Origin: Epibacterium sp. Ofav1-8
GTDB taxonomy: Bacteria; Pseudomonadota; Alphaproteobacteria; Rhodobacterales; Rhodobacteraceae
Assembly (NCBI RefSeq): GCF_022348185.1
Contig: NZ_JAKRFD010000011.1
Location: 62,001 to 126,000 of the forward strand
Direction: 5' to 3'
DNA length: 64,000 bases
In this document: positions 1-64,000 of the stretch, piece after piece
How positions within the stretch are numbered: the stretch's first letter is position 1
Layout: every line of letters starts with the position of its first letter
Notes under the pieces: generated by a model
The model's input: the letters and a program-made list of their open reading frames with translations, nothing else
Databases searched by the model: none
Told to the model about the DNA's origin: nothing
Translations under genes and position numbers: made by a program

Positions 1-357
1 GTGCGCAGCGCGGTGATTTCCTTGCGGGTGGAAGGGCCGGACGGCTTTGTGCTGGAAGGTCAGTCCGACATGCGCCGGATCAGCCGCGACCCCGCCGATC
101 TGGTGGCCCAGACCCTTGGCCACCACCATCAATACCCGGATGGGCTGATGTTGTTTCTCGGCACCCTCTTCGCCCCCACCCAGGACCGCGACGCGCCGGG
201 ACAGGGTTTCACCCATCACATGGGCGACGTGGTGGAAATTTCCTGCCCCGGCCTCGGCACCCTGCGCAACACGGTGGCCGCCACCGATGCCTGCCCGCCC
301 TGGACGTTTGGCACCCGCGCCCTGATCGCCTCTCTGGCGACCCGCAACCTACTCTGA
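1..357 (+). CDS. Fumarylacetoacetate hydrolase (FAH) family protein, C-terminal part (cut by window edge)
   Basis: The reading frame is open at the left edge, so only about the last 118 residues are present and the GTG at base 1 is not a reliable start. The segments HHHQYPDG, LGTLFAPTQDRDAPGQGF and MGDVVEISCPGLGTLRN are typical of the C-terminal half of FAH-fold hydrolases/dehydratases of sugar-acid breakdown (AraD1/2-keto-3-deoxy-acid type). It lies 16 bp upstream of a 2,5-dioxovalerate-type dehydrogenase on the same strand. By family knowledge, that pairing suggests dehydration of a 2-keto-3-deoxy sugar acid followed by oxidation of the semialdehyde. The exact substrate is inference. Confidence 0.75.
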   Translation: MRSAVISLRVEGPDGFVLEGQSDMRRISRDPADLVAQTLGHHHQYPDGLMLFLGTLFAPTQDRDAPGQGFTHHMGDVVEISCPGLGTLRNTVAATDACPPWTFGTRALIASLATRNLL

Positions 358-373
358 AGGATTTTGAAGGAAG

Positions 374-1915
374 ATGACAATGTTGCATGGCGGAAGCCTG
401 ATCGACGGAACCTGGCACAGCACCGGTCCCCGCTTCACCAACGCGCCGGTGGACGGCGCCCCCGATACGTTCCATGCCCCCGGCGCGGCGGACCTGGACC
501 AAGCGGTCGTGGCGGCCGAGGCGGCCTTTGCCACCTATGGGCGCCTGCCGGGCAGCGCCCGCGCCCGTTTCCTGCGCCGTATCGCCACCGAACTAGAGGC
601 CCGCGGCGCGGCTCTGACCGAGATTGGCACCCGCGAGACCGGTCTACCCGCCGCCCGGCTTGAGGGCGAGCGCGGGCGCACCGTCGGCCAGTTGCGCATG
701 TTCGCCGATCTGGTGGCGCGCGGCGACGACCTGATGCCGCGCCATGTGCCCGCCGATGCCAGCCGCACGCCCCCCCGGCCCGATCAGCAGCTGCTGCACC
801 GCCCCATCGGCCCAGTGGCGGTTTTCGCCGCCTCGAATTTCCCGCTGGCCTTCTCGGTAGCGGGGGGCGACACCGCCTCGGCGCTGGCGGCGGGATGTCC
901 GGTGGTCTTCCGTGCCCATTCCGCCCATCCCGGCACCTCAGAAGTGGCGGCTCAGGCCATCCAGGCCGCGATTGTCGCCGAGGGGCTGCCCGGCGGCGTG
1001 TTCTCGCTGTTGCAGGCGGGCAGCCGCGAGATCGCCACGGCACTGGTGCAACATCCGCTGATCAATGCCGTCGGCTTCACCGGATCGCTTGGCGGCGGGC
1101 GCGCGCTGTTCGACCTCTGCCACCGCCGCCCGATGCCGATCCCCTTCTTCGGCGAGCTGGGCTCGGTGAACCCGGTCTATGTCTTCGAGGCCGCCGCCAG
1201 CGCCCGCGCCGCCGGGATCGCCAGCGGCTGGGTCGCCTCACTGGGCCTCGGCGCGGGGCAGTTCTGCACCAATCCCGGCATTATCGTGCTGCCCGATCGG
1301 GACGATGTGGTCGCGACCTTCACCCAGGCCGCCATCGCGGCGGCCAAGGACACCGCCCCCCAGACCATGCTGACCGAGCGCATCGCCAGCGCCTATCACA
1401 CCGGCGTCGCCCATCTGGCGCGGCTGGCCGAACAGGTCTACGGCAACACCGACGGCACCGGTCGCAGCGCCGACATGGCGCTGTTCCAGTGCAGCGACGC
1501 CGAGCTGATCGACACCCCGGCCCTGGCCGAGGAAGTCTTCGGCGCCGCCGGGCTGATCGTGCGCGCCAGCGGCACCGATGCCTTTGCTCGAATCGCCGCC
1601 GCCCTGCCCGGCCAGTTGACCGCGACCCTGCATCGCGATCCCGCCGACCACGCCGCCGCCGAGGCGCTGCTGCCGCTGCTGGCGCGCAAGGCGGGGCGGG
1701 TGCTGTTCAACGGCTTCCCCACCGGGGTCGACGTTTCCGCCGCGATGGTGCACGGTGGCCCCTACCCGGCCTCGACCAATTTCGGCGCGACCTCAGTCGG
1801 AGAATTGTCGATCCACCGCTGGCTGCGTCCGGTCTGTTTTCAGGACATGGGCGCGCCTGCGCAGGACATACTGATCCTGCCCGACCCGAACCAGAGCGAG
1901 GCCCCGCAAAGATGA
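374..1915 (+). CDS. Aldehyde dehydrogenase (NADP+), 2,5-dioxovalerate / alpha-ketoglutaric semialdehyde type
   Basis: A 513-residue aldehyde dehydrogenase superfamily protein. Visible landmarks are the cofactor-binding stretch [16 protein letters not shown] (about residue 140), the Rossmann motif [10 protein letters not shown] (about 235), the catalytic glutamate in FFGELGS (about 258) and the catalytic cysteine in GQFCTNPG (about 297). The N-terminal [12 protein letters not shown] plus [20 protein letters not shown] is typical of NADP-dependent 2,5-dioxovalerate dehydrogenases, which make 2-oxoglutarate at the end of non-phosphorylative pentose, uronate or hydroxyproline routes. It follows the FAH-family gene at 16 bp and shares a 4-bp ATGA overlap with the next gene, so it is operonic. 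Confidence 0.85.
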
Positions 1916-3621
1916 CCCAATCCGCCACTCCGTCGCTGTCGCGGCTGATCCGCAGTGCCCGTGGCCTTGAGGAGGCGGATCTGGTGATCCGCGGCGGCCA
2001 GATCTTCGACCTGATCACCGGCGCGCTCCTTGAAGGCGATGTCGCCATTTGCGGCGACCGCATCGTCGGCACCCTCGGCAGCTACAGCGGCAAGCGGGTC
2101 ATCGATGCCACCGGCCTGATCCTGGTGCCCGGCTTCATCGATACCCACCTGCATATCGAAAGCTCGATGGTCACCCCCTTCGAGTTCGAACGCTGCGTGG
2201 CCCCACTCGGGGTCACCACCGCCATCTGCGATCCGCATGAGATCGCCAATGTGCTGGGGCTGGAGGGCATCCGCTACTTCCAGCGCGCCAGCGAGCTGAC
2301 GGCGATCGACCTGCGGGTCCAGATTTCCTCCTGCGTGCCCTCCTCGCCGCTGGAAACCACCGCCGCCACCCTCTCCGCCGCCGATCTGGCGGAGGTGATG
2401 CACCATCCCTCCGCCATCGGTCTCGCCGAGATGATGAACTACCCCGGCGTCCTGCATGAGGCGCCCGAGGTGATGGAGAAACTGGAACTGTTCCGGGGCC
2501 GCCATATCGACGGCCATGCGCCCTTGTTGTCCGGCAACGACCTGAACGGCTATATCGCCCCCGGCATCCGCACCGAACACGAGGCCACCAATCTGCCCGA
2601 AGCGCTGGAAAAGCTGCGCAAGGGCCTGCGAGTGCTGATCCGTGAAGGGTCGGTCTCCAAGGATCTGGAGGCGCTGCGGCCTCTGCTCAACGACCTTACC
2701 GCGCCCTATATGTGTCTGTGCACCGACGACCGCAATCCGCTCGACATCGCCGAACAGGGGCACCTGGACTACATGATCCGGCGGCTGATCCAGCTTGGCG
2801 TCTCACCGCTGGCGGCCTATCGCGCGGCGACGCTTTCAGCGGCGGAGGCCTTCGGGCTGAAGGATCGCGGCCTGATCGCGCCGGGCAAACGCGCCGATAT
2901 CGTGATGGTCAAGAGCCTGGAACAGGCCGATGCGCAGGAGGTGATCTGCGGCGGGCGGCTGCTGTCGGAGGTCTTCAGCGCCCCCGTCGCCAAGATCGCC
3001 CCGGTGGGGCTGACTTCGGTCAAAGCGGCAGAGATCTCCGCCACCGATTTCCGCCTCGCCGCCAATGCGCCGCACAGCGATGTGATCGGCATCCGCGTGG
3101 GCCAGATCCTAACCGACCACCTGCACGAGGTGGTACCGGTCGAGGATGGCGACAAACGGCCCGATACCGACCGCGACCTGCTGCGGATCTCGGTGATCGA
3201 GCGGCACGGGGTCAACGGCAATATCGGCAATGGCTTCGTGCGCGGCTTCGGGCTGAATCGGGGGGCCATCGCCTCCACCGTCTGTCACGACCACCACAAT
3301 ATCGTCGCGGTCGGCGCCGATTACGAAGATATGGCGCTGGCCGCCAACCGCCTTCGGGAGTTGCAGGGCGGCGTGGTGGTGACCTGCGACGGCGCGGTGA
3401 TGGCGGAACTGGCGCTGCCGGTGGCGGGGCTGATGAGCCTTGAACCCTTCGCCGAGGTGCGCGACCGGCTGCGCGCGCTGCGCAAGGCCGCCGCCGAACT
3501 GGGCACCGATCTGGAGGAACCCTTCCTGCAACTGGCCTTCGTGGCGCTGCCTGTGATCCCTAACCTTAAGATCACTGACAGGGGCATGGTCGATGTGAAC
3601 AAGTTCGAACTGATCGGCTGA
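1912..3621 (+). CDS. ade: Adenine deaminase
   Basis: The 569-residue product belongs to the amidohydrolase superfamily and hydrolyses adenine to hypoxanthine and ammonia in purine salvage. It has the metal-binding [13 protein letters not shown] motif (about residue 80), [11 protein letters not shown], the GHAPLLSG segment and the CTDDRNP aspartate region near residue 265. The C-terminal adenine-deaminase domain contains [13 protein letters not shown] and [11 protein letters not shown]. The length matches the Ade family (about 550-600). The start is the ATG in the ATGA overlap with the upstream dehydrogenase. Pairing with sugar-acid oxidation genes is unusual and may just be an accessory operon. 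The insertion sequence begins 22 bp after the stop. Confidence 0.9.
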
Positions 3622-3642
3622 CCTCCTGCACACACACCGCAC

Positions 3643-4473
3643 GGGTCCGTTGCATTAACTTCTCGGATCACGCAGATTTCACTCACAGTTGACAATGGAG
3701 GAGCCGATGGCGCAACGCAAGAACCCGTTCAAGCGGCATAGGTTTCCGCGTGAGGTCATCTTGCTTGCGGTGCGCTGGTACTGTCGCTACCCACTGTCGT
3801 GCCGCGACGTCCGTGACATGCTAGCTGAGCGGGGCGTGAAGGTCGATGCCTCAACCATCCACCGTTGGGTTCTCAAGTTCGGCCCCGAGATCCGCAAGCG
3901 TGCCTATGGCGCCCATCGGTCCTGGCGTGGGCTGCAGTGGCATGTGGACGAAACCTATATCCGGGTCGGCGGGCGCTGGTGCTACCTTTGGAGAGCGGTG
4001 GATCAGTTTGGCCAGTTGATCGATTTTCGGCTGACGGCAAAGCGAAATGCCAAGGCGGCAAGGGCCTTTATGCGACAGGCCCAGGAAGCCGTACGCCTAT
4101 ACCATCCGCTGACCATCGTCACTGACAAGGCGCACAGCTATGCGAAGGTAATTGGCCAGATCAATGCCCGCCTCGCGCCGGAGGATGTGATCCGGCACGT
4201 CGATCGGAAATACCTGAACAATCGGATCGAGAGCGATCATGCCGCATTGACGCAGCGACTACGTCCGATGCGCGGATTCCGGACCATGGCCGGAGCCAAG
4301 GCGGCTCTCGCCGGGATCGAAACCTACCGAACGATCCGAAAGGGCCAGTTCGAAAACTGCGAGAGAGGGGTTGCTAACGAGATCGACTTCGTGGCCAAAC
4401 TTTTCCCCGAAGCCGCATAACGGGAGTGGCTGCAGCTATCACGCCGCGCTTACAGCGTTAATGCAACAGACCC
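3643..4473 (+). mobile_element. IS6-family insertion sequence, complete (831 bp)
   Basis: It is bounded by imperfect inverted repeats: GGGTCCGTTGCATTAAC at 3643-3659 and its near-complement at 4457-4473 (one mismatch). The only gene inside is an intact IS6-type DDE transposase. The 8-bp flanks (CACCGCAC on the left, TCATGTCG on the right) do not match. There is thus no target duplication, which fits an element left behind after replicative transposition followed by recombination or deletion. Confidence 0.9.
3707..4420 (+). CDS. IS6-family transposase
   Basis: A 237-residue DDE transposase of the IS6/IS26 type. The N-terminus carries the helix-turn-helix (SCRDVRDMLAERGVKVDASTIHRWV), followed by the catalytic core: first Asp in WHVDETYIRV, second in IVTDKAHSY and Glu in NNRIESDHAALTQRLRPMRGF. 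The GFRTM and RKGQF motifs also match the family. I chose the ATG at 3707 because GGAGGA lies 5-10 bases upstream; an in-frame ATG at 3689 is less well placed. It appears full length, so the element may be active. Confidence 0.92.
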   Translation: MAQRKNPFKRHRFPREVILLAVRWYCRYPLSCRDVRDMLAERGVKVDASTIHRWVLKFGPEIRKRAYGAHRSWRGLQWHVDETYIRVGGRWCYLWRAVDQFGQLIDFRLTAKRNAKAARAFMRQAQEAVRLYHPLTIVTDKAHSYAKVIGQINARLAPEDVIRHVDRKYLNNRIESDHAALTQRLRPMRGFRTMAGAKAALAGIETYRTIRKGQFENCERGVANEIDFVAKLFPEAA

Positions 4474-5163
4474 TCATGTCGGATTGCGTCAGAAACTTCG
4501 ACATACTTCTTGGATGGGCAGCGGGACATTGAGCGTACTTGGACGTCCGGCAGGTCCCGAGCCCTCACGCGGTGGCGGGGTTCTTGCTGCGCAGCCGGTC
4601 GAGTGACGGCTTCGGGGAAAGCGGCAATGCAGCAACTGATGCTGTCGACCGGCAGCAAAGGGCCGGTCACGTCTTCGGGCCTGGCTGGCCGCTGCGACTT
4701 TGCAAAGGTCACTATCTGCGCCTCGCTGCCCTTGGAGCTGACCGCAGCATCAGCAAGGGCCGCCACCGTCTGCTGAACGGCGGCTTTCGGGAAAGCTCTC
4801 GCGCTCGCAGCAGCGCCTTCATTGCACCCTGTATGAATTTCGTGTTTGGGCTGCCTGCGGCCACCAACGGAAGCACCTTCAGCCGTCCAGGCGCGTGACC
4901 AGCCCGCTGCGCCGCCGCAAGGCGGCTTTGAGCCCGACGCGGTCCTTGTGATTCTTCGCTGCGCGCGCTCGCAGCACAAGCATTTCAGCAGGTGCGAAAG
5001 GACTCGTGCCGCCTTGCGGCGGGAAATCCGGTCATTCTAGGTGTGAAACGATGGCGCGTTTGGCGGGAACTCGCGCAGCGCCTAAAACCATAGGTTGCAA
5101 AGCTGGCCGTACGACGGTAACACTTTACCAAATTGTTAGCGCTACCCTAAAGAGAGTTTATTG
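4474..5163. other. Intergenic stretch with a degenerate dispersed repeat and the promoter side of the biosynthetic operon
   Basis: No convincing gene lies here. The reading frames in this stretch have no family resemblance and no ribosome binding site. Bases about 4668-5040 form a non-coding segment that recurs at 38105-38478. The last 120 bases lead into the ATP-grasp gene and include an 8-bp palindrome TAGCGCTA at 5137-5144, set in TTGTTAGCGCTACCC, that resembles a half-degenerate LacI/GntR-type operator. AGAGAG at 5151-5156 is a weak ribosome binding site for the ATG at 5164. Confidence 0.5.
4668..5040 (+). repeat. Dispersed non-coding repeat, copy A
   Basis: About 370 bp that align by eye over their whole length with 38105-38478 in the same orientation. 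Shared blocks include GGCCGC-GACTTTGCAAAG, a TCGCGCT-TCGCAGCAG block, GCACCCTG-ATGAAT and CCGG-CATTC at the end. Numerous substitutions and small indels show the copies are old. Neither copy has an open frame or inverted-repeat ends, so its nature is unknown. Confidence 0.55.
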
Positions 5164-6462
5164 ATGTTTGATTCTGGATCAGAGGTCGTTCGAGCGGCAT
5201 TGCGCTACGATAAAGGTCGTGACCCCGAAGACACTTCTTTTCTTGACGCGAGTACGTATAAGCCTGACCCGGACAACTACATAGACGTCATCGCGCCGCT
5301 GCCGGTATTCGATGCGGCATTCGCAGATGACATCGTTTCTGTTGGCCTCGAAGTGTCGAACTTGGTCGCCGACATTCTCGATGCTGTCTTTGCCGGGTCG
5401 GTGGAGGCCATGATGGAATGGCAGGGTATTCCGACCGAAATGCGCAGCTTGGTTTCGTTCGACAGCGACGACCGCGGATTGCTTTTAGGGCGTTTCTTCT
5501 GCCGACCTGACCTGATCGTTGGTCCTGACGGCCCTCTTGTTCTTGAGGTGAACTTTGGCCCTTCGAACGGCAGCCTTGCGTTGGCTGACACCGTTCAATC
5601 ACGTTTCGCGGAAACCGATCAGGGTAACGCGCTGACCCAACAGGGGATTGTCCTGCGGCCCCCGGCTTCCATGAAGACGCTGGCAGATGCGCTCGGGCGT
5701 GTCCTGCGGCGCTGCGCAACAGATACGTCACATCGCCATCTGCTTGTTGCCGTCGCCACGAAAGAGGAAGCAGAAGAGCCCAAGGGGCACATTGTCGACT
5801 TCTGCGACGGCCTTTCCGATCTTGGCTTCGATGTGTCTCTCGCACGGCTCTCGGACATCTGCGCGGACGGCAAGACCGCGTCTCTCGGGGGGCGCAGGAT
5901 CGATGCCATTTATTGCATGTGCACGTTCGCCGAGATCCAGCGCAATGACGTCCCGCACTCACTCCTGCTCGACCTCATCGCACTGGACCGTGCTGCCGAA
6001 CTGGATTTCATTGGCGGCCCGGCCCACCTGCTGTTTGATAACAAGGCCAATCTCGCCTTGCTGCACGAGCCGATCGCTGATGCGTGTTTTGATCCCAACC
6101 GTCTCACATATGTGCGGGAACACGTCGCCAAGACCGCCATGGCAACTCATCACAACCCGAAAAATGGTCCGGTCATTTACAAGCCTGTTAATGATTACGG
6201 CGGCTTCGGCATCACCTTTGATCACCGCGTGGTTGCAGCAGCTTCCAGAAGTTATATTGCTCAGGACATCGTTCCAAATGCCTGCAGATGGGTCGATGAC
6301 ACCGGCAACCATACGCGCCACCTGTGTTTCGGTCCCAGCTTCGTTGGCGGGAGCCATGCCTCGACGCTTTTGCGGGCGAAATCCGCAGAGGGAGCGGTGC
6401 CGATCATAAACGCAGCCCAGGGTGCAGCCGTGGGCCCAGTTCTGATCCGGGACCAAGCATAA
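5164..6462 (+). CDS. ATP-grasp-type ligase (putative amide-bond-forming enzyme)
   Basis: This 432-residue protein has the feel of an ATP-grasp fold like glutathionylspermidine-synthase or permuted ATP-grasp ligases. LLLGRFFCRPDLIVGPDG followed by LVLEVNFGPSNGSLAL (about 112-145) looks like a nucleotide/metal-binding strand with Glu and Asn. FIGGPAHLLFDNKANLALL (about 278-296) and GPVIYKPVNDYGGFGI (about 335-350) resemble the lysine-containing ATP-binding loops. If the fold is right, it would activate a carboxylate as acyl phosphate and join it to an amine. It is the first gene of a six-gene operon, 3 bp before the adenylation gene. The start ATG is preceded by AGAGAG; a TTG three bases earlier is possible. 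Fold assignment is moderate and substrate unknown. Confidence 0.6.
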   Translation: MFDSGSEVVRAALRYDKGRDPEDTSFLDASTYKPDPDNYIDVIAPLPVFDAAFADDIVSVGLEVSNLVADILDAVFAGSVEAMMEWQGIPTEMRSLVSFDSDDRGLLLGRFFCRPDLIVGPDGPLVLEVNFGPSNGSLALADTVQSRFAETDQGNALTQQGIVLRPPASMKTLADALGRVLRRCATDTSHRHLLVAVATKEEAEEPKGHIVDFCDGLSDLGFDVSLARLSDICADGKTASLGGRRIDAIYCMCTFAEIQRNDVPHSLLLDLIALDRAAELDFIGGPAHLLFDNKANLALLHEPIADACFDPNRLTYVREHVAKTAMATHHNPKNGPVIYKPVNDYGGFGITFDHRVVAAASRSYIAQDIVPNACRWVDDTGNHTRHLCFGPSFVGGSHASTLLRAKSAEGAVPIINAAQGAAVGPVLIRDQA

Positions 6463-6465
6463 CCG

Positions 6466-7992
6466 ATGTTGTCCAGCGCTTTTCTTGATGGGTTTCTGAC
6501 CAACACCCAACGCTCACCCGAACGTCCTGCGATCATCGTCGATGATCAGGTGGCGGGCTTTTCGGAAACGCTGGCCCGGGCCAAAAGTGTTGCCCGTGCA
6601 TTTCGCAAGCGCGGATTGAAGCCCGGAAAACGCGTTTCGTTTTACACCGAAAACAGCACAGAAGCGGTTACAGTAGCGATTGGTGCGCTTCTCTCCAACG
6701 CGACGTTCACCTCGATGCACCACAGCTTCAGCACCAGGCGTTTGGCGCAAAAACTCGCGAATTGCGGTGCGTCCTTTCTGGTCACCGACCGGATGGATCG
6801 AGTCAACACTGCCGATCATGGCCTGTCGCCTGCATTCACGGAACACGACATGCACATTCTGGCGCGACGGGATGACCTTGCTTCGACAAGTCCGGACCTG
6901 GGCGCGATTTTCTACACCTCTGGCTCTTCAGGCCATCCAAAGGGGGTCGCCATGCGCACACAGGCCATGCTTGCCGCGCAATCGGCTGTAACCCGTTACA
7001 TCGGTATCGACGGGACCGATGTCGTCATGTCCTTTGCGACGCTTGGATCCGATTTCGGCTTTTACAATTGTTTCATCCCGTTGAACGCCGGAGCCACCGT
7101 GGTGATGGAGCGCAAATCGCCCGATGCCAGCGGCTCCATATTCGACCGGATGACACGACATGGCGTGACGGGCTTGCACGTATTTCCGAACGTGCTGCAC
7201 GACATTGTCGCGGGAGCAGGCCCGCAAACGCGATACCCCGGCCTGCGTTACATCTGTTCCACCGGACAAGCATTTCCAATCGCGCTTTTGCCTGCATTGC
7301 GCCGAATTTTCCCCAATGCCGAAATCCTGTCGAGTTACGGCATGACCGAATGCAAACGCATTGCCTACCTTCCCGATAGCGCGCTTGATGGTGCCGCCGG
7401 ATCAATCGGCCGCCCTCTGCCTGGGCTGCGCGCCTACCTTCTAGATGCAAACGATGAAATCGTCCGCGGTACGGATCGGATCGGCGAGCTCGCACTCGCC
7501 GGTCCGCAGCTGATGGAAGGCTATTGGAACGACGCAGGCGCAACCAAAAAAACCATGCTCTATGACGTCTTCGGGGAAACCAAGGTGTTCCGCACCGGTG
7601 ATATGTTCCGCCGGGATGCTGCTGGATGCTACTGGTTCGTCGGAAGACGTGATGAAATGTTCACTCGGCGCGGCTTTCAGGTCGACCCGCGCGAAATCGA
7701 ACGCGCCGCCTTGTCAGTTCCCGGAATTCGCGACGCTTTGGTCGTTGCTATCCCCCACCCCGTAGATGGGCATTTGCCCGGCCTGGCCGTGGCAGGTCAC
7801 TTCAACCCGGATGAGCGAGACGCTGTCGAGGCGGCCCTCAGAAAAGCCTGCCATCAGCGGCTCGAAGCGCATATGCAGCCGGACCGCTATCTGCTGCTGG
7901 AGACCCTTCCCCGCGAAGGTTCCGGCAAGCTCTGCCGCAAGACAGTGCTCACCCAATTTCAAAACACGCAGCACAACGAGCCCACTTCATGA
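6466..7992 (+). CDS. Stand-alone AMP-forming adenylation enzyme (acyl/aminoacyl ligase)
   Basis: A 508-residue ANL-superfamily enzyme that should activate a carboxylic or amino acid as its adenylate. Core motifs are readable: A3 FYTSGSSGHPKGV (about 147), A5 SSYGMTECKR (about 289), A7 VFRTGDMF (about 377), A8 GRRDEMFTRRGFQVDPREIE (about 393) and the catalytic lysine in PREGSGKLCRK near residue 490. There is no attached carrier or condensation domain, and no carrier protein gene lies nearby, so the adenylate may pass to CoA or directly to an amine. Its stop overlaps the next start by 4 bp. Alternatives are an acyl-CoA ligase or an NRPS-like free A domain. Confidence 0.82.
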   Translation: MLSSAFLDGFLTNTQRSPERPAIIVDDQVAGFSETLARAKSVARAFRKRGLKPGKRVSFYTENSTEAVTVAIGALLSNATFTSMHHSFSTRRLAQKLANCGASFLVTDRMDRVNTADHGLSPAFTEHDMHILARRDDLASTSPDLGAIFYTSGSSGHPKGVAMRTQAMLAAQSAVTRYIGIDGTDVVMSFATLGSDFGFYNCFIPLNAGATVVMERKSPDASGSIFDRMTRHGVTGLHVFPNVLHDIVAGAGPQTRYPGLRYICSTGQAFPIALLPALRRIFPNAEILSSYGMTECKRIAYLPDSALDGAAGSIGRPLPGLRAYLLDANDEIVRGTDRIGELALAGPQLMEGYWNDAGATKKTMLYDVFGETKVFRTGDMFRRDAAGCYWFVGRRDEMFTRRGFQVDPREIERAALSVPGIRDALVVAIPHPVDGHLPGLAVAGHFNPDERDAVEAALRKACHQRLEAHMQPDRYLLLETLPREGSGKLCRKTVLTQFQNTQHNEPTS

Positions 7993-8951
7993 CCATCATA
8001 TCAGATACCGTGCAGCCCGAGGGAGGCCGCTATTGCGGGTCGTCCATGCAAAAACTCGGGACCCGATTTGACAAGCTGGCGACAGGTGCCATCCAGCGCC
8101 CCAAGGCGCCGGTCACGTCCGTCTTCGGAGAATCCGACGTCGGCGCAGATCGCGCCGCCTACCAGACAGAACTCAGCAACGGTGCAGGCCCCCTGTTCAT
8201 GCACTTCATGGCAAGCATCCCCTGCATTCAGGAAGAGATGGCGCGCATCGGATGTGCCACGGCGGAATGGGCTCTGGAACGGCAGGCTGAAACTGGCAGA
8301 CCTCTGCAGTTTTTTGAGATGGACGCGTTCGACGGAACCCAAGCCAGAACCTTAGCCAATTTGGCGGGGGCCGCAATCCGCACGCTGACCTGTTCCCCGA
8401 ATCCGGCAAACGAGGAGTATTTCAAACGTCTCGCTCAACCCGAGATCAGCCAATATGCACAGTGCAGCCTATTTGACGTGCTCGCTCCGGCCGCGGGGTT
8501 CGAGGATGGGTTTGACCTGATCTATGAAACCGCCGCGTTGCAGTTCTATGGACCGGAACGGACACGGCAATTGGCGCATGTGGCGTCCCACCTTGCCTCC
8601 GACGGTGTCGCGATCTTCCTGGAAAAGATGAACCACGACGACCCAATGGAGTACCAGCGCCGGGAGACCGCCAAAGACATGAATTTCAAAACACGGTATT
8701 TTTCGATCGAGGAAATCGAATGGAAAACCCGTAATTTCCTGCATGACATGGTGCGCGGTCAGGTCACTTTGCAGCAGTTCGCAACGGCAGCGCAGAACCA
8801 TTTTGCCCATACAAGGGTGATTTGGCACAGCACCAATTTCTACGAGGTTGCCGCCTCCAACGATCTCGTGGCGCTGGAGACCTTCTGCGGTCGGCTCGGG
8901 CCCATGGCTATCGAAAGCGATTTCGTCTTTGATCAGGCGGACGCGTTTTGA
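7989..8951 (+). CDS. SAM-dependent methyltransferase-like protein
   Basis: This 320-residue protein has a Rossmann-like central part. LQFFEMDAFDGTQARTLANL (about 98-117) would be the first strand and loop, FDLIYETAALQFYGPER (about 175) the strand-4 acidic region, and VASHLASDGVAIFLEKMNHDD (about 197) the strand-5 hairpin. This order fits a class I methyltransferase fold, but the usual GxGxG loop is not evident, so the donor may not be SAM in the standard way. The gene overlaps both neighbours by 4 bp, so translation is coupled. Call is by fold pattern only; substrate unknown. Confidence 0.5.
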   Translation: MTIISDTVQPEGGRYCGSSMQKLGTRFDKLATGAIQRPKAPVTSVFGESDVGADRAAYQTELSNGAGPLFMHFMASIPCIQEEMARIGCATAEWALERQAETGRPLQFFEMDAFDGTQARTLANLAGAAIRTLTCSPNPANEEYFKRLAQPEISQYAQCSLFDVLAPAAGFEDGFDLIYETAALQFYGPERTRQLAHVASHLASDGVAIFLEKMNHDDPMEYQRRETAKDMNFKTRYFSIEEIEWKTRNFLHDMVRGQVTLQQFATAAQNHFAHTRVIWHSTNFYEVAASNDLVALETFCGRLGPMAIESDFVFDQADAF

Positions 8952-10129
8952 TTTCGCCGGCACTTCATCCAATGGCTGATCCGGCGATATGCACCAAAGT
9001 CCATGATGCCGCCCGGTCCTGGCGTGACCGCGCTCGCTCTCGACGCGGTCACGATGCTTTGCCTGAGCAGACTGTAGCGGAGCTGAAGCATTTTGATTTT
9101 ATGGGTGTGTGGCAGGCGCCCGAAGTCAATTGGACAACAATTTGCGAAATCTCGCGCCTGGCTGCGCAAGCCTGCCCCTCAACGGGGTGGGTCCTCGTCA
9201 ATTGTATCGGACACGCGCTTATCGCTGATCGGTTTCCAGATGCGCTTGCCAAGCGGGTTTTTTCGGATAATCCCGCACCGGTTATTGCCACGGCCATGGC
9301 CGCACGCGACACGAACATCATTAACCACGATGATGGCGGCCTCACGATCTCGGGCCGGTTCGTGAACAGTTCCGGCATCGATCATGCGGACTGGGTCCTG
9401 TTGAAACTGCCCGCCGGACCGAATGGACAACCGCGATACGTGCCCTGCGAAACCAGTCGCATTTCGATTGAACGGACGTGGAAAACTTCTGGGCTGATGG
9501 CCAGCGGCACCCACAGCTTTTCCGTCGAACTTTCGGTTCCCAAAACTGAGGTTGCCGACTGGGAACCGTGCCTGAAGGGGAATCGCCCCTCCGATGAGGT
9601 GGATGGTAACTATCTTAGGTCGATGCCCATGATCGCCTATCTCGGGACCTCGTTGATTGCACCGATCCTGGGCTGCGCTGAGGCGCTCTTTCGCGAACAT
9701 GAACGTCTGATCGTGCGTCGCACAAGGGACGTTGGCCTGAACAGCGCACCGGAGTTGACGGCTCTTGGTGAGAGCGCGATGGAGCTGACCACGGCGCAAC
9801 TCCTTTATCGGGATTTGCTGGACTGGCTTCATGACAAGGGATCACAGGCGCGCAGCATTTCTGCGGAAGAGGTCAAGATTTGCCGTGCCAAGGCCGCCAC
9901 GCTTGTTCGGCTGTGTGGCACAGCTGCGAAACGGTTACAGGACACCTGCGGCATGGCCGTGCTGTCCGAGGATGCGCCCGCACAAGGATATTGGTGCGAT
10001 CTGCAGGTCATGTCCGCCCATTCCGACGTGCGCTATGGCATCTCGCTGCAGGACTACGGTCAAATCTGTTTTGACGCCGCAAAAACAACCATCACTGCGA
10101 CCGGGAGTAATCAACATGATTGTGCGTGA
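8948..10129 (+). CDS. Acyl-CoA-dehydrogenase-fold flavoprotein, group D monooxygenase-like
   Basis: The 393-residue sequence follows the N-terminal, beta-barrel and C-terminal order of the acyl-CoA dehydrogenase/HpaB-type oxygenase family. Landmarks are ACPSTGWVLVNCIGHALIADRF (about 77-98), GGLTISGRFVNSSGIDHADW (about 130-150) and WKTSGLMASGTHSFSVE (about 178). The family's two-component members use reduced flavin from a partner reductase to hydroxylate N or C; others are dehydrogenases. No reductase gene is next to it. The frame begins at a TTG overlapping the upstream stop (TTGA); an ATG at 8972 is an alternative start. It ends 14 bp inside the next gene. Confidence 0.7.
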   Translation: MISPALHPMADPAICTKVHDAARSWRDRARSRRGHDALPEQTVAELKHFDFMGVWQAPEVNWTTICEISRLAAQACPSTGWVLVNCIGHALIADRFPDALAKRVFSDNPAPVIATAMAARDTNIINHDDGGLTISGRFVNSSGIDHADWVLLKLPAGPNGQPRYVPCETSRISIERTWKTSGLMASGTHSFSVELSVPKTEVADWEPCLKGNRPSDEVDGNYLRSMPMIAYLGTSLIAPILGCAEALFREHERLIVRRTRDVGLNSAPELTALGESAMELTTAQLLYRDLLDWLHDKGSQARSISAEEVKICRAKAATLVRLCGTAAKRLQDTCGMAVLSEDAPAQGYWCDLQVMSAHSDVRYGISLQDYGQICFDAAKTTITATGSNQHDCA

Positions 10130-10502
10130 TATCAACGACGTTGCCCAAGCCGGGCTGTGTGTGGAATGGGGCGGCGGAACCAGCCATCGCTACCTGACCG
10201 ATCAGGACAAGATGGGCTTTACGGTGTGCCGCACCGTGGTCTACCCGGGCACCGAGGCCCGGATGGAATACAAACGCCATCTGGAAGCCTGCTACTGCAT
10301 CGCCGGAACCGGCGAGGTCGTGACCTCGACCGGGAAAACCCACGCGCTGCGTCCCGATGTGCTCTATGGGCTGGAAAAGAACGACGCGCATACACTGCGC
10401 AATACCGGCGACACCGATCTTGTGCTGCTCAGCGTCTTTAATCCGCCGCTCATCGGGTCGGAAGTGCACAACCTCTCCGACACCGGTTACTCGGGATACT
10501 GA
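10116..10502 (+). CDS. Ectoine-synthase-like cupin (EctC homologue)
   Basis: A 128-residue single-domain cupin. It starts MIVRDINDV, as EctC proteins do, and has the EctC-like blocks TVCRTVVYPGTEARMEYKRH (about 38-57), LEACYCIAGTGEVV, LRPDVLYGLEKNDAHTLR and FNPPLIGSEVH near the C-terminus. EctC closes the tetrahydropyrimidine ring of ectoine from N-gamma-acetyl-diaminobutyrate. Here ectA and ectB are missing, so it more likely cyclises or dehydrates the product of the upstream ligases. The ATG at 10116 has GGGAG 9-13 bases upstream and overlaps the flavoprotein gene by 14 bp. Family call is strong; reaction is inference. Confidence 0.82.
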   Translation: MIVRDINDVAQAGLCVEWGGGTSHRYLTDQDKMGFTVCRTVVYPGTEARMEYKRHLEACYCIAGTGEVVTSTGKTHALRPDVLYGLEKNDAHTLRNTGDTDLVLLSVFNPPLIGSEVHNLSDTGYSGY

Positions 10503-10506
10503 TAAC

Positions 10507-11742
10507 ATGATTGCACTGGCCCGAGCGTCCCTTCTGTCCACCCATGGGTTCATTGCCGGAAACCTGCGTTGGCTGGGTGTGGGCTTTGTCCTGTTCTTCC
10601 TGTCATCGCTGGGACAAACCTATTTTATTGGCCTGAGCATTGGCGACATCCGTCAGGAATTCGACCTGTCACATGGCGACATAGGCCTGTTGAACATGGT
10701 GCTGACGCTTCTCAGCGGAGTGGCGGTTTTTGCCACCGGAAAATGGAGCGATCAGCTTTCACCACGCAAACTTATTGCGATCCTGTTGCCTGTTCTGGCG
10801 GTAGGTGCCGTATTGTTTCAGTCGCTGGTGTCGTTGCAGATCATTCTGCTGGGTTTGCTGATCCTGCGCATTTTTGCCCAGGGTTTCCTGACTCATATCG
10901 CCTTTGTCGTGGTTGGGCGCTGGTTCAATGCGCGGCGGGGAATGGCCATTGCTGTCACATCGATCGGACAAAACATCGGCCAGATGCTGTTGCCTGTGTC
11001 CTTTGTTGCGCTTTCTGCACTGATCGGCTGGCGGACAAGCTGGATCTTGATTGCGGTCATGTTGCTGTTGCTCACACCCTTTTTGATGCGACTTGCATCA
11101 TCAGAAAGGACCGCCGAAGCGGTAGCCGACACTGCGCATGCCGGTGAACCTGACCAAAGCGTTCGTAGTCTGACGCGTGCCGAGGTCCTCAGAAGACCTG
11201 AGTTCCACGCATATGTTTTTGCCATTCTGCCAATGGCTTTGGTAGTCAATACGATTTTCTTTCATCAGGTCCATCTGACAGAGACCCGCGGGTGGGGGTT
11301 GGATGCTTTCACGGCATCATATTCCGTCATGGCCGTATCCACGATTCTTGCGGGATTTGGTGCTGGATGGCTGGTTGATCGGTTCTCTGCCGTGGCGCTG
11401 TTGCCGTACTATCTGATCCCGCTGTTGGTGGCGTGTCTGCTTCTCGCAGTCAGCACTGCACCATGGATCATGGTGCCTTTCATGGCGCTCGTCGGCATAT
11501 CAAATGGCTTCTCGCTCAACCTTTATGGCGCGGTTTGGGCCGAGGCCTTTGGAACAGACCATCTTGGCGCCATTCGCTCCGTTGTCACCATGATTGTGAT
11601 TTTCGCTGCCGCTGTCGGCCCTGGCGGGGCAGGGGTGCTGCTTGATATGGGCTTCGGATTTGGGACGATCTATTTCTTGCTTTGCGCTCTCTGTACGATT
11701 GCAAGCGCCGTGGTTTGGCCATTTACTTATAGAGCGCAGTAA
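10507..11742 (+). CDS. Major facilitator superfamily transporter
   Basis: A 411-residue integral membrane protein with about 12 hydrophobic segments. It has an MFS-like start (YFIGLSIGDIRQEFDLSHGDIGLLNMVLTLLSG), the loop-2/3 region FATGKWSDQLSPRKL and a cytoplasmic middle loop around residues 200-235. The second half repeats the pattern, ending IYFLLCALCTIASAVVWPFTY. It starts 4 bp after the cupin stop and closes the operon, so export of the cluster product (or uptake of its precursor) is the natural reading. The ATG at 10507 was chosen because an earlier in-frame ATG lies inside the cupin gene. Confidence 0.85.
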   Translation: MIALARASLLSTHGFIAGNLRWLGVGFVLFFLSSLGQTYFIGLSIGDIRQEFDLSHGDIGLLNMVLTLLSGVAVFATGKWSDQLSPRKLIAILLPVLAVGAVLFQSLVSLQIILLGLLILRIFAQGFLTHIAFVVVGRWFNARRGMAIAVTSIGQNIGQMLLPVSFVALSALIGWRTSWILIAVMLLLLTPFLMRLASSERTAEAVADTAHAGEPDQSVRSLTRAEVLRRPEFHAYVFAILPMALVVNTIFFHQVHLTETRGWGLDAFTASYSVMAVSTILAGFGAGWLVDRFSAVALLPYYLIPLLVACLLLAVSTAPWIMVPFMALVGISNGFSLNLYGAVWAEAFGTDHLGAIRSVVTMIVIFAAAVGPGGAGVLLDMGFGFGTIYFLLCALCTIASAVVWPFTYRAQ

Positions 11743-12112
11743 CTCAGCGCCAGAGATTATGTCTTGCGGCCAAATCACCTGCGATCGCTGTGGCGAAGAG
11801 GAAGGTTCCAGGGTCGGCTAAGTCCGCCGTGGCGATACTCTGGCTAGCCGCTGCGATTTGGCAGCCGTGGTTTCATGGAAGTCGCCCCGTGCAAATGAAC
11901 GGTCTGGTGGCGCGGGCTGTCACGCGGCAAAATATGTGCCGCAATGGCAAACCTATGCTGCGTCAGCAATAGCGGCATCTGCATAACTCTGGTTTGTCCG
12001 CTCAGCCGACTTCGGCCTTCGACAAAGTTGCTGCTCTTGTGTGCTGTCGCGACGAAGGTCAGAAGGGAGCCCTTGTTGACCTTTTTGCACATCGCGGCAA
12101 AGGTCAGCGATC
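11743..12112. other. 370-bp non-coding stretch after the biosynthetic operon
   Basis: No gene, RNA or clear terminator is visible. The block CTGGCTAGCCGCTGCGATTT near 11840 resembles part of the dispersed repeat at 4680, and the rest has the same GC-skewed, palindrome-rich look. It may be a very decayed copy. Reading frames here are short and lack ribosome binding sites. Confidence 0.4.
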
Positions 12113-12634
12113 ATGGCCTTCCCGCAAGAAAACCCAAAAAGCTCGATTGCATTTCGATCATATCAAAGAAAGGACCGCACTTGGGTCGCAGATGCCAACA
12201 TGCGGTTCTATCGCACCTTTCACAACTTCGATTCCACCTTCGTTTATGCCGTCAGCGCGGCATTGGATCTGGTGGAAGGTCAGATGTCAAAGGTGCGCAA
12301 ATTTTACCTGATCGCCGAATGCGGTGGTCAACCTGTTGGCTGCATATTTCTCAGCGCTGAAACATCGACCGTATCTCGGATACGATTGTTTTATCTTGAT
12401 GAGGCATATCGTGGCCGAGGCACCGGGAAGCGTCTCTTGAGCGCCGTCGTGACCGCAGCGAGGGAGAAAGAGTTCAAGTCAGTTCGTGTCTCGACCTTTG
12501 ATCGACATCCCGAAGCGTGTGGGCTCTACGAGTCCGCCGGATTTGAAGCTGTGCGAACGGTCCGATCCATGGCGTTCGGCCAGGATATGCAGCAGGTGGA
12601 TTACGAGCTGCTGCTCGCTGGCGGCGACCTGTAG
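12113..12634 (+). CDS. GNAT-family N-acetyltransferase
   Basis: The 173-residue product has the GNAT acetyl-CoA-binding signature: the beta4 strand RIRLFYLDEAYRGRGTGKRL with the Q/RxxGxG/A loop as YRGRGTGK (about residue 100), followed by VRVSTFDRHPEACGLYESAGF (about 126-146), the usual beta5-alpha4-beta6 segment. It would transfer acetyl from acetyl-CoA to an amine of unknown substrate. The last 34 bases overlap the tail of the convergent fosX-like gene on the other strand. It has only a modest upstream purine run (AAAGGTCAGCG). Neighbouring a fosfomycin hydrolase, a detoxification role is plausible but unproven. Confidence 0.82.
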   Translation: MAFPQENPKSSIAFRSYQRKDRTWVADANMRFYRTFHNFDSTFVYAVSAALDLVEGQMSKVRKFYLIAECGGQPVGCIFLSAETSTVSRIRLFYLDEAYRGRGTGKRLLSAVVTAAREKEFKSVRVSTFDRHPEACGLYESAGFEAVRTVRSMAFGQDMQQVDYELLLAGGDL

Positions 12635-13023
12635 CGCTCCAAACGCTCGTCGAGCGTACCGCTGTGCAATTCGAACATATGGTTGTCGTGGTCATAGAAA
12701 TATATCGAGTGCCCCTCGCCTTCGACCCGTGACCGTCCTTCTCGGACGTCCTGTCCAAGCGCTCGGATACGATTCAACCGATCACCATACTTGCCCGGTG
12801 GTATCTTGAAAGCGACGTGGTTGTAGGTGCGCGACCCGAGCGGGGCGCTTTCCATCGTGGCGATCCATAGTCCTCCGACGTCGAAGAAACGCTCTTTGGA
12901 CAGGGAAAATGTTTCATCGCCGCTATCGTAGATCTTCTTCGCATCCAGAACCTGCGTCAGCACCTTCTCCATCTTGTCCAGGTCCCTGACGATGAAGGTC
13001 ATGTGGCTCAAGCCTTCGATCAC
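12601..13023 (-). CDS. fosX: FosX-like fosfomycin hydrolase (vicinal oxygen chelate family)
   Basis: A 140-residue glyoxalase-fold protein that closely follows the FosX pattern: MIEGLSHMTFIVRDL at the N-terminus with metal ligand His7, SGDETFSLSKERFFDVGGLWI, TYNHVAFKIPP with the second His near residue 69, then RVEGEGHSIYFYDHDNHMFELH with the metal-binding Glu near 116 and GTLDERLERY. FosX enzymes add water to the fosfomycin epoxide in a Mn-dependent reaction. The length equals the family's 130-140 residues. The gene is convergent with the GNAT gene, with the stops overlapping by 34 bp. Environmental FosX-like proteins can be weak or have other substrates. Confidence 0.85.
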   Translation of the reverse strand: MIEGLSHMTFIVRDLDKMEKVLTQVLDAKKIYDSGDETFSLSKERFFDVGGLWIATMESAPLGSRTYNHVAFKIPPGKYGDRLNRIRALGQDVREGRSRVEGEGHSIYFYDHDNHMFELHSGTLDERLERYRSPPASSSS

Positions 13024-13393
13024 TCTACTACCTCCTTCCTTGATTTGAAGGAACTATTCCGGTCTTTACGGATGTCAGTGAGTCCCGCACACTGTGATTT
13101 CGCAAAGCATCATATTTTGCGGCTACAGCGAAAGGCCGGCCTCACGGGCCGCGCCGCAGCATGCCAAGCCGCAAGTGAATGGCCGCAATGGGCCGGTCGC
13201 GACGGTAACCACGCTGTGATTTGGCTTCCGATGCCGCTGCGCCGCAAGTCGGCTTCAGAGCCCATTGCGGAAGTGGCAAATTCTTGGTTCGAGCGCACGC
13301 GTCGCACCGCCCGAGCGCGGCAACACGGACTCGGAAGACCTCTAGGAACGGCTATCACAGAGTCTTACCCCTCACAGGACACGGCTCGCCTCG
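13024..13393. other. Non-coding stretch upstream of the fosX-like gene
   Basis: This holds the 5' side of fosX. ATCAAGGAAGGAGG on the minus strand just upstream of the start is a strong ribosome binding site. Beyond that are about 300 bases rich in short palindromes (for example GGCCGGCC...GGGCCG near 13135) with no credible gene. The character resembles the other decayed non-coding stretches in the window. Confidence 0.45.
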
Positions 13394-13693
13394 TCAGCAC
13401 CGGTGTAATCGAAGCGGCTTGGTCTCTTCGCGCCGGATCACGCCCTTGGCCTCTAGGTCGAGCTGCGCGGCCTTGAGCCACCAGCCGGCCTTGGCCCCGC
13501 CGGGAAACAGTGCTTCGGGCAGCAGCGGCAGCAATTTTTGCTTGGCCTCGGCAACGGTTAGGCCCGGTGGCGCGTCTGGCAGAACCGCCAGCAGCGCGTC
13601 CCGCATCGCCTCGTATTTGGCCCGGTCGACGCGATGCACCCGGCCGGGCGACATGAAGTTCTCGACCTCGATCTTGTCATCGTCACGCGCCAT
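13394..13693 (-). CDS. DUF6958-like small protein
   Basis: A 99-residue soluble protein with features I associate with the DUF6958 family: start DDDKIEVENFMSPGRVHRVDRAKYEAM, middle PPGLTVAEAKQKLLPLLPE and C-terminal LFPGGAKAGWWLKAAQLDLE followed by GVIRREETKPLRL. The layout suggests a small winged-helix-like fold, but no function is known. Its start overlaps the end of the upstream DUF6151-like gene by 11 bp, so the two are translationally coupled. Both are transcribed away from the TetR gene. Confidence 0.65.
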   Translation of the reverse strand: MARDDDKIEVENFMSPGRVHRVDRAKYEAMRDALLAVLPDAPPGLTVAEAKQKLLPLLPEALFPGGAKAGWWLKAAQLDLEAKGVIRREETKPLRLHRC

Positions 13694-14225
13694 GCAACTT
13701 TCCCTGCACGTAGTCGACCCTGGGCGTCCGGAAGCCCATCGCGGCCCAGGCTCCGATCAGCCGGGCGAAGAACCGCAGGCCATGTGTCGCGAGATTCGGC
13801 ACGTCCCGGGGCAGCGCGGCGCCCTCGGGCGCGTCGCGCACCATCGTCCGCAGCTCCAGCGGCGGCAGGTCTTCGGCGGACCAAAGATGGCCGTAGGCGC
13901 TCAGCCAGTGGCCCTGGGTGAAGTCCAGGAACAGCGGCGTGTTGCAGCAGCTGGCGATCACGCGCCGGGTCTTGCTGTCCGGTGCCAGCCGGTGTTCGCT
14001 CAGATGGTCCGCGCCGCGCAGGCAGCGGACCCGATCCTTGCGGAAGAGAACGAAGCGCGTCGCCCGGTTGCCGTCCAGCACCGGCGCCGCGCCGGGCAAT
14101 GTCCCGAGGATCGCCCCCGCCGCCTGGCAGTCGGCACAGAGGCATTCGCTGCTCAGGATGGGCGGTCCATCGACCCTCAAGGCCGCCTGTCTGCAGCGGC
14201 AGGTCAGTTCGGTTCTGGTCGTCAT
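13683..14225 (-). CDS. DUF6151-like protein (GFA/CENP-V-like zinc fold)
   Basis: The 180-residue product starts RTELTCRCRQAALRVDG and continues SECLCADCQAAG, a Cys-rich arrangement (CxC then CxxC) like glutathione-dependent formaldehyde-activating (GFA) proteins. A second Cys pair lies in IASCCNTPLFLDF (about residue 78). These cysteines probably bind zinc. The C-terminal half, up to FFARLIGAWAAMGFRTPRVDY, matches DUF6151-type proteins by eye. Enzyme activity is unknown. It is divergent from the TetR gene over a 103-bp gap with a palindromic operator, so it is probably repressed by it. Confidence 0.6.
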   Translation of the reverse strand: MTTRTELTCRCRQAALRVDGPPILSSECLCADCQAAGAILGTLPGAAPVLDGNRATRFVLFRKDRVRCLRGADHLSEHRLAPDSKTRRVIASCCNTPLFLDFTQGHWLSAYGHLWSAEDLPPLELRTMVRDAPEGAALPRDVPNLATHGLRFFARLIGAWAAMGFRTPRVDYVQGKLHGA

Positions 14226-14257
14226 TGCGGAAGCTCCCGTTTGGTTTCGCTAATTAG

Positions 14258-14272
14258 ACTGGACCGTCCAGT
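14258..14272. promoter_or_regulatory. Palindromic operator between the TetR gene and the divergent DUF operon
   Basis: ACTGGAC-C-GTCCAGT is a perfect 7-1-7 inverted repeat, 57 bp upstream of the TetR start and 33 bp upstream of the DUF6151 start. Size, symmetry and position fit a TetR-family dimer site controlling both directions. No experiment is implied. Confidence 0.75.
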
Positions 14273-14328
14273 TGAGTTTGTCAAGGATCGGTGCTATGCT
14301 CGATCCGCAAACTTCGGAGGGCGAGCCC

Positions 14329-14985
14329 ATGAGCAACGGTGCCGTAACGCGCAGACGGCGCAGCCGCGCGGCCATTCTGGCGGCGGCGGAAAGGGTATTC
14401 CTGAAACACGGCTTCCTGAGCGCCAGCATGGACGAGGTGGCCGAGCAGGCCGGGATGTCCAAGCAGACTGTCTATGCGCATTTTGGATCCAAGGAAGCGC
14501 TGTTCCGCGCGGTTGTCGTCGCGATGACCGGAGGCGCGGCCGAAGCCCTGGGCGAGGAGGCCGAGGAGCCGCTGGACGACCGGCCCGTTGCGGCGTTCCT
14601 GATGGACGCCGCCCTGGACCAGCTTGCAGTGGTCCTGACCCCGCGCCTGATGCAGCTGCGCCGCATGGTGATCGGCGAGGTGGACCGCTTTCCCGATCTC
14701 GGCCGCGCCCTGTTCGAGAACGGCCCGGCAAAGTCCATCGCGCGACTTTCCCGCGCCTTTGCGCATTACCGAGAGAACGGCCAGTTGCGGCTGACCGATC
14801 CGACCGAGGCGGCGACCTATTTCAACTGGCTTCTGATGGGTGCGCCCACCAGCGCCGCCATGCTGCTGGGCGACGCCGCCCTGCCGGGACGCGAGGCCCG
14901 GCACCGGCACGCGGAGGAAAGCGTGAGGATCTTCCTGTGCGCCTATGGCATGCAGCACGTCGGGAATGGAGGGAGAAAGGAATGA
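14329..14985 (+). CDS. TetR/AcrR-family transcriptional regulator
   Basis: A 218-residue repressor-type protein. The N-terminal helix-turn-helix is clear: RSRAAILAAAERVFLKHGFL, SMDEVAEQAGMSKQTVYAHF and GSKEALFRAVVVAM (residues about 9-70). The C-terminal ligand domain, ending in a WLLMGAPTSAAMLLGD segment, resembles the AefR-like group. I chose the ATG at 14329 because GGAGGG lies 7-12 bases before it; a longer frame from 14272 would run through the operator. Its stop overlaps the following hydrolase gene (ATGA). It is probably autoregulated through the palindrome at 14258. Confidence 0.85.
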   Translation: MSNGAVTRRRRSRAAILAAAERVFLKHGFLSASMDEVAEQAGMSKQTVYAHFGSKEALFRAVVVAMTGGAAEALGEEAEEPLDDRPVAAFLMDAALDQLAVVLTPRLMQLRRMVIGEVDRFPDLGRALFENGPAKSIARLSRAFAHYRENGQLRLTDPTEAATYFNWLLMGAPTSAAMLLGDAALPGREARHRHAEESVRIFLCAYGMQHVGNGGRKE

Positions 14986-15479
14986 ATCGGGCCGAACGGA
15001 ACGACGCAAGGCGTCACGACGGGCAACCCGGCCACGAGACTGCCGTGAAGATGATCGACAGCGCCGGCATCACCCTTGCCACGCAAAGCTTCGGCCGGGC
15101 GAGCGACCCGGCTATCCTGCTGGTCATGGGCGCCACGGCCTCGATGCTGGGTTGGCCAGACGAGTTCTGCGGCGACCTGGCGCAGCGCGGGTTCTTCGTC
15201 ATCCGCTTCGACCACCGGGACACCGGGCAATCCACAACCTTCGCGCCCGGACAAGCCGATTATGCCCTGGAGGATATGGCCGCGGACGTGATCGCCATCA
15301 TGGATGCCTACGGCCTGGATCATGCGCATCTGGCGGGCATGTCACTGGGCGGGCTTATCTCGCAGATGGTGGCCCTGCAGCATCCCGGGCGCGTGGCCAC
15401 ACTTACCGCTGTCATCCTCCATCGGATTTGGGTTGATGGCACCGTCTTCGAACCGGACGTGGCGCCACAAATGGCCTGA
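14982..15479 (+). pseudogene. Alpha/beta hydrolase, C-terminally truncated and fused to an IS110 transposase tail
   Basis: The first about 144 residues are a good alpha/beta-hydrolase N-terminus: ILLVMGATASMLGWPDEF (oxyanion strand), FFVIRFDHRDTGQST and the nucleophile elbow GMSLGGLISQMVALQHPGRV with Ser in GMSLGG. The family normally runs about 270-300 residues and needs a later Asp and His, which are absent. After TLT at about 15412 the frame reads AVILHRIWVDGTVFEPD, the usual C-terminal tail of IS110-family transposases. I infer that the gene was cut by an IS110 insertion or deletion, leaving a chimaeric frame. The start overlaps the TetR stop by 4 bp. Confidence 0.8.
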
Positions 15480-15860
15480 TCGGTTGTTCCGCCACCCGCT
15501 GCCTATTTAATCGCAGGCCTTCGAGGTCCCGCAGGGACGTGGTTCCGACGATGCCGCGGTCTGGACTGTCGCCGACATCTGTCAAGCACGCCTATGAGAT
15601 GGGCACGTCGGAATTACATCGAACCAGCATCATGTTGGCAGCCACCACACTGACCACGAACCGAAGCATGTACCCGAGGGGCCTTTGCCGAAAGCCGCGA
15701 GAGAAAGCAGTGCCGACACGACGAAGCAAAAGCACCGCTCTGGCGGATCATTCTGCTTGCCCGAAACATGTTGACTGAACCGACCCCGTTACCGAAGTCC
15801 TGAGCCTAGAGACCATGGCCTGGCTCGAACAGCAGCTCGCAGCATAACTGTATCTATCGG
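15412..15860 (+). mobile_element. IS110-family remnant (transposase C-terminus and downstream end)
   Basis: The tail AVILHRIWVDGTVFEP ending in a stop at 15479 matches IS110 transposase C-termini. The following about 380 bases without a gene fit the 3' non-coding part of such an element. No start, DEDD catalytic motif or far end is present, so this is a dead fragment marking the break that truncated the hydrolase upstream and probably the NRAMP gene downstream. Confidence 0.55.
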
Positions 15861-15903
15861 AAGGGTGTTTCCGGCCGGCCGAAAAGTTCGCAACAGAGCC
15901 ACT

Positions 15904-16239
15904 ATGGCAGGTCAGATGATCATGCAGGGTTTTCTGCATATTCGCGTACCCATCTGGCTGCGCCGCCTGGTCACCATGGCTCCGGCGTTTGCCGTGGTCG
16001 CGATGGGCTACAACGCAACGGATGCGCTGGTGCTGTCACAGGTCGTTCTGTCCATCGCGTTGCCAGTTCCAATGATCGCCTTGATCATCTTCGCCTCCCG
16101 TCGCGACATCATGCGCGATTTTGTCGCTGGACCGTTGATCCGCATCTATTCGGTAGTGGGCGCGGTGGTGGTTCTAGGTCTGAATTTCGTACTGCTGGCG
16201 GAAACCTTCGGCGTACCGGTTCCATTTATTTCCTTCTGA
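15904..16239 (+). pseudogene. NRAMP-family (MntH-like) divalent metal transporter, C-terminal fragment
   Basis: About 111 residues remain: GQMIMQGFLHIRVPIWLRRLVTM, APAFAVVAMGYNATDALVLSQVVLSIALP and PMIALIIFASRRDIMRDF followed by a last hydrophobic segment. This is characteristic of the last three membrane helices of NRAMP manganese/iron transporters (full length about 410-450). The 5' two thirds are missing, directly after the IS110 remnant. There is no good ribosome binding site, so it is taken as dead. Confidence 0.8.
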
Positions 16240-16316
16240 AATCCGACAACGAGTGCTGCGCATGGGATCGCCTCTGCGCGCAGCCCTCACCCGCGGACAA
16301 ACTATGGACAGCGCCA

Positions 16317-16955
16317 CTAGATCAGGTTGAGGTCACGCGCGACGATCACAGCCTGCGTGCGATTGCTCGCACCCAGTTTTTTGCAAATCGATTTGACATG
16401 CATCTTTACTGTGGGTTGAGCGAGCGTCAAATTATCGCCGATTTCCTTGTTCGGCTTACCTTCGGCCAACAAGTTCAACACCGTCATCTCTCGGTCGGAG
16501 AGCTTGGTGTTTGTCGCCTCCTGCGTCTTGACGCGCTGAGTCTCGATCAACTCGACCGGAATATAACGCCCGCCTGCCGCCATGAAGCGCACCTCATTAC
16601 CCAACGCCTTGAGCGAGGTTGTCTTCAGCACCAACCCCGCGCCGCCAAGCGCCAGAACTTCCGCAACCACCTTGGCCGAAGGATTGCTGGTGAGCAGCGC
16701 GACAGGTTTCCCGCCATTTTCAGCGATGGTCTGCGACAATCCCTGTGTGCCGTTCATGCCCGGCATATTCAGATCCAGCAGCACCAGGTCAAATGCGCCC
16801 TCCTGCTTGATCAACGCCAGAGCGCCATCAAGATCTGCAGCGGTGACCGCTTCGACGTTCGGCAGATTGGATAGGAACTGCTCAAACATCTCCAGGACCA
16901 TGACATGGTCATCAGCAACAAGAATGCGCAGCGATTGCGGCTCAACTGTGGTCAT
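16317..16955 (-). CDS. NarL/FixJ-type response regulator
   Basis: A 212-residue two-domain regulator. The receiver domain has the acidic pair in ILVADDHVMVLEMFEQF, the phospho-acceptor Asp in DLVLLDLNMPGMNG (about residue 58), Thr/Ser in ALLTSNPS (about 88) and Lys in LVLKTTS (about 110). The LuxR-type helix-turn-helix is TKLSDREMTVLNLLAEGKPNKEIGDNL then TVKMHVKSICKKLGASNRTQAV. It lies 138 bp downstream of the hybrid kinase gene on the same strand and is the likely final output of that relay. Targets are unknown; the nearby secretion locus is a candidate only by position. Confidence 0.9.
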   Translation of the reverse strand: MTTVEPQSLRILVADDHVMVLEMFEQFLSNLPNVEAVTAADLDGALALIKQEGAFDLVLLDLNMPGMNGTQGLSQTIAENGGKPVALLTSNPSAKVVAEVLALGGAGLVLKTTSLKALGNEVRFMAAGGRYIPVELIETQRVKTQEATNTKLSDREMTVLNLLAEGKPNKEIGDNLTLAQPTVKMHVKSICKKLGASNRTQAVIVARDLNLI

Positions 16956-17093
16956 CTAGTTTCTTTCTGCGAAGCACTCTCATGCCCCATTGCTTCAACG
17001 AGCTACAGTCTAATGGCGAGCCAAGCGGGATGTCCATTGCCGAGTCAGACAGCGCCACCGGAGATAAACCACGATCATCGCAAACTGAACAGG

Positions 17094-19118
17094 TCATGAC
17101 AGCTGCTCGATACGCTGACCGGTTCTCGTCAGCACTTCCGCAACAGTGCCCAGCTGCTCCTCGTCCACGTCATTTCCATCCTCCAACCGCACCTCGATGG
17201 CGCGCAAGAGCTTCTCGGCAGATGTGAGCCCGGTTAGACCACAGGCACCGGTGGCAGCGTGCAGCAACCGGCGACTTTCGGGACCTGCACCGTCGACCTG
17301 CAGGCTCTCGATAATGGTGCGGGCTTCCGCCAGCGCACGTTGCATGAAATTCCGCGCCCCCTCGGGACCGATCTGCTCTATGAGGTCTGCAACGATCTCC
17401 TCCGACAGGAGGCATCCGGCCGGGCTTGAAGCCGCAACCGAGCCCGGTGCAGGGCTGGCAGCCTGCGCCACCTGCCCCGCCTCAACGAGGGTCTGCAACA
17501 GACTAGTGGTGCGGATTGGTTTGTCCAATATGCGAAAGAACCCGGCATCATGGCATGCCTTGCGAATACGGTCATCCACATGCGCGGTCAGCCCAATGAT
17601 CTGACCACGCCACTGCGTGTCCCCAGCGTCCTGTGCCGCTCGCAGTTTATGTACCATTTCGATGCCACTCATGTAGGGCAGCGTCATGTCGGTCAGCAAG
17701 ATAGAGGGCGCGACGTTCTCCGTTCCTTCCGGACCAGAGGCTGACGCGCCTCGGGCCATCAGTAACTCTAGTGCTTCATGGCCATTTTCAGCAGCGTTGA
17801 CCAATGCGCCAGCGCGACGCAGCACCTGCACCAGCCAGTCGCGGCTCGCCGGACTGTCCTCCACGACAATAATATCATGTCCTTGCAACTGTCTCCCCAA
17901 CTTGCCGCACACTGGCGTAACGGCTCCGTCGATAGCCGGGTCCGGTGTCCGCGCCTGAGGCAGGGCGAACACGACACGCAAAATGGTTCCCGCAACAGCT
18001 GTCGCTTCGACCTCATCGGCAATCTCACCGTTTTCACCGCGATCAAGGACTTCCATCGTTCCGCCCAGCTGACGGATCGCATGCGACAGGATATTCAGCC
18101 CGGACGATCTCCGCGCACTTGCCCCTGCAGAAGCGGCCTCAGCTTCATGTGGCAAACCAAGCGCCGCAAGCAGGCGGTGTTTCTGCGCGGTGGGGAGGCC
18201 GCCTCCCCAATCCCGCACTTCGAATTCAATCTGCAGTTCAGGGCTATCTTCAATCGCATCCTTCACTTCACCAGAAGCAACGAGACAGCGCAGAGAGACG
18301 TCGACCTGCGCACCACCATATTTGACGGAATTATCCAGCATATTCTGAAACAATGCCCGAACAAACCTGACCGGCCCGGTCACCCAAACATCTTTGGCAG
18401 GTGGCTGGTACTCTATGCGCGTCTCGGACGCACGCCCGATCGGACGGAGCATTGCAATCAGCGCCTGCAGCTCGCCGGTGATGCAGAAGGCCTCATCAGG
18501 TTGCGCAGCGCCGGGACTTTGCTCGCTGCGGATAACTCCAAGGACATAGTCGATTTGGTCCAACGCCCGGTGGGCCGTCCGCCTCAGATCTGTTCGCGCT
18601 GTATCGGCCTGTTGCTCCGCAGTATCACCGACACCCTCTGCCCATTCCTCAAACGTCGACAACAAGGACTGAATTGGGGTTTTCAGATCATGCGCCACGC
18701 GCAGCAGAGTCGCGGCTCGGGCGCGGTTCCGCAGCGAAGCAGATTCCTGATCGGTTTCAGACAGGCGCAAAACATATGCCTCTGTGCCGCCGAGAGGCAG
18801 ATGAACCAGTTCCCCATCAACCGGCCCACCGGCCAGAGTTGGCTGGATCGTCTGCGTTCCGGCACGCCTGGCATTCAGGCAATGCGTTGGCCATGCCGTG
18901 ATCTGATCGGTCAGGCCCCGATGAATACCGATCCTCTGAGCCGCGGCATTGGCCAACAGAACTGCCCCGGTTTCACTCGCGAGAGCGACCGGACGCCGGT
19001 CCGTGGCAATGATGCGTGCTATTGTCTGCAATTGCGCCCGCACAGAAGACACGTCCGCCTCTGGCTGTGATAGTTTTGCGACTGGCGCGTCGCTCGGTGA
19101 CTCGTGATGTGTGCCCAT
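17094..19118 (-). CDS. Soluble hybrid sensor histidine kinase with receiver and HPt domains
   Basis: The 674-residue protein has no membrane segment, so sensing is cytoplasmic. Order: N-terminal PAS-like region (about 20-125), dimerisation box with the phospho-His in LLRVAHDLKTPIQSLL (about 140), ATPase N box FQNMLDNSVKYGG (about 260), G box VRDWGGGLP, a second G box RRSSGLNILSHAIRQLGG (about 340), receiver domain IIVVEDSPASRDWLVQVL with Asp in ILLTDMTLPYMSG (about 480), and a C-terminal HPt with His in RRLLHAATGACGLTGL (about 628). It is suited to a multistep phosphorelay to the downstream response regulator. The IS481 remnant lies 135 bp upstream of its start. Confidence 0.9.
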   Translation of the reverse strand: MGTHHESPSDAPVAKLSQPEADVSSVRAQLQTIARIIATDRRPVALASETGAVLLANAAAQRIGIHRGLTDQITAWPTHCLNARRAGTQTIQPTLAGGPVDGELVHLPLGGTEAYVLRLSETDQESASLRNRARAATLLRVAHDLKTPIQSLLSTFEEWAEGVGDTAEQQADTARTDLRRTAHRALDQIDYVLGVIRSEQSPGAAQPDEAFCITGELQALIAMLRPIGRASETRIEYQPPAKDVWVTGPVRFVRALFQNMLDNSVKYGGAQVDVSLRCLVASGEVKDAIEDSPELQIEFEVRDWGGGLPTAQKHRLLAALGLPHEAEAASAGASARRSSGLNILSHAIRQLGGTMEVLDRGENGEIADEVEATAVAGTILRVVFALPQARTPDPAIDGAVTPVCGKLGRQLQGHDIIVVEDSPASRDWLVQVLRRAGALVNAAENGHEALELLMARGASASGPEGTENVAPSILLTDMTLPYMSGIEMVHKLRAAQDAGDTQWRGQIIGLTAHVDDRIRKACHDAGFFRILDKPIRTTSLLQTLVEAGQVAQAASPAPGSVAASSPAGCLLSEEIVADLIEQIGPEGARNFMQRALAEARTIIESLQVDGAGPESRRLLHAATGACGLTGLTSAEKLLRAIEVRLEDGNDVDEEQLGTVAEVLTRTGQRIEQLS

Positions 19119-19502
19119 CGTGCCCTGTTGCCCTCAACCTGCGTGTTCGACGTGATTGCAGTTGTGCTGGCTTTTCGGCGCTCTCAGCGCACGGATACCC
19201 ACTCTCCACCCACCTGACAGTTGTGCCGAATGCCGGGGGGGCGATCAAGTAGCTTAGGTGTTCAGTCCCGGCATTTGGTGGATCGGATTTAGGATGAATC
19301 GATCTGGCTCTGATGTCCAGATCTTGCAGATGTAATCGTAAGGCGTAAGCCCGCTGAGGGTCTTGAGGCGTCGCGCGAAGTTGTAGGCTGCCATGAAGTC
19401 GGCCAGGTGTGTTCGCAACTGATCGTGGTTTTCGAAGTGGAAGCGTTTGACGGTCGCGTCCTTTATGGTGCCGTTCATTCGTTCGACCTGGCCGTCCCTC
19501 GG

Positions 19503-19527
19503 GAAAACAGTCCCCCGGACTGTTTTC
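19503..19527. repeat. 25-bp palindrome inserted in the IS481 pseudogene
   Basis: An 11-bp arm (GAAAACAGTCC), a CCC loop and the exact complement arm. It sits inside extra sequence of about 48 bp, between the codons for NHPW and GQVERM, that normal IS481 transposases lack. It looks like a small REP-like or hairpin element insertion. Confidence 0.6.
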
Positions 19528-19667
19528 TGATCCTCGGAACTCCACGGATGGTTTGGCTTGGTCAGTCGGTGCTCGATCTCATTTGCCTCACAGATCATGT
19601 TGAACCGCATCTGCCGTGAATATGCTGTGTCCCGGTTGCGGGGCTGCTCGGCGAACTGGATGCCCCT

Positions 19668-19692
19668 CGCCATCGGGCTTGAACCGATGGCG
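19668..19692. repeat. Second 25-bp palindrome inserted in the IS481 pseudogene
   Basis: A 9-bp arm (CGCCATCGG), a 7-base loop (GCTTGAA) and the exact complement CCGATGGCG. It interrupts the codons after HTILTD and changes the frame. Same total length as the palindrome at 19503 but a different sequence. Confidence 0.6.
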
Positions 19693-20294
19693 CCCTTTGG
19701 CTCGATCAGTGAGGATCGTGTGGATGCGATAGGGGACGGCCTTTAGCGGGTGTTCGGGGAACTCCCATGCGGTCTTACGATCTGCTGCCTTGTCCACGAG
19801 TTGAGTGACTGCGAATTTGCTGGTCCGGTCAATACCCACGAAGAGGTAGAGCTTGCCCTCCGCCGTCTGAACCTCGGCGATGTCGATGTGAAAGAAGCCG
19901 ATAGGGTATCGCTTGAATTGCTGCCGCTTTGGCTTGTTGCCCTCGCGTCCGGCAGGTGTGAGATGCCATTCCGTTGCAGGCATCGATGTAGCGCCGAGCG
20001 CGTCAGGTGCGGAAGCGACGGCTGAAGCGCATAGAGGCAATCATCCAACGGCAGTAACGTATGACGCCGGAATGCGACGATCATGGCCTCTTCCGCTTCG
20101 GTGAGAACGGTCGAACGCGGCTCCCTCGGCCCAGTCTTTAGGTCCTCCACCGGCGCCCGCTTGCGCCACTTCGCGACGGTCTTGGGATTGATGCCCAGCT
20201 CCTTGCTCAGCTGCGCGAGCGAAGCTTGCGATCACTGTATTGCAGCTCTGACGGCGTGCGTTGTCGTAGCGCTCCCGAGGCGAATTTGTCCCAC

Positions 20295-20617
20295 AATGCT
20301 TCCTTCCATTCCTGAGAAAGGATCACACCATCAAGCCGTGGGATCAAACACCCAAGCATTACATTCTTTAGTATAGCACTTGGAACCAATGCCGGGCCAG
20401 CATGAACATTGACCACAATAGCCCTTGCATTTGAGCGCCAGCGACTCGTTGGGGAATAAATTTCAGCAGATCAACCCCTAAATAGTTAGTATTTTAATGT
20501 TAGATTGCAGCTTTTTGTTGACCAAGCTTCCAAAAGTATGGGTATACATACTTTAGTTAGACAATGGATTCTAAATTCCCCCGTGCCTTGGCCGGGTGGG
20601 TGCAAGGAGAAAAGACC
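20295..20617. other. Upstream region of the first repetitive secreted-protein gene
   Basis: After the IS481 start there is about 320 bp with a distinct AT-rich part (about 20450-20560), in contrast to the GC-rich surroundings. This probably carries the promoter of the gene at 20618, but no box was convincing enough to place. Confidence 0.45.
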
Positions 20618-22750
20618 GTGGCAGACAGAACGATCCAGGCCGGCAGTGAAATTGGCGTACAGATTGATGCAACGCGCGATGGTGTCCTCCGCTACATGCG
20701 TACAGGCGATGATCTGGTCATCGAGTTGAAGACGGGTGACCGCATTTTGGTCGACGAGTTCTACACCCCAGCCGAAAACGGCTCTCTGCACAGCTTGGTT
20801 TTCGCGGATGGCACAGAGGCTGAACTCGAGCAGGACGCAGCCGGAGGGGCTGGTATTGGTGGCGCGATCGGTGATGACGGCATCGCTGCTCTGGCCGGGC
20901 TCGGCCTCCTTGGCGCAGCAGCCCTCGCATCGGGTGGGGATGATGATAGCCCGACCGACGTCACGGACGGAACTGACGGCACGGATGGTACCGATAGCAC
21001 GGATGGCACCGATAGCACGGATGGTACCGATAGCACGGATGGTACCGATAGCACGGATGGTACCGACGGCACGGACGGAACCGACGGCACGGACGGAACC
21101 GACGGCACGGATGGTACCGATAGCACGGATGGTACCGACGGCACGGATGGTACCGATAGCACGGATGGTACCGACGGCACGGATGGTACCGATAGCACGG
21201 ATGGTACCGACGGCACGGACGGAACCGACGGCACGGATGGTACCGATAGCACGGATGGTACCGACGGCACGGATGGTACCGATAGCACGGATGGTACCGA
21301 CGGCACGGACGGAACCGACGGCACGGATGGTACTGACGGCACGGACGGAACCGATAGCACGGATGGTACCGATAGCACGGATGGTACTGACGGCACGGAT
21401 GCACAACAGGGTGTTCTCGACCCAGTTATCGGCGACGAAGGATTGCTGGGTGACCTCACTGGCAATGACGGCCTCTTGGGGGATGTTACCGGCTCCGAAG
21501 GATTGTTGGGCGACCTGCTAGGGGACGACGGCCTCCTGGGCGAAATCGGCGCACCTTTGTTCGGACAACCAGTTCAAGGCGATGGCAGTGTTTCCAAAGA
21601 CGTCGGCTTGCTCGACCCTGTCGTCGCCGACAATGGGCTACTTGGCAGCGTGACTGGCAATGACGGATTGCTGGGCGACATCACCGGATCTGAGGGACTA
21701 TTAGGCGATATTGTTGGCAACGACAGCGCCCTGGGCGGCTTGACTGGTGGAGATGGCCTCGTCGGACAGCTCACCGGCACCGGATTGTTGGGCGAAACCG
21801 ATGGCGACACCGACGGTGGCGGCCTCCTCGGCGGACTTCTAGGCGGTGAAGACGGCCTCGTCGGTGGTCTCCTCGGCGGCGAAAACGGACCGCTCGATGG
21901 CATCACAGACGGTCTCCTCGGTGGGGAAGACGGTCTCCTCTCCGGCGTGACCGGCGAAGACGGCATTGTCGGCGGCATCCTTGACACCGTGACCGGTGAG
22001 GATGGCCTGCTTGGCGGCGTTCTCGGTGAAGACGGCCTCGTCGGTGGTCTCCTCGGCGGCGAAAACGGACCGCTCGATGGCATCACAGACGGTCTCCTCG
22101 GTGGGGAAGACGGTCTCCTCTCCGGCGTGACCGGCGAAGACGGCATTGTCGGCGGCATCCTTGACACCGTGACCGGTGAAGATGGCCTGCTTGGCGGCGT
22201 TCTCGGTGAAGACGGCCTCGTCGGTGGTCTCCTCGGCGGTGAAAACGGACCGCTCGATGGCATCACAGACGGTCTCCTCGGTGGGGAAGACGGTCTCCTC
22301 TCCGGCGTGACCGGCGAAGACGGCATTGTCGGTGGTCTCCTCGGCGGTGACGACGGCTTGCTTGCAACGGTTCTTGGCGACGACGGTCCGGTCGACAATA
22401 TTGTCGGTGAGGATGGGCTTGTCGGAGACATCCTCGGGAGCGACGATGGGCTGCTGTCCAGCATCCTTGGCGATGAGGGTCTCGTCGACGGCGTTCTCGG
22501 AAACGAAAGCATCGTCGGAGACATCATTGGCGAAGGTGGCCTGGTCGGTGACATCGCCAACTCTGAAGACGGGCTGCTGTCCAGCGTCCTTGGTGACGGA
22601 GGCCTGGTCGACGGTGCACTCGGCGAAGATGGCCTGGTCGGCGGTCTCCTCGGCGGCGGCGAAGGCCTCCTGGGCGGCCTGACCGGCAGCGGCGAGGATC
22701 TGCTCGGCGGACTGCTCGGCGGCGGAGACGACGACGGCGGGTTGTTGTAA
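20618..22750 (+). CDS. Large acidic repetitive protein with BapA-prefix-like N-terminus (putative type 1 secretion substrate)
   Basis: A 710-residue, very acidic, Gly/Asp/Leu-rich protein. Residues about 1-75 (ADRTIQAGSEIGVQIDA, GVLRYMRTGDDLVIELKTGD, ILVDEFYT) resemble the BapA prefix-like domain of secreted biofilm proteins. Then comes a hydrophobic GIAALAGLGLLGAAALASGG segment, about 150 residues of (G/S)-T-D triplets, and about 450 residues of GxDGLLGxxTG-type units, ending GGGDDDGGLL. No classical RTX nonapeptides and no N-terminal signal peptide are seen. I chose the GTG at 20618 because AAGGAGA lies 7 bases upstream and the paralogue at 35477 has the same layout. The secretion operon at 24.7-31.6 kb is the likely exporter. 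Confidence 0.78.
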   Translation: MADRTIQAGSEIGVQIDATRDGVLRYMRTGDDLVIELKTGDRILVDEFYTPAENGSLHSLVFADGTEAELEQDAAGGAGIGGAIGDDGIAALAGLGLLGAAALASGGDDDSPTDVTDGTDGTDGTDSTDGTDSTDGTDSTDGTDSTDGTDGTDGTDGTDGTDGTDGTDSTDGTDGTDGTDSTDGTDGTDGTDSTDGTDGTDGTDGTDGTDSTDGTDGTDGTDSTDGTDGTDGTDGTDGTDGTDGTDSTDGTDSTDGTDGTDAQQGVLDPVIGDEGLLGDLTGNDGLLGDVTGSEGLLGDLLGDDGLLGEIGAPLFGQPVQGDGSVSKDVGLLDPVVADNGLLGSVTGNDGLLGDITGSEGLLGDIVGNDSALGGLTGGDGLVGQLTGTGLLGETDGDTDGGGLLGGLLGGEDGLVGGLLGGENGPLDGITDGLLGGEDGLLSGVTGEDGIVGGILDTVTGEDGLLGGVLGEDGLVGGLLGGENGPLDGITDGLLGGEDGLLSGVTGEDGIVGGILDTVTGEDGLLGGVLGEDGLVGGLLGGENGPLDGITDGLLGGEDGLLSGVTGEDGIVGGLLGGDDGLLATVLGDDGPVDNIVGEDGLVGDILGSDDGLLSSILGDEGLVDGVLGNESIVGDIIGEGGLVGDIANSEDGLLSSVLGDGGLVDGALGEDGLVGGLLGGGEGLLGGLTGSGEDLLGGLLGGGDDDGGLL
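20964..21400 (+). repeat. Short-period tandem repeat coding (G/S)-T-D triplets
   Basis: About 440 bp of near-perfect 9- and 18-bp units (core GGTACCGATAGCACGGAT and variants with GACGGCACG). The unit is always a multiple of three, so slippage would change protein length without changing frame. Confidence 0.9.
21838..22347 (+). repeat. 180-bp tandem repeat, about 2.8 copies
   Basis: The block starting GGTGAAGACGGCCTCGTCGG recurs exactly 180 bases apart at about 21844, 22024 and 22204, with only a few substitutions between copies. Each unit codes 60 residues of the Gly-x-Asp-Gly-Leu pattern. The high identity means recent duplication or gene conversion. Confidence 0.88.
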
Positions 22751-23005
22751 TCTAAGATGGCGCGACCGGGGCACACCTGGCCGCGACACTTCACGAGATC
22801 CGTCACTGCCCGGTGGCGGAAACCAGAGCTGCCCTCACCCCCAAAGTGCGGCGGCTCTCCGGAGAGGCGGGCAGAATTCCACCGCGGCCCACACCGTATC
22901 TCCCGCCTCTCCGAAACCACCCACGGATTGTGGGCCTGAAATTCCGCATCGAGACCAAGGGAAACGTCCGGGAGGTCCCGGATTTAGAACACAGGGAGTG
23001 CAACT

Positions 23006-23224
23006 ATGGGACTGATCCCGTTTGGTATGTTTCTTGGACTACTGGCTGCGTTTGGCGGTGTGGCAGTGGGAGCTTCCTTCTGGGCTTGTCTGGCCCTCTA
23101 CAGCAGTGGAGGCGTGATCGCCGTTTTCGCCATCCTACTGATTCGGCCTATCCTCAAGGCCCTCAATGCAAACAACATCGACGGCGCTCCACGCGTTAGT
23201 TTTTTGAAGACTTTCTCCCGCTAG
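23006..23224 (+). CDS. Small two-helix membrane protein of unknown function
   Basis: A 72-residue protein: MGLIPFGMFLGLLAAFGGVAVGA followed by a second hydrophobic stretch ALYSSGGVIAVFAILLIRPIL, then a basic tail with FLKTFSR. AGGGAG lies 8-13 bases before the ATG, which supports translation. No family is recognised. It lies between the repetitive protein gene and the glycosyltransferase, so it may belong to the secretion locus, for example as a small membrane accessory. That is inference from position. Confidence 0.55.
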   Translation: MGLIPFGMFLGLLAAFGGVAVGASFWACLALYSSGGVIAVFAILLIRPILKALNANNIDGAPRVSFLKTFSR

Positions 23225-23509
23225 ACCGGAACAAACGCGTTCGGTTTCAAAGCGTCCTATCCGCTCATCTCTGGCAGTGCTGCCGACACAGCAGCCCGCT
23301 GCCAGAACGAGATCGATCCACCTGCACGGTCTAGCGGCTTGCCTCGCACGCGCTGCCTGCCAGCCCCCGCTCGATAGCCCTGACCTGCGAATATCCCTTG
23401 CATTGAGGGCATCTCAAGACGTGCTTTGCATCGAATACGCTTCACCCTCATATGCCACATCCGTTAGGATGGAGATACATACTTAAGAACGTTTCCGGTG
23501 GAGAGAATC

Positions 23510-24748
23510 GTGAAGAAGCCAGTCATCGTCTTTGTGGGATCAGTCTACCCAGGGCAATTTGGAGGGCTATGTGATTACCTGCGTAAATCAGGGGTGGCAG
23601 AGACCTACTTCCTGACGACGCCAGGTCATCAGTCCCGCAATCTGGAAAGAGGCCAACATATCCTTGCGTTCAAACCGGATGGGAAGATTGTCGGCGACCA
23701 GAGTTACTATTACTCGGCAAAAGTCGAGCGATCAGCCCGCATTGGTCGGGGTGTCCTGAATGCGCTGCGTGACTTCGAGAGCAAGAAGAAGATCGACGTG
23801 ATCGTTTCGCACTCCCTCTTTGGCGCCCCGCATTTCCTCTACGATGAAATCGACGCAGCAATTGTGAGCTACATTGAGTTTCCCAGCTATCGGGCCCACG
23901 GTTGGGATCCGGCCTATCCGCCGGATCGCGCCCAGCGAATGGTCGACAAGAACACGGAGATGCTGAATTTTCATCAGGCGCTGCGCAGCGATCTCGTGAT
24001 ATGCCCCAGTCAGCACGCCAAGCAAATGTTTCCCAAGGTTCTGCAAAGCAACATCGAAGTACAGTTGGAAGGCTTCGACTTCGACGCGCGCCTCCCCCCA
24101 ACGGAGGTCGTGCCGTCGCCCACCCCGTTTACCATTGGTTTTGCAGCGCGCGATCTCTCCAGCTCAAAAGGCTTCGAGACCTACATGAGACTGGTTGATC
24201 GCCTGGTTGCACAAAAGATCGATGCACGCTTCGTTGCGCTTGGTGGAGCGGGCGTCACGACATACGGATATGAAGATCAATGGGTGGAACGGAAATATGG
24301 CGGTGCAGTCACGAACTTCTGCGAGCACCTCAAGAGGGTCTACCCGCAGGCCGCTGAGGCTGTCGAATTTGTGGGACGCCTGCCCTACGAGGAGTATGTC
24401 CAGAGGATTTCGGACATCGACCTGTTCCTTTACCCACTCAAATACGGCGTTGCGAATTGGGGATTGGTGGAAATTCTGGGTCGTGGCGCCTGCGTGATTG
24501 CCCCCGACCGCGGATATACTGCGGAACTGATCCTTGACGGGATCAATGGGCGCTTGTTGCCCGATGAAGATGATGCCTGGATTGAAGAAATTCTAGCACT
24601 AAAGGAGGATGCCGCGCGGCGATTCCGCTATGGTGCTGCCGCTCGCGCTATGGCACGCCAGCACTACAGCTACGCCGCAGTCGCGCCGCGCTACTTGCAG
24701 CTCTTTCGTAAGGCGATACGAAATAAGGCCGCCCGCGACCATGACTAG
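23510..24748 (+). CDS. Glycosyltransferase, GT4-like (GT-B fold)
   Basis: A 412-residue protein of the GT-B type. The N-terminal domain begins VIVFVGSVYPGQFGGLCDYL. Acceptor-side loops include DVIVSHSLFGAPHFLYDE and SDLVICPSQHAKQMFP. The C-terminal donor domain has FTIGFAARDLSSSKGFETYM (about 205), AVEFVGRLPYEEYVQRISDIDLFLYPLKYGVANWGLVEILGRGACVIA with the conserved Glu in LVEILGRG (about 325), and the final GINGRLLPDEDD. I prefer the GTG at 23510 because GGAGAG lies 4 bases before it; a GTG at 23498 is possible. It is convergent with the Omp85 gene, 6 bp apart. Sugar and acceptor are unknown; the nearby Ser/Thr-rich secreted proteins are candidate acceptors. Confidence 0.8.
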   Translation: MKKPVIVFVGSVYPGQFGGLCDYLRKSGVAETYFLTTPGHQSRNLERGQHILAFKPDGKIVGDQSYYYSAKVERSARIGRGVLNALRDFESKKKIDVIVSHSLFGAPHFLYDEIDAAIVSYIEFPSYRAHGWDPAYPPDRAQRMVDKNTEMLNFHQALRSDLVICPSQHAKQMFPKVLQSNIEVQLEGFDFDARLPPTEVVPSPTPFTIGFAARDLSSSKGFETYMRLVDRLVAQKIDARFVALGGAGVTTYGYEDQWVERKYGGAVTNFCEHLKRVYPQAAEAVEFVGRLPYEEYVQRISDIDLFLYPLKYGVANWGLVEILGRGACVIAPDRGYTAELILDGINGRLLPDEDDAWIEEILALKEDAARRFRYGAAARAMARQHYSYAAVAPRYLQLFRKAIRNKAARDHD

Positions 24749-24754
24749 CTTGCG

Positions 24755-26095
24755 TTAGAACCGCGCAGAAATACTGAGCCCAAGCGTCTGGAGATCATCG
24801 CCCGCCTCGCTCTCGACCGGATGCGCCACGTAAAGTGACACCGGAACGCTTGCGACATCGAAGGTCAGCGAAACCCCGACGCTGCTGCGCCGGTGCCAAC
24901 TGTCGTCAATGACGCCGCCCAGAGTATCATCCAAACCCCAACTTGCTCCTACATCTGCGAAGGCGCTGCCAACGAAATTCATCCCATTCCGAGTGCTGAA
25001 CTGCCGCTGTAGCTCGACTGATCCGACCAGATAGTAATTCCCGCCCAGGGCATCAGGCCCATCCCGCGGCCCGATCCCGCGAGGTGCAAAGCCGCGGAAT
25101 GCTTCGGCCCCAGGAAAAAAGCGGTCGATCACGCGCGTGTAGTTATCCTTCAGCCCCAAAACAGCCCCGCCGCGCAAACCGACAAGCAAACGCGTGCGTT
25201 CCTTGACTGCCACCAGAACGGTACCGCTCAGCCGCGTTTCGGACAGTGGGTCATCGGTTCCCAGGTTCCAGAACACCTGATGGATATTGGCCTCGTAATC
25301 GACACGTCCGGAGGTTTCATCTCCTTCAGCAGCGTCAGGGCTGTGCACCTGTATCCCGAACCGAACATAGGGGGCGGTCACGTCTCCCAATGACGCCGCT
25401 TCTTGCGCCAACAAGCCACTGGCTGCAGGCGTCACATCGGACATGCTATAGCGGCGCGCACCGACCCCAAACTCGAACCGGGTCAATTCGTTCGGACGCC
25501 AATCCACATAGGGTTCTATGCGATAGATCTCCTGCGCGTAGCTGCGATCGTCGTGATCCAGTTTCTCGCCAAAGCCCCTTACCCCAAGGCTGACACCGTT
25601 CCCCAGCGCGTCATCCCAGATCAACTGCCCATCCAGACGCTTCACTTCCGGGTTGAAGCTGAACTCCAACGCGCCATAGGTCCCCGGAAACAAGTTTTCA
25701 CGCTCGAAAAACAGGCTCGCGGTCACCTCATCCTGCGAGTCATAGAACAAACCACCTGCGATACGACCGGGACGGGTATCCAGTTCGACGACATCGATTA
25801 CCAGCACATCATCTTCGCGGTAAAGCGCAACAGCTTCGAACACCGCGGTCGACATCAGGCATGCCTCGATCGCCCGCAGCTCCTCGGTACTGTAGGAAAC
25901 ACCAACCTCCACGGCACAAGTGCGCTGAATGTCATCCTCAGGAATAAATTGCGCGCCGCGCACCTCAACCGAGGAGGCAGCCGTCGCGCCTATCGGACTG
26001 GCCGTGGCAAGAAGACTCAGACCGGTCACCGCACACATCATTGCCTTGAAGCAACGGGGCAGCGTTGCAGTTCCCTTGAAGTTCGATTGCATCAC
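24755..26095 (-). CDS. Short Omp85-family outer membrane protein (one POTRA domain plus barrel)
   Basis: A 446-residue protein with a signal peptide (CFKAMMCAVTGLSLLATASPIGATAAS). One POTRA-like domain follows: VEVRGAQFIPEDDIQRTC, TEELRAIEACLMSTAVFEAVAL and DVLVIDVVEL (about 43-110). The rest alternates like a 16-stranded barrel, with the Omp85 hallmark FRGFAPRGIGPRD (about 335), LGGNYYLVGSVELQ and a terminal ISARF ending in Phe. BamA and TamA are 570-800 residues with 3-5 POTRAs, so this is unusually short. It is the last gene of the secretion operon, 48 bp after the adaptor gene. A role in inserting, surface-anchoring or processing the repetitive proteins is inference. Confidence 0.75.
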   Translation of the reverse strand: MMQSNFKGTATLPRCFKAMMCAVTGLSLLATASPIGATAASSVEVRGAQFIPEDDIQRTCAVEVGVSYSTEELRAIEACLMSTAVFEAVALYREDDVLVIDVVELDTRPGRIAGGLFYDSQDEVTASLFFERENLFPGTYGALEFSFNPEVKRLDGQLIWDDALGNGVSLGVRGFGEKLDHDDRSYAQEIYRIEPYVDWRPNELTRFEFGVGARRYSMSDVTPAASGLLAQEAASLGDVTAPYVRFGIQVHSPDAAEGDETSGRVDYEANIHQVFWNLGTDDPLSETRLSGTVLVAVKERTRLLVGLRGGAVLGLKDNYTRVIDRFFPGAEAFRGFAPRGIGPRDGPDALGGNYYLVGSVELQRQFSTRNGMNFVGSAFADVGASWGLDDTLGGVIDDSWHRRSSVGVSLTFDVASVPVSLYVAHPVESEAGDDLQTLGLSISARF

Positions 26096-26143
26096 GGAAT
26101 TGGTCTTTCTTTATCGCGTATCGGGTCGTGAACTGGCTGGAGT

Positions 26144-27316
26144 CTAGCGGAGGCGGGCCTTGAGCAGAGGGCGAGTCAGATAGCTGAGGACGGATCGCTT
26201 GCCGCTCTCGATATCAACCTGCGCCAGCATACCGGGACGAATTGAGAACTTCTCACCATGGCGCTCCAGCTGGTTGCTCTCCGTGCGGACCATCACCCGA
26301 TAAAAATCCTGCGGTCCCTGCGGGGTATCTTCCTCGACGGTATCCTCAGAAATCTGGGTCACGCTGCCGCGCAGGTCGCCGTAAGTCGAGAAATCATATG
26401 CCGTGATTTTCACACTGGCCTCCATCCCCGGCGCGATAAACGCGACATCCCTTGGTAGCACCTTTGTTTCGATCAACAGCTGATCGTCGGTCGGGGTGAC
26501 TTCCATGATCGGCTCACCCGGCTGAATCACGCCGCCGAGTGTGGTGATGTCGATGTTGTTCACCCGGCCGGCCACAGGCGATCGGATCTCGGTTCTCATG
26601 AACTCATCCTGCTTGCTGACCACATCTTGCCGCAGCGACGTCAGTTTTGCGCGACGCTGTGCCAGATCCTTGTAGGCGTCCTGCACGTAGGCATTGCGCG
26701 TGTCACTTATCTTGCCCTCAAGTTCTGCCCGTTGCTGCTCAAGGCGCAGCACATCTATGCGGCTGACGGCTCCACTCAATGCAAGTGGGCTGGTGATGTC
26801 GATCTGCTCCTGAATCGACTGACGCTCGGCTTCCAGCGCCTTGAGTGAGGCCTCAAGTTTGGTCCGTCGTGCATTGAACAGTCGCAATTCAGTTTGCTCG
26901 GACTCGTTTGCATCCTCACCAAAATTAAGCGCCGGACGCTCCAGAACTTCGGCCTCAAGACGTGCAACCTGCGCAGTAAGCGCGGTGATTTCTGCCGACG
27001 CCGCGCGGAATGCGGCCTCGGATCGCGTCGGATCCAGGCGCGCGAGGACCTCGCCCTCATCAACAATGTCGCCTTCACTGACCAGAAGCTCGGCAAGGAT
27101 ACCGCCCTCCAGACTTTGAATGGTCTGCATGCGGCGAAGCGGTACCACGCGGCCATCGCCACGGGTGATCTCGTTTATCTGAGCAATAGAGGCCCAGATG
27201 ATCGCAGCCACCAGCGACAACACGATCAGGTTGATGAGCGTCCGCGATTTGCGGATGATTTCCCGGCGATAACTGCCGTCCATATTCCCGGGTGAACTCA
27301 CCATGCCCATCGTCAC
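26144..27316 (-). CDS. HlyD-family periplasmic adaptor of a type 1 secretion system
   Basis: A 390-residue membrane fusion protein. A single N-terminal membrane helix (LINLIVLSLVAAIIWASIAQI, about 26-46) is followed by the biotinyl/lipoyl-like strand MQTIQSLEGGILAELLVSEGDIVDEGEVLARLDPT. Long alpha-helical hairpins span about 100-240 and the second lipoyl half is RSPVAGRVNNIDITTLGGVIQPGEPI. The C-terminal PRDVAFIAPGMEASVKITAYDFSTYGDLRG is the classic HlyD/LapC signature. It bridges the ABC exporter and the TolC-like channel. It overlaps the ABC gene by 4 bp (ATGA). Confidence 0.92.
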   Translation of the reverse strand: MTMGMVSSPGNMDGSYRREIIRKSRTLINLIVLSLVAAIIWASIAQINEITRGDGRVVPLRRMQTIQSLEGGILAELLVSEGDIVDEGEVLARLDPTRSEAAFRAASAEITALTAQVARLEAEVLERPALNFGEDANESEQTELRLFNARRTKLEASLKALEAERQSIQEQIDITSPLALSGAVSRIDVLRLEQQRAELEGKISDTRNAYVQDAYKDLAQRRAKLTSLRQDVVSKQDEFMRTEIRSPVAGRVNNIDITTLGGVIQPGEPIMEVTPTDDQLLIETKVLPRDVAFIAPGMEASVKITAYDFSTYGDLRGSVTQISEDTVEEDTPQGPQDFYRVMVRTESNQLERHGEKFSIRPGMLAQVDIESGKRSVLSYLTRPLLKARLR

Positions 27317-29448
27317 TTAACCGCTTTTACAGGTTGGACTTGGGCGGTATTTGCGCGCGCAGAATTCAGGATTTGCAACAGATCTCCATCCCGCGCCACA
27401 CGACCATCCTTCAGGACAACCGCACGCTTGGTCAGGCTGAGCAACTCGCGTTTGTGCGTGGAAATCACGGTCGTCCGCCCTTCCAGCCATTTTCCGAGAT
27501 ACCCGATCACATGCATTTCAGTCAGATGGTCAAATGCGGCGGTCGGCTCGTCCAAAAGCACGACCTTGGGGTCCTGCAACAACACCCGCGCCAGACCGAT
27601 TGCCTGACGCTGGCCGCCAGACACATTGGCATTGCTGTGAATTCTCAGATCGAGACCGCGCACATGGCGTCGCACAAAAGTGCCCAGCCCGACCGCGTCT
27701 AGGGCTTCCAGCAATTCGTCGTCAGAATGCAGACCATGATCAAGCAGCAGGTTGTCCCGCAACGTTCCCTGAAACAGGGCGACGCTTTGCGGCAGATAGC
27801 CGATTTGACGACGCCGGTCGATCGGATCGATCTGGCTCAGCGAAAGATCATCTACGAGAATACTGCCGGATTCCGGTTCCGTCAGCCCGGCGAGCATACG
27901 CAGCAATGTTGATTTGCCCGCGCCATTGCCCCCCAGCAACGCCAGCCGCTCTCCTGCAGGGATCTCCAGTGTCGGCAGCGAGATAACCGGTGGTGCGTCA
28001 GGGTCGTGCCGATACACCACGTCTTCCAGCTTGTATGTGCCTTTCATCGACGACGCCCGTACGAAGTGACGATCATCAGGCCGCTCGACCTTTAGGTTCA
28101 TGATCCCGTCGAGCCCTTCCATCGCAGCCCGCACGTGCTGCCAACGCGCCAGAAGCCCGGCCACCTGCCCCATCGGAGACATGGCGCGGCTGGACAAAAT
28201 CGTGCAGGCAATCAGGCTACCCACCGTCAATTCGCCGAGGTTGATGAGATAGACGCCCGCGATAACGACACCTGCATAGGCCAGCTTCTGCACGGTGGAA
28301 ACAAGCTGCGTGGTGATGGTCGTCAATTGCCGCGTGCGCACAGCGGTATTGGCCATCGTGGCCGTCAGCTGCGCATAAGCCCGCTGCAGACGCCCTTCTG
28401 CGCGGGCTGCCTTGACAGTTTCCAAGCTCGAAATCGTCTCGAGCAGCAGACCGTTCAGTGCCGCTGCTTCGCGGGTATTCTCTCGCGAAGCCGACGCCAG
28501 ACGACCCTGCATCAATATCCCAGGCAGAATACTGAAGATAACACCTGCCAGCACCACATACGCCACCTCGCCGCCGATGAACCAGATCACCGTCACAAAT
28601 ACGAGCACAAACGGCAGATCGCACAGCGCCGTCACCGTGCCCGAGGTAAAGAACTCTCGCACAGTGGCGAAATCCCTGACCTGGCTCGCAAAGGCGCCAG
28701 TCGATGTCGGCTGCTGAGCCAGACGCATGTTCGCGACTTTTTCAAACAATCGCGCAGACAAGGTCAAATCCAGATCACGGCCCGATACATCGACCAAAGA
28801 CGCCCGCATGAGCCGCAGCATGAACTCCAGGACAATGGCAATACCCACGCCGCTAGCCAGGATCCAGAGGGTATCAAAGGCCTTGTTGGGCACCACGCGG
28901 TCATAAACCTGCATCGAGAAAAGAGCCGTCGCCACTGCGAGCAGATTGGCGGCAAAGGAGGCAGTCAGGACATCGCGGTAGATCCGGATATTGCCGAGTA
29001 CTGGCCGGAACAGCCAGTGACCCTTCTTGCGCTCCGCGCCGTCCAGCCGGTTGGACACCAGGTCGATCGGCTTTGAGACCAACAAACGTCCGTCGTGCTG
29101 CTTTTCCAACTCGGCACGGTTCCACATTGACCGGCCACCGCCAGCCTCGGGATCGATAACGCGCGCTTCGGTTGCCGTCAGTTCCTCGAGGACGAGCGTC
29201 CGCCCTTCTTTGAGAAACAGCAGCACCGGGAGACTGCTGGCCGGGAACTTGGCGAGCGGCTCGCGGCTGATCCGGCAGCTCATGTTGGCACGCCGCAACG
29301 CCAGAGCAATTAGCTCCTCGGTCAGCAGCGCATCGTCATCGCGCGGCAGCCCGTCAGTCAATTGCGCCGCCGACGTAGACACACCGTGCACACGACATAA
29401 CTCCTGAAGGCCAGGAACAACCGGGTCAGCTGGTTCTAGATCTCTCAT
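27313..29448 (-). CDS. Type 1 secretion ABC transporter (permease/ATPase with C39-like domain)
   Basis: The 711-residue exporter has three parts. Residues about 1-125 are a C39-peptidase-like domain without the usual N-terminal catalytic Cys motif (it reads LQELCRVHGVSTSAAQLTDGL), as in CLD-type exporters that bind but do not cut cargo. Residues about 145-440 are six membrane helices. The ATPase carries Walker A GGNGAGKST (about 510), a Q loop in IGYLPQSVALFQGTLRDNL, signature VSGGQRQAIGLARVL, Walker B VVLLDEPTAAFD and the switch His in VISTHKREL. GGGAG 7-11 bases before the ATG supports the start. It closely resembles LapB-type exporters of giant adhesins. Confidence 0.92.
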   Translation of the reverse strand: MRDLEPADPVVPGLQELCRVHGVSTSAAQLTDGLPRDDDALLTEELIALALRRANMSCRISREPLAKFPASSLPVLLFLKEGRTLVLEELTATEARVIDPEAGGGRSMWNRAELEKQHDGRLLVSKPIDLVSNRLDGAERKKGHWLFRPVLGNIRIYRDVLTASFAANLLAVATALFSMQVYDRVVPNKAFDTLWILASGVGIAIVLEFMLRLMRASLVDVSGRDLDLTLSARLFEKVANMRLAQQPTSTGAFASQVRDFATVREFFTSGTVTALCDLPFVLVFVTVIWFIGGEVAYVVLAGVIFSILPGILMQGRLASASRENTREAAALNGLLLETISSLETVKAARAEGRLQRAYAQLTATMANTAVRTRQLTTITTQLVSTVQKLAYAGVVIAGVYLINLGELTVGSLIACTILSSRAMSPMGQVAGLLARWQHVRAAMEGLDGIMNLKVERPDDRHFVRASSMKGTYKLEDVVYRHDPDAPPVISLPTLEIPAGERLALLGGNGAGKSTLLRMLAGLTEPESGSILVDDLSLSQIDPIDRRRQIGYLPQSVALFQGTLRDNLLLDHGLHSDDELLEALDAVGLGTFVRRHVRGLDLRIHSNANVSGGQRQAIGLARVLLQDPKVVLLDEPTAAFDHLTEMHVIGYLGKWLEGRTTVISTHKRELLSLTKRAVVLKDGRVARDGDLLQILNSARANTAQVQPVKAVK

Positions 29449-29502
29449 TTCAGTCTCCCGAAGTCTCGCATTGGCGAAGGAAGCGTGATCATGACCGGAG
29501 CC

Positions 29503-30789
29503 CTATCCGCTTACAGATAGGATCAGCGTGCCCAGCACTCCAAGATCTCTAGCGTTTTGATATTCAGTTCGTTTTCGCTCGTCGTATGTGTCGATTACGT
29601 CGATCCGCGCGTCATAGAGGTCACGCCCAGTCGTCAGCAGGTCGATCAGCTCACGCTGCCCCCCGATGAACTGCTCCTCATATGTGTCCAGCACACGCTG
29701 AGACTCGACCAGCTGCCCCTTGCGCGCAGCCTCGGTGGCCCGCAAAGTTCGCAACTGGGACAACGCGTTCTGCGCCGCATTGGTCATGTCTCTTTCAACC
29801 GCGAGAAGCGACGATTTTGCCGCCTCATTCTCGAGAATCGCCGCCTGCATTTGACGTTTTCCCAGACCGCGCGAGCTCAGATCCACACCAGCTGAAATCC
29901 CCACAGCGGTGCGTGTATCCCCCCCATCGAGGCTTCCACGCGCCTGAGCCTCCAGATTGATCGTCGGAAAGCGTTTCGCCTTGGCAACGCCGATATCTGC
30001 AGTGGTTTCATCCATAAATGCACGCGCCGCGATATACTCCGGTGCGATACGAACCGCCGTACGCAACCGCGCGGCGTTGTTATAGACCCGATCAAACCCG
30101 ATTTCGGGCGGCGCCTTGGGAACACCCGGATTCTGGTCGATCAAAAACGCCAACTGCGCAATTGCCATCTCCCGGTTGGCCGTCAGCTGAGACAGCTCGT
30201 CCCGGGCGCGCGCGATTTCCAGGTTCGCACGCGCGACCTCCGCCCGATCCCCAAGACCACCCTGCGCGCGATTGCGTGCATGTCCAGCGATGCGTTCCGC
30301 AAAACTCAGGTAGTTGCGGGTACGGGCGATCTTCAGACCAATCGTTTCAATATCCAGAAAGTAGAACGCAACCTGAAGCGTCAAGTCTTCAACCGCCATC
30401 TTCAGGTCAGCTACGGCCTGCGTACGCACTTGGGTTGCAGCCATGATCTCATTGCGGATCAGCCCCCAGTCGAACAGGATCTGCGACACGGTAAGCGTGA
30501 TCGCCGGACCATCGGACGCAGTCGAGCTGCTTTCCCCCGACAGACTGAAGCTCGGGTAATAGGCATCTCGCGCCGCCTCGACATCAATCGAACGGCTGGC
30601 CACCCGCTGTCGCATGGAGGTCACCGTAGCATCTCGCTCCGAAGCGATCACGACTGCACGGTTCAGCGACAGCTCTGCCGCTGAAGCGAGGCCCGCGCCC
30701 GCCGTCGCAAAAGCAGCACAAAAGGCATATTTCAAAAGCACATTTTGCGAGGTGCAGAATCGCAAGAAAATCATCCAGGATAAACTCAC
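29503..30789 (-). CDS. TolC-family outer membrane efflux protein
   Basis: A 428-residue outer membrane factor with a signal peptide (VLLKYAFCAAFATAGAGLASAAE). It has the two-fold repeated helical pattern of TolC/LapE: ELSLNRAVVIASERDATVTSMRQRV, YYPSFSLSGESSS, ALTVSQILFDWG-like (residues ITLTVSQILFDWGLIRNEI), then KRFPTINLEAQARGSLDGGD and VDLSSRGLGKRQMQAAILENEAAKSSL. The C-terminal helices ending QRELIDLLTTGRDLYDARIDVI also match. Its start overlaps the upstream BapA-prefix-like gene by 4 bp, so it is the second gene of the operon. It provides the outer membrane channel for the type 1 system. Confidence 0.9.
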   Translation of the reverse strand: MSLSWMIFLRFCTSQNVLLKYAFCAAFATAGAGLASAAELSLNRAVVIASERDATVTSMRQRVASRSIDVEAARDAYYPSFSLSGESSSTASDGPAITLTVSQILFDWGLIRNEIMAATQVRTQAVADLKMAVEDLTLQVAFYFLDIETIGLKIARTRNYLSFAERIAGHARNRAQGGLGDRAEVARANLEIARARDELSQLTANREMAIAQLAFLIDQNPGVPKAPPEIGFDRVYNNAARLRTAVRIAPEYIAARAFMDETTADIGVAKAKRFPTINLEAQARGSLDGGDTRTAVGISAGVDLSSRGLGKRQMQAAILENEAAKSSLLAVERDMTNAAQNALSQLRTLRATEAARKGQLVESQRVLDTYEEQFIGGQRELIDLLTTGRDLYDARIDVIDTYDERKRTEYQNARDLGVLGTLILSVSG

Positions 30790-31595
30790 AGTGCATTCTC
30801 CATGACTGGGTCGAACATCAGGTCACACAGCAAGTCACCGCCCGACGAAGTCATAACCGCAATTTCCACGATTTCTGCTGTGTCAGTGTTCACCAGCGTT
30901 TCATCTTCGACGTCGCCGGGCAGGTCACCGGCCTCGGTAGAGGCGTGAACACCGACAGCGCCCTCGGCAGATACCTCCGGCGCATCTGCCTCGCCGTGGT
31001 CAACCAGGAGCCCCAGGTCAGCCCCGTCAATAGGAAGAAGTTCCGCGGAGATATCATCTTCCGTAAGCGCATTTGCGATGCGCGAGGGTTGGCTCGTGGC
31101 CGCATCCCCAGCCGCAAGACCACCTCCCTCGGACAGCACCCCTGCCCCCGAGACCAATCCCGTACCTGTCAGCAATGTCATGAAGTCCGATCCGCCTTCG
31201 GACACGGAAAAACGTCCATCACCATCCGCTCCGAGAGCATCAGAAGGAGCGACATCACCCTTCGAAAATTGGGGGAAAACTTCGGTCGCGCCAGTACCTT
31301 GCGTTTGTACGGGTTCTGGCACCTGCAAACCGGACACCAAAACACTTCCGTCATGGTCCAATAATGTACTGAAGGTGCCTTCCGGCCCCACGACAAAAAA
31401 ATCTTCAACAAAAACCGATGGCCCGTCTGCAAAATGCACAGCAAGATCTGCGCCACTCTTTGAAAATTCTGAAACTGCAGCACCGCGCTGCCCCAAAGCA
31501 ATGCGAATAGGCTCGGACAACGCAATGCTCCGAGCTCCGCCTTCAACTTCAATTGATCCGACGCCCTCGAACCCGGACGAAATCACCGCTCCCAT
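30786..31595 (-). CDS. Short BapA-prefix-like protein heading the secretion operon
   Basis: A 269-residue acidic protein. The N-terminal 80 residues (VGSIEVEGGARSIALSEPIRIALGQRGAAV, FSKSGADLAVHFADGPSVFVEDFFVVGPEG) follow the same strand pattern as the BapA-prefix-like domain of the repetitive proteins at 20618 and 34374. The rest is Asp/Glu/Gly-rich and of low complexity, without membrane helices or RTX motifs. The ATG at 31595 has GGAG 8 bases upstream; a longer frame from a GTG at 31649 exists. As first operon gene it may be a small cargo or a secretion chaperone or anchor. The function is unknown. Confidence 0.65.
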   Translation of the reverse strand: MGAVISSGFEGVGSIEVEGGARSIALSEPIRIALGQRGAAVSEFSKSGADLAVHFADGPSVFVEDFFVVGPEGTFSTLLDHDGSVLVSGLQVPEPVQTQGTGATEVFPQFSKGDVAPSDALGADGDGRFSVSEGGSDFMTLLTGTGLVSGAGVLSEGGGLAAGDAATSQPSRIANALTEDDISAELLPIDGADLGLLVDHGEADAPEVSAEGAVGVHASTEAGDLPGDVEDETLVNTDTAEIVEIAVMTSSGGDLLCDLMFDPVMENAL

Positions 31596-31847
31596 CAAAC
31601 CACTCCGTCCCTGCATACATCCAAACAAAGTTGTGGCGATACTGATCACTGAAAATCATCTTAAAGATGCAATGCTTCGGCGAGAAAGGCAAGCAATTAA
31701 AGCAAGTTAAACTCTAAAAGCCTCGCTATTTATGGGGATGTTGGAGCATTGGGATACGATAGAAAAGATCGAATTTAGACCTTCGCAACCTTCTCTCCGC
31801 GTGACAAACTATCAAAAAAATCTGAATTCAGTGCCCTAGGGTACCTT
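31596..31847. other. Promoter side of the secretion operon
   Basis: About 250 bp between the minus-strand repetitive gene and the secretion operon, clearly richer in A/T than its surroundings (for example around 31680-31740). It probably holds the operon promoter and the end of the upstream gene. No RNA gene or strong hairpin terminator was found. Confidence 0.4.
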
Positions 31848-32469
31848 TCAAACTTCTGAAGCGCTTTGATCATCCAACCCACCCAGGAGACTATCGCCCC
31901 CGAGCAGAGTCCCAAGAGCATTTTCAACATTGAACCCTCCAACAAGTTCGGCGCCGTTGTCTTCAGCAACTTCCGCTTCACTCAGATCAGTGCCAACATC
32001 GAGGAACGAAGTGAGAGCCGTATCGTCGCCAAGAATAGACTCGGTTCCACTGCTCAGAATACTATTCAGCAGAAGATCGACATCGTCGTTGACGGCAACC
32101 GAAATGGAGCCATCCACCTCCAGCACGCCCCCGTCGACAAGTGCACCGCTCAACCCCTCGACACCACCAATCTCGGTCAGGATATCATTGCCGACATCAC
32201 CCTCGCTATCGCCCTCAGCGATATCAAGCCCCAACAGGTCCTCGTCACCCAGGAGCGCCTGAAACAGATCGACCTCCGCCTCGCCCTCATCACTGCCAGA
32301 CCCAGAGACAACCTGCAGAATATCATCTTCTCCGGTGGATGCGATTCCCAGAAGCGTGTCCAAGAAGTCACCTTCCTCCTCTTCGGTGGCAGAAACCACG
32401 TCATCGGCCCCATCATCCGACTCGGGACCGCCAAACAGACCGCCGACACCGCCTGTAAGCGACCCTAGC

Positions 32470-32980
32470 AAACCGCCATCAACGCCGTCGTCACCGAGCA
32501 GCCCGTCAACCAGACCGCCCTCACCAACGACACCACCCAGCAGACCATCGTCGCCGGTCACCGCATCCAGAACTCCGCCATCAACGCCATCGTCGCCGAG
32601 CAATCCGTCAACCAGACCGTCCTCACCAACGACACCGCCCAGCAGACCATCATCGCCGGTCACCGCATCCAGAACTCCGCCATCAACGCCATCGTCGCCG
32701 AGCAATCCGTCAACCAGACCGTCCTCACCAACGACACCACCCAGCAGACCATCTTCGCCGGTTACCGCATCCAGAACTCCGCCAACAACGCCATCGTCGC
32801 CGAGCAATCCGTCAACCAGACCGTCCTCACCAACGACACCGCCCAGCAGACCATCGTCGCCGGTCACCGCGTCCAGAACTCCGCCAACAACGCCATCGTC
32901 GCCGAGCAATCCGTCAACCAGACCGTCCTCACCAACGACACCGCCCAGCAGACCATCTTCGCCGGTTACCGCGTCCAGTA
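32470..32980 (-). repeat. 102-bp tandem repeat, about five copies
   Basis: On the minus strand a 34-codon unit (GVLDAVTGDDGLLGGVV plus GEDGLVDGLLGDDGV-G) is repeated about five times with few changes, the variants alternating between GVDGG and GVVGG. The period is a multiple of three, so copy-number changes stay in frame. Confidence 0.85.
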
Positions 32981-33012
32981 GGCCGTCGACGAGCCCATCG
33001 ACCAGACCGTCT

Positions 33013-33019
33013 CCCCCCC
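33013..33019 (-). repeat. G7 homopolymer (C7 on plus) at the frameshift point
   Basis: Seven consecutive G bases on the coding strand. With six, the two frames of the gene at 31848-33708 join into one. This is a candidate contingency (phase-variable) tract or a base-calling error. Confidence 0.7.
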
Positions 33020-33911
33020 ACAACGCTATCGAGCAGGTCATCAACCAATCCCCCATCGCCGACGACATCGTCCAGAAGACCATCCTCTCCCGTCACCGCA
33101 TCCAGAACACCCTCCGGCTCTGAACCGTCGCTCGATGGGCCAGTCCAGCTCGGAGAGGGAGACGGCTGGACGACAGCGGTACGGACACTGTCTTCGCCAG
33201 CCCCTTGGCTCGCGCCAGCGCCGGGACTGGCTTCGCCATCGATTGCGGATAGATCAGCGCTTGCCGACACGGGTTCACCACCGAACCCGTCCGACGCATC
33301 AGCGCTGGCGTTCGTCTGAACATCCACGCCAAAGTCACTTGCCTCGCCGGCGCTCAGCGTGGTGTCGCTTTCTACGGCAACATTGCTGTCTGCACCCGGA
33401 TCGCCATCTGCGGAAACCACAGATGGCTGTGAGAGAGATGGGTCCGAGGAGGACAGCTGCTGTTCTGCGGCTTGACTGAGGAGGGCATCGCTATCAACCG
33501 GCGCTTCGACGAGCGGCGCCAGAGCACCATTCGCGGCAGCACTCTGGATCGCGAGAGAAATCCCGACTGCGCTCGCAGTCGATGAGGCGCCTCCGGCCGA
33601 GGGTCCAGAAGCTGCCTTGTCCGCGCGTAGAGACGCGCTGAGCCCGGACGCGACTTCCAGCGCCTCCGAACGATATTGATCTTCGCGACTGGATTTTTTC
33701 GCAACCACTTTGTCTCTCCAGATCTACGGACGATGACGACACGAACGTCCCAAACTCCACTCGAGCCGCACCGCGGCAGGAGTGCGTCACTTCAGGTGAT
33801 TAACACAATCGGGGCACGAGGTCAAAACTAAAGGATGTAAGAAAATCCAACCTAATCCTTAGTATGTACTCCTATCGCCCTCCGCGGCGCCGGTATGCAC
33901 TTCTGATTGCG

Positions 33912-34157
33912 TCACTCGAGGCAGAAGATGTTCTCGCTGAGCACCCTGGGCGGAGCATCCTGGTTGGCGAAAATTTTTCGGCCAATCAAGAATGGCTTCG
34001 AATTCACCCCGTCATCGTGGGCGATTGCAGCCAACGCGGAGGCAAGCCCGTCAAAACCGCTGCTTGCCGCCTTTGATGCCGCAACAAGAGCTTCGACCTG
34101 AAAGTCACGCTCATCCTCAAGGATCATCGGATCCGTACAGGTTACGCGGTAGTTCAT
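33912..34157 (-). CDS. Small acidic protein of unknown function (81 aa)
   Basis: The product is NYRVTCTDPMILEDERDFQ followed by VEALVAASKAASSGFDGLASALAAIAHDDG and IGRKIFANQDAP. It has no membrane helix or recognised domain. AGGAGA sits 3-8 bases before the ATG on the minus strand, which supports the start at 34157 rather than a longer frame from 34298. It lies between two repetitive secretion-substrate genes, so it may be co-regulated with them. Function unknown. Confidence 0.55.
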   Translation of the reverse strand: MNYRVTCTDPMILEDERDFQVEALVAASKAASSGFDGLASALAAIAHDDGVNSKPFLIGRKIFANQDAPPRVLSENIFCLE

Positions 34158-34373
34158 TCTCCTGCCTCCACGTTCTATGGATGTTGAGATTAGAAGAGCG
34201 GGCAGAGCGGTGTGATCCGCAGTGAATTTCTGCCCGCCCCTCTGCAGAACTGCCGCACCTTGGGGGGGTGTCGGGTTGACAGCTCTGGCAACCGCCACCG
34301 AGTTGGGGCGGATTTCATACGATGGCGCGGCAATCTTCAGAGCATGCAGCTCCGATCAGCCCGCCACCTTGGA

Positions 34374-35477
34374 TCAAATCATCGCGTCGTCATCGCCTCC
34401 GCCAGCAAGAAGCCCCCCCGTCAACCCGCCAAGGAGATCACCGTCACCTCCCAACAGACCACCAACTAGGCCCTCGTCGCCGAGGACACCCGACAGCAGA
34501 CCATCTTCACCACCTAGGAGACCACCGGTCAGACCACCAAGCGGGCTGTCTTCGCCGCCCAGAAGGCCACCAAGAAGATCACCGCCACTGTCGCCATCAG
34601 CCTCACCCAGAAGACCTGTACCTGTAAGCTGACCAACCAGACCATCTGCACCGGTTACACCACTCAACAGACCGTCATTCCCAACGACATCCCCCAACAC
34701 GCCCTCAGACCCGGTAATGTCCCCGAGAAGCCCGTCGTTTCCAGTCACGCTGCCCAGAAGGCCATCGTCGCCGGTCACCGGGTCGAGCAAACCGATATCC
34801 TTCGAAACACTGCCATCGCCCTGAAGCGGCTGCCCGAGCAAAGGCACACCAAGGTCCCCAAGCAAACCATCGGCACCAAGAAGATCGCCCAACAACCCTT
34901 CGGATCCGGTGACCGCACCAAGGAGACCATCATTGCCGGTCAAATCGCCCAACAGCCCTTCGTCGCCAAGCACGGGATCGAGAACTCCCTGCCGCGCGGC
35001 GTCTGTATTATCTGTGATGTCCGTATTGTCAGTCGGGTCAGTGCTGTCGGTGTTATCGGTAGTGTCGGTAGTGTCGGTATTATCCGTATTATCGGTGTTG
35101 TCCGTGTTATCGGTGTTGTCCGTCGGATCGGTACTGACAGCCGGCTCAGAATCGTCACTGTCCGATGCCAGCGCAGCCGCGCCCAGAAGACCGAGGCCGG
35201 CCAGCGCGGCGATTCCATCATCCCCCATCGCGCCACCAACACCTGCGCCACCGGTTGCTTCCTGCTCGAGATCAGCAACCGTCCCATCAGAAAAGACCAG
35301 ACTATGCAAAGAACCGTTCTCTGCTGGCGTGTAAAACCCGTCGACCAACACCCGATCGCCATTCTTAAGCTCAATGGCCAGATCATCACCGGTGCGCAAA
35401 TAACGGAGAACCCCATCGCGCGTAGCATCGATCTGCACGCCAATCTCACTTCCCGCCTGGATCGTCTTATCGGCCAC
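34374..35477 (-). CDS. Acidic repetitive protein with BapA-prefix-like N-terminus, paralogue of the protein at 20618
   Basis: A 367-residue protein. The first about 115 residues are nearly the same as in the 710-residue paralogue (ADKTIQAGSEIGVQIDA, GVLRYLRTGDDLAIELKNGD, HSLVFSDGT, GIAALAGLGLLGAAALAS). Then come a shorter Thr-Asp tract (N-T-D, T-T-D, P-T-D triplets, about 45 residues) and GLLGDLTGNDGLLGAVTGSEG-type units, ending LLAGGGDDDAMI. The GTG at 35477 is preceded by AGGAGA 8 bases upstream; the same GTG/SD layout in both paralogues supports the choice. It is shorter mostly because it has fewer triplets and no 180-bp repeats. A likely type 1 secretion substrate by inference. Confidence 0.75.
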   Translation of the reverse strand: MADKTIQAGSEIGVQIDATRDGVLRYLRTGDDLAIELKNGDRVLVDGFYTPAENGSLHSLVFSDGTVADLEQEATGGAGVGGAMGDDGIAALAGLGLLGAAALASDSDDSEPAVSTDPTDNTDNTDNTDNTDNTDTTDTTDNTDSTDPTDNTDITDNTDAARQGVLDPVLGDEGLLGDLTGNDGLLGAVTGSEGLLGDLLGADGLLGDLGVPLLGQPLQGDGSVSKDIGLLDPVTGDDGLLGSVTGNDGLLGDITGSEGVLGDVVGNDGLLSGVTGADGLVGQLTGTGLLGEADGDSGGDLLGGLLGGEDSPLGGLTGGLLGGEDGLLSGVLGDEGLVGGLLGGDGDLLGGLTGGLLAGGGDDDAMI

Positions 35478-35796
35478 GGCCTTTTCTCCTATTTTTGCAC
35501 CGCGACGCCTCGGCGCCCAGAGATAAATACCTTTGCACGTATTGATTACATACCTTTGATACCTCAAGCAAGCTTATTTCTCTGCACTTTCAAATTGAAG
35601 TCGCGCCCCGGCCAAACAACTCCACTAGTACGGGTGACTCCCGCAAACAGACACAAGATGTGGACACGCCGCGAGCCAGAACGCGCATGAGAACGCAGGG
35701 CTTACATCGTGTCGGCAATGATCGAAGAGATTTGCGCACATGTCGCAGACGGCTCGCACGACAGCGCAAGCCGCCGCGCGTGGCACTGTACCCTAG
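35478..35796. other. Upstream region of the repetitive gene, ending at an IS5 element
   Basis: About 320 bp. The part next to the gene (35490-35620) is fairly A/T-rich like the upstream region of the paralogue at 20618 and probably holds the promoter. No other gene is seen. Confidence 0.4.
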
Positions 35797-36302
35797 GGTC
35801 AGGACCCATTGATTTCCGCCGTGCGGCGTGATTCATCGCCCCCAAAATGAGCGGTGAACATGTCTGACCTTTTCTGGCTAAGCAACGAGCAGATGGCTCG
35901 TCTGGAACCCTTTTTCCCGAAGTCGCACGGCAAACCCCGCGTGGATGACAAGCGGGTTCTGAGTGGGATTATTTTCATCAATCGCAACGGGTTACGATGG
36001 CGCGATGCACCCAAGGAATACGGCCCGCACAAGACGCTCTACAATCGCTGGAAGCGGTGGAGCGACAAGGGCATCTTCGCCGAGATGTTGATTGGTTTGG
36101 CTGCCAATCATGGTGAGGAGAAGACGGTCATGATTGAAGCAACATATCTCAAAGCCCATCGCACGGCCTCCAGCCTTGCGGTGAAAAAGGGGGACGTGGC
36201 CGTCTGATCGGCCGAACCAAGGGCGGCATGAACACCAAACTGCACGCTATCTGTGACAGCAAGGGCCGTCCGCTGCACCTGTTCGTGACTGCAGGTCAAG
36301 TT

Positions 36303-37692
36303 AGATGGAGTGGTTGCCGCCCTCCCTAGACGGCATCGCAATGTGCCAAGGTCGTGGTGTTCAACGCCACGCGCGAAGGAGGACGGCGAGATGAAGAATA
36401 TGATGATTGGGGTCGATCTGGCAAAGGCAGTTTTTCAAGTTCATGGTGCCCTTCGAACGGGGGAAGTCCAGTTCCGCAAGAAGCTGACGCGGAAGCAATT
36501 CTCCGCGTTCATGGCGCAGCAAGAGCCCAGCATGGTGATTTTCGAGGCGTGCGGCAGCGCACATTTTTGGGCCCGTGAGATGGAAGCTCTTGGGCACGAG
36601 GTAAAGCTGATCGCACCGCAATATGTGCGCCCTTTTGTGAAGCGGCAGAAAAATGATGCGGCCGATGCTGAGGCGCTTGTCATTGCGGCACGCCAGCCTG
36701 AGATGCGTTTCGTGGAGCCCAAAACAGTCGAGCAGCAGTCTTGCGCGGCGGTCTTCCGCGGCCGGGAACGCCTGGTGCATCAGCGGACCGCTGATGTGAA
36801 CGCCTTACGGGCTCTGCTGTATGAGCACGGCTATGTGTTTCCGGTCGGCATGTCCCACCTCAATCGCATGACGGCGCTTGTGCAGGATGAGACCGTCGAC
36901 TTGCACGCGCTGATCAGGGAAGAGTGCCTGGACCTGCTCGGGCAGATCGCAGAGAAAACCGCGCGCATCATTGAGCGCACCAAGAAGCTCAAGACGCTGG
37001 CCACCCAGTCAAACAGAGCACGCCGACTGCAGACGATGCCGGGTGTTGGACCGCTGACAGCCGTTGCAGTCGAAGCGTTCGGTCCCGACATGGTGGAATT
37101 CAAAACCGGGCGCAACTTTGCGGCTTGGTTGGGCCTTGTTCCTCGGCAACATTCCTCCGGAGGCAAGGAGCGCCTTGGTCGCATGACTAAGGCTGGTCAA
37201 GCCGATATCCGACGCCTGTTGATCATCGGCGCAATGTCGCGACTGAACTGGCTCGGACAGCGCACAATTACGGAGGGCAGCTGGCTGTTACGCATGCTGG
37301 CGCGCAAACCCAGGATGCTGGTCGCGATCGCGCTCGCCAACAAGATGGCCCGCCAGATCTGGGCGATGCTGACAAAGAATGAAGATTACAGAGATCCGGC
37401 GATGGCGGTCGTGGCATGATGCTCATGTCGAACCGTTAGGGCCGGTGCCGAGGGAGTGTGAGAAGACGACGACCTGAATGGGCAAAATGATCGAACAGAT
37501 CTGGATTGGGAAAACCAGTTAGTCGCTACGAGCATTGAGCTCGAAAGTCAGATTTGGACCCAGTCTGCTGATCACCATCCCGGCCCGCGGCTTCTGGAAA
37601 CGCCGTATCATGAAGGCCTCACAGAAGTTCGCACTCGATCACACGCTAATATGGTCAAAAGCTTCTTGCACTACGGGCGGCAACCACAGAAG
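36303..37692 (+). mobile_element. IS110-family element inserted in the IS5 transposase gene
   Basis: The host IS5 sequence GGTCAAGTTAG stops at about 36304 and resumes with AGCGACTAC at about 37691, which places the ends within two bases. No long target duplication is present, as usual for IS110. About 270 bases of non-coding sequence follow the transposase gene. Confidence 0.8.
36391..37419 (+). CDS. IS110-family transposase, intact
   Basis: A 342-residue DEDD transposase. The N-terminal RuvC-like part has MMIGVDLAKAVFQVHGAL with the first Asp, FEACGSAHFWAREMEALGHEVKLIAPQYVRPFVKRQKNDAADAEALVIAA with the Glu and the Asp pair. The C-terminal transposase_20 part has LQTMPGVGPLTAVAVEAFG, FAAWLGLVPRQHSSGGKERLG and the catalytic Ser region RRLLIIGAMS. 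AAGGAGGAC precedes the ATG at good spacing. No stop or shift is visible, so it could be active. Confidence 0.92.
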   Translation: MKNMMIGVDLAKAVFQVHGALRTGEVQFRKKLTRKQFSAFMAQQEPSMVIFEACGSAHFWAREMEALGHEVKLIAPQYVRPFVKRQKNDAADAEALVIAARQPEMRFVEPKTVEQQSCAAVFRGRERLVHQRTADVNALRALLYEHGYVFPVGMSHLNRMTALVQDETVDLHALIREECLDLLGQIAEKTARIIERTKKLKTLATQSNRARRLQTMPGVGPLTAVAVEAFGPDMVEFKTGRNFAAWLGLVPRQHSSGGKERLGRMTKAGQADIRRLLIIGAMSRLNWLGQRTITEGSWLLRMLARKPRMLVAIALANKMARQIWAMLTKNEDYRDPAMAVVA

Positions 37693-38104
37693 CGACTACA
37701 TCAGCGCACGGGCTTTGGTGAGCAGCCTGCCGAAAGTCGATTGACTGCTCGGGGATCGCGGTTATGACGCCGATTGGTTCCGTGAAGCATTGAACGACAA
37801 CGGGATACGCGCCTGCATCCCAGGCCGGAAGAAACGCAAAACGCCGGTCAAATACGACAAGCGCAGATACAAGCGTCGCAACCGGATCGAAATCATGTTC
37901 GGTAGGCTTAAGGATTGGAGGCGTGTCGCGACCCGTTATGACCGCTGCCCCAAGGTGTTTCTCTCTGCCATCGCGCTCGCGGCTCTCGTCATTTATTGGT
38001 TATGAATCCTGACCCTAGTCAATACTGCGAGTTGCGACGAAAATCTGCTTCGGTGAAGTGTAGTGAGGGATCTGTCGATGTACCAAATGTTTGATTTGGG
38101 CCGT

Positions 38105-38478
38105 CAAACCCTTGGGCCTCGCTGGCCGCGCCGACTTTGCAAAGCTCACTTTCTGCGCTTCGCCGACCTTCAAGCAAGGCGCGGCATCGCCAGGGCCAGT
38201 TGAGCAAACTTGAAGGTCTGCTACCGGGAAGTCTTTCGCGCTTGCAGCAGAGACATCGCCGCGCCCTGCATGAATGTCGTGATTGGGCTGACTGGGGTCA
38301 TCCCGTGGCTCATGCAAGGATCTGCTTGCCAAGATCTAGGCGCCGCATCGCCGCAAGTCCGGTGTGAGCCCGACCTGTGAATTCGATTTTCTCGCTGCGA
38401 GCGCACGCAGCGAGAAAAATGAGGCATGAGCGAGAAGTTTAGTGCCGCCGCGTCGCAGAGAAACCGGCCATTCATGTA
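38105..38478 (+). repeat. Dispersed non-coding repeat, copy B
   Basis: It aligns with 4668-5040 over its length in the same orientation (see copy A). It lies between the IS5 end and the ArsR gene. No frame, no inverted ends; function unknown. Confidence 0.55.
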
Positions 38479-38619
38479 GATCGCAACATGGATCAGTGCT
38501 CGAATGTCTATTGGAGTGTCCTTTCGTCCTGCTCTGTGACCAACCCCAGGAGTTGCTGACAGTGAGGCATAGTCCTAAGTATTATTGACAGCACGAGTGA
38601 CTGGCCATTACTTAGGAGT

Positions 38620-38967
38620 ATGGCTAAGTTTGATTCGACCCTCGATCATTGTTTCTCTGCACTCGGTGACCCGACGCGGCGAATGATCTTGCAGCGCCTT
38701 GCCCGTGGTGAGGCAAGCGTGAGCGAATTGGCGGAGCCGCACGATATGGCGCTTCCGTCGTTCATGGGTCACCTCAAGAAATTAGAAGATGCCGGACTGG
38801 TCACGTCGAGAAAGTTGGGCAGAACTCGCATTTGCAAACTGACCCCGGGTGCTTTCACACCTGCCATAGACTGGTTGAGCGAGCAAAGCGCGATCTGGGA
38901 GGGGCGCCTTGACCGTCTTGATGACTACGTCACCAACCTCATGAAAGAACGCACAAATGAAACTTAA
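38620..38967 (+). CDS. ArsR/SmtB-type winged-helix regulator
   Basis: A 115-residue regulator with the ArsR pattern: LDHCFSALGDPTRRMILQRLARGEASVSELAEPHDMALPSFMGHLKKLEDAGLVTSRKLGRTRICKL. This includes the ALGDPTRR helix and the recognition helix around LPSFMGHLKKLE. There are no metal-binding Cys pairs, so it is not an arsenic/cadmium sensor. It belongs to the type usually paired with SRPBCC proteins, as here, where the next gene starts 11 bp before its stop. TAGGAG lies 4-9 bases before the ATG. It probably represses its own four-gene operon. Confidence 0.88.
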   Translation: MAKFDSTLDHCFSALGDPTRRMILQRLARGEASVSELAEPHDMALPSFMGHLKKLEDAGLVTSRKLGRTRICKLTPGAFTPAIDWLSEQSAIWEGRLDRLDDYVTNLMKERTNET

Positions 38968-39430
38968 TCCTAAAACCGATCTCAGCTTTACACGCACCCT
39001 CAATGCACCGCGCTCAGTGCTTTGGGAGTGCTGGACAACGCCGAAGCATATCAAGAACTTCTTCATGCCCACCCCCCACAGCCTCGACTCCTGCGAGATT
39101 GACCTGCGGGTCGGCGGCAAATTCAACACGGTAATGAATGTCGACGGCAAACAGATAGAGAATAAGGGAGTTTATCTTGAAGTTGTCGACGGCGAACGGT
39201 TGGTATTCACCGATACCTATAGCGAGGGCTGGGCGCCGGCTGCTGACCCGTTCATGACTGCCATCGTCGAGTTCAAGGACGATGAGAACGGCGGCACAAT
39301 CTACACGGCGACCGCTCGGCACCGCTCACCGGAGGCGCGACAGACCCACGAGGATATGGGGTTCTTCGATGGTTGGGGGACAGTCGCCACGCAGCTTGAA
39401 GAATACGCGCAATCGCTCGCGAAACACTGA
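38957..39430 (+). CDS. SRPBCC (AHSA1/START-like) domain protein
   Basis: A 157-residue helix-grip protein: LSFTRTLNAPRSVLWECWTTPKHIKNFF, SCEIDLRVGGKFNTVMNVDG, GVYLEVVDGERLVFTDTYSEGW and the C-terminal helix MGFFDGWGTVATQLEEYAQSL. The AHSA1 family binds small hydrophobic ligands or acts on them. ArsR-SRPBCC pairs are common, with the ligand-binding protein as partner or target. It overlaps the ArsR gene by 11 bp and is followed at 12 bp by the DUF4287 gene. The ligand is unknown. Confidence 0.88.
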   Translation: MKLNPKTDLSFTRTLNAPRSVLWECWTTPKHIKNFFMPTPHSLDSCEIDLRVGGKFNTVMNVDGKQIENKGVYLEVVDGERLVFTDTYSEGWAPAADPFMTAIVEFKDDENGGTIYTATARHRSPEARQTHEDMGFFDGWGTVATQLEEYAQSLAKH

Positions 39431-39442
39431 AAGGGTCGCATC

Positions 39443-39676
39443 ATGACATCGTCTGACACCCCGCAGCCGGTCAAAGGTCCGGCGTCGTATTTCCCTTCGA
39501 TTGAAAAGAAATACGGTCGGCCAATCTCTGAGTGGAAATCCCTCATCCGGGACAGTGCCGGCAGGAAACACATGGAGCTTGTCGATTGGCTGAAAACAGA
39601 GCACGGCATGGGGCACGGTCACGCCAATGCTTTGGTTGCCCATACACTCGCCGAAGACAAGAAGAGCGGAGGTTAA
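39443..39676 (+). CDS. DUF4287 domain protein
   Basis: A 77-residue protein matching DUF4287 by eye: PASYFPSIEKKYGRPISEWKSLIRD, KHMELVDWLKTEHGMGHGHANALVAHTLAED. The His-rich GMGHGHANALV is the most conserved part. The domain is often found next to or fused with SRPBCC proteins, in agreement with the gene order here. Function unknown. It is 12 bp behind the SRPBCC gene and 6 bp before the DoxX-like gene. Confidence 0.85.
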   Translation: MTSSDTPQPVKGPASYFPSIEKKYGRPISEWKSLIRDSAGRKHMELVDWLKTEHGMGHGHANALVAHTLAEDKKSGG

Positions 39677-39682
39677 TTTGAA

Positions 39683-40096
39683 ATGAGTCCTACTGTCATG
39701 ATATGGACCGGCCGTATTATTACCGGCATCTTTACACTCTTCATGCTTGTCGCATCGATATCGCCCAAATTGATCGGTGCAGATGTGGCTGCGAATTCCC
39801 TACGCGATCTCGGCTGGCCGGAGGGCTATGCGCTGATGATCGGTGTGATAGAGCTGACATGTCTCATTCTGTACCTAGTCCCGCGCACCAGCACTCTAGG
39901 GGCGATATTGATGATGGCTCTACTTGGTGGCGCAATGGCTACGCAGATCAGGGCGGAAAACCCGCTTTTTAGCCACATCTTGTTCAGCCTGTATCTGGGA
40001 CTGTTCATGTGGGGGGGCTTGTGGCTGCGCAATGCCGCATTGCGCAGGCTGTTTCCGTTGCACAAGCAGGAGGGGAAATACGGCGCTGACGCTTGA
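39683..40096 (+). CDS. DoxX-like membrane protein
   Basis: A 137-residue protein with four membrane helices: WTGRIITGIFTLFMLVASISPKL, YALMIGVIELTCLILYLVP, TLGAILMMALLGGAMATQI and ILFSLYLGLFMWGGLWLRN. The pattern and length match the DoxX-like family. GGAGG lies 10-14 bases before the ATG. It is last of the four-gene ArsR operon. By family knowledge these are poorly understood and some link to redox stress or small-molecule handling. Confidence 0.82.
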   Translation: MSPTVMIWTGRIITGIFTLFMLVASISPKLIGADVAANSLRDLGWPEGYALMIGVIELTCLILYLVPRTSTLGAILMMALLGGAMATQIRAENPLFSHILFSLYLGLFMWGGLWLRNAALRRLFPLHKQEGKYGADA

Positions 40097-40397
40097 GAAA
40101 GAGGCCGTCACCCTGTTGAACGACCGTTTCGGGTACTTGAGCCGGCTCGCAGCGAAGACCACGTCGCATAGGCGAAGGCTTTCTGCGTCTGCAAAAGCCG
40201 CGAGCACGCAAGTCCGCTTCGCCGACCTTCGTGCCGCGAGCAGCGAAATGTGGAATTGAGCCCAAAGCTGCCACTCGCCTGTATGGCCAACGCTGCGGTG
40301 AGGCGTCCCGGAACCGGTCGTTCGGCACTACGCCATCAATCCATCACGTTGCTTTGATAAACCAGTGCCATCGTGTAAGATCAGAAGGTGAGACCTA
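40097..40397. other. Non-coding stretch after the ArsR operon
   Basis: 300 bp with the same GC-rich, palindrome-prone character as the other decayed stretches (for example TTCGCCGACCTTCGTGCCGCGAGCAGCG near 40220, with similarity to short parts of copy B). No gene, RNA or terminator is evident. Confidence 0.4.
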
Positions 40398-40660
40398 TTG
40401 AGGTGCGGTATGACAGCTTCAAATTATTCACGTCTCACTCCCTCATGCGATCTCGGGAAAAAGCAGCCTAAGAAGAAGAAGGTGGCAAAGCTGCTTGATA
40501 TCTGCAGGCAATCAAATACGCCGGTAAGAAAGCGCATTAACCCAGGGTTTGCAACGCAGTACTCGCCGGAGTTCTTGACAGCTTTCAGGGAGATATGTGG
40601 AAACTACGCCGCATCCAACTTTCAATATCCTGCCCGGCAGGTTTTGATACTGATGCTGGA
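40398..40660 (+). pseudogene. Transposase/integrase N-terminal fragment cut by ISKra4
   Basis: The frame MTASNYSRLTPSCDLGKKQPKKKK, then TQYSPEFLTAFREICGNYA, looks like the N-terminal helix-turn-helix region of integrase-core transposases (patterns such as YGPEVLAALREIW), but the match is weak. It runs straight into the left inverted repeat of the ISKra4 element at 40661. The rest of the gene was not recognised beyond the right end at 42080. Confidence 0.4.
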
Positions 40661-42080
40661 GGGAGTGGGCAAAATCTGGGGGTCTTATGCGGCAATTGGG
40701 TGATTTGAGACTGACAGACGGCCATCGAGAACCGCGGCTCTGGTGACGGCCGCATTGTGGGCTCCGCGCGGTGACCATCTCATGCGGCGGCGTTTTCCCA
40801 TGCGCGCGTTTCCGATGTCATCGACGCAACCTTCCGCGCGGGAGGTCGAGATCGGTAAACCTCGGCGATATCGCTTACCGTAGTTGACCAACGACCCCAT
40901 GTTGTTCGTGAGATAGCTGTGGAGATCATGGCATCGCGCCAGCGCTCTCTGTGCTTGATCTCGAACCGCGAGGTCGTATTTGGCAAGCCTTGCGCAATCA
41001 ACGATCATCCATTGAAGGTGTGTGCCGGCTACCTGAATTTTGCCGTGCCAAAGGTTCCATCTCAGTGTCTCGGCCGGGGTCATGAGAATTGCCGTTGTTC
41101 CAGGGAAGTCTTTCCTCTGAACGAGGCCCCTGATTGCGTTCTCCACATGCTGAACCCGCATCGAGATGTGCCACCGATCGAGGATGTGTTTTACTTGTCC
41201 ATCGGTTGCGCCGCGGATGAGGTTTGGGAGCGCTGCCTCACCGTCTGAAATTACGGTAACGGGTCGCCGGTCGTCCCACCCGAGGGCGTCCAAATCGCGA
41301 CGAAGCTGCGCAGCAGGCGAGATCGCAGCTTGTGGCGCAAGGCCAAAGCGGCGGCACATGTCGCGTGTTTCGATCTTGCCGACCGCGACATCAAGGTGAC
41401 GCTTCTGGTATTCCGGCCTGCACCGGATGTGAGCTCCGTCGATGAACACGGTCAGAGGATTTGAAGAGATGGTTTCGCACGCTGGCGGCTCTGTGTCGGC
41501 AATGTCTTTCGCGACTTTGCCGAGACGGTTGCGCACGGTAGTATTGTGTTGCCTTGCGCAGGGCAAAAAGGTCTCCAGGATCCGGGCAGCTTCCCGAAAC
41601 GAATGGCGGGCGCCCAGCTCTGCCTGAAGTGTCTTTAGCTCAGGCGTCGCTCGATGACGGAGAACCTGTGCAAATGGCGAAAGCGCGTCGCCTTCTCCCA
41701 GCCGACAAGAACATTTGCGACGCCGGAGAATCCTTCCCCGAAACCGTCCAAAGAGCGTGTCGAAAACCCGGGGGCGGTAATCGTGAACGGGTCTGCTGCG
41801 ACCACATCTAGGACAAATCCGGCTTGCTGCGGAAATCTCTTCGATTTGGTGTTGTAGAACTGACCCTTGGAGCTGCGCCAGAATAGCTTTCCCTTGTTCG
41901 AGCTGAAGCCCCAACTGGCTATGAAACTGGTCGGTCAAACTGAGACGGTCGAGCTCTTCCGTCCGCTTCTCTCCCGTTTTAGCAGTGGTCTCCACGATAA
42001 TCCGAACGTCCATGTCAGCCTCCAGTGATCAAGAAAACTCCTGCAGCTTAACCGAACACCCCCAGCTTTTGCCCACTCCC
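40661..42080 (-). mobile_element. ISKra4-family insertion sequence, complete (1420 bp)
   Basis: Terminal inverted repeats GGGAGTGGGCAAAA-CTGGGGGT are present at both ends (40661 onward and complement ending at 42080, with one mismatch at the dash). The single long frame inside is an ISKra4-type transposase. No target duplication was recognised. Confidence 0.85.
40685..42013 (-). CDS. ISKra4-family transposase
   Basis: A 442-residue transposase. It starts MDVRIIVETTAKTGEKRTEEL and has the zinc-finger-like CPRCGRSRPVHDYRPRVFDTLFG with further Cys in CSC, then LGARHSFREAARILETFLP, the first catalytic Asp in LTVFIDGAHIRCRPEY, the second in TVISDGEAALP, HILDRWHISMRVQHVE, and a C-terminal Arg/Trp-rich end RMRWSPRGAHNAAVTRAAVLDG. 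The motif order matches ISKra4 (ISAzba1-type) transposases, and the frame is unbroken. A decayed relative is at about 56755-57045. Confidence 0.88.
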   Translation of the reverse strand: MDVRIIVETTAKTGEKRTEELDRLSLTDQFHSQLGLQLEQGKAILAQLQGSVLQHQIEEISAASRICPRCGRSRPVHDYRPRVFDTLFGRFRGRILRRRKCSCRLGEGDALSPFAQVLRHRATPELKTLQAELGARHSFREAARILETFLPCARQHNTTVRNRLGKVAKDIADTEPPACETISSNPLTVFIDGAHIRCRPEYQKRHLDVAVGKIETRDMCRRFGLAPQAAISPAAQLRRDLDALGWDDRRPVTVISDGEAALPNLIRGATDGQVKHILDRWHISMRVQHVENAIRGLVQRKDFPGTTAILMTPAETLRWNLWHGKIQVAGTHLQWMIVDCARLAKYDLAVRDQAQRALARCHDLHSYLTNNMGSLVNYGKRYRRGLPISTSRAEGCVDDIGNARMGKRRRMRWSPRGAHNAAVTRAAVLDGRLSVSNHPIAA

Positions 42081-42407
42081 CCCCGCCGCTATCTTCTTTT
42101 CGCCACGCCCGATCCGAGGCCTTTGATCTTTGGAAAGGCTACGCACTCGAGATGACCGCCTGACGGGCGCGGATCAGGCCGCGTTCAGCCAGGCTTAAAT
42201 AGGTTGGCAATGCCGGTGCGACGAGTAGCTTAAATTGGGCCAGGCCCTATCAAAGAGATCGGGAGTGATCCGAATTAATGTTGACCGATCAGTGTACCTT
42301 TGCTAACCATCGCCCGAGTAGAGGAGTGCCCTGCAGATGATCAAGTGATTTCCTGTCTAAGTTGAAGCCATTTGGCTTCTTTGGAAATCTTTTTGCAGGA
42401 GCACTAT
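42081..42407. other. Gap between ISKra4 and the DHFR-like gene
   Basis: About 330 bp. No gene is recognised. GCCATTTGGC near 42368 is a small palindrome 40 bp before the next start and might be part of its promoter. Otherwise featureless. Confidence 0.35.
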
Positions 42408-42938
42408 ATGCATCCGATTATTTATGATGTGTCCGTTTCCGTGGACGGCTTTATCTGTGGTTTGTCTGGTGATATCTCGAAATTTGCCAATGATGGACCG
42501 GTAGTAGATGACTACTTTACTAGGCTTGGCACTTACAGGATGGCTCTCATGGGTCGGAAGACCTATGAGTTCGGATATGAGTTCGGCCTTGAACCCGGTT
42601 GCAATCCGTACTCGCACATGCAGTCGATTATTTTCTCTGATAGCCTTCGAATGCCACAAGGGTCTGAAGTAGAGGTACGAAAGCGTCCAAGCCCTGAGGT
42701 CATACGGCAGTTGACTCGAGATGCTACAGGGCCTGTCTATCTGTGTGGCGGTGGCGACTTTGCAGGTTGGATGCTTGAGCATAAACTGATTGACCGCCTC
42801 ATTCTAAAACGAGCGCCTTGCGTTCTAGGATGTGGAGTACGTTTATTTGGCGGCACCCCACCGGCGAGCACTCTAACTCGGATCAATACGAAAACCTATG
42901 AAAATGGTTATGTTTTGGAGGAATTCTTGGTCCAGTAG
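42408..42938 (+). CDS. Dihydrofolate-reductase/RibD-C-like protein
   Basis: A 176-residue protein with the DHFR-like fold pattern: IIYDVSVSVDGFICGLSGD at the N-terminus, ALMGRKTYEFGYEFGL (NADPH-side motif, about 50), PVYLCGGGDFAGWMLEHKLIDRL (about 117) and CGVRLFGG. It matches the RibD C-terminal/YyaP-YwjB type of small reductases, not the drug-target FolA. The ATG at 42408 has GCAGGAG 7-13 bases upstream, so I prefer it to the ATG at 42372. It stands alone between mobile elements; substrate unknown. GC content is lower than the window average, hinting at separate origin. Confidence 0.82.
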   Translation: MHPIIYDVSVSVDGFICGLSGDISKFANDGPVVDDYFTRLGTYRMALMGRKTYEFGYEFGLEPGCNPYSHMQSIIFSDSLRMPQGSEVEVRKRPSPEVIRQLTRDATGPVYLCGGGDFAGWMLEHKLIDRLILKRAPCVLGCGVRLFGGTPPASTLTRINTKTYENGYVLEEFLVQ

Positions 42939-43303
42939 TTTTCGTTTGTGTTGAGGGCTTCGTTGCGCGGCGGGAGACCAAAGCGAAGATCTTTGATCTA
43001 GCGTACGATGTTTGGTAGAGTATACGTCGTAAAATCTGGATTTTTTGGATTGGATAAGTTTCTCAACAAATACAAGCAAAGACAAATTGGGGGTGGATCT
43101 CTTCCTTTCTCGGCGTTGTCATGCGCAACGCTGCAGGTGTAATCATCTGAAGTTGCTAGGGAACCACCCCAAGGCGTTTCCACTATTGGGTTCCACCTAG
43201 TCAAAGCATCTCCGACGAATTTCAACGGTGCATTCTGATGATCATAAGAGGGCTTGGCGGCATCGACGAGTGTGATCTTGATGGTAGTGACAAAGGAATA
43301 TCT
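42939..43303. other. Gap before the GST gene
   Basis: 365 bp, relatively A/T-rich compared with the surroundings. No gene with a ribosome binding site or RNA was found. Confidence 0.35.
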
Positions 43304-43918
43304 ATGCGACTTCTTTCGCAGTCTCATTCACCGTTTGCCCGTAAAGTTGTGGTTCTCATCCATGAGTTGGGACGCGACGATATCGTGATCGAGCACCATG
43401 AAACTAGTCCGACGAATCCTAACCGTTCCGTCGCAAAGCAAAATCCCCTCGGAAAGGTGCCCGTACTGATTACAGACAACGGCGAGGCCATCTACGATTC
43501 TGACGTGATCTGTGATTTTCTTTGCCAAGTCGCAGGGCCGACTCCTTTGTTACCCCTCTCACTAGATGAGCGCATATCTGTGTTGAGAATGCAGGCTTTG
43601 GCTGGTGGAATGTGTGAAGCTGGCATTGCGATCAGATGGGAAACTGAAAGGCGGCCAGAACATCTACGCTTCCCTAGTCTTAGAGATGGCCAGATTGAGA
43701 AATTGTCCGCTAGTTATGCATATCTGGAGGACCAAATCCCAATGCTTAATGACGTGACAGTGGGAACGATTGCGCTTGCCTGTGCACTGGACTGGCTCAG
43801 CTTTCGTGGACTAGATCGCTATGCATCGAAGGCAACGAGATTACGTGCTTGGTTGGAGCAGTTCAATCAGAGAGCCTCGATGCAGGAGAGCCGATTTGAA
43901 GGTCTGACATATGACTGA
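43304..43918 (+). CDS. Glutathione S-transferase family protein
   Basis: A 204-residue GST-like protein. The thioredoxin-fold N-terminus reads MRLLSQSHSPFARKVVVLIHELG with the SPFARK motif, followed by NPLGKVPVLITDNGEAIYDSDVICDFL, the glutathione-binding VPVL and DS pair. The helical C-terminal domain follows. It probably conjugates or reduces small electrophiles. AAAGGA 8-13 bases before the ATG at 43304 supports this start over 43238. Like the DHFR-like gene it is flanked by IS elements and has lower GC. Confidence 0.82.
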   Translation: MRLLSQSHSPFARKVVVLIHELGRDDIVIEHHETSPTNPNRSVAKQNPLGKVPVLITDNGEAIYDSDVICDFLCQVAGPTPLLPLSLDERISVLRMQALAGGMCEAGIAIRWETERRPEHLRFPSLRDGQIEKLSASYAYLEDQIPMLNDVTVGTIALACALDWLSFRGLDRYASKATRLRAWLEQFNQRASMQESRFEGLTYD

Positions 43919-44563
43919 GCACGCCATGCCCCGCCTCGCCGATAGTCTGCGCCAATGTTGGCGCTGTTGCACGAGTCAGATGATGACTGCGGTTTCCCTT
44001 TCCCCGGACACACTTATCCCGGGTCCACGGTGATCGGGATGCCGAGGGCAGTGAAGCGGTTCATCACCGCCGCACGGAGTTGAATTTCGGCAACCTAGCG
44101 GTCGAAATCGCGGGACGTCAGCTTGTGTCCAAGTAGCTTTACGCAATTCATTTTTGGCTCCACCCTGCTACGTCGGTGGTCGCCGCTCCAGTTCCTTCAC
44201 AGCGCCCGGCCAAGATGCTTTGACGTCCGCAGTATCTCCTCGCGGGCTCGGGCTGCTGCCGTGTCCGGCTTCCAGGGTCTCGCGTTGCAGCGGGGCGTTA
44301 TGTTTGCTGCCGCACCGCGGTCAGCGATGGCGTCGTAGCAGGCGCGCGTGTCGTAGGCACCCTCTGCTGTAACGGTGGCGATCTCCTGATCCGGGGGCAG
44401 CTGGGCAAACAGGTCCGGCAGTATCGGCGCGTCGCTGACAGTGCTGGAGGTGACCTCGACCGCCCGAATCTCCAGCGGTTCCTCATCGATCCCGAGGTGG
44501 AGCTTGCGCCACCCCCTTCGTTTCGAGCCGCCATTGACCTGCTCCCCTTAGAGTCCGCGGATA

Positions 44564-45382
44564 TTAGTTCGCTCTGCTCAGGGTTTGGTCCTCTACTGAC
44601 CGTTGGTGATACTCCCGCGGGGTGAGCCCGTCGAGGCTCGAATGCGGGCGGTGGTGATTGTAATCTTCGCGCCAAGCCGCGATCAGGTCTCGGGCATGGC
44701 GCAAATTGGCGAACAGGTGCTCGTTTAGACACTCATCCCGTAGGCGGCCGTTGAAGCTTTCCACGAAGCCGTTTTGCATCGGCTTTCCAGGCGCAATGTA
44801 GTGCCACTCGACCTTGCGTTCCTCCTGCCATTTCAGGATGGCGTTCGACGTCAGTTCCGTTCCGTTGTCGCTGACCACCATGCAGGGGTAGCCGCGCAGC
44901 CGGGCGATGTTGTCCAGTTCGCGCGCCACGCGTTGCCCGGAAAGGGACGTGTCGACCACGCAGGCCAGGCACTCCCGGCTGAAGTCGTCAATGACGCACA
45001 GAACCCGGAAACGGCGCCCGTCTGAGAGGCTGTCGGATACGAAGTCCAGCGACCATCGCTGGTTTGGCCCTTGTGGTATTGCCATCGGCGCCCTCGTTCC
45101 GATCGCGCGTTTGCGACCGCCACGCTTGCGCACTGTCAGGCCCTCTTCCCGGTAGATCCGGTAAAGCTTCTTCCAGTTCACCTTCCAGCCTTCGCAGCCA
45201 AGAAGCAGGTGCAGCCTTCGATAGCCGAAGCGACGCCGTTCGCTGGAAAGCGCCTTCAGCCTCTCCCGCAGCTCGGCGTCGGCAGGTCTGGTTGATCCAC
45301 GTCGATACACACGCGGGTCGATCCCGGCCAGGGCACAGGCCCGCCGCTGGTTGTAGTTCTTCTCTGTCATGGCCCAGTCCAC
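44564..45382 (-). CDS. IS3-family transposase OrfB
   Basis: A 272-residue DDE integrase-core protein: [33 protein letters not shown], then the catalytic triad in [10 protein letters not shown] (Asp), [11 protein letters not shown] (Asp) and [20 protein letters not shown] (Glu), and the terminal [18 protein letters not shown]. It is complete on its own, but expression normally needs a -1 frameshift from OrfA at the A6C slippery site (45412-45418). OrfA is interrupted here, so activity is doubtful. The ATG at 45382 is only the first in the frame. Confidence 0.9.
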
Positions 45383-45411
45383 GGCTCGTCGCCTTGCACC
45401 GGGCTTCAGAA

Positions 45412-45418
45412 GTTTTTT
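45412..45418 (-). promoter_or_regulatory. Programmed -1 frameshift slippery site (A AAA AAC)
   Basis: On the minus strand AAAAAAC lies a few codons before the OrfA stop. A -1 shift here reads [21 protein letters not shown] straight into OrfB, the classic IS3 OrfAB arrangement. Confidence 0.75.
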
Positions 45419-45555
45419 CCCAGCATTTCCTTGAGCGTGGCCACATCGAGCATCTGCTCTGCAAGCATCTTCTTGAGCTTTGCATTCTCGGCCTCAAGAG
45501 CCTTCAGCCGCTTGGCCTCCGACACTTCCATGCCGCCATACTTCGAACGCCATTT

Positions 45556-46876
45556 AATGGGATGGATGTCTCTCCCTCCAACCGTAATGCTGTGAGGGTA
45601 TCGCAGCAAACTGGAGGAAGAGATGACGATAGTATTTATGGGGATCGATTTGGCTAAGAACGTGTTCCAGCTTCACGGCGTTGATGCGGGCGGCAATGCC
45701 GTCCTCAAGAAACGGGTGCGGCGAGAAGGGCTCCTTGCAGAGTTGGCAGCGGTTCCCGCCTGTTGGATCGGCATCGAAGCCTGCACCGGCGCGTTCTGGT
45801 GGCAACGCTAGTTCGAGGCCCTAGGCCACGCGGTCAAAGTGATCGCACCGCAGTATGTCAAACCTTTCCTCAAGCACCAGAAGAACGACCGCAACGATGC
45901 TGAGGCGATTTGCACAGCACTGATGCAACCGAACATGAAGTTCGTTCCGTCCAAGAATGAAGAGCAACAAGACATTCAGGCTCTGCACCGCGCACGCCGG
46001 CGCCTGGTGAACCACCGCACTGCGTTGGTCTGTCAGATGCGCGGTCTCCTACTCGACAGGGGCGTCACAATCCCGCTGACTTTGGGACGCGCACGGCAGC
46101 GCATCCCAGAGCAGCTGGAGGATCGATCAAACGGACTTAGTGCAATGACCCGCGAGATCATCGCCGATCTGTTCGAGTTCATGCTTCAACTCGATGCGCG
46201 GATCAAAGCCTTCGATAAGCGCATTGATCAGGTATTCCGGGCCAACCCCGAGTGCCAGCGGATCGCCCGGATTTGCGGGGTTGGTTCCAAAACAGCCACG
46301 GCCGTCGTAGCGGCAGTCGGTGACGGCAAAGAGTTTAAGAATGGGCGGAATATGGCGGCTTGGATGGGTCTGGTGCCCCGGCAGCATTCCAGTGGCGACA
46401 AACGGCTATTGATGGGCATCAGCAAACGCGGGGACAAGCATCTCCGAACGTTACTGATCCATGGTGCCCGCTCTGTTGTCCGCGTGTCGCAAGGCCGAAC
46501 CGACGCCTTCAGCAGATGGGTCAACTCGATCCGCGAAAGGCGAGGCATGAACCGGGCCATTGTCGCGGTCGCCAACAAGAATGCGCGTATCATTTGGGCC
46601 ATGCTGCGCAGAAACGAAGAGTTCCGCGCTCACACCTGAGCAAAGAAGAGGATTGCAAGACGACCAAGGAAATAAACCGACCGGCAAACTCCGGTGAGTG
46701 AGGAACCTGGCTTTTATAATGGCCCACTGAGGCCGACCATTTGTTGAGGCTCACCACGCGGAATTCCCATTTGGGCGCGCCATCCAACCGGCGACGCCGG
46801 ATAGATGTTTGCAACTAGGGAAACGCCATCAGACCAGGACCGAGGAAACCTTGCAACGGGAGAGACATCCATAGAT
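45556..46876 (+). mobile_element. IS110-family (IS1111-like) element, innermost in the nest
   Basis: The ends are exact to a few bases because OrfA codons resume on both sides. It has near-terminal inverted repeats ATGGATGTCTCTCCC (45562-45576) and its exact complement (46858-46872), the layout of the IS1111 subgroup. Size about 1321 bp. Confidence 0.88.
45623..46639 (+). pseudogene. IS110-family transposase with one nonsense codon
   Basis: Frame VFMGIDLAKNVFQLHGVDAGG, then WIGIEACTGAFWWQR and a TAG at 45809. The same frame continues FEALGHAVKVIAPQYVKPFLKHQKNDRNDAEAICTA, ARICGVGSKTATAVVAAVGDG, NMAAWMGLVPRQHSSGDKRLLMGISKRGDKHLRTLLIHGARS and ends RRNEEFRAHT. About 338 residues if the stop is read through. 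Only this single lesion is visible. Confidence 0.88.
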
Positions 46877-47594
46877 GTAAAACGTGCCATCACTGATGCC
46901 ATGCTTCCGGCAGAGCTCCTTGGCGCCGATCCCGGCTTGGTGCTCTTTCAGGATGCCAATGATCTGCTCTTCGCTGAATCGGCTTTTCCGCATTGTCTGT
47001 CTCCTCATGTGGAGAACAGGCTAACTTCAAAACGCGGACATTTCAGGGGAGCACGTCACCATGCTTGCGCGTGTGCCACTCGCCTTCGCCTTCCACCTTG
47101 ATGCCGGTGCTGTCCACGAGCAGATGCAGCGGCCCCTTGGAGCCGCGGATACGGGATCGTCACGTTCAAGGTCTTCTGACGACGTGACAGAGTGCTAAAG
47201 TCCGGCACAGACCAGCCGAGCCCGGACAGTTCGAGAAGGCTCGCCACGAAACCGGTCGCTTGGCGGGGCGGTAGCCCGAGGAATGTCTTGAGGGTGAGGC
47301 AGGCCTGGATCGGAGCGCCGCTATAGGCCTGCTGACGGCCGCGACGCCTCGAGGGAATGGCATTCCCAATGCATCGAGGGATCGAAGCAAACGGTCAGTG
47401 ATTCGCGCTGCCTCAGCGCCTCATTGTAGCTTTGCCAGTTGGTGGTCTTGCAGGTCGTCTTCGGAGGGCTGCTCATACCTTCCGGCTACTACACTGGATT
47501 CACGAGGTGAAACCCTCATCCCTTTGCGCAACAAGGCCGCTGCGAAACCTCCGTGGGAGGAGCGCAGGATACATACGACAATATACTATCGAAA

Positions 47595-47622
47595 CACCAA
47601 GTATAAAAACGCATAATGAAGT
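47595..47622 (+). repeat. 28-bp direct repeat, left copy
   Basis: The 28 bases beginning CACCAAGTATAAAAACGCAT are identical to 61549-61576. The left copy is 57 bp outside the outer IS5 end; the right copy begins at the first base after the intact IS5 element. Together they bracket the sugar operon and the 57-60 kb genes. Confidence 0.9.
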
Positions 47623-47706
47623 TTATGTTAATTTATAAAGCACAAACCTGGCCAAAATACCGATGCTCAACCAAGGCAACGCTGGCCGTATTTTTGGTCC
47701 TTTGCC

Positions 47707-48663
47707 TTACTGGCCGCGGACCCACCTCTCCAAGAGCGCGGCCGAGGTTGCGCTCAGTGCCAGAGGGTAAACATCGCTTTCGGTCAGGCCCGCAGCCACA
47801 CATTCCTGCAAGTGTTTGGCCTCATGTGCGTAGCCGTTGCCGATGTACGGCAAATGAAACTCTTCCGTCTCGCCGGATCGCAACAGCAGCAGGCGGCTCG
47901 GGTGGTGGAATTCCTCCGGGATCGTAAGGCTGCCCGAATCCCCCGTGACATGGACGGATACCGGCATCTCGGCGTGAAAGCCGAAGGACAGTTGCGAGAC
48001 GACATCGGTGTTATGCCGCATCGCCACTACAACCATCTCGTCCACGCCTGTTTTTCCTGTCACCACTTCCGCACTGCTATGCGCCACAGGTCCGGCGAGA
48101 AGCTGCGCCACCGTCACCGGGTAAATGCCGAGATCCAGCGTCGCGCCGCCTCCGAGAGCGGGATCGAAAAGGTTCGGGGACCGCTCTGGGTCGCGCTGGC
48201 TGACAAATTGCGCGGTCAGATGGCGCGGGGTGCCGATGGCCCCTTCCGCGATCAGGCTGCGGGCCCTCTGCAGCGCTGGGAAAAACGCGGTCCACATCGC
48301 CTCCATCAGGAACAGCCCTGCGGCGCGAGCGGCTTTGATGCAAATCGCAGTATCTGCGGCGGATGTGGTCAGCGGCTTTTCGCATAGCACATGTTTTCCC
48401 GCCGCCAGAGCCTCGAGGATATTCTGCTTATGGGCCGCGTTCGGCGTGCCGATGTACACTATATCAACATCAGGGTCAGCAAGCAGCGCCGCATGCGACG
48501 AATAAGCGCGCGGCACCTCCCAGCGAGCCGCAAACGCCGCAGCAGTTTCCTGCTGCCGCGAAGCGACCGCAAGCAGCTTGGCGTCTGGCAGGTGCTGCAG
48601 CGCAGAGGCCATCGCATTAGCGATATTGCCGGTGGACAGGATGCCCCATCGGAACGTCGTCAT
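47707..48663 (-). CDS. Gfo/Idh/MocA-family oxidoreductase
   Basis: A 318-residue NAD(P)-dependent sugar oxidoreductase type protein. The Rossmann domain is FRWGILSTGNIANAMASAL (GILSTGNIA loop), DIVYIGTPNAAHKQNILEALAAGKHVLCEKPLT with the catalytic-site Lys in CEKPL (about 95), then the C-terminal domain with LGGGATLDLGIYPV (about 170), where the family's active-site Asp/His-type residues lie. It is last of the eight-gene sugar operon and overlaps the preceding dehydrogenase gene by 4 bp. It probably oxidises or epimerises the sugar released by the hydrolase; the actual sugar is unknown. Confidence 0.88.
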   Translation of the reverse strand: MTTFRWGILSTGNIANAMASALQHLPDAKLLAVASRQQETAAAFAARWEVPRAYSSHAALLADPDVDIVYIGTPNAAHKQNILEALAAGKHVLCEKPLTTSAADTAICIKAARAAGLFLMEAMWTAFFPALQRARSLIAEGAIGTPRHLTAQFVSQRDPERSPNLFDPALGGGATLDLGIYPVTVAQLLAGPVAHSSAEVVTGKTGVDEMVVVAMRHNTDVVSQLSFGFHAEMPVSVHVTGDSGSLTIPEEFHHPSRLLLLRSGETEEFHLPYIGNGYAHEAKHLQECVAAGLTESDVYPLALSATSAALLERWVRGQ

Positions 48664-49685
48664 GATTGAAGGTCCCTTTGCGCTGCCACCAGGCTCGCAA
48701 CCTGCGCTCGGTCTGCGGCTTTCAATTGCCGCTCTGTGCGTCCGTCCAATATCGCCTGCACATCCTGCAGGAGCATATCGCCGATGAGGTGCCGACCGCC
48801 CATCACCGCAGCCGCGCGATGAGGTGAGAGGATGACATTCGAGGCATGGCGCAGCGGGTCGTTCCGGCCCAGCGGCTCGGTCGGGAACACATCGGTTGCA
48901 ATCACGATCCGCCCGGTTTCGGCAGCGTGGAGCAAGGCAGGAAAATCGACGCTCCAGGCACGGCTGATCACGATCACCAGCGCCCCTGTCTGCAGCCGCG
49001 CGATCAGATCCGCGCTCAGCAGGTTACGGGTTTCTTCCGACGGCACCGCCGCCAAGACGACGATCCGCGACCGCGCCACCAACGCGCCGAGATCGCACAG
49101 CTCCACATCCGGCCCGGCATCGGTCAGGAACGGATCAAACGCCAGCACCTCCGGCGCAAACGGCGCCATCAACCGGGCGGTCTCGCGCGCGATCTGCCCG
49201 AAGCCGATAAACCCGACTGTGGCGCCAAAAAGCGAGAAATCCGTCTCTGGCCGGTCTTCGAGCCAATGCTCCGCGCCCCTGCGAAAGGCCTCATGCTCCC
49301 GCACAAGCCCGCGCCCGCCCGCCAACGCCATCGCCAGGGTCATCTCAGCCACTGACTGCCGGAATCCCGGCGAGGCGGAGAGCACCTCGATGCCCCGATC
49401 GAAACAGGCCTCATAGGCGAGGCCCTCGTTATTCGCTCCCGCGACCTCGATCACCGCGCGCAGGTTTTGTGCGCGCCCGACCTGATCGGCGCTCAGCTGC
49501 GGGAGGGCCGCGACATAAAAGGCCGCTTCCCCGATCAGATCATCTACTTTCGCAGGGTCCATCGGCCAGTTCTGGCCGCCCTCGATCCGGCAGATCCGGC
49601 TGAGCGCGTCATAGGTCTGGGGGCGGAACAGCTCTTCCAGCTGGCGAAAGTGCTGATCCAAAATCAGGAGGGGTTTCTGTGTCAT
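48660..49685 (-). CDS. D-isomer-specific 2-hydroxyacid dehydrogenase family protein
   Basis: A 341-residue protein with the split Rossmann pattern: VGFIGFGQIARETARLMAPFAPEVLAFDPF (NAD-binding GxGxxG about residue 160), SRIVVLAAVPSEETRNLLSADLI, GALVIVISRAWSVDFPALL with the Arg near 235, ATDVFPTEPLGRNDPL with the Glu and HRAAAVMG carrying the His near residue 290. It would reduce a 2-oxoacid or oxidise a hydroxyacid. It overlaps neighbours on both sides by 4 bp within the sugar operon, so it acts in the same pathway. Confidence 0.85.
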   Translation of the reverse strand: MTQKPLLILDQHFRQLEELFRPQTYDALSRICRIEGGQNWPMDPAKVDDLIGEAAFYVAALPQLSADQVGRAQNLRAVIEVAGANNEGLAYEACFDRGIEVLSASPGFRQSVAEMTLAMALAGGRGLVREHEAFRRGAEHWLEDRPETDFSLFGATVGFIGFGQIARETARLMAPFAPEVLAFDPFLTDAGPDVELCDLGALVARSRIVVLAAVPSEETRNLLSADLIARLQTGALVIVISRAWSVDFPALLHAAETGRIVIATDVFPTEPLGRNDPLRHASNVILSPHRAAAVMGGRHLIGDMLLQDVQAILDGRTERQLKAADRAQVASLVAAQRDLQS

Positions 49686-50782
49686 GTTGCGTTCTGTACT
49701 GCCTGTAGGTCCTGTTCGCTCGCCGGCGCAAAGAGATGTGCCTTGCCGGGGTCGAAAGCGAGCTGGATGCTCTCGCCCGGTTCAAACACCCGGTCCTCGT
49801 TCAGCGACACCAGCACGCGGTGGCCATCTGCGAGGCGGACATCGACTACGGTTTCCGTGCCAAGCCGCTCGATGAGGTTCACCGTCCCGCTCAGGATGCC
49901 GCCCTCGGCGACCGGGCGGAGATCCTGCGGCCGGATACCGAGCGTCGCCTTCGCGCCCTTCCCCACGCCTTCGCGCCAGACTGGGGCCTCGAACTCGGCC
50001 ACAACCTGCGAGGCCACCCGCGCGGTCGCGGCGTCGGTCATCGCGATATCGACGTCGAAAAAATTCATCGACGGAGCCCCGAGGAAGCCCGCGACAAACA
50101 GGTTTTCGGGCCGGTGATAAAGCTCCATCGGCGTGCCGATCTGCTGGACCAGACCGTCCTTCAGCACCACAATCTTGTCTGCGAGCGTCATCGCCTCCAC
50201 CTGATCGTGCGTGACGTAGATCATCGTCGCACCCAGCGATCTATGCAGGCGGCCAATCTCCATCCGCATGTCGAGGCGCAGCGCCGCATCCAGGTTCGAC
50301 AGCGGTTCGTCGAACAAAAACACCTCGGGATTGCGGGTGATGGCGCGGCCGATGGCCACCCGCTGACGCTGCCCGCCCGAGAGCTGGCTGGGACGGCGGT
50401 CCAGCAGGTGCTCCATCTGCAGGATGCGCGCCGCCTCCGCGACTTTGGCGTCCTTCTCGGCCTTGGGCACCTTGGCGATGGTCAGGCCAAAGGCGATGTT
50501 TTCCCGCACCGTCATATGCGGGAAAATCGCGTAGGATTGAAACACCATCGCAATGCCGCGCTCCGAGGCGGGGACCTTGTTCACCACCCGGCTGCCGATC
50601 TCCAGCGTACCGCCGGAAATGGTCTCCAGCCCCGAAATCATCCGCAGCAGCGTCGATTTCCCGCAGCCGGAAGGGCCCACAAAGACGACGAATTCGCCGT
50701 CCTTGATCTCGATATCCACGCCCTTGATGACATCGACCGAACCGTAGCTCTTGCGCAGCCCTTTGAGTTTGACGTCAGCCAC
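49682..50782 (-). CDS. ugpC: UgpC/MsmX-type sugar ABC transporter ATP-binding protein
   Basis: A 366-residue ATPase: Walker A in FVGPSGCGKSTLLRMISG, Q loop MVFQSYAIFPHMTV, signature QLSGGQRQRVAIGRAI, Walker B EVFLFDEPLSNLDAALR and switch His in MIYVTHDQVEAM. The C-terminal part is the TOBE regulatory domain typical for MalK/UgpC proteins (GIRPQDLRPV). It energises the two permeases coded upstream. It overlaps the hydrolase gene by 8 bp. The symbol is given for family, not for a glycerol-phosphate substrate. Confidence 0.92.
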   Translation of the reverse strand: MADVKLKGLRKSYGSVDVIKGVDIEIKDGEFVVFVGPSGCGKSTLLRMISGLETISGGTLEIGSRVVNKVPASERGIAMVFQSYAIFPHMTVRENIAFGLTIAKVPKAEKDAKVAEAARILQMEHLLDRRPSQLSGGQRQRVAIGRAITRNPEVFLFDEPLSNLDAALRLDMRMEIGRLHRSLGATMIYVTHDQVEAMTLADKIVVLKDGLVQQIGTPMELYHRPENLFVAGFLGAPSMNFFDVDIAMTDAATARVASQVVAEFEAPVWREGVGKGAKATLGIRPQDLRPVAEGGILSGTVNLIERLGTETVVDVRLADGHRVLVSLNEDRVFEPGESIQLAFDPGKAHLFAPASEQDLQAVQNAT

Positions 50783-51764
50783 TGTATCCGTCCTCCTCTG
50801 CTCTGGGGATCAGGCGCAGCAGGCCGTCCGGCGTGACAGCAACCGGATCGGGGTCGCTGATCTCTCCGATGAAGGCGCCACCCTCGCTGTCGAACCAGCG
50901 GAAGCCCAGCAATTTCAAGCCCGCCTCGGTCTGGGCGATCCGGGCAGCGTAGCGTTTCGGAAAAGGTGCGCAATCCAGCGCCGGGCCGGGGGCAATGCGC
51001 CAGGGGCCGCGCGCGCTTTTTCCGATCAGGTAATGGGTGCCTGTCATCGCAGGCCCCGCGACCGCTTCCGCGCTCGGTGCCCAGAACCGTCCAGAGGTGC
51101 AGAACAGGCAATACCAGCGCCCCTCCGCCTGAAAGATCTGCGGCACTTCCAACTCGCCAAAACCGCCGGTGAAGACCGGGTCCTGCAAGGTCCAGGTATA
51201 GAGATCCGGCGAGGTGGCAAAACCGATCGCGCCCGCCTCCAGCTGCTCCCCGACACGGGCGTCGCGCGCGGTGAAATACATCAACCATCCCGCCCCCTCG
51301 GGGTCGCGGATCACATAGGGGTCGCGAAAGGCCCGGTCATGCCAGCGCCCTTCGGCATATTCCTCGTAAGGCGCCGCCAGATCGAGGATCTGGCCATCGC
51401 CCACCCGCTGCCAATTGTGCAGATCCGTGCTCACCGCATGGCCGAGCCGCTGCTTCTTTGCAGCCTCCGCCGTTGAGGTGCCGGTGTAGAACAGATGCCA
51501 GATGCCATCGTCGCCCCGCACCACCGAACCGGTCCAGGTCGTGCAATCGTCCCAGGCCGGAGCGGCAGCGGGCGCGAAACATGTCCCCAGGCTGTCCCAG
51601 TCGGTCAGATCGCGCGAGGTGGCGTGGTGGTAGCTGACATTCCAGTGCCGCTGCTCCGGGTCACCGATGGATTTCGGAGCCTGCAGGAAGTAGCCATGCC
51701 AGAGTTCCCCGTCATGAACATACCAGCTATCCCAGAGCCATTTATCATTTATTGAGAAGCCCAT
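50775..51764 (-). CDS. Five-bladed beta-propeller glycoside hydrolase (GH32/43/68-like)
   Basis: A 329-residue protein without signal peptide, so cytoplasmic. It has the clan GH-F/GH-J pattern: WLWDSWYVHDGELWHGYFLQAP with the nucleophile-type Asp near residue 11, VSYHHATSRDLTDWDSLG, TGSVVRGDDGIWHLFYTG, RDPYVIRDPEGAGWLMYFTARD with the RDP stabiliser Asp (about 150), and FGELEVPQIFQAEGRWY with the acid/base Glu (about 208). GH32 has WMNDPNG, which is altered here, so the subfamily is open. It would split an imported fructoside-like or similar glycoside. It lies between permease and ATPase genes, overlapping the permease gene by 1 bp. Confidence 0.72.
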   Translation of the reverse strand: MGFSINDKWLWDSWYVHDGELWHGYFLQAPKSIGDPEQRHWNVSYHHATSRDLTDWDSLGTCFAPAAAPAWDDCTTWTGSVVRGDDGIWHLFYTGTSTAEAAKKQRLGHAVSTDLHNWQRVGDGQILDLAAPYEEYAEGRWHDRAFRDPYVIRDPEGAGWLMYFTARDARVGEQLEAGAIGFATSPDLYTWTLQDPVFTGGFGELEVPQIFQAEGRWYCLFCTSGRFWAPSAEAVAGPAMTGTHYLIGKSARGPWRIAPGPALDCAPFPKRYAARIAQTEAGLKLLGFRWFDSEGGAFIGEISDPDPVAVTPDGLLRLIPRAEEDGYSG

Positions 51765-52645
51765 TAGCCTTTCACTCCTGTGGATGCGACTGAAGAAATA
51801 AAAACCCTCTGAAGCGACAGATAAAAGCCGAGCACCGGAACGGTGATGATGGTCAGATAGGCCATCACCTCGCCCCAGGGCACATTCAGCTGGTCGGTAA
51901 AATACCCGAGCCCCACCATGACCGGGCGGATGGATTCATCCTGCACCACCATCAGCGGCCAGAGGTACTGGTTGTACATAAAGAGAAATTTCAGGATCGC
52001 GGCGGTCGCGATCACCGGCCCGGAGAGCGGCATCACGACACGGCGATAGATCGTCCACCACGACGCGCCTTCCACCCGGCTCGCCTCGATCAGCTCCTTT
52101 GGCAGGTCCTTGAAGAACTGCACGAAAAGGAAGATCGACAGCGCATCCGCGATGAAGGGAACGATCTGCACCCGATAGGTGTTGAGCCAGCCCAGCTCGA
52201 ACCCGTCACCGCCAATCCATGGCAATTGCGAGGCCATCAGCAGGAGCGGGATGAAAATCGTCTCATAGGGGATGATCAGCGTAGCCAGCAGGATGGAAAA
52301 GACCACCGCCTTGCCGCTCCACTCGATGAACACAAAGGCAAACGCCGCCAGCGAGCACACGAAGAGGCAGAGCAGAACCGTGACGCCGGTTACCAGAACC
52401 GAGTTGAAGACAAAAACACCGATCGGCGCGCGGGCAAACGCGTCCGAATAATTCGCGAGCGACAGATCTCCGACCGGCAGGAAGGCCCGCAGGCTCTTGG
52501 TGTCGAGCAGAAGCTGCGCCGAGGGCTTCAGCGAGGACATCACCATGAAGAGCAGTGGGAATATGAAAACGACCGCCACAAGGCTGAGCGCCGCATAGCG
52601 CGACACGAGTCGGAGGCCGCGATTGTCTGTTTTGACTGCAGGCAT
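51764..52645 (-). CDS. Sugar ABC transporter permease, MalG type
   Basis: A 293-residue inner membrane protein with six helices and the EAA-type loop in DLPKELIEASRVEGASWWTIYRRVVMPLSGPVI (about 190-222). The N-terminal YAALSLVAVVFIFPLLFMVMSSLKP and FVFNSVLVTGVTVLLCLFVCSLAAFAF are typical of carbohydrate uptake family 1. It pairs with the MalF-type protein coded just upstream (1 bp gap). Confidence 0.92.
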   Translation of the reverse strand: MPAVKTDNRGLRLVSRYAALSLVAVVFIFPLLFMVMSSLKPSAQLLLDTKSLRAFLPVGDLSLANYSDAFARAPIGVFVFNSVLVTGVTVLLCLFVCSLAAFAFVFIEWSGKAVVFSILLATLIIPYETIFIPLLLMASQLPWIGGDGFELGWLNTYRVQIVPFIADALSIFLFVQFFKDLPKELIEASRVEGASWWTIYRRVVMPLSGPVIATAAILKFLFMYNQYLWPLMVVQDESIRPVMVGLGYFTDQLNVPWGEVMAYLTIITVPVLGFYLSLQRVFISSVASTGVKG

Positions 52646-52646
52646 A

Positions 52647-53717
52647 TTACCGCTCCCTGGTCAGAAAACGCTGGATCAGCGAGATGGTCAGCACGATCAC
52701 GAACAGGATCACGCTGATGGTGGAGCCGCCGGAGATATCCTGCTTGCCATAGCCGCGCTCAACCGCCTGAAAGACCAGCACCTGGGTGCTGTCGAGCGGG
52801 CCGCCATTGGTCATCACATCGATCTGCGCAAAAAGCGCAAAAGCCTGCATGGTGATGACAATCAGGATCAGCACCGCCGTATTGCGCAGCCCGGGCCAGG
52901 TGATGAAGCGAAAGGTCTGCCATTTGGAAGCCCCTTCGATCTCTCCCGCCTCGTAGAGCGTGGGCGAGATATTCTGCAGACCGGCGAGCCAGATCACCAT
53001 ATGAAAGCCGACGCCCTGCCAGATCGACATGGCCATGATCGACGGCAGCGCGGTATCGGGATTGCCCAGCCAGTCGACCCCGCGAAAGGTGCCGAAACTG
53101 AGCCAGCCAAGCACATTGTTCAGCAGCCCGTCGCCGGGCGAATAGATGAACTGCCACAGCAGCGACACAACCACGATGGAAACCACCACCGGCATGAAGT
53201 AGATGGTGCGAAACACATTGATGCCGCGCAGTTTCTGATTGATCAGCAGCGCCAGCCCCAGCGCCAGCCCGGCCTGAACCGGCGCCACCACCAGAACAAA
53301 CGTCAATGTGTTCACCAGCGCTCTCATGAAGACCACATCAGAGGCCAGCACCACAGTTCGCCGGTCGCCGGACTGCCACGAGAACCACTCCCGCTTGCCT
53401 TGCAGGTGCGGATAATCCGGGTTGTTGCGGGTGAACTTGCGCAAACGGGGATATTCGATCTCTCCCGCCTCATCGCGGCGGATCGCACCGCGGTCGTCCC
53501 GCTCCGGCTCAAGCGTGAAGACCGCGAGGCCCAGCAGGTCGGTGTAATTCTTGAGGCCGACATATTCGGTGGCATACGGCGACGCGAGCCGCTGGTTCGT
53601 CAGCGAAAACGCAAAGGCGAGGAAAAACGGCACGATGATAAAAACCGTCATCAGCGCCACGCCCGGAAAGGCCATCAGCCACCCGGCACGGTTCGCTCGG
53701 GTCAGTTTGGAAGACAT
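52647..53717 (-). CDS. Sugar ABC transporter permease, MalF type
   Basis: A 356-residue permease: GWLMAFPGVALMTVFIIVPFFLAFAFSLT, a periplasmic insert of about 70 residues, LVNTLTFVLVVAPVQAGLALGLALLI, and the EAA loop in ISPTLYEAGEIEGASKWQTFRFITWPGLRNTAVL. I chose the ATG at 53717, which has a G-rich run (GGGGGGA) just upstream, over the longer frame from 53750. It sits 72 bp after the binding-protein gene and 1 bp before the MalG-type gene. Confidence 0.9.
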   Translation of the reverse strand: MSSKLTRANRAGWLMAFPGVALMTVFIIVPFFLAFAFSLTNQRLASPYATEYVGLKNYTDLLGLAVFTLEPERDDRGAIRRDEAGEIEYPRLRKFTRNNPDYPHLQGKREWFSWQSGDRRTVVLASDVVFMRALVNTLTFVLVVAPVQAGLALGLALLINQKLRGINVFRTIYFMPVVVSIVVVSLLWQFIYSPGDGLLNNVLGWLSFGTFRGVDWLGNPDTALPSIMAMSIWQGVGFHMVIWLAGLQNISPTLYEAGEIEGASKWQTFRFITWPGLRNTAVLILIVITMQAFALFAQIDVMTNGGPLDSTQVLVFQAVERGYGKQDISGGSTISVILFVIVLTISLIQRFLTRER

Positions 53718-53789
53718 GGTCCCCCCGCAAAACTGGAGTGAGAGGAGCACGGCGATCGACCCGCCGCGCCAAAGATTTCAGCGCAGCGC

Positions 53790-55052
53790 TCAGTTGTGGC
53801 CGTAGCCCTGATTGCTCTGAATATCCTCGTTGATTTCGTCGACCGCCGCGTCCAGCGTGTCGGCAACGTCGGCACCGTTTGCGATGTCGGCCAGCGCCTT
53901 TTCAAAGACTTTCGCCTGCACGATATAGCCGGGCGTGACCGGCCGCAGCTTGGCCTGCGCCTCGGACAGCCCGTAGAAGACCTCCAGCGCGCCGCCCGCC
54001 TTGTAATTGGCGGTCTCGGCCGCGGCTTCCACCGTCGGGGGGATCAGGCCGGTGCCGTCGGAGAAGGCCGCGAGGTATTTCGGCTGGATCGCAAACTCGA
54101 TGAATTCGCGCGCGCCGTCAGGATGTGCGCTGGAAGCCGAAATCCCGAACTGCCAGGACGCACCGCCGATGACAGACCCGTTGCCAAAGTCGGGCGCGGG
54201 CAGAAACAGCGCATCGTCGCCAAATCTCTCGACAACCGGCATCGCGGCCCAGTTACCGTTCCAGCTCAGCGCGTATTTGCCTTCTAGGAAGCCGGTCTCC
54301 CGATCCGCCGCATCCTGGCTGGTGCCGGGAACGAGACCCTTTGCAAACAGATCCTGCCACCATTCGCCAAACGCGATCGCCGCATCTCCATTCAGTGTCT
54401 CTTCGGCGGTCTGGTAAGCGGCACGGTCCACGATGTCGCCGCCAAAGCTCTGCAAGAACGGCGAGAAGGCATAGGGATACCACTCCCCTTTCCACGCCAT
54501 GCCAAGATCGAGCGGATAATCGTAATCGCCCGTCGCCTTGAGGGTCGCCAGCGCCGCGTCGAATTCCACCCGTGTCCAGGGCTCGGCGAGGGTCGGGATG
54601 CGGATATCGTTGGCCTCGAGCACCGAGCGCCGCGCCGTCATCGCAACTGCAGCGTCCCACAAGCCGACGGAATAGACCTTGCCATTCCAGCGCCCGATGG
54701 CACCAGGCAGGAAGCCTTCGAGAGCCGCCTCATCGATGCCCAGCGGCTGCATGTACCCCGCCCAGGCCCAATTCGGCATGATGGGGCCGTCGACATCGAG
54801 GATGTCCGGCAACTCGCCCGCGAGCGCCGCCGCGCCAACCGCATCGTTATAGGCCAGCTGCGGGAAGGTCTCGAGCACCACCTTATAGTCGGACTGGCTG
54901 GCGTTGAAATCGACAACCAGTTGATTGACCAGCTTTTCTTCGGCGTTGGCGCTGCCTGCGCCGTGGTACCACAGGCGCAGCTCCGTTTCGCCATGGGCGA
55001 TGCCTGCACAGGCGATCAGCGCCAGCGCCGTCGCATTACAGAGTTTATTCAC
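53790..55052 (-). CDS. Extracellular sugar-binding protein (family 1)
   Basis: A 420-residue periplasmic binding protein with signal peptide LCNATALALIACAGIAHG. It begins ETELRLWYHGAGSANAEEKLVNQLVVDFNAS, then PDILDVDGPIMPNWAWAGYMQPL, GNWAAMPVVERFGDDALFLPAP and SWQFGISASSAHPDGAREFIEF, matching ABC-type sugar binding family 1. It starts with GTG in a 4-bp overlap with the LacI stop (GTGA), with GGAGG upstream. It is the capture protein for the transport system; the many aromatic residues suit a di- or oligosaccharide. Confidence 0.9.
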   Translation of the reverse strand: MNKLCNATALALIACAGIAHGETELRLWYHGAGSANAEEKLVNQLVVDFNASQSDYKVVLETFPQLAYNDAVGAAALAGELPDILDVDGPIMPNWAWAGYMQPLGIDEAALEGFLPGAIGRWNGKVYSVGLWDAAVAMTARRSVLEANDIRIPTLAEPWTRVEFDAALATLKATGDYDYPLDLGMAWKGEWYPYAFSPFLQSFGGDIVDRAAYQTAEETLNGDAAIAFGEWWQDLFAKGLVPGTSQDAADRETGFLEGKYALSWNGNWAAMPVVERFGDDALFLPAPDFGNGSVIGGASWQFGISASSAHPDGAREFIEFAIQPKYLAAFSDGTGLIPPTVEAAAETANYKAGGALEVFYGLSEAQAKLRPVTPGYIVQAKVFEKALADIANGADVADTLDAAVDEINEDIQSNQGYGHN

Positions 55053-56137
55053 AGTTCTTTCCTCCCTTTTAAGTCATAGACATTGCCGTCACGCGGCGGC
55101 GCCTTGAGCGAGGCACGTTCTACGACCTGTCCTCGCACATGGATCGGTTGTTGCGGCGGCTCAGCAGCCGGATCAGAGATCAGGTTCAATAACAGATCCG
55201 CCGCGCGCGCGCCCATCGCGGTGTAAGGCAGTTCAGCGGTGGTCAGCGCCGGATAAAGCGTCTCGGACACCAGCTTGTGGTCGTCATAACCCACGACCGA
55301 GATCTGATCCGGCACACCGACGCCACGGTCGCGCAAAATTCCATAGACCGCCATCGCCAGCCGGTCGTTGCCGCAGCAGATTGCGGTCGGTGGCTGCGGA
55401 TGCAACAGGAACCGGTCCAACGCATCCCAGATCAATTGATGCTCGCCCTGGGTGCCAAACATCTCGGAGGCCGCAACCAGATCGGGGTCGAAGGCGATGC
55501 CCGCCTCCTCAAGCGCCCGCTTGTAGCCGATCAGGCGCGCCTGAGTGGCGAGGATCGCCCGTCCGAGCGTGAGATAGGCAATCCGCCGGTGCCCGGCCTG
55601 CACCACTTTGCGGGTCAGTGCCAATTGGCCGCTTTCATCATCGGGGATCACCGCCGGAGTGCCGCGATCGTCAATACAGTTCACCAATACCGCCTTAGTT
55701 GCGGCTTCAGTAATATCCAGATCGACCCGCTTGAAGTGATCCGCAACGTATAAAAGCCCCTCTACCCGGTGCTGCCGAAAGGTGCGAATGAGATGCGGCA
55801 CCCGGTCAGAATTGCCGCCTGTGTCGGAAATCAGCAGCGTCTTGCCCGACACCTCAAAAACCCCCTGCGCACCCTGCACGATATGAATTTCCGGCAGCCC
55901 CGCATCGCCGGGTTTGTCCGCAACCGTACTGATGGCACCAGTAATCATTCCGACGAGGCCCGATTTCTGCGACTTGATCGACCGGGCGGCGATTGAGGGG
56001 ATGTACTGCAGCTCCGCCATCGCCGCCTCCACCCGTTGCCGCGTCGCCTTCGAGACAGGCGCGTCACGATTAAGGACCCGGCTGACGGTCTTCACCGAAA
56101 CGCCTGCCAGATTTGCAACGTCATAAATCGTGGCCAT
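55049..56137 (-). CDS. LacI-family transcriptional regulator
   Basis: A 362-residue repressor. The DNA-binding head is clear: ATIYDVANLAGVSVKTVSRVLNRDAPVSKATRQRVEAAM, with hinge helix YIPSIAARSIKSQKSG. The sugar-binding core includes RVEGLLYVADHF, VVQAGHRRIAYLT, PPTAICCGNDRLAMAVYGILRDRGVGVPDQISVVGYDD and YPALTTAELPYTAMG. It is the first gene of the operon it presumably controls and is followed by the binding-protein gene with a 4-bp overlap. The twin operator at 56178-56205 lies 41 bp upstream of the start, which predicts autoregulation. Confidence 0.92.
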   Translation of the reverse strand: MATIYDVANLAGVSVKTVSRVLNRDAPVSKATRQRVEAAMAELQYIPSIAARSIKSQKSGLVGMITGAISTVADKPGDAGLPEIHIVQGAQGVFEVSGKTLLISDTGGNSDRVPHLIRTFRQHRVEGLLYVADHFKRVDLDITEAATKAVLVNCIDDRGTPAVIPDDESGQLALTRKVVQAGHRRIAYLTLGRAILATQARLIGYKRALEEAGIAFDPDLVAASEMFGTQGEHQLIWDALDRFLLHPQPPTAICCGNDRLAMAVYGILRDRGVGVPDQISVVGYDDHKLVSETLYPALTTAELPYTAMGARAADLLLNLISDPAAEPPQQPIHVRGQVVERASLKAPPRDGNVYDLKGRKEL

Positions 56138-56177
56138 TACCCACTGCCCTGTTTCTTAACATGCGATTCTTTGGTAA

Positions 56178-56205
56178 TGACATCGGTGTCATGACACCGA
56201 TGTCA
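56178..56205. promoter_or_regulatory. Two abutting LacI-type operators forming a perfect 28-bp palindrome
   Basis: The first half-site pair is TGACATCGGTGTCA and the second TGACACCGATGTCA. Each is a LacI-like 14-mer (TGACA-4-TGTCA), and together they read the same on both strands. They lie in front of the LacI gene and sugar operon. Confidence 0.85.
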
Positions 56206-56379
56206 TGTCAATGCGCAATCGAATTAGGATCTCAATACGAGGTGCAATCCGTCTCGGACATAGGCTTTGGATGAGAGGAATAGATGGCGGTGCAAAGCTA
56301 AAGCATTGGGTTGACTTCAGTCGGCAACCTTTAGAGACCGTATCTCTAATGTCGTTGCATCGGTCCATCTCTGACAGCT

Positions 56380-56700
56380 CTTGCGCACCGCGTTCGCGAT
56401 GCTGACAAGCTTACTGGCAACGGCAATGATGCTTCTCATATGCGGCTTTGAAAATCAGGTGATGGAGGTTTCTACGAACATCCAGCGATGGTCTGTCTCC
56501 CACGCAGAGTTCCGCTGTCTCGCGCGACTGGAGCCAGTCTCACGGATACCACAGCCACTTCGCGGCTGAAAGTGCCGATCTCGGGCATAGCTGCGAACAG
56601 CATCTTGCTGGCAACCTGGCCGCCCCGCTTGATGGAGCGAAAGACGATGGCAGTTTGCGACAGGCGATCATCCCTGACGATTGCCTAGGTGATCCGGTCT
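56380..56700 (-). pseudogene. IS110-family transposase C-terminal remnant
   Basis: Broken-frame pieces in the order expected for an IS110 C-terminal domain: AIVRDDRLSQTAIVFRSIKR, GGQVASKMLFAAMPEIGT, then a shift and APVARDSGTLRGRQTIAG. No start, no DEDD core, several shifts. It is distinct in sequence from the IS110 copies at 36.4 and 45.6 kb. Confidence 0.5.
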
Positions 56701-56754
56701 TCTAGTTCCTCAACAAGGCTGTGGACCGCTGGTTCAGTTCAGTGTCGATATACT

Positions 56755-57045
56755 CACTCTTGGCCGATAATCATGTATGGCCCGGACCTCGTCGCCGTCG
56801 GAACAGATCCTGCTGGTTTCGGAAATTTGCGCGATTTGATCGAGCAGGATCGCATCCTGCAATTGTCCCAAGATCGTTTTCGTATATTCAAGAAACAACT
56901 TGAAACCCTCAGGCCGGGTGCGTCGAAACAGGCGGGACAACCGGCCGAAATGAGGCTTTTTTGTCGTACCGTTCCCAAACGTCTTCTCGACAATAATCCG
57001 CACGCCCTCGGCGATTCCAATCTCAATCAACCACCAGCAGAAACA
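56755..57045 (-). pseudogene. ISKra4-type transposase N-terminal fragment
   Basis: Blocks RIIVEKTFGNGTT, LGQLQDAILLDQIAQISE and EVRAIHDYRPRV match positions 4-90 of the intact ISKra4 protein in this window (RIIVETTAKTG, LAQLQGSVLQHQIEEIS, PVHDYRPRV). The metal-binding Cys pair has decayed and the C-terminal four fifths are missing. Confidence 0.65.
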
Positions 57046-57320
57046 GATACTCCCAAGTCTTGTCCACTCCCGAGCCGACATCCAGCATGTAGACGTCTGG
57101 CGCGACAAGCGCGCGGATGGCACCCTCCACGGCAGCTTGAACCTAACCGGCTAAGTATCTGAGCCAACGGACGCGACTGCGGTCGTATTCAGGAGCGAGA
57201 ACGTCGAAGAGATGTTCACAGAGGGAGGCTGAAGGCCTGCGGCGTTTGGCGAACTCATACCCGCCTAGGCCGCGATGCTCTAGGTGGCACTGCGGGTTCC
57301 GGCGCAGCGACGCTACACAC

Positions 57321-58520
57321 TCAAGGGCCATGGCCGAGAACTTTTGCCAGGTGATTGACCGACCACCAGGTCTGCTGCGCGCAGATGGGACCGGCACATC
57401 CCCTCAGGTGAAGTTGATCGCGGCTGACCGCCGTCACCTCTCCTCGGAAGACCCATCCGTTCTGTGGGCTTTTCAAACGCCCGACCCATCGCCGCCCATC
57501 GAATTCGAGGTCTGGCAGGATGACTTCGCCGATCTCGCCATGGGGCATCTCGTCGGGAGTCCACATCCAGACAAGCGTGCCGCACCGCCTGTCCGGAGAC
57601 ACCTGACAAGGCGTGAACTCAACGATGGCAGACAGTCCTGGGGCCGCATATCTGCCCTTCAGATCCGACGCGAGCGCACCTCCGGCGCCGAGGCCAAGAA
57701 ACAACACGACGAGCACGAGGCCCAACCGGACGGAGCCTGCGGTAACCGGTTTGCTGACCTCCTTGAAGGCGTCGAGATAGGCCGGATGCTCCGTGCCCAT
57801 CCAGCGGTCCCACCAAGTGAAATAGAAACCAAGGTTCTTGCCCGCGTAAGCATGATGCATGTCATGATGCGTGACCGTGGTCATCCAGCCGAAAAGCGGA
57901 CGCCCGTCCCGCCTTGCAGGAAACACCTCGTAGCCGCAATGCGCGAGTGCATTGCGCAACATCATGTGCGTGACAAAGATCAGAAGCGCCAAAGGATGCG
58001 CAGGCAGCACGAGCAGGATCAACGGCAGGTAAATCCCGTTCACGACGGCCTCGCCGAAATCGAAGCTGTAGGATGTGAAGGGCGTCGGTCGGTTCGATCG
58101 ATGATGCAGTCGGTGAAACCGGCGGAAGAGCGGAGGAAAGTGCAGCGCCCGATGTGTCCAGTAGAACCACGCGTCGTGAAGGACGATCAGGAGCGCCGTG
58201 CTGATCCAGAAATACGCGAGACCGTAGTCCGAGACATCCGGATACACCCTCATCACGCCGCTTCGGGCCCCGACGGCAATCATGGTGCCGGCAGTCGCGA
58301 AAATCGCGACCGTGCGCAGGCTGGCGAGTATCTCGCGGCACATCTGCCCGGCGGGTATCTTGCGTTCGCCGATCTTCTGGCCCGCAAGTTGTCGCGACAT
58401 TGCGAGATTGATCGCGAGGAAGACGCCTCCGGCGCCGAGAAGATAGCGCAGGAGGTCGCCTCCGAATACGTCGACATACAGTGCCAGAAGGTCTTGGGCG
58501 GCATCGAGGATCTGTGTCAT
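57321..58520 (-). CDS. Sterol desaturase/fatty acid hydroxylase-family protein fused to a DUF2147 domain
   Basis: A 399-residue membrane protein. Residues about 1-285 are the fatty-acid-hydroxylase superfamily part, with about five helices and the three di-iron histidine motifs HDAWFYWTHR (about 114), FHRLHH (about 135) and THHDMHH (about 217). After a last helix (LGLVLVVLFLGLGAGGALA) the C-terminal about 105 residues (DLKGRYAAPGLSAIVEFTPCQ, GTLVWMW, GWVFRGEVTAVSRDQLHLRGC, QQTWW) look like a DUF2147 domain, normally a separate secreted protein. It would hydroxylate or desaturate a lipid. It is divergent from an AraC gene with paired 13-bp repeats between them. Confidence 0.8.
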   Translation of the reverse strand: MTQILDAAQDLLALYVDVFGGDLLRYLLGAGGVFLAINLAMSRQLAGQKIGERKIPAGQMCREILASLRTVAIFATAGTMIAVGARSGVMRVYPDVSDYGLAYFWISTALLIVLHDAWFYWTHRALHFPPLFRRFHRLHHRSNRPTPFTSYSFDFGEAVVNGIYLPLILLVLPAHPLALLIFVTHMMLRNALAHCGYEVFPARRDGRPLFGWMTTVTHHDMHHAYAGKNLGFYFTWWDRWMGTEHPAYLDAFKEVSKPVTAGSVRLGLVLVVLFLGLGAGGALASDLKGRYAAPGLSAIVEFTPCQVSPDRRCGTLVWMWTPDEMPHGEIGEVILPDLEFDGRRWVGRLKSPQNGWVFRGEVTAVSRDQLHLRGCAGPICAQQTWWSVNHLAKVLGHGP

Positions 58521-58601
58521 GTGGTCACTCCGGTTTCCGTTTCCGGATTGGTGACCGTTCGGCCTCGTCCATGCGCGCCGATTTCTGAAACCGCATGAGA
58601 A

Positions 58602-58634
58602 TCTTCGGATTCGACCAGCATTCTTTGGAATCGA
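58602..58634. promoter_or_regulatory. Paired direct repeats, candidate AraC-type binding sites
   Basis: TCTTYGGAWTCGA occurs at 58602-58614 and 58622-58634 in direct orientation, exactly 20 bp apart, between the divergent AraC and desaturase genes. Each copy also holds a small dyad (GAATC-TTCG-GATTC and ATTC-TTTG-GAAT). Confidence 0.6.
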
Positions 58635-58656
58635 TCAGCGAGTCCGTGTTGACGAA

Positions 58657-59721
58657 ATGACGTCCTGCATGTGTCTTTGGGGCATGAGCGAAACTTCGGG
58701 CATTCTTGACGTCTTCCTGCGCGGCGGTGCAGTCACGGCCCTGTTGGCGTGCGCCGCACTCTTCTCAGTTCGGCTCAGGCCGACACGGAAATCGCTGTCG
58801 GTGGCCGCGTTCTGCGTTGGACTGTGCTGCTATCTGCTCGTGTCCTCCCCGCATGTCCCGGTGCCAGCAGGATCCACGGCCGCGATCCTGATCGGGCTGG
58901 CAAGGTTTGTGCCAATCCTGGGGTACTGGGCCTCGCACGAGCTTTTTGTCGACGAGGTGAGCTTCGCACGTTGGCAGATTGCCGTCGGCTTTGTCGTGAT
59001 CGCCGGCGCATGGCTTCCGCCGGCTGTTCCCTTTGCCGACCTCACACGCGGCATCGCGGTCATCATCCTGTTCAGCCATCTCGCGTTTGTGGTCGTCGCG
59101 AGTGGCGACGGAGACCTCGTCGAAGAGCGCCGGCAGTTTCGGAAATGGTTCCTGTTGATGATGGCAGCGGCGGTCATCGTCATCACCGGCCTGGAGCTCA
59201 CTGGGCAAGACGATGAACTCCCCGACTGGGCATTCGCGATCCACGCCGCTGCGTTTCTGTGTTTCGCCACGGCGTTCCTCGTGTGGGCGGTGCGGCCCGT
59301 GTCGGAGATCTGGCCTTCGAAGCCCGATGCGCCAGATCAGATCAGCCCCGGGTCACCCGCCGACGAGCTCCTGGCCGGTCGCGCGCAATCGGCGATGGAT
59401 GAGGGGCTGTGGCAAGAGGAAGGTCTCACCATAGCGCAACTCGCCGCACATCTCGAAACCCGGGAGCATCGCCTCAGACGCGCGATCAACAAGGAGCTGG
59501 GTTTCCGCAACTTCCCGAGTTTCGTGAACAGCTACCGTATCGAACAAGCGAGGCTGATTTTGACCGACCCGATGAAGCTGGACTACCCGATTCAAAGCGT
59601 CGCCTACGACGTTGGCTTTTCGTCGATCGGACCATTCAACCGGGCCTTTCGTGCTGCGCAAGGTATGTCGCCCACGGAATTCAGGAAGCGAACTCTGAAG
59701 GACAGGGCAACAAGCGTGTAG
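58657..59721 (+). CDS. Membrane-anchored AraC-family transcriptional regulator
   Basis: A 354-residue protein. The first about 220 residues have six to seven hydrophobic helices (FLRGGAVTALLACAALFSVRL, SVAAFCVGLCCYLLVSSP, AVIVITGLEL, AAAFLCFATAFLVWAVRP). The last about 100 form an AraC-type DNA-binding domain: LTIAQLAAHLETREHRLRRAINKELG, NSYRIEQARLILTD, and IQSVAYDVGFSSIGPFNRAFRAAQGMSPTEFRKR. Such membrane AraC proteins are thought to sense lipid or envelope signals. An internal ATG at 58684 is an alternative start. It is divergent from the desaturase gene, its likely target. Confidence 0.85.
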   Translation: MTSCMCLWGMSETSGILDVFLRGGAVTALLACAALFSVRLRPTRKSLSVAAFCVGLCCYLLVSSPHVPVPAGSTAAILIGLARFVPILGYWASHELFVDEVSFARWQIAVGFVVIAGAWLPPAVPFADLTRGIAVIILFSHLAFVVVASGDGDLVEERRQFRKWFLLMMAAAVIVITGLELTGQDDELPDWAFAIHAAAFLCFATAFLVWAVRPVSEIWPSKPDAPDQISPGSPADELLAGRAQSAMDEGLWQEEGLTIAQLAAHLETREHRLRRAINKELGFRNFPSFVNSYRIEQARLILTDPMKLDYPIQSVAYDVGFSSIGPFNRAFRAAQGMSPTEFRKRTLKDRATSV

Positions 59722-59854
59722 ATGGAGCCAGCCAACATGATTGACCGTGTGGAATGTCGCGGTTCATCGGCAAACCCGGAGCGTCCGAAGCTGCCCAAAA
59801 GGAAGTTTATTAACGACCGGAAATGACACAAATCGCAACGAAGGAGGCGACGCC

Positions 59855-60487
59855 GTGAGACGCATGATGGCTGCCTTTTGGCAGATAGAGTTCGCGCGAA
59901 ACCTTTCGCGTCAGTCAGGGATCAGGTTCACGTGGCGAAACCTGCGCGGCGAAATCGCGCGTTTGCCGCGCAGCACGATGCCGGGCACCGACGGTGCGCA
60001 CAGGTTCAACCTGGCACTCGCACAAAGCCTGCACGCGTCTGTTATCCTTTTGGAACGCGACGCTGCTATCTCGCCCGTCGAAGCCGTCAGGATTGCCGGC
60101 GCCGCCTTTGGCGTGAGCGGCACATGGCTTGCACGGAGTGTGATCCGGACTTGGCTGCGTTTGGAACGCGACCCGTTCGAAGGCGTTGTAAGGCGCGGTC
60201 CTTCGATGGTTGCCAAAGCCTTGTGGGGGAACGGGATGGCTGTCGAAGACAGACATGGTCCAGACCAGGTCTCGCTCTGTGTCTTGGCCTGCCCGTTCCA
60301 CGAGTATTTCTGGAACGTCGGCCGGTCTGACCTCACCCCAATTCTGTGTGCATGGGACACGGCTTGGCATGCAGAGGTGAATGTCTCGGACAAGCCCATT
60401 CGAGTGGACGTCCGCGAAACCATCGCCGGCGGCGGTGAAATTTGTGATTTCAACTTTCGAAAACCCGAACCGGCGAAGGTGGGATAA
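59855..60487 (+). CDS. L-2-amino-thiazoline-4-carboxylate (ATC) hydrolase-like protein
   Basis: A 210-residue protein. The C-terminal half has the family pattern CPFHEYFWNVGRSDLTPILCAWDTAWHAEV (Cys/His then Cys-x-x-Asp) and RVDVRETIAGGGEICDFNFRK. The N-terminal half is helical and basic without a clear domain. The characterised family member opens a thiazoline ring in L-cysteine formation, but most members have no known role. GTG at 59855 is preceded by AAGGAGG with 7-base spacing, so I prefer it to the ATG at 59741. It lies alone between the AraC gene and an IS5 element. Confidence 0.65.
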   Translation: MRRMMAAFWQIEFARNLSRQSGIRFTWRNLRGEIARLPRSTMPGTDGAHRFNLALAQSLHASVILLERDAAISPVEAVRIAGAAFGVSGTWLARSVIRTWLRLERDPFEGVVRRGPSMVAKALWGNGMAVEDRHGPDQVSLCVLACPFHEYFWNVGRSDLTPILCAWDTAWHAEVNVSDKPIRVDVRETIAGGGEICDFNFRKPEPAKVG

Positions 60488-60499
60488 CGGCGGTGCAAC

Positions 60500-61548
60500 G
60501 GCTCTGTTGCACAAATCGGGGTTTGAGCGGACTTCCCCTTCCCCAGACGGACCTATCCTACGGGCTCTGTGATGGGTATGCCAAGGGCCGTGTAGCGATT
60601 GAGCACCGCGATCCGGACTTGGAGCTCCGCAACCTGCCGGTCGAAGTCTCGCGCCATGAGGCCTTGGCCGAGAAGTTTGACGCAGTTCATCTGCGTCTCT
60701 GCGCGGCTTCGGCGGTGGTAGCCGGTCAATTTTCTCCATAAGGCGCGTCCGAGATATTTGCAGGCCCTCACGGCTTCGTTTCGCGCGATGGCGCCCGCTG
60801 TCGTTGGCTTCCACAGCTGCGCATTCTTGCGCGGCGGGATGACGGCAGCGGCACCTCGAGCGGCAATCACATTGTGACACCTGCGCGTGTCATAGGCCCC
60901 GTCAGCGGTGACCGTGGCAATCTCCTGATCGGGCGGGATTTGGTCCAGAAGATCGGGCAGCATCGGGGCATCGCCGATATTGCTTGTCGTGACGCCGACC
61001 GCGCGGATCTCCCGTGTTTCCTCATCCATACCGAGATGAAGCTTGCGCCACAGGCGTTTCTTTGATCCGCCATGTTTGCGCGCGTTCCATTCTCCTTCGC
61101 CCTCGGCCTTGATCCCGGTGGCATCGATCAGCAGGTGGAGCGGTCCCGATCCGCCCCGGTACGGGATGGCGACGTTCAGTGTCTTCTGACGGCGGCACAG
61201 GGTGCTGAAGTCCGGGACTTTCCAGTCCAGTCCTGCCAGACGGAGGAGGCTTTCGACGAACCCGGTGGTTTGCCGGAGGGGCATGCCGAACAACACCTTC
61301 ATCGTCAGGCAAATCTGGATCGCTGCATCGCTGAACTCGGGCTGACGCCCCCGCTTGCCTGTCGGCAGCGCATGCCACGACATCTCAGGATCAAACCAAA
61401 TTGATAGCGAACCGCGCTGCTTCAGCGCCGTGTTGTACGAAGGCCAGTTCCTGGTCTTGTACCTCGTAGGGGACCAACTGCTCATGCACCGTTGCTACCC
61501 CACTGGATTCAAACAGTGAATCCCTCACACCATTTGTGCAACAAAGCC
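60500..61548 (-). mobile_element. IS5-family insertion sequence, complete (1049 bp)
   Basis: Ends GGCTCTGTTGCACAAAT at 60500 and the complement of GGCTTTGTTGCACAAAT ending at 61548 (one mismatch). It carries one intact transposase gene. The right end abuts the 28-bp repeat at 61549. Confidence 0.9.
60553..61485 (-). CDS. IS5-family transposase, intact
   Basis: A 310-residue DDE transposase: MSWHALPTGKRGRQPEFSDAAIQICLTMK, GLDWKVPDFSTLCRRQKTLNV, first Asp in LHLLIDATGIK, second in VTADGAYDTRRCHNVI, Glu near SRAETQMNCVKLLG, ending NRYTALGIPITEPVG. No stop or shift. It is the intact model for the split IS5 transposase at 44014-47476 (same architecture and similar ends). Confidence 0.92.
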   Translation of the reverse strand: MSSWSPTRYKTRNWPSYNTALKQRGSLSIWFDPEMSWHALPTGKRGRQPEFSDAAIQICLTMKVLFGMPLRQTTGFVESLLRLAGLDWKVPDFSTLCRRQKTLNVAIPYRGGSGPLHLLIDATGIKAEGEGEWNARKHGGSKKRLWRKLHLGMDEETREIRAVGVTTSNIGDAPMLPDLLDQIPPDQEIATVTADGAYDTRRCHNVIAARGAAAVIPPRKNAQLWKPTTAGAIARNEAVRACKYLGRALWRKLTGYHRRSRAETQMNCVKLLGQGLMARDFDRQVAELQVRIAVLNRYTALGIPITEPVG

Positions 61549-61576
61549 CACCAAGTATAAAAACGCATAATGAAGT
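61549..61576 (+). repeat. 28-bp direct repeat, right copy
   Basis: Identical to 47595-47622 and immediately next to the right end of the intact IS5 element. Confidence 0.9.
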
Positions 61577-61585
61577 ATATGGATT

Positions 61586-62122
61586 TTATCTCTGGAAGGT
61601 CCCGCGGATCGGATAGTTGTTGGCCGGATCCTTGATAAAACGCAACCCCTCGACAAAGTAGTTCACGGGCGGGCGCGCAAAGGGTGCGTTGGAGACATCG
61701 GCGACTAGCAATAGGCCCTTGGCATTGACCACAAAGTGTCCCGGTTCGGCAAAGGGCCGGTCGGTTTCTTCTGGCGACCGCGGGCTCGAGATGTACAGCC
61801 CAAGCTTGCGCATGTCCTCAATCCCCAGATCGTAGCCTACCGGAAAATTCAGGTTGAGATCGGGTATGTGCGTTTCGGCCCGCGCCAGGGAATCGGCGGA
61901 TACGGCGACGATGTCGATCCCGATGGCAGTCAAGTTTGACCGCGCCGCACTCCATTCCTTGAGGTAATTTGCACAGACAAAACAGTGTTTTCCCCGATAG
62001 ACGACGACCAGCTGCCAATCCAGGCCGTTGCGTGGCATACCCAGTGTCATCTCGGTGCCGCCCAGCACTGGAACGGTGATCTTGGGAAAGGGGTTTCCGG
62101 CTGTCAGGCGATTTTGGGTCAT
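61586..62122 (-). CDS. Peroxiredoxin-like (AhpC/TSA, redoxin) family protein
   Basis: A 178-residue thioredoxin-fold protein: GNPFPKITVPVLGGTEMTL, WQLVVVYRGKHCFVCANYLKEW with CxxC-like Cys in HCFVC (about residue 47), AIGIDIVAVSADSLARAETHI, NFPVGYDLGIEDMRKLGLYIS and PGHFVVNAKGLLLVADVSNAPFARPP. The PxxxTxxC peroxidatic motif is replaced by GKHCFVC, so it may be a thiol-disulfide reductase instead of a peroxidase. It lies 109 bp downstream of the acyl-CoA dehydrogenase gene on the same strand. Confidence 0.8.
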   Translation of the reverse strand: MTQNRLTAGNPFPKITVPVLGGTEMTLGMPRNGLDWQLVVVYRGKHCFVCANYLKEWSAARSNLTAIGIDIVAVSADSLARAETHIPDLNLNFPVGYDLGIEDMRKLGLYISSPRSPEETDRPFAEPGHFVVNAKGLLLVADVSNAPFARPPVNYFVEGLRFIKDPANNYPIRGTFQR

Positions 62123-62230
62123 CAGGTCCCCATCTTTTTTAGTTGGTGAATAGGCGGGAGGCCGGATGGTTGCGCTCCAAGCCCGGGCACGCCATGCTGC
62201 TCTTTGCCCACCTGCCCCGATAGGTGTCGG

Positions 62231-63388
62231 TCACAGCGCCTCTTGGCCAAGTGATCGGCCGATGATCTCTTTCATGATCTCTGACGTGCCCGCATAGATG
62301 CGTTCGATCCGGGCATCTACATAGGCGCGGGCCACCGGGTATTCCTCCATGTATCCGAACCCGCCGTGCAGCTGCAGGCAGGCATCGGCCACGCGGCCCA
62401 GCATTTCGGAATGCCACAGTTTGCCGGCCGCCGCCTGCACCGGATCGAGTTTCTTTTCGACGTGCAGCGCCATAAGCTGATCGCAAAAGGCGCGTCCGGC
62501 CATCAACTGGGCCTTGATATCCGCCAGCGTGAACCGGGTGTTCTGAAAGTCGATGACCCGCGTGCCAAACGCCTTGCGGTCCGACACGTAATCCAGCGTT
62601 TCGCGGAACACACCTTCGGCGCGGGCTTGGCATTGCACAGAGATCATCACCCGTTCCTGAACCAGTTCCTGCATCATGTATTTGAAGCCCTGGTTCTGTT
62701 GGCCCAGCATGTTTTCGGCGGGCACATGGACGTTGTCAAAGAACAGCTCGGCCGTGTCCTGCGCGTGCTGGCCGATTTTCCGCAGGTTCCGGCCGCGGGT
62801 GAACCCCTCCATGCCGCGCTCTATCACCAGCAGGGAAATCCCCTTTGATCCCCGCGCCGGATCGGTGACACAGGCGGTGACGATGACATCGGCATTGTGC
62901 CCGTTGGTGATAAAGGTTTTCTGGCCGTTCACCAGCCATCCATCGCCATCCTGCGTGGCGCTGGTTTTCAGCGCGGCAAGATCGCTGCCGGTCGAAGGCT
63001 CGGTCATCGCGATGGCGGCAATTGCATCGCCCGACACCATCTTGGGCAAAAGCCGCGTCTTCAGCGCGTCGCTGCCGTGGTGATAAACGTAGGGCGTTAC
63101 AATCAGGGAATGCAGCGAAAACCCGGGGCCGGTTGCGCCTATCCGGCTGAGTTCTTCGTTCACGATGACGTCGAAAAGGATGCCGTCGCCGACGCCGCCA
63201 TATTCCTCCGGCAGCCAGGCGTTCAGCATCCCCAGCGCGCCGGCCGCCTGCCAGATCTCGCGCGGGACGATGTGATCCTCGGCCCATTGCGCATGGTTGG
63301 GTGCGACGTGCTTCTCGCAGAACCGCCGGACGATGGCGCGGAAGGCTTCGTGATCTTCGTTGAACAGGGGGCGGGGGAACATGGTCAT
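62231..63388 (-). CDS. Acyl-CoA dehydrogenase
   Basis: A 385-residue FAD enzyme of beta-oxidation type: N-terminal FNEDHEAFRAIVRRFCEKHVAP, FAD-binding AIAMTEPSTGSDLAALKTSATQDGDGWLVNGQKTFITNG (about 123-161), FDNVHVPAENMLG, ERVMISVQCQARAEGVF, YVSDRKAFGTRVIDFQ and the C-terminal LQLHGGFGYMEEYPVARAYVDARIERIYAGTSEIMKEIIGR. The catalytic-base Glu is in the RIYAGTSEI region, as in long-chain and isovaleryl types. The ATG at 63388 sits after a GGAG-containing stretch; longer frames run into the thiolase gene. It is 25 bp downstream of the thiolase gene. Confidence 0.92.
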   Translation of the reverse strand: MTMFPRPLFNEDHEAFRAIVRRFCEKHVAPNHAQWAEDHIVPREIWQAAGALGMLNAWLPEEYGGVGDGILFDVIVNEELSRIGATGPGFSLHSLIVTPYVYHHGSDALKTRLLPKMVSGDAIAAIAMTEPSTGSDLAALKTSATQDGDGWLVNGQKTFITNGHNADVIVTACVTDPARGSKGISLLVIERGMEGFTRGRNLRKIGQHAQDTAELFFDNVHVPAENMLGQQNQGFKYMMQELVQERVMISVQCQARAEGVFRETLDYVSDRKAFGTRVIDFQNTRFTLADIKAQLMAGRAFCDQLMALHVEKKLDPVQAAAGKLWHSEMLGRVADACLQLHGGFGYMEEYPVARAYVDARIERIYAGTSEIMKEIIGRSLGQEAL

Positions 63389-63413
63389 TGCGGCATTCTC
63401 CGGTAAGGCATCA

Positions 63414-64000
63414 TCAGGTGGGGAAGGTTTCCAGCAGGGCCGCCGCGCCCTGCCCGCCGCCGATACACATGGTGGCAACCGCGAACCGCCCGCCACGGCG
63501 GCGGGTTTCGATCAGGGCATGTCCGATCATGCGCGACCCGGACGCGCCGTAGGGGTGGCCAAAGGCGATGGCCCCGCCGTTCACGTTCAAACACTCGTCC
63601 GGGATGCCCAGGTGATCGCGGCAATGGATCACCTGCACGGCAAAGGCTTCGTTCAACTCCCACAGGTCGATATCGGACACCGATAGCCCGGCTTGGTGCA
63701 AAAGCTTGGGAACCGCGAACACCGGGCCGATCCCCATTTCGTCGGGCTCGCAGCCTGCCACGGCAAAGCCACGGAAAATGCCCAGCGGCGTCAGCCCTAG
63801 GTCTTCGGCCTTGTCCCGCGCCATCACCACGCAGGCCGACGCGCCGTCCGAAAACTGGCTGGCATTCCCCGCGGTCACCGTACCGTCGCGCAGGACCGCT
63901 GGCAGCCCTGATATGCTGTCCTCGGTTGTGCCCGGGCGAATGCCTTCGTCCGCGCTCGCGGTGACGGCCTGGGTGCTGAGCGCACCGAATCTGTCGGCGG
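63414..64000 (-). CDS. Acetyl-CoA acetyltransferase (thiolase), C-terminal part (cut by window edge)
   Basis: The last about 195 residues of a thiolase. The frame is open through base 64000 (ADRFGALSTQAVTASADEG, TEDSISGLPAVLRDGTVTAGNASQFSDGASA), so the N-terminal half with the first catalytic Cys is outside. Present are ELNEAFAVQVIHCRDHLG, CLNVNGGAIAFGHPYGASGSRMIGHAL with the His in GHP, and the second catalytic Cys in VATMCIGGGQGAAAL. It should cleave or form 3-ketoacyl-CoA. With the acyl-CoA dehydrogenase downstream this is a fatty- or branched-acid degradation operon. Confidence 0.92.
   Translation of the reverse strand, partial: ADRFGALSTQAVTASADEGIRPGTTEDSISGLPAVLRDGTVTAGNASQFSDGASACVVMARDKAEDLGLTPLGIFRGFAVAGCEPDEMGIGPVFAVPKLLHQAGLSVSDIDLWELNEAFAVQVIHCRDHLGIPDECLNVNGGAIAFGHPYGASGSRMIGHALIETRRRGGRFAVATMCIGGGQGAAALLETFPT

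Follow-up and report, generated by a model that had tools for sequence, protein, structure and literature searches.

Operons for the small amide antibiotics dapdiamide and bacilysin hold an ATP-grasp enzyme and an MFS transporter, and in the bacilysin pathway a cupin is found as well. Among the iron cupins, the roles of the ligand residues of ectoine synthase (EctC) are given in the available part of PMC6344544. According to the same part of that paper, orphan EctCs often carry Ser104 and some have their Trp shifted by two residues; the paper describes their function as still unclear. The locus described here lies in a stretch of 64,000 nt of Epibacterium sp. Ofav1-8 (contig NZ_JAKRFD010000011.1, positions 62,001-126,000 of the forward strand), which is called the window below. 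A first-pass annotation of this DNA had matched its gene cluster to no known one, and in the open-access literature searched, which is a part of the whole literature, we likewise found no description of it. The genes of the locus, and a transposase gene adjoining them, are the following.

3704-4420, + strand: IS6-family transposase adjoining the cluster (NF033587, 236 bits against a cut-off of 125)
5164-6462, + strand: predicted circularly permuted ATP-grasp ligase, divergent, 432 aa (profile of five relatives; no Pfam match)
6466-7992, + strand: A-domain-like ligase, stand-alone, 508 aa, without carrier domain (PF00501/PF13193)
7989-8951, + strand: CmoA-related protein with a modelled class I methyltransferase fold (SAM-fold protein), 320 aa (AlphaFold2, Foldseek, hhalign)
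8948-10129, + strand: flavoprotein with acyl-CoA-dehydrogenase fold, of the HpaC2/HsaA/XiaF kind, 393 aa (PF08028, XiaF match)
10116-10502, + strand: orphan EctC-type iron cupin, 128 aa (PF06339)
10507-11742, + strand: MFS transporter, 411 aa (PF07690)

The ORF coordinates agree with the six tightly joined + strand genes annotated at 5164-11742. In gene order the junctions are a 3-bp gap, two 4-bp overlaps, a 14-bp overlap and a 4-bp gap. The 4-bp overlap at the start of the flavoprotein gene depends on a TTG start codon; an ATG further in is an alternative start. Since the genes overlap, a single transcript for all six is likely. An excess of terminator-like sites counts against it: a pattern scan of both strands of 4420-12200 found 15, compared with 9.0 expected from shuffles (sd 3.2), and 10 of the 15 lie on the + strand within the six genes, as pattern matches that are not evidence of function. 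The scan of this region also yielded one promoter-like site (2.6 expected) and none on the + strand. Approximately 370 bases 3' of the MFS gene a GNAT acetyltransferase is encoded (12113-12634, +), whose named matches are weak and which could serve self-protection. A gene for a FosX-type fosfomycin hydrolase occupies 12601-13023 on the - strand (201 bits, NCBIfam cut-off 170).

Relatives of the SAM-fold protein were found in 9 of the 398 genomes of the phylum (own genome included, two of them weak) and in 199 plasmid records. A single scan of genome contigs with an alignment of the window and Agrobacterium vitis sequences reduced 122 stretches to four relatives; as it employed two peptide patterns, members can have been missed. 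In a tree of 20 SAM-fold proteins the six cluster members formed one group (support 100/100) and the 14 others another. All six loci of this clade carry the ligase, the SAM-fold protein, the flavoprotein, the EctC-type cupin and an MFS transporter together, the four enzymes within approximately 4.3 kb and the MFS gene adjoining. Besides the window, these loci belong to A. vitis, Bradyrhizobium aeschynomenes, A. larrymoorei, Actinorugispora endophytica and Nocardiopsis ansamitocini, and they span two phyla. On the A. vitis plasmid pRvVAR031a the five genes and a RidA gene lie within approximately 6 kb, and in A. larrymoorei a RidA-family gene is also found inside the set. RidA proteins clear imines and enamines.

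In the four scanned loci the identity to the window proteins was 50-57.5% for the cupin, 46-49% for the SAM-fold protein and 30-34% for the flavoprotein. The window ligase showed 34-38% identity to its five cluster partners (36-38% in the four scanned loci). Across the six loci the pairwise identities of the four enzymes correlated with r values of 0.96-0.99, based on 15 pairs that are not independent. As a control, 20 loci with SAM-fold relatives outside the clade (6 plus 13 plus one 5.7-kb plasmid) were searched by BLAST and gave no match to the other five window proteins. In one Rhizobiaceae-like family, 18 of 247 genomes encode a SAM-fold relative; 17 of these are without the set and the remaining one is A. 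larrymoorei. Among 296 genomes of Actinomycetota the only one that matched was the seed itself. In view of the control loci, the tree groups and the correlated identities, the core is to be regarded as one inherited unit which has crossed phyla, and we are highly confident that the five-gene set forms one pathway unit. The earlier claim that the genes belong together is borne out for the four enzymes and the MFS gene, which recur in every one of the five further clade loci, more than chance would give.

By identity, the A. vitis ligase is at least as close to ligases of Sinorhizobium and Azospirillum (35-38%, 14 other records listed) as the window ligase is to those of its cluster partners. 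Similarly, an orphan cupin of Rhizobium gallicum is as close to the window cupin (54.7% identity) as most cluster cupins, and no partner genes adjoin it except a weak ligase-like match. The unity of the set is argued from synteny and from the SAM-fold clade.

The gene neighbourhoods bear out the set in two phyla but leave out the ATP-grasp protein, for which no match was detected in 16-29 kb around the other five cluster loci. The annotation of all six genes as one pathway was consequently too wide, because this protein is absent from the conserved set; an operon with all six genes was not found elsewhere in protein searches of genomes and plasmids. Among 295 genomes of the family and 398 of the phylum, a full-length match was obtained in the own genome only: two genomes of each sample matched, the own one included, and the second was each time weak and partial. 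A plasmid search gave no match at E 1e-5 and seven weak records at E 5. Neither of the two genomes with actinomycete clusters gave a match, in a search without positive control. In viral contigs no relative of the ATP-grasp or the SAM-fold protein was found.

Pfam supports the annotated domain names for the ligase, the cupin, the flavoprotein and the MFS transporter. For the ATP-grasp and the SAM-fold protein no Pfam match up to E 0.1 was obtained, so that their names needed other proof, which came from profile or fold comparisons. A profile of five relatives aligned to two CP_ATPgrasp_2-type proteins with an hhalign probability of 96.4 (E 1.2e-9, 365 columns). A two-row profile reached a probability of 2.2, which rose to 96.4 with the addition of three Streptomyces plasmid relatives. 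For two of these plasmid relatives, weak matches to CP_ATPgrasp or GSP_synth models were obtained that did not reach the cut-offs (5e-4 and 7e-4). The label stands on these profiles, which point to a divergent member of the circularly permuted ATP-grasp proteins. An AlphaFold2 model of this protein alone was set aside (pLDDT 32.3).

Transposase genes adjoin the three loci checked: the window has the IS6 gene, A. vitis a Tn3-type gene and A. larrymoorei fragments of Tn3 type. The locus is best read as a mobile specialised-metabolite pathway that moves horizontally. A composite IS6 transposon was rejected, as a single IS6 copy was found across the assembled genome of 37 contigs. A role of the cluster in the biocontrol activity of A. 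vitis VAR03-1 was also discarded; the antagonism of this strain is attributed to a tailocin, and the available part of the respective paper does not mention the plasmid (PMC10811719).

The window cupin matched PF06339 with an E value of 6.1e-36 (123.9 bits against a cut-off of 27). All three iron ligands (Glu57, Tyr84, His92) are present, here and in each of the 10 aligned EctC-like cupins. Of the seven further ligand residues of EctC, the window cupin keeps five (Ser23, Arg25, Thr40, Tyr52, Phe106). The two residues at the substrate that differ are Trp21 and Asn38. Trp21 is replaced by Gly, with a Trp three residues further up at position 18 (10 of 10 EctC-like cupins aligned). Cys is found at the position of Asn38 (9 of 10; EctC of S. 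alaskensis is also without Asn38 in that alignment) and Ser at that of Cys104 (9 of 10). The alignment includes one Vibrio cupin with an unannotated neighbourhood. On contig C31 of the host, ectA-, ectB-, ectC- and aspartokinase-like ORFs lie in a row, preceded by a MarR-like ORF (L074 1518-6005), all but ectC named by eye from the reading frames. Because this row sits on another contig, the window cupin is an orphan, second EctC. The host's own EctC scores higher than the window cupin (201.5 versus 123.1 bits).

The PF06339 score above the cut-off would also suit a spare ectoine synthase for osmoprotection, and an orphan ectC of Pseudomonas syringae yielded ectoine in a Halomonas ectC mutant, as stated in the available part of PMC5924519. 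Nevertheless, this role is very improbable: the genome holds its own ect-like operon, in six of six loci the cupin comes together with a ligase and a flavoprotein, and the window cupin differs in the moved Trp and in Cys for Asn38. A ligase, a carrier protein, an orphan EctC and an acyl-CoA dehydrogenase lie together in Burkholderia stagnalis and on Streptomyces plasmids (L065 6215-9569, L066 4155-9619). On account of these two loci, orphan EctC cupins may commonly draw their substrates from activated amino acids.

The ligase of the window matched PF00501 (E 8.9e-64) and also PF13193, and its best PDB matches were the A domains of LgrA. Its motif SDFGFYN aligns with the Asp of A domains, kept in eight of eight aligned ligases, which we take to be Asp235 of GrsA in the pocket for the alpha-amine. 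This ligase is likely to activate an amino acid. Together with the ATP-grasp protein it would make up the two carboxylate-activating enzymes of the first-pass annotation, a claim with which the assignments agree. The flavoprotein matched PF08028 (E 2.1e-9) and, in the PDB, XiaF as the nearest protein (1.7e-24), the hydroxylase 3afe (2e-16) and HpaC2 (4e-11); NCBIfam equivalog cut-offs were not reached. A flavin reductase gene was not found in the set. The MFS transporter (PF07690, E 1.9e-37) is 42% identical to that of the two actinomycete clusters (tblastn); in the remaining three loci the MFS is a different one. Its best NCBIfam matches are carboxylate carriers (NF049980, far below the cut-off), and because of this resemblance uptake is possible. 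For the MFS proteins of A. vitis and Bradyrhizobium the match is to TIGR00900, a family of H+ antiporters, at scores below the cut-off.

HsaA- and HpaC2-like flavoproteins serve catabolism. Such kinship, the resemblance of the transporter to carboxylate carriers and the absence of a carrier protein would fit a catabolic or detoxifying operon, in which a compound taken up by the MFS transporter is activated by the ligase and degraded by flavoprotein and cupin. We consider this explanation unlikely, since an EctC-type ring-former and an ATP-grasp protein fit biosynthesis, and since three of the six clusters have a different MFS, the two scanned resembling H+ antiporters as described above.

An AlphaFold2 model of the SAM-fold protein, calculated from an alignment of five sequences, had a middling pLDDT of 64.7. 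Foldseek gave CmoA as the top match of this model (E 1.7e-9, 15% identity). With VIA-align 2, Z scores of 17.7 for 3dtn (rmsd 3.5, 210 aligned) and 17.0 for CmoA were obtained, several families being tied at approximately 17. An hhalign comparison with E. coli CmoA reached a probability of 91.5 over 113 columns in the C-terminal half, and CmoA was also nearest in two profile searches (E 4e-4 and 7e-4). The model predicts a class I methyltransferase Rossmann-like fold. A usual class I SAM methyltransferase has a Gly-rich motif after strand 1 and an acidic residue after strand 2. In six of six cluster members the motif after strand 1 is ExDAFDG, with Gly at the first Asp in the 14 others, and the acidic residue after strand 2 is absent in all 20 aligned family members. 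Of the annotation as methyltransferase-like, the fold is supported by the model, whereas the motifs at the SAM site are atypical; judged by these motifs, the protein may not be a methyltransferase. One Arg of CmoA binds a carboxylate. All cluster members except the window protein, which has Thr at the aligned position, share this Arg, and because of this mixture the protein may or may not work as CmoA does. In the own genome TIGR00740 (CmoA) gave no match.

Outside the clade, small plasmids of E. coli and Salmonella, mostly of approximately 5.7 kb and mobilisable, carry a SAM-fold relative next to a LysE exporter gene (locus L022 4297-5689). At least 80% of this two-gene query was covered in 25 of 32 matching plasmid records; in print, unrelated papers only were found for these plasmids among the matches listed. 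An unnamed family of proteins of approximately 470 aa, two scanned members of which had no Pfam match, occurs in 15 of 21 loci with relatives outside the clade. Another family, LuxR/TraR-like in the member scanned, occurs in eight of the 21, and nine contain both AraC-type and MFS families.

The SAM-fold protein might make an amino acid from SAM, as AzeJ makes azetidine-2-carboxylate, with the other enzymes activating, oxidising and ring-closing it. The atypical SAM-site motifs and the pairing of a relative with a LysE exporter would agree with this, as would the azeJ neighbourhoods described in the available part of PMC11794875, which contain stand-alone A domains, ATP-grasps and transporters. 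Two points speak against it. AzeJ was absent from the PDB profile matches and from the best 50 fold matches, an absence that does not exclude kinship, and CmoA, the nearest relative, is not a cyclase. Altogether, such an origin of the amino acid seems doubtful. Still more speculative, and improbable, is a transfer of the aminocarboxypropyl group of SAM by this protein to give a diaminobutyrate-like skeleton which the cupin closes, that is, an ectoine-like heterocycle formed without EctA and EctB by a unit mobile between phyla. If that were true, the SAM-fold relatives that have little besides an exporter, on plasmids of rhizobia and E. coli, would make an amino acid with a toxic or signalling role in one step.

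For the locus as a whole we tentatively propose, with somewhat more doubt than confidence, a carrier-free pathway in which activation and modification of an amino acid are followed by oxidation at the flavoprotein, ring closure at the iron cupin and export. The A-domain-like ligase would adenylate the amino acid in the absence of a carrier protein, and the SAM-fold protein would add a SAM-derived group. Oxidation by the flavoprotein would then yield either a hydroxylated centre or a reactive species, namely an imine or enamine. At the cupin, the iron would hold an amide or acyl oxygen while a neighbouring amine attacks and water is lost, resulting in a small ring such as a cyclic amidine or imine, as in EctC. 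By analogy this EctC-style ring closure is conceivable, although we hold it with slightly greater reserve than the pathway itself. The MFS transporter would export the product. In the source strain, the extra ATP-grasp protein would join one more amine or amino acid by an amide bond. The amide or dipeptide intermediate suggested in the first-pass annotation, its oxidation and its cyclisation are conceivable in the same way. The data show the gene set and its unity, the fold assignments, the intact iron site of the cupin and the Asp of the ligase; all substrates, the order of the steps, the product with its ring and the direction of transport are here as we infer them. The analysis brings to light an unnamed group within the methyltransferase-fold proteins whose motifs at the SAM site are unusual, and an orphan EctC with fixed partner enzymes in six of six loci of two phyla offers a small, clonable system for finding its substrate.

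Compared with the window, the dapdiamide and bacilysin pathways have other oxidases and no SAM-fold protein, and the bacilysin cupin is not of the EctC type. CmoA, the carboxy-S-adenosylmethionine synthase, has the class I fold in common with the window SAM-fold protein and is alignable in the C-terminal half, whereas the latter has a changed strand-1 motif and has lost the strand-2 acid. As far as described in the available part of PMC11794875, the AzeJ/VioH clusters combine a class I fold, stand-alone A domains and ATP-grasps and are sparse and mobile, like the window. In contrast, we detected no sequence kinship of AzeJ/VioH to the window SAM-fold protein in the PDB profile matches, and that part of the paper names no cupin for azeJ clusters. 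The sets of B. stagnalis and Streptomyces resemble the window in that an amino-acid-type ligase adjoins an orphan EctC and a protein of the acyl-CoA-dehydrogenase family. However, their ligases belong to another lineage (26-27% identity to that of the window), their dehydrogenase gave no BLAST match to that of the window at E 1e-3, and they have a carrier protein and no SAM-fold gene annotated adjoining, whereas the window set is without carrier. With EctC and the orphan EctC-type cupins, as characterised in the available parts of PMC6344544 and PMC5924519, the window cupin shares PF06339, the iron ligands and five of seven ligand residues, but in contrast to EctC it is found outside an ect operon, together with a ligase, a flavoprotein and a SAM-fold protein.
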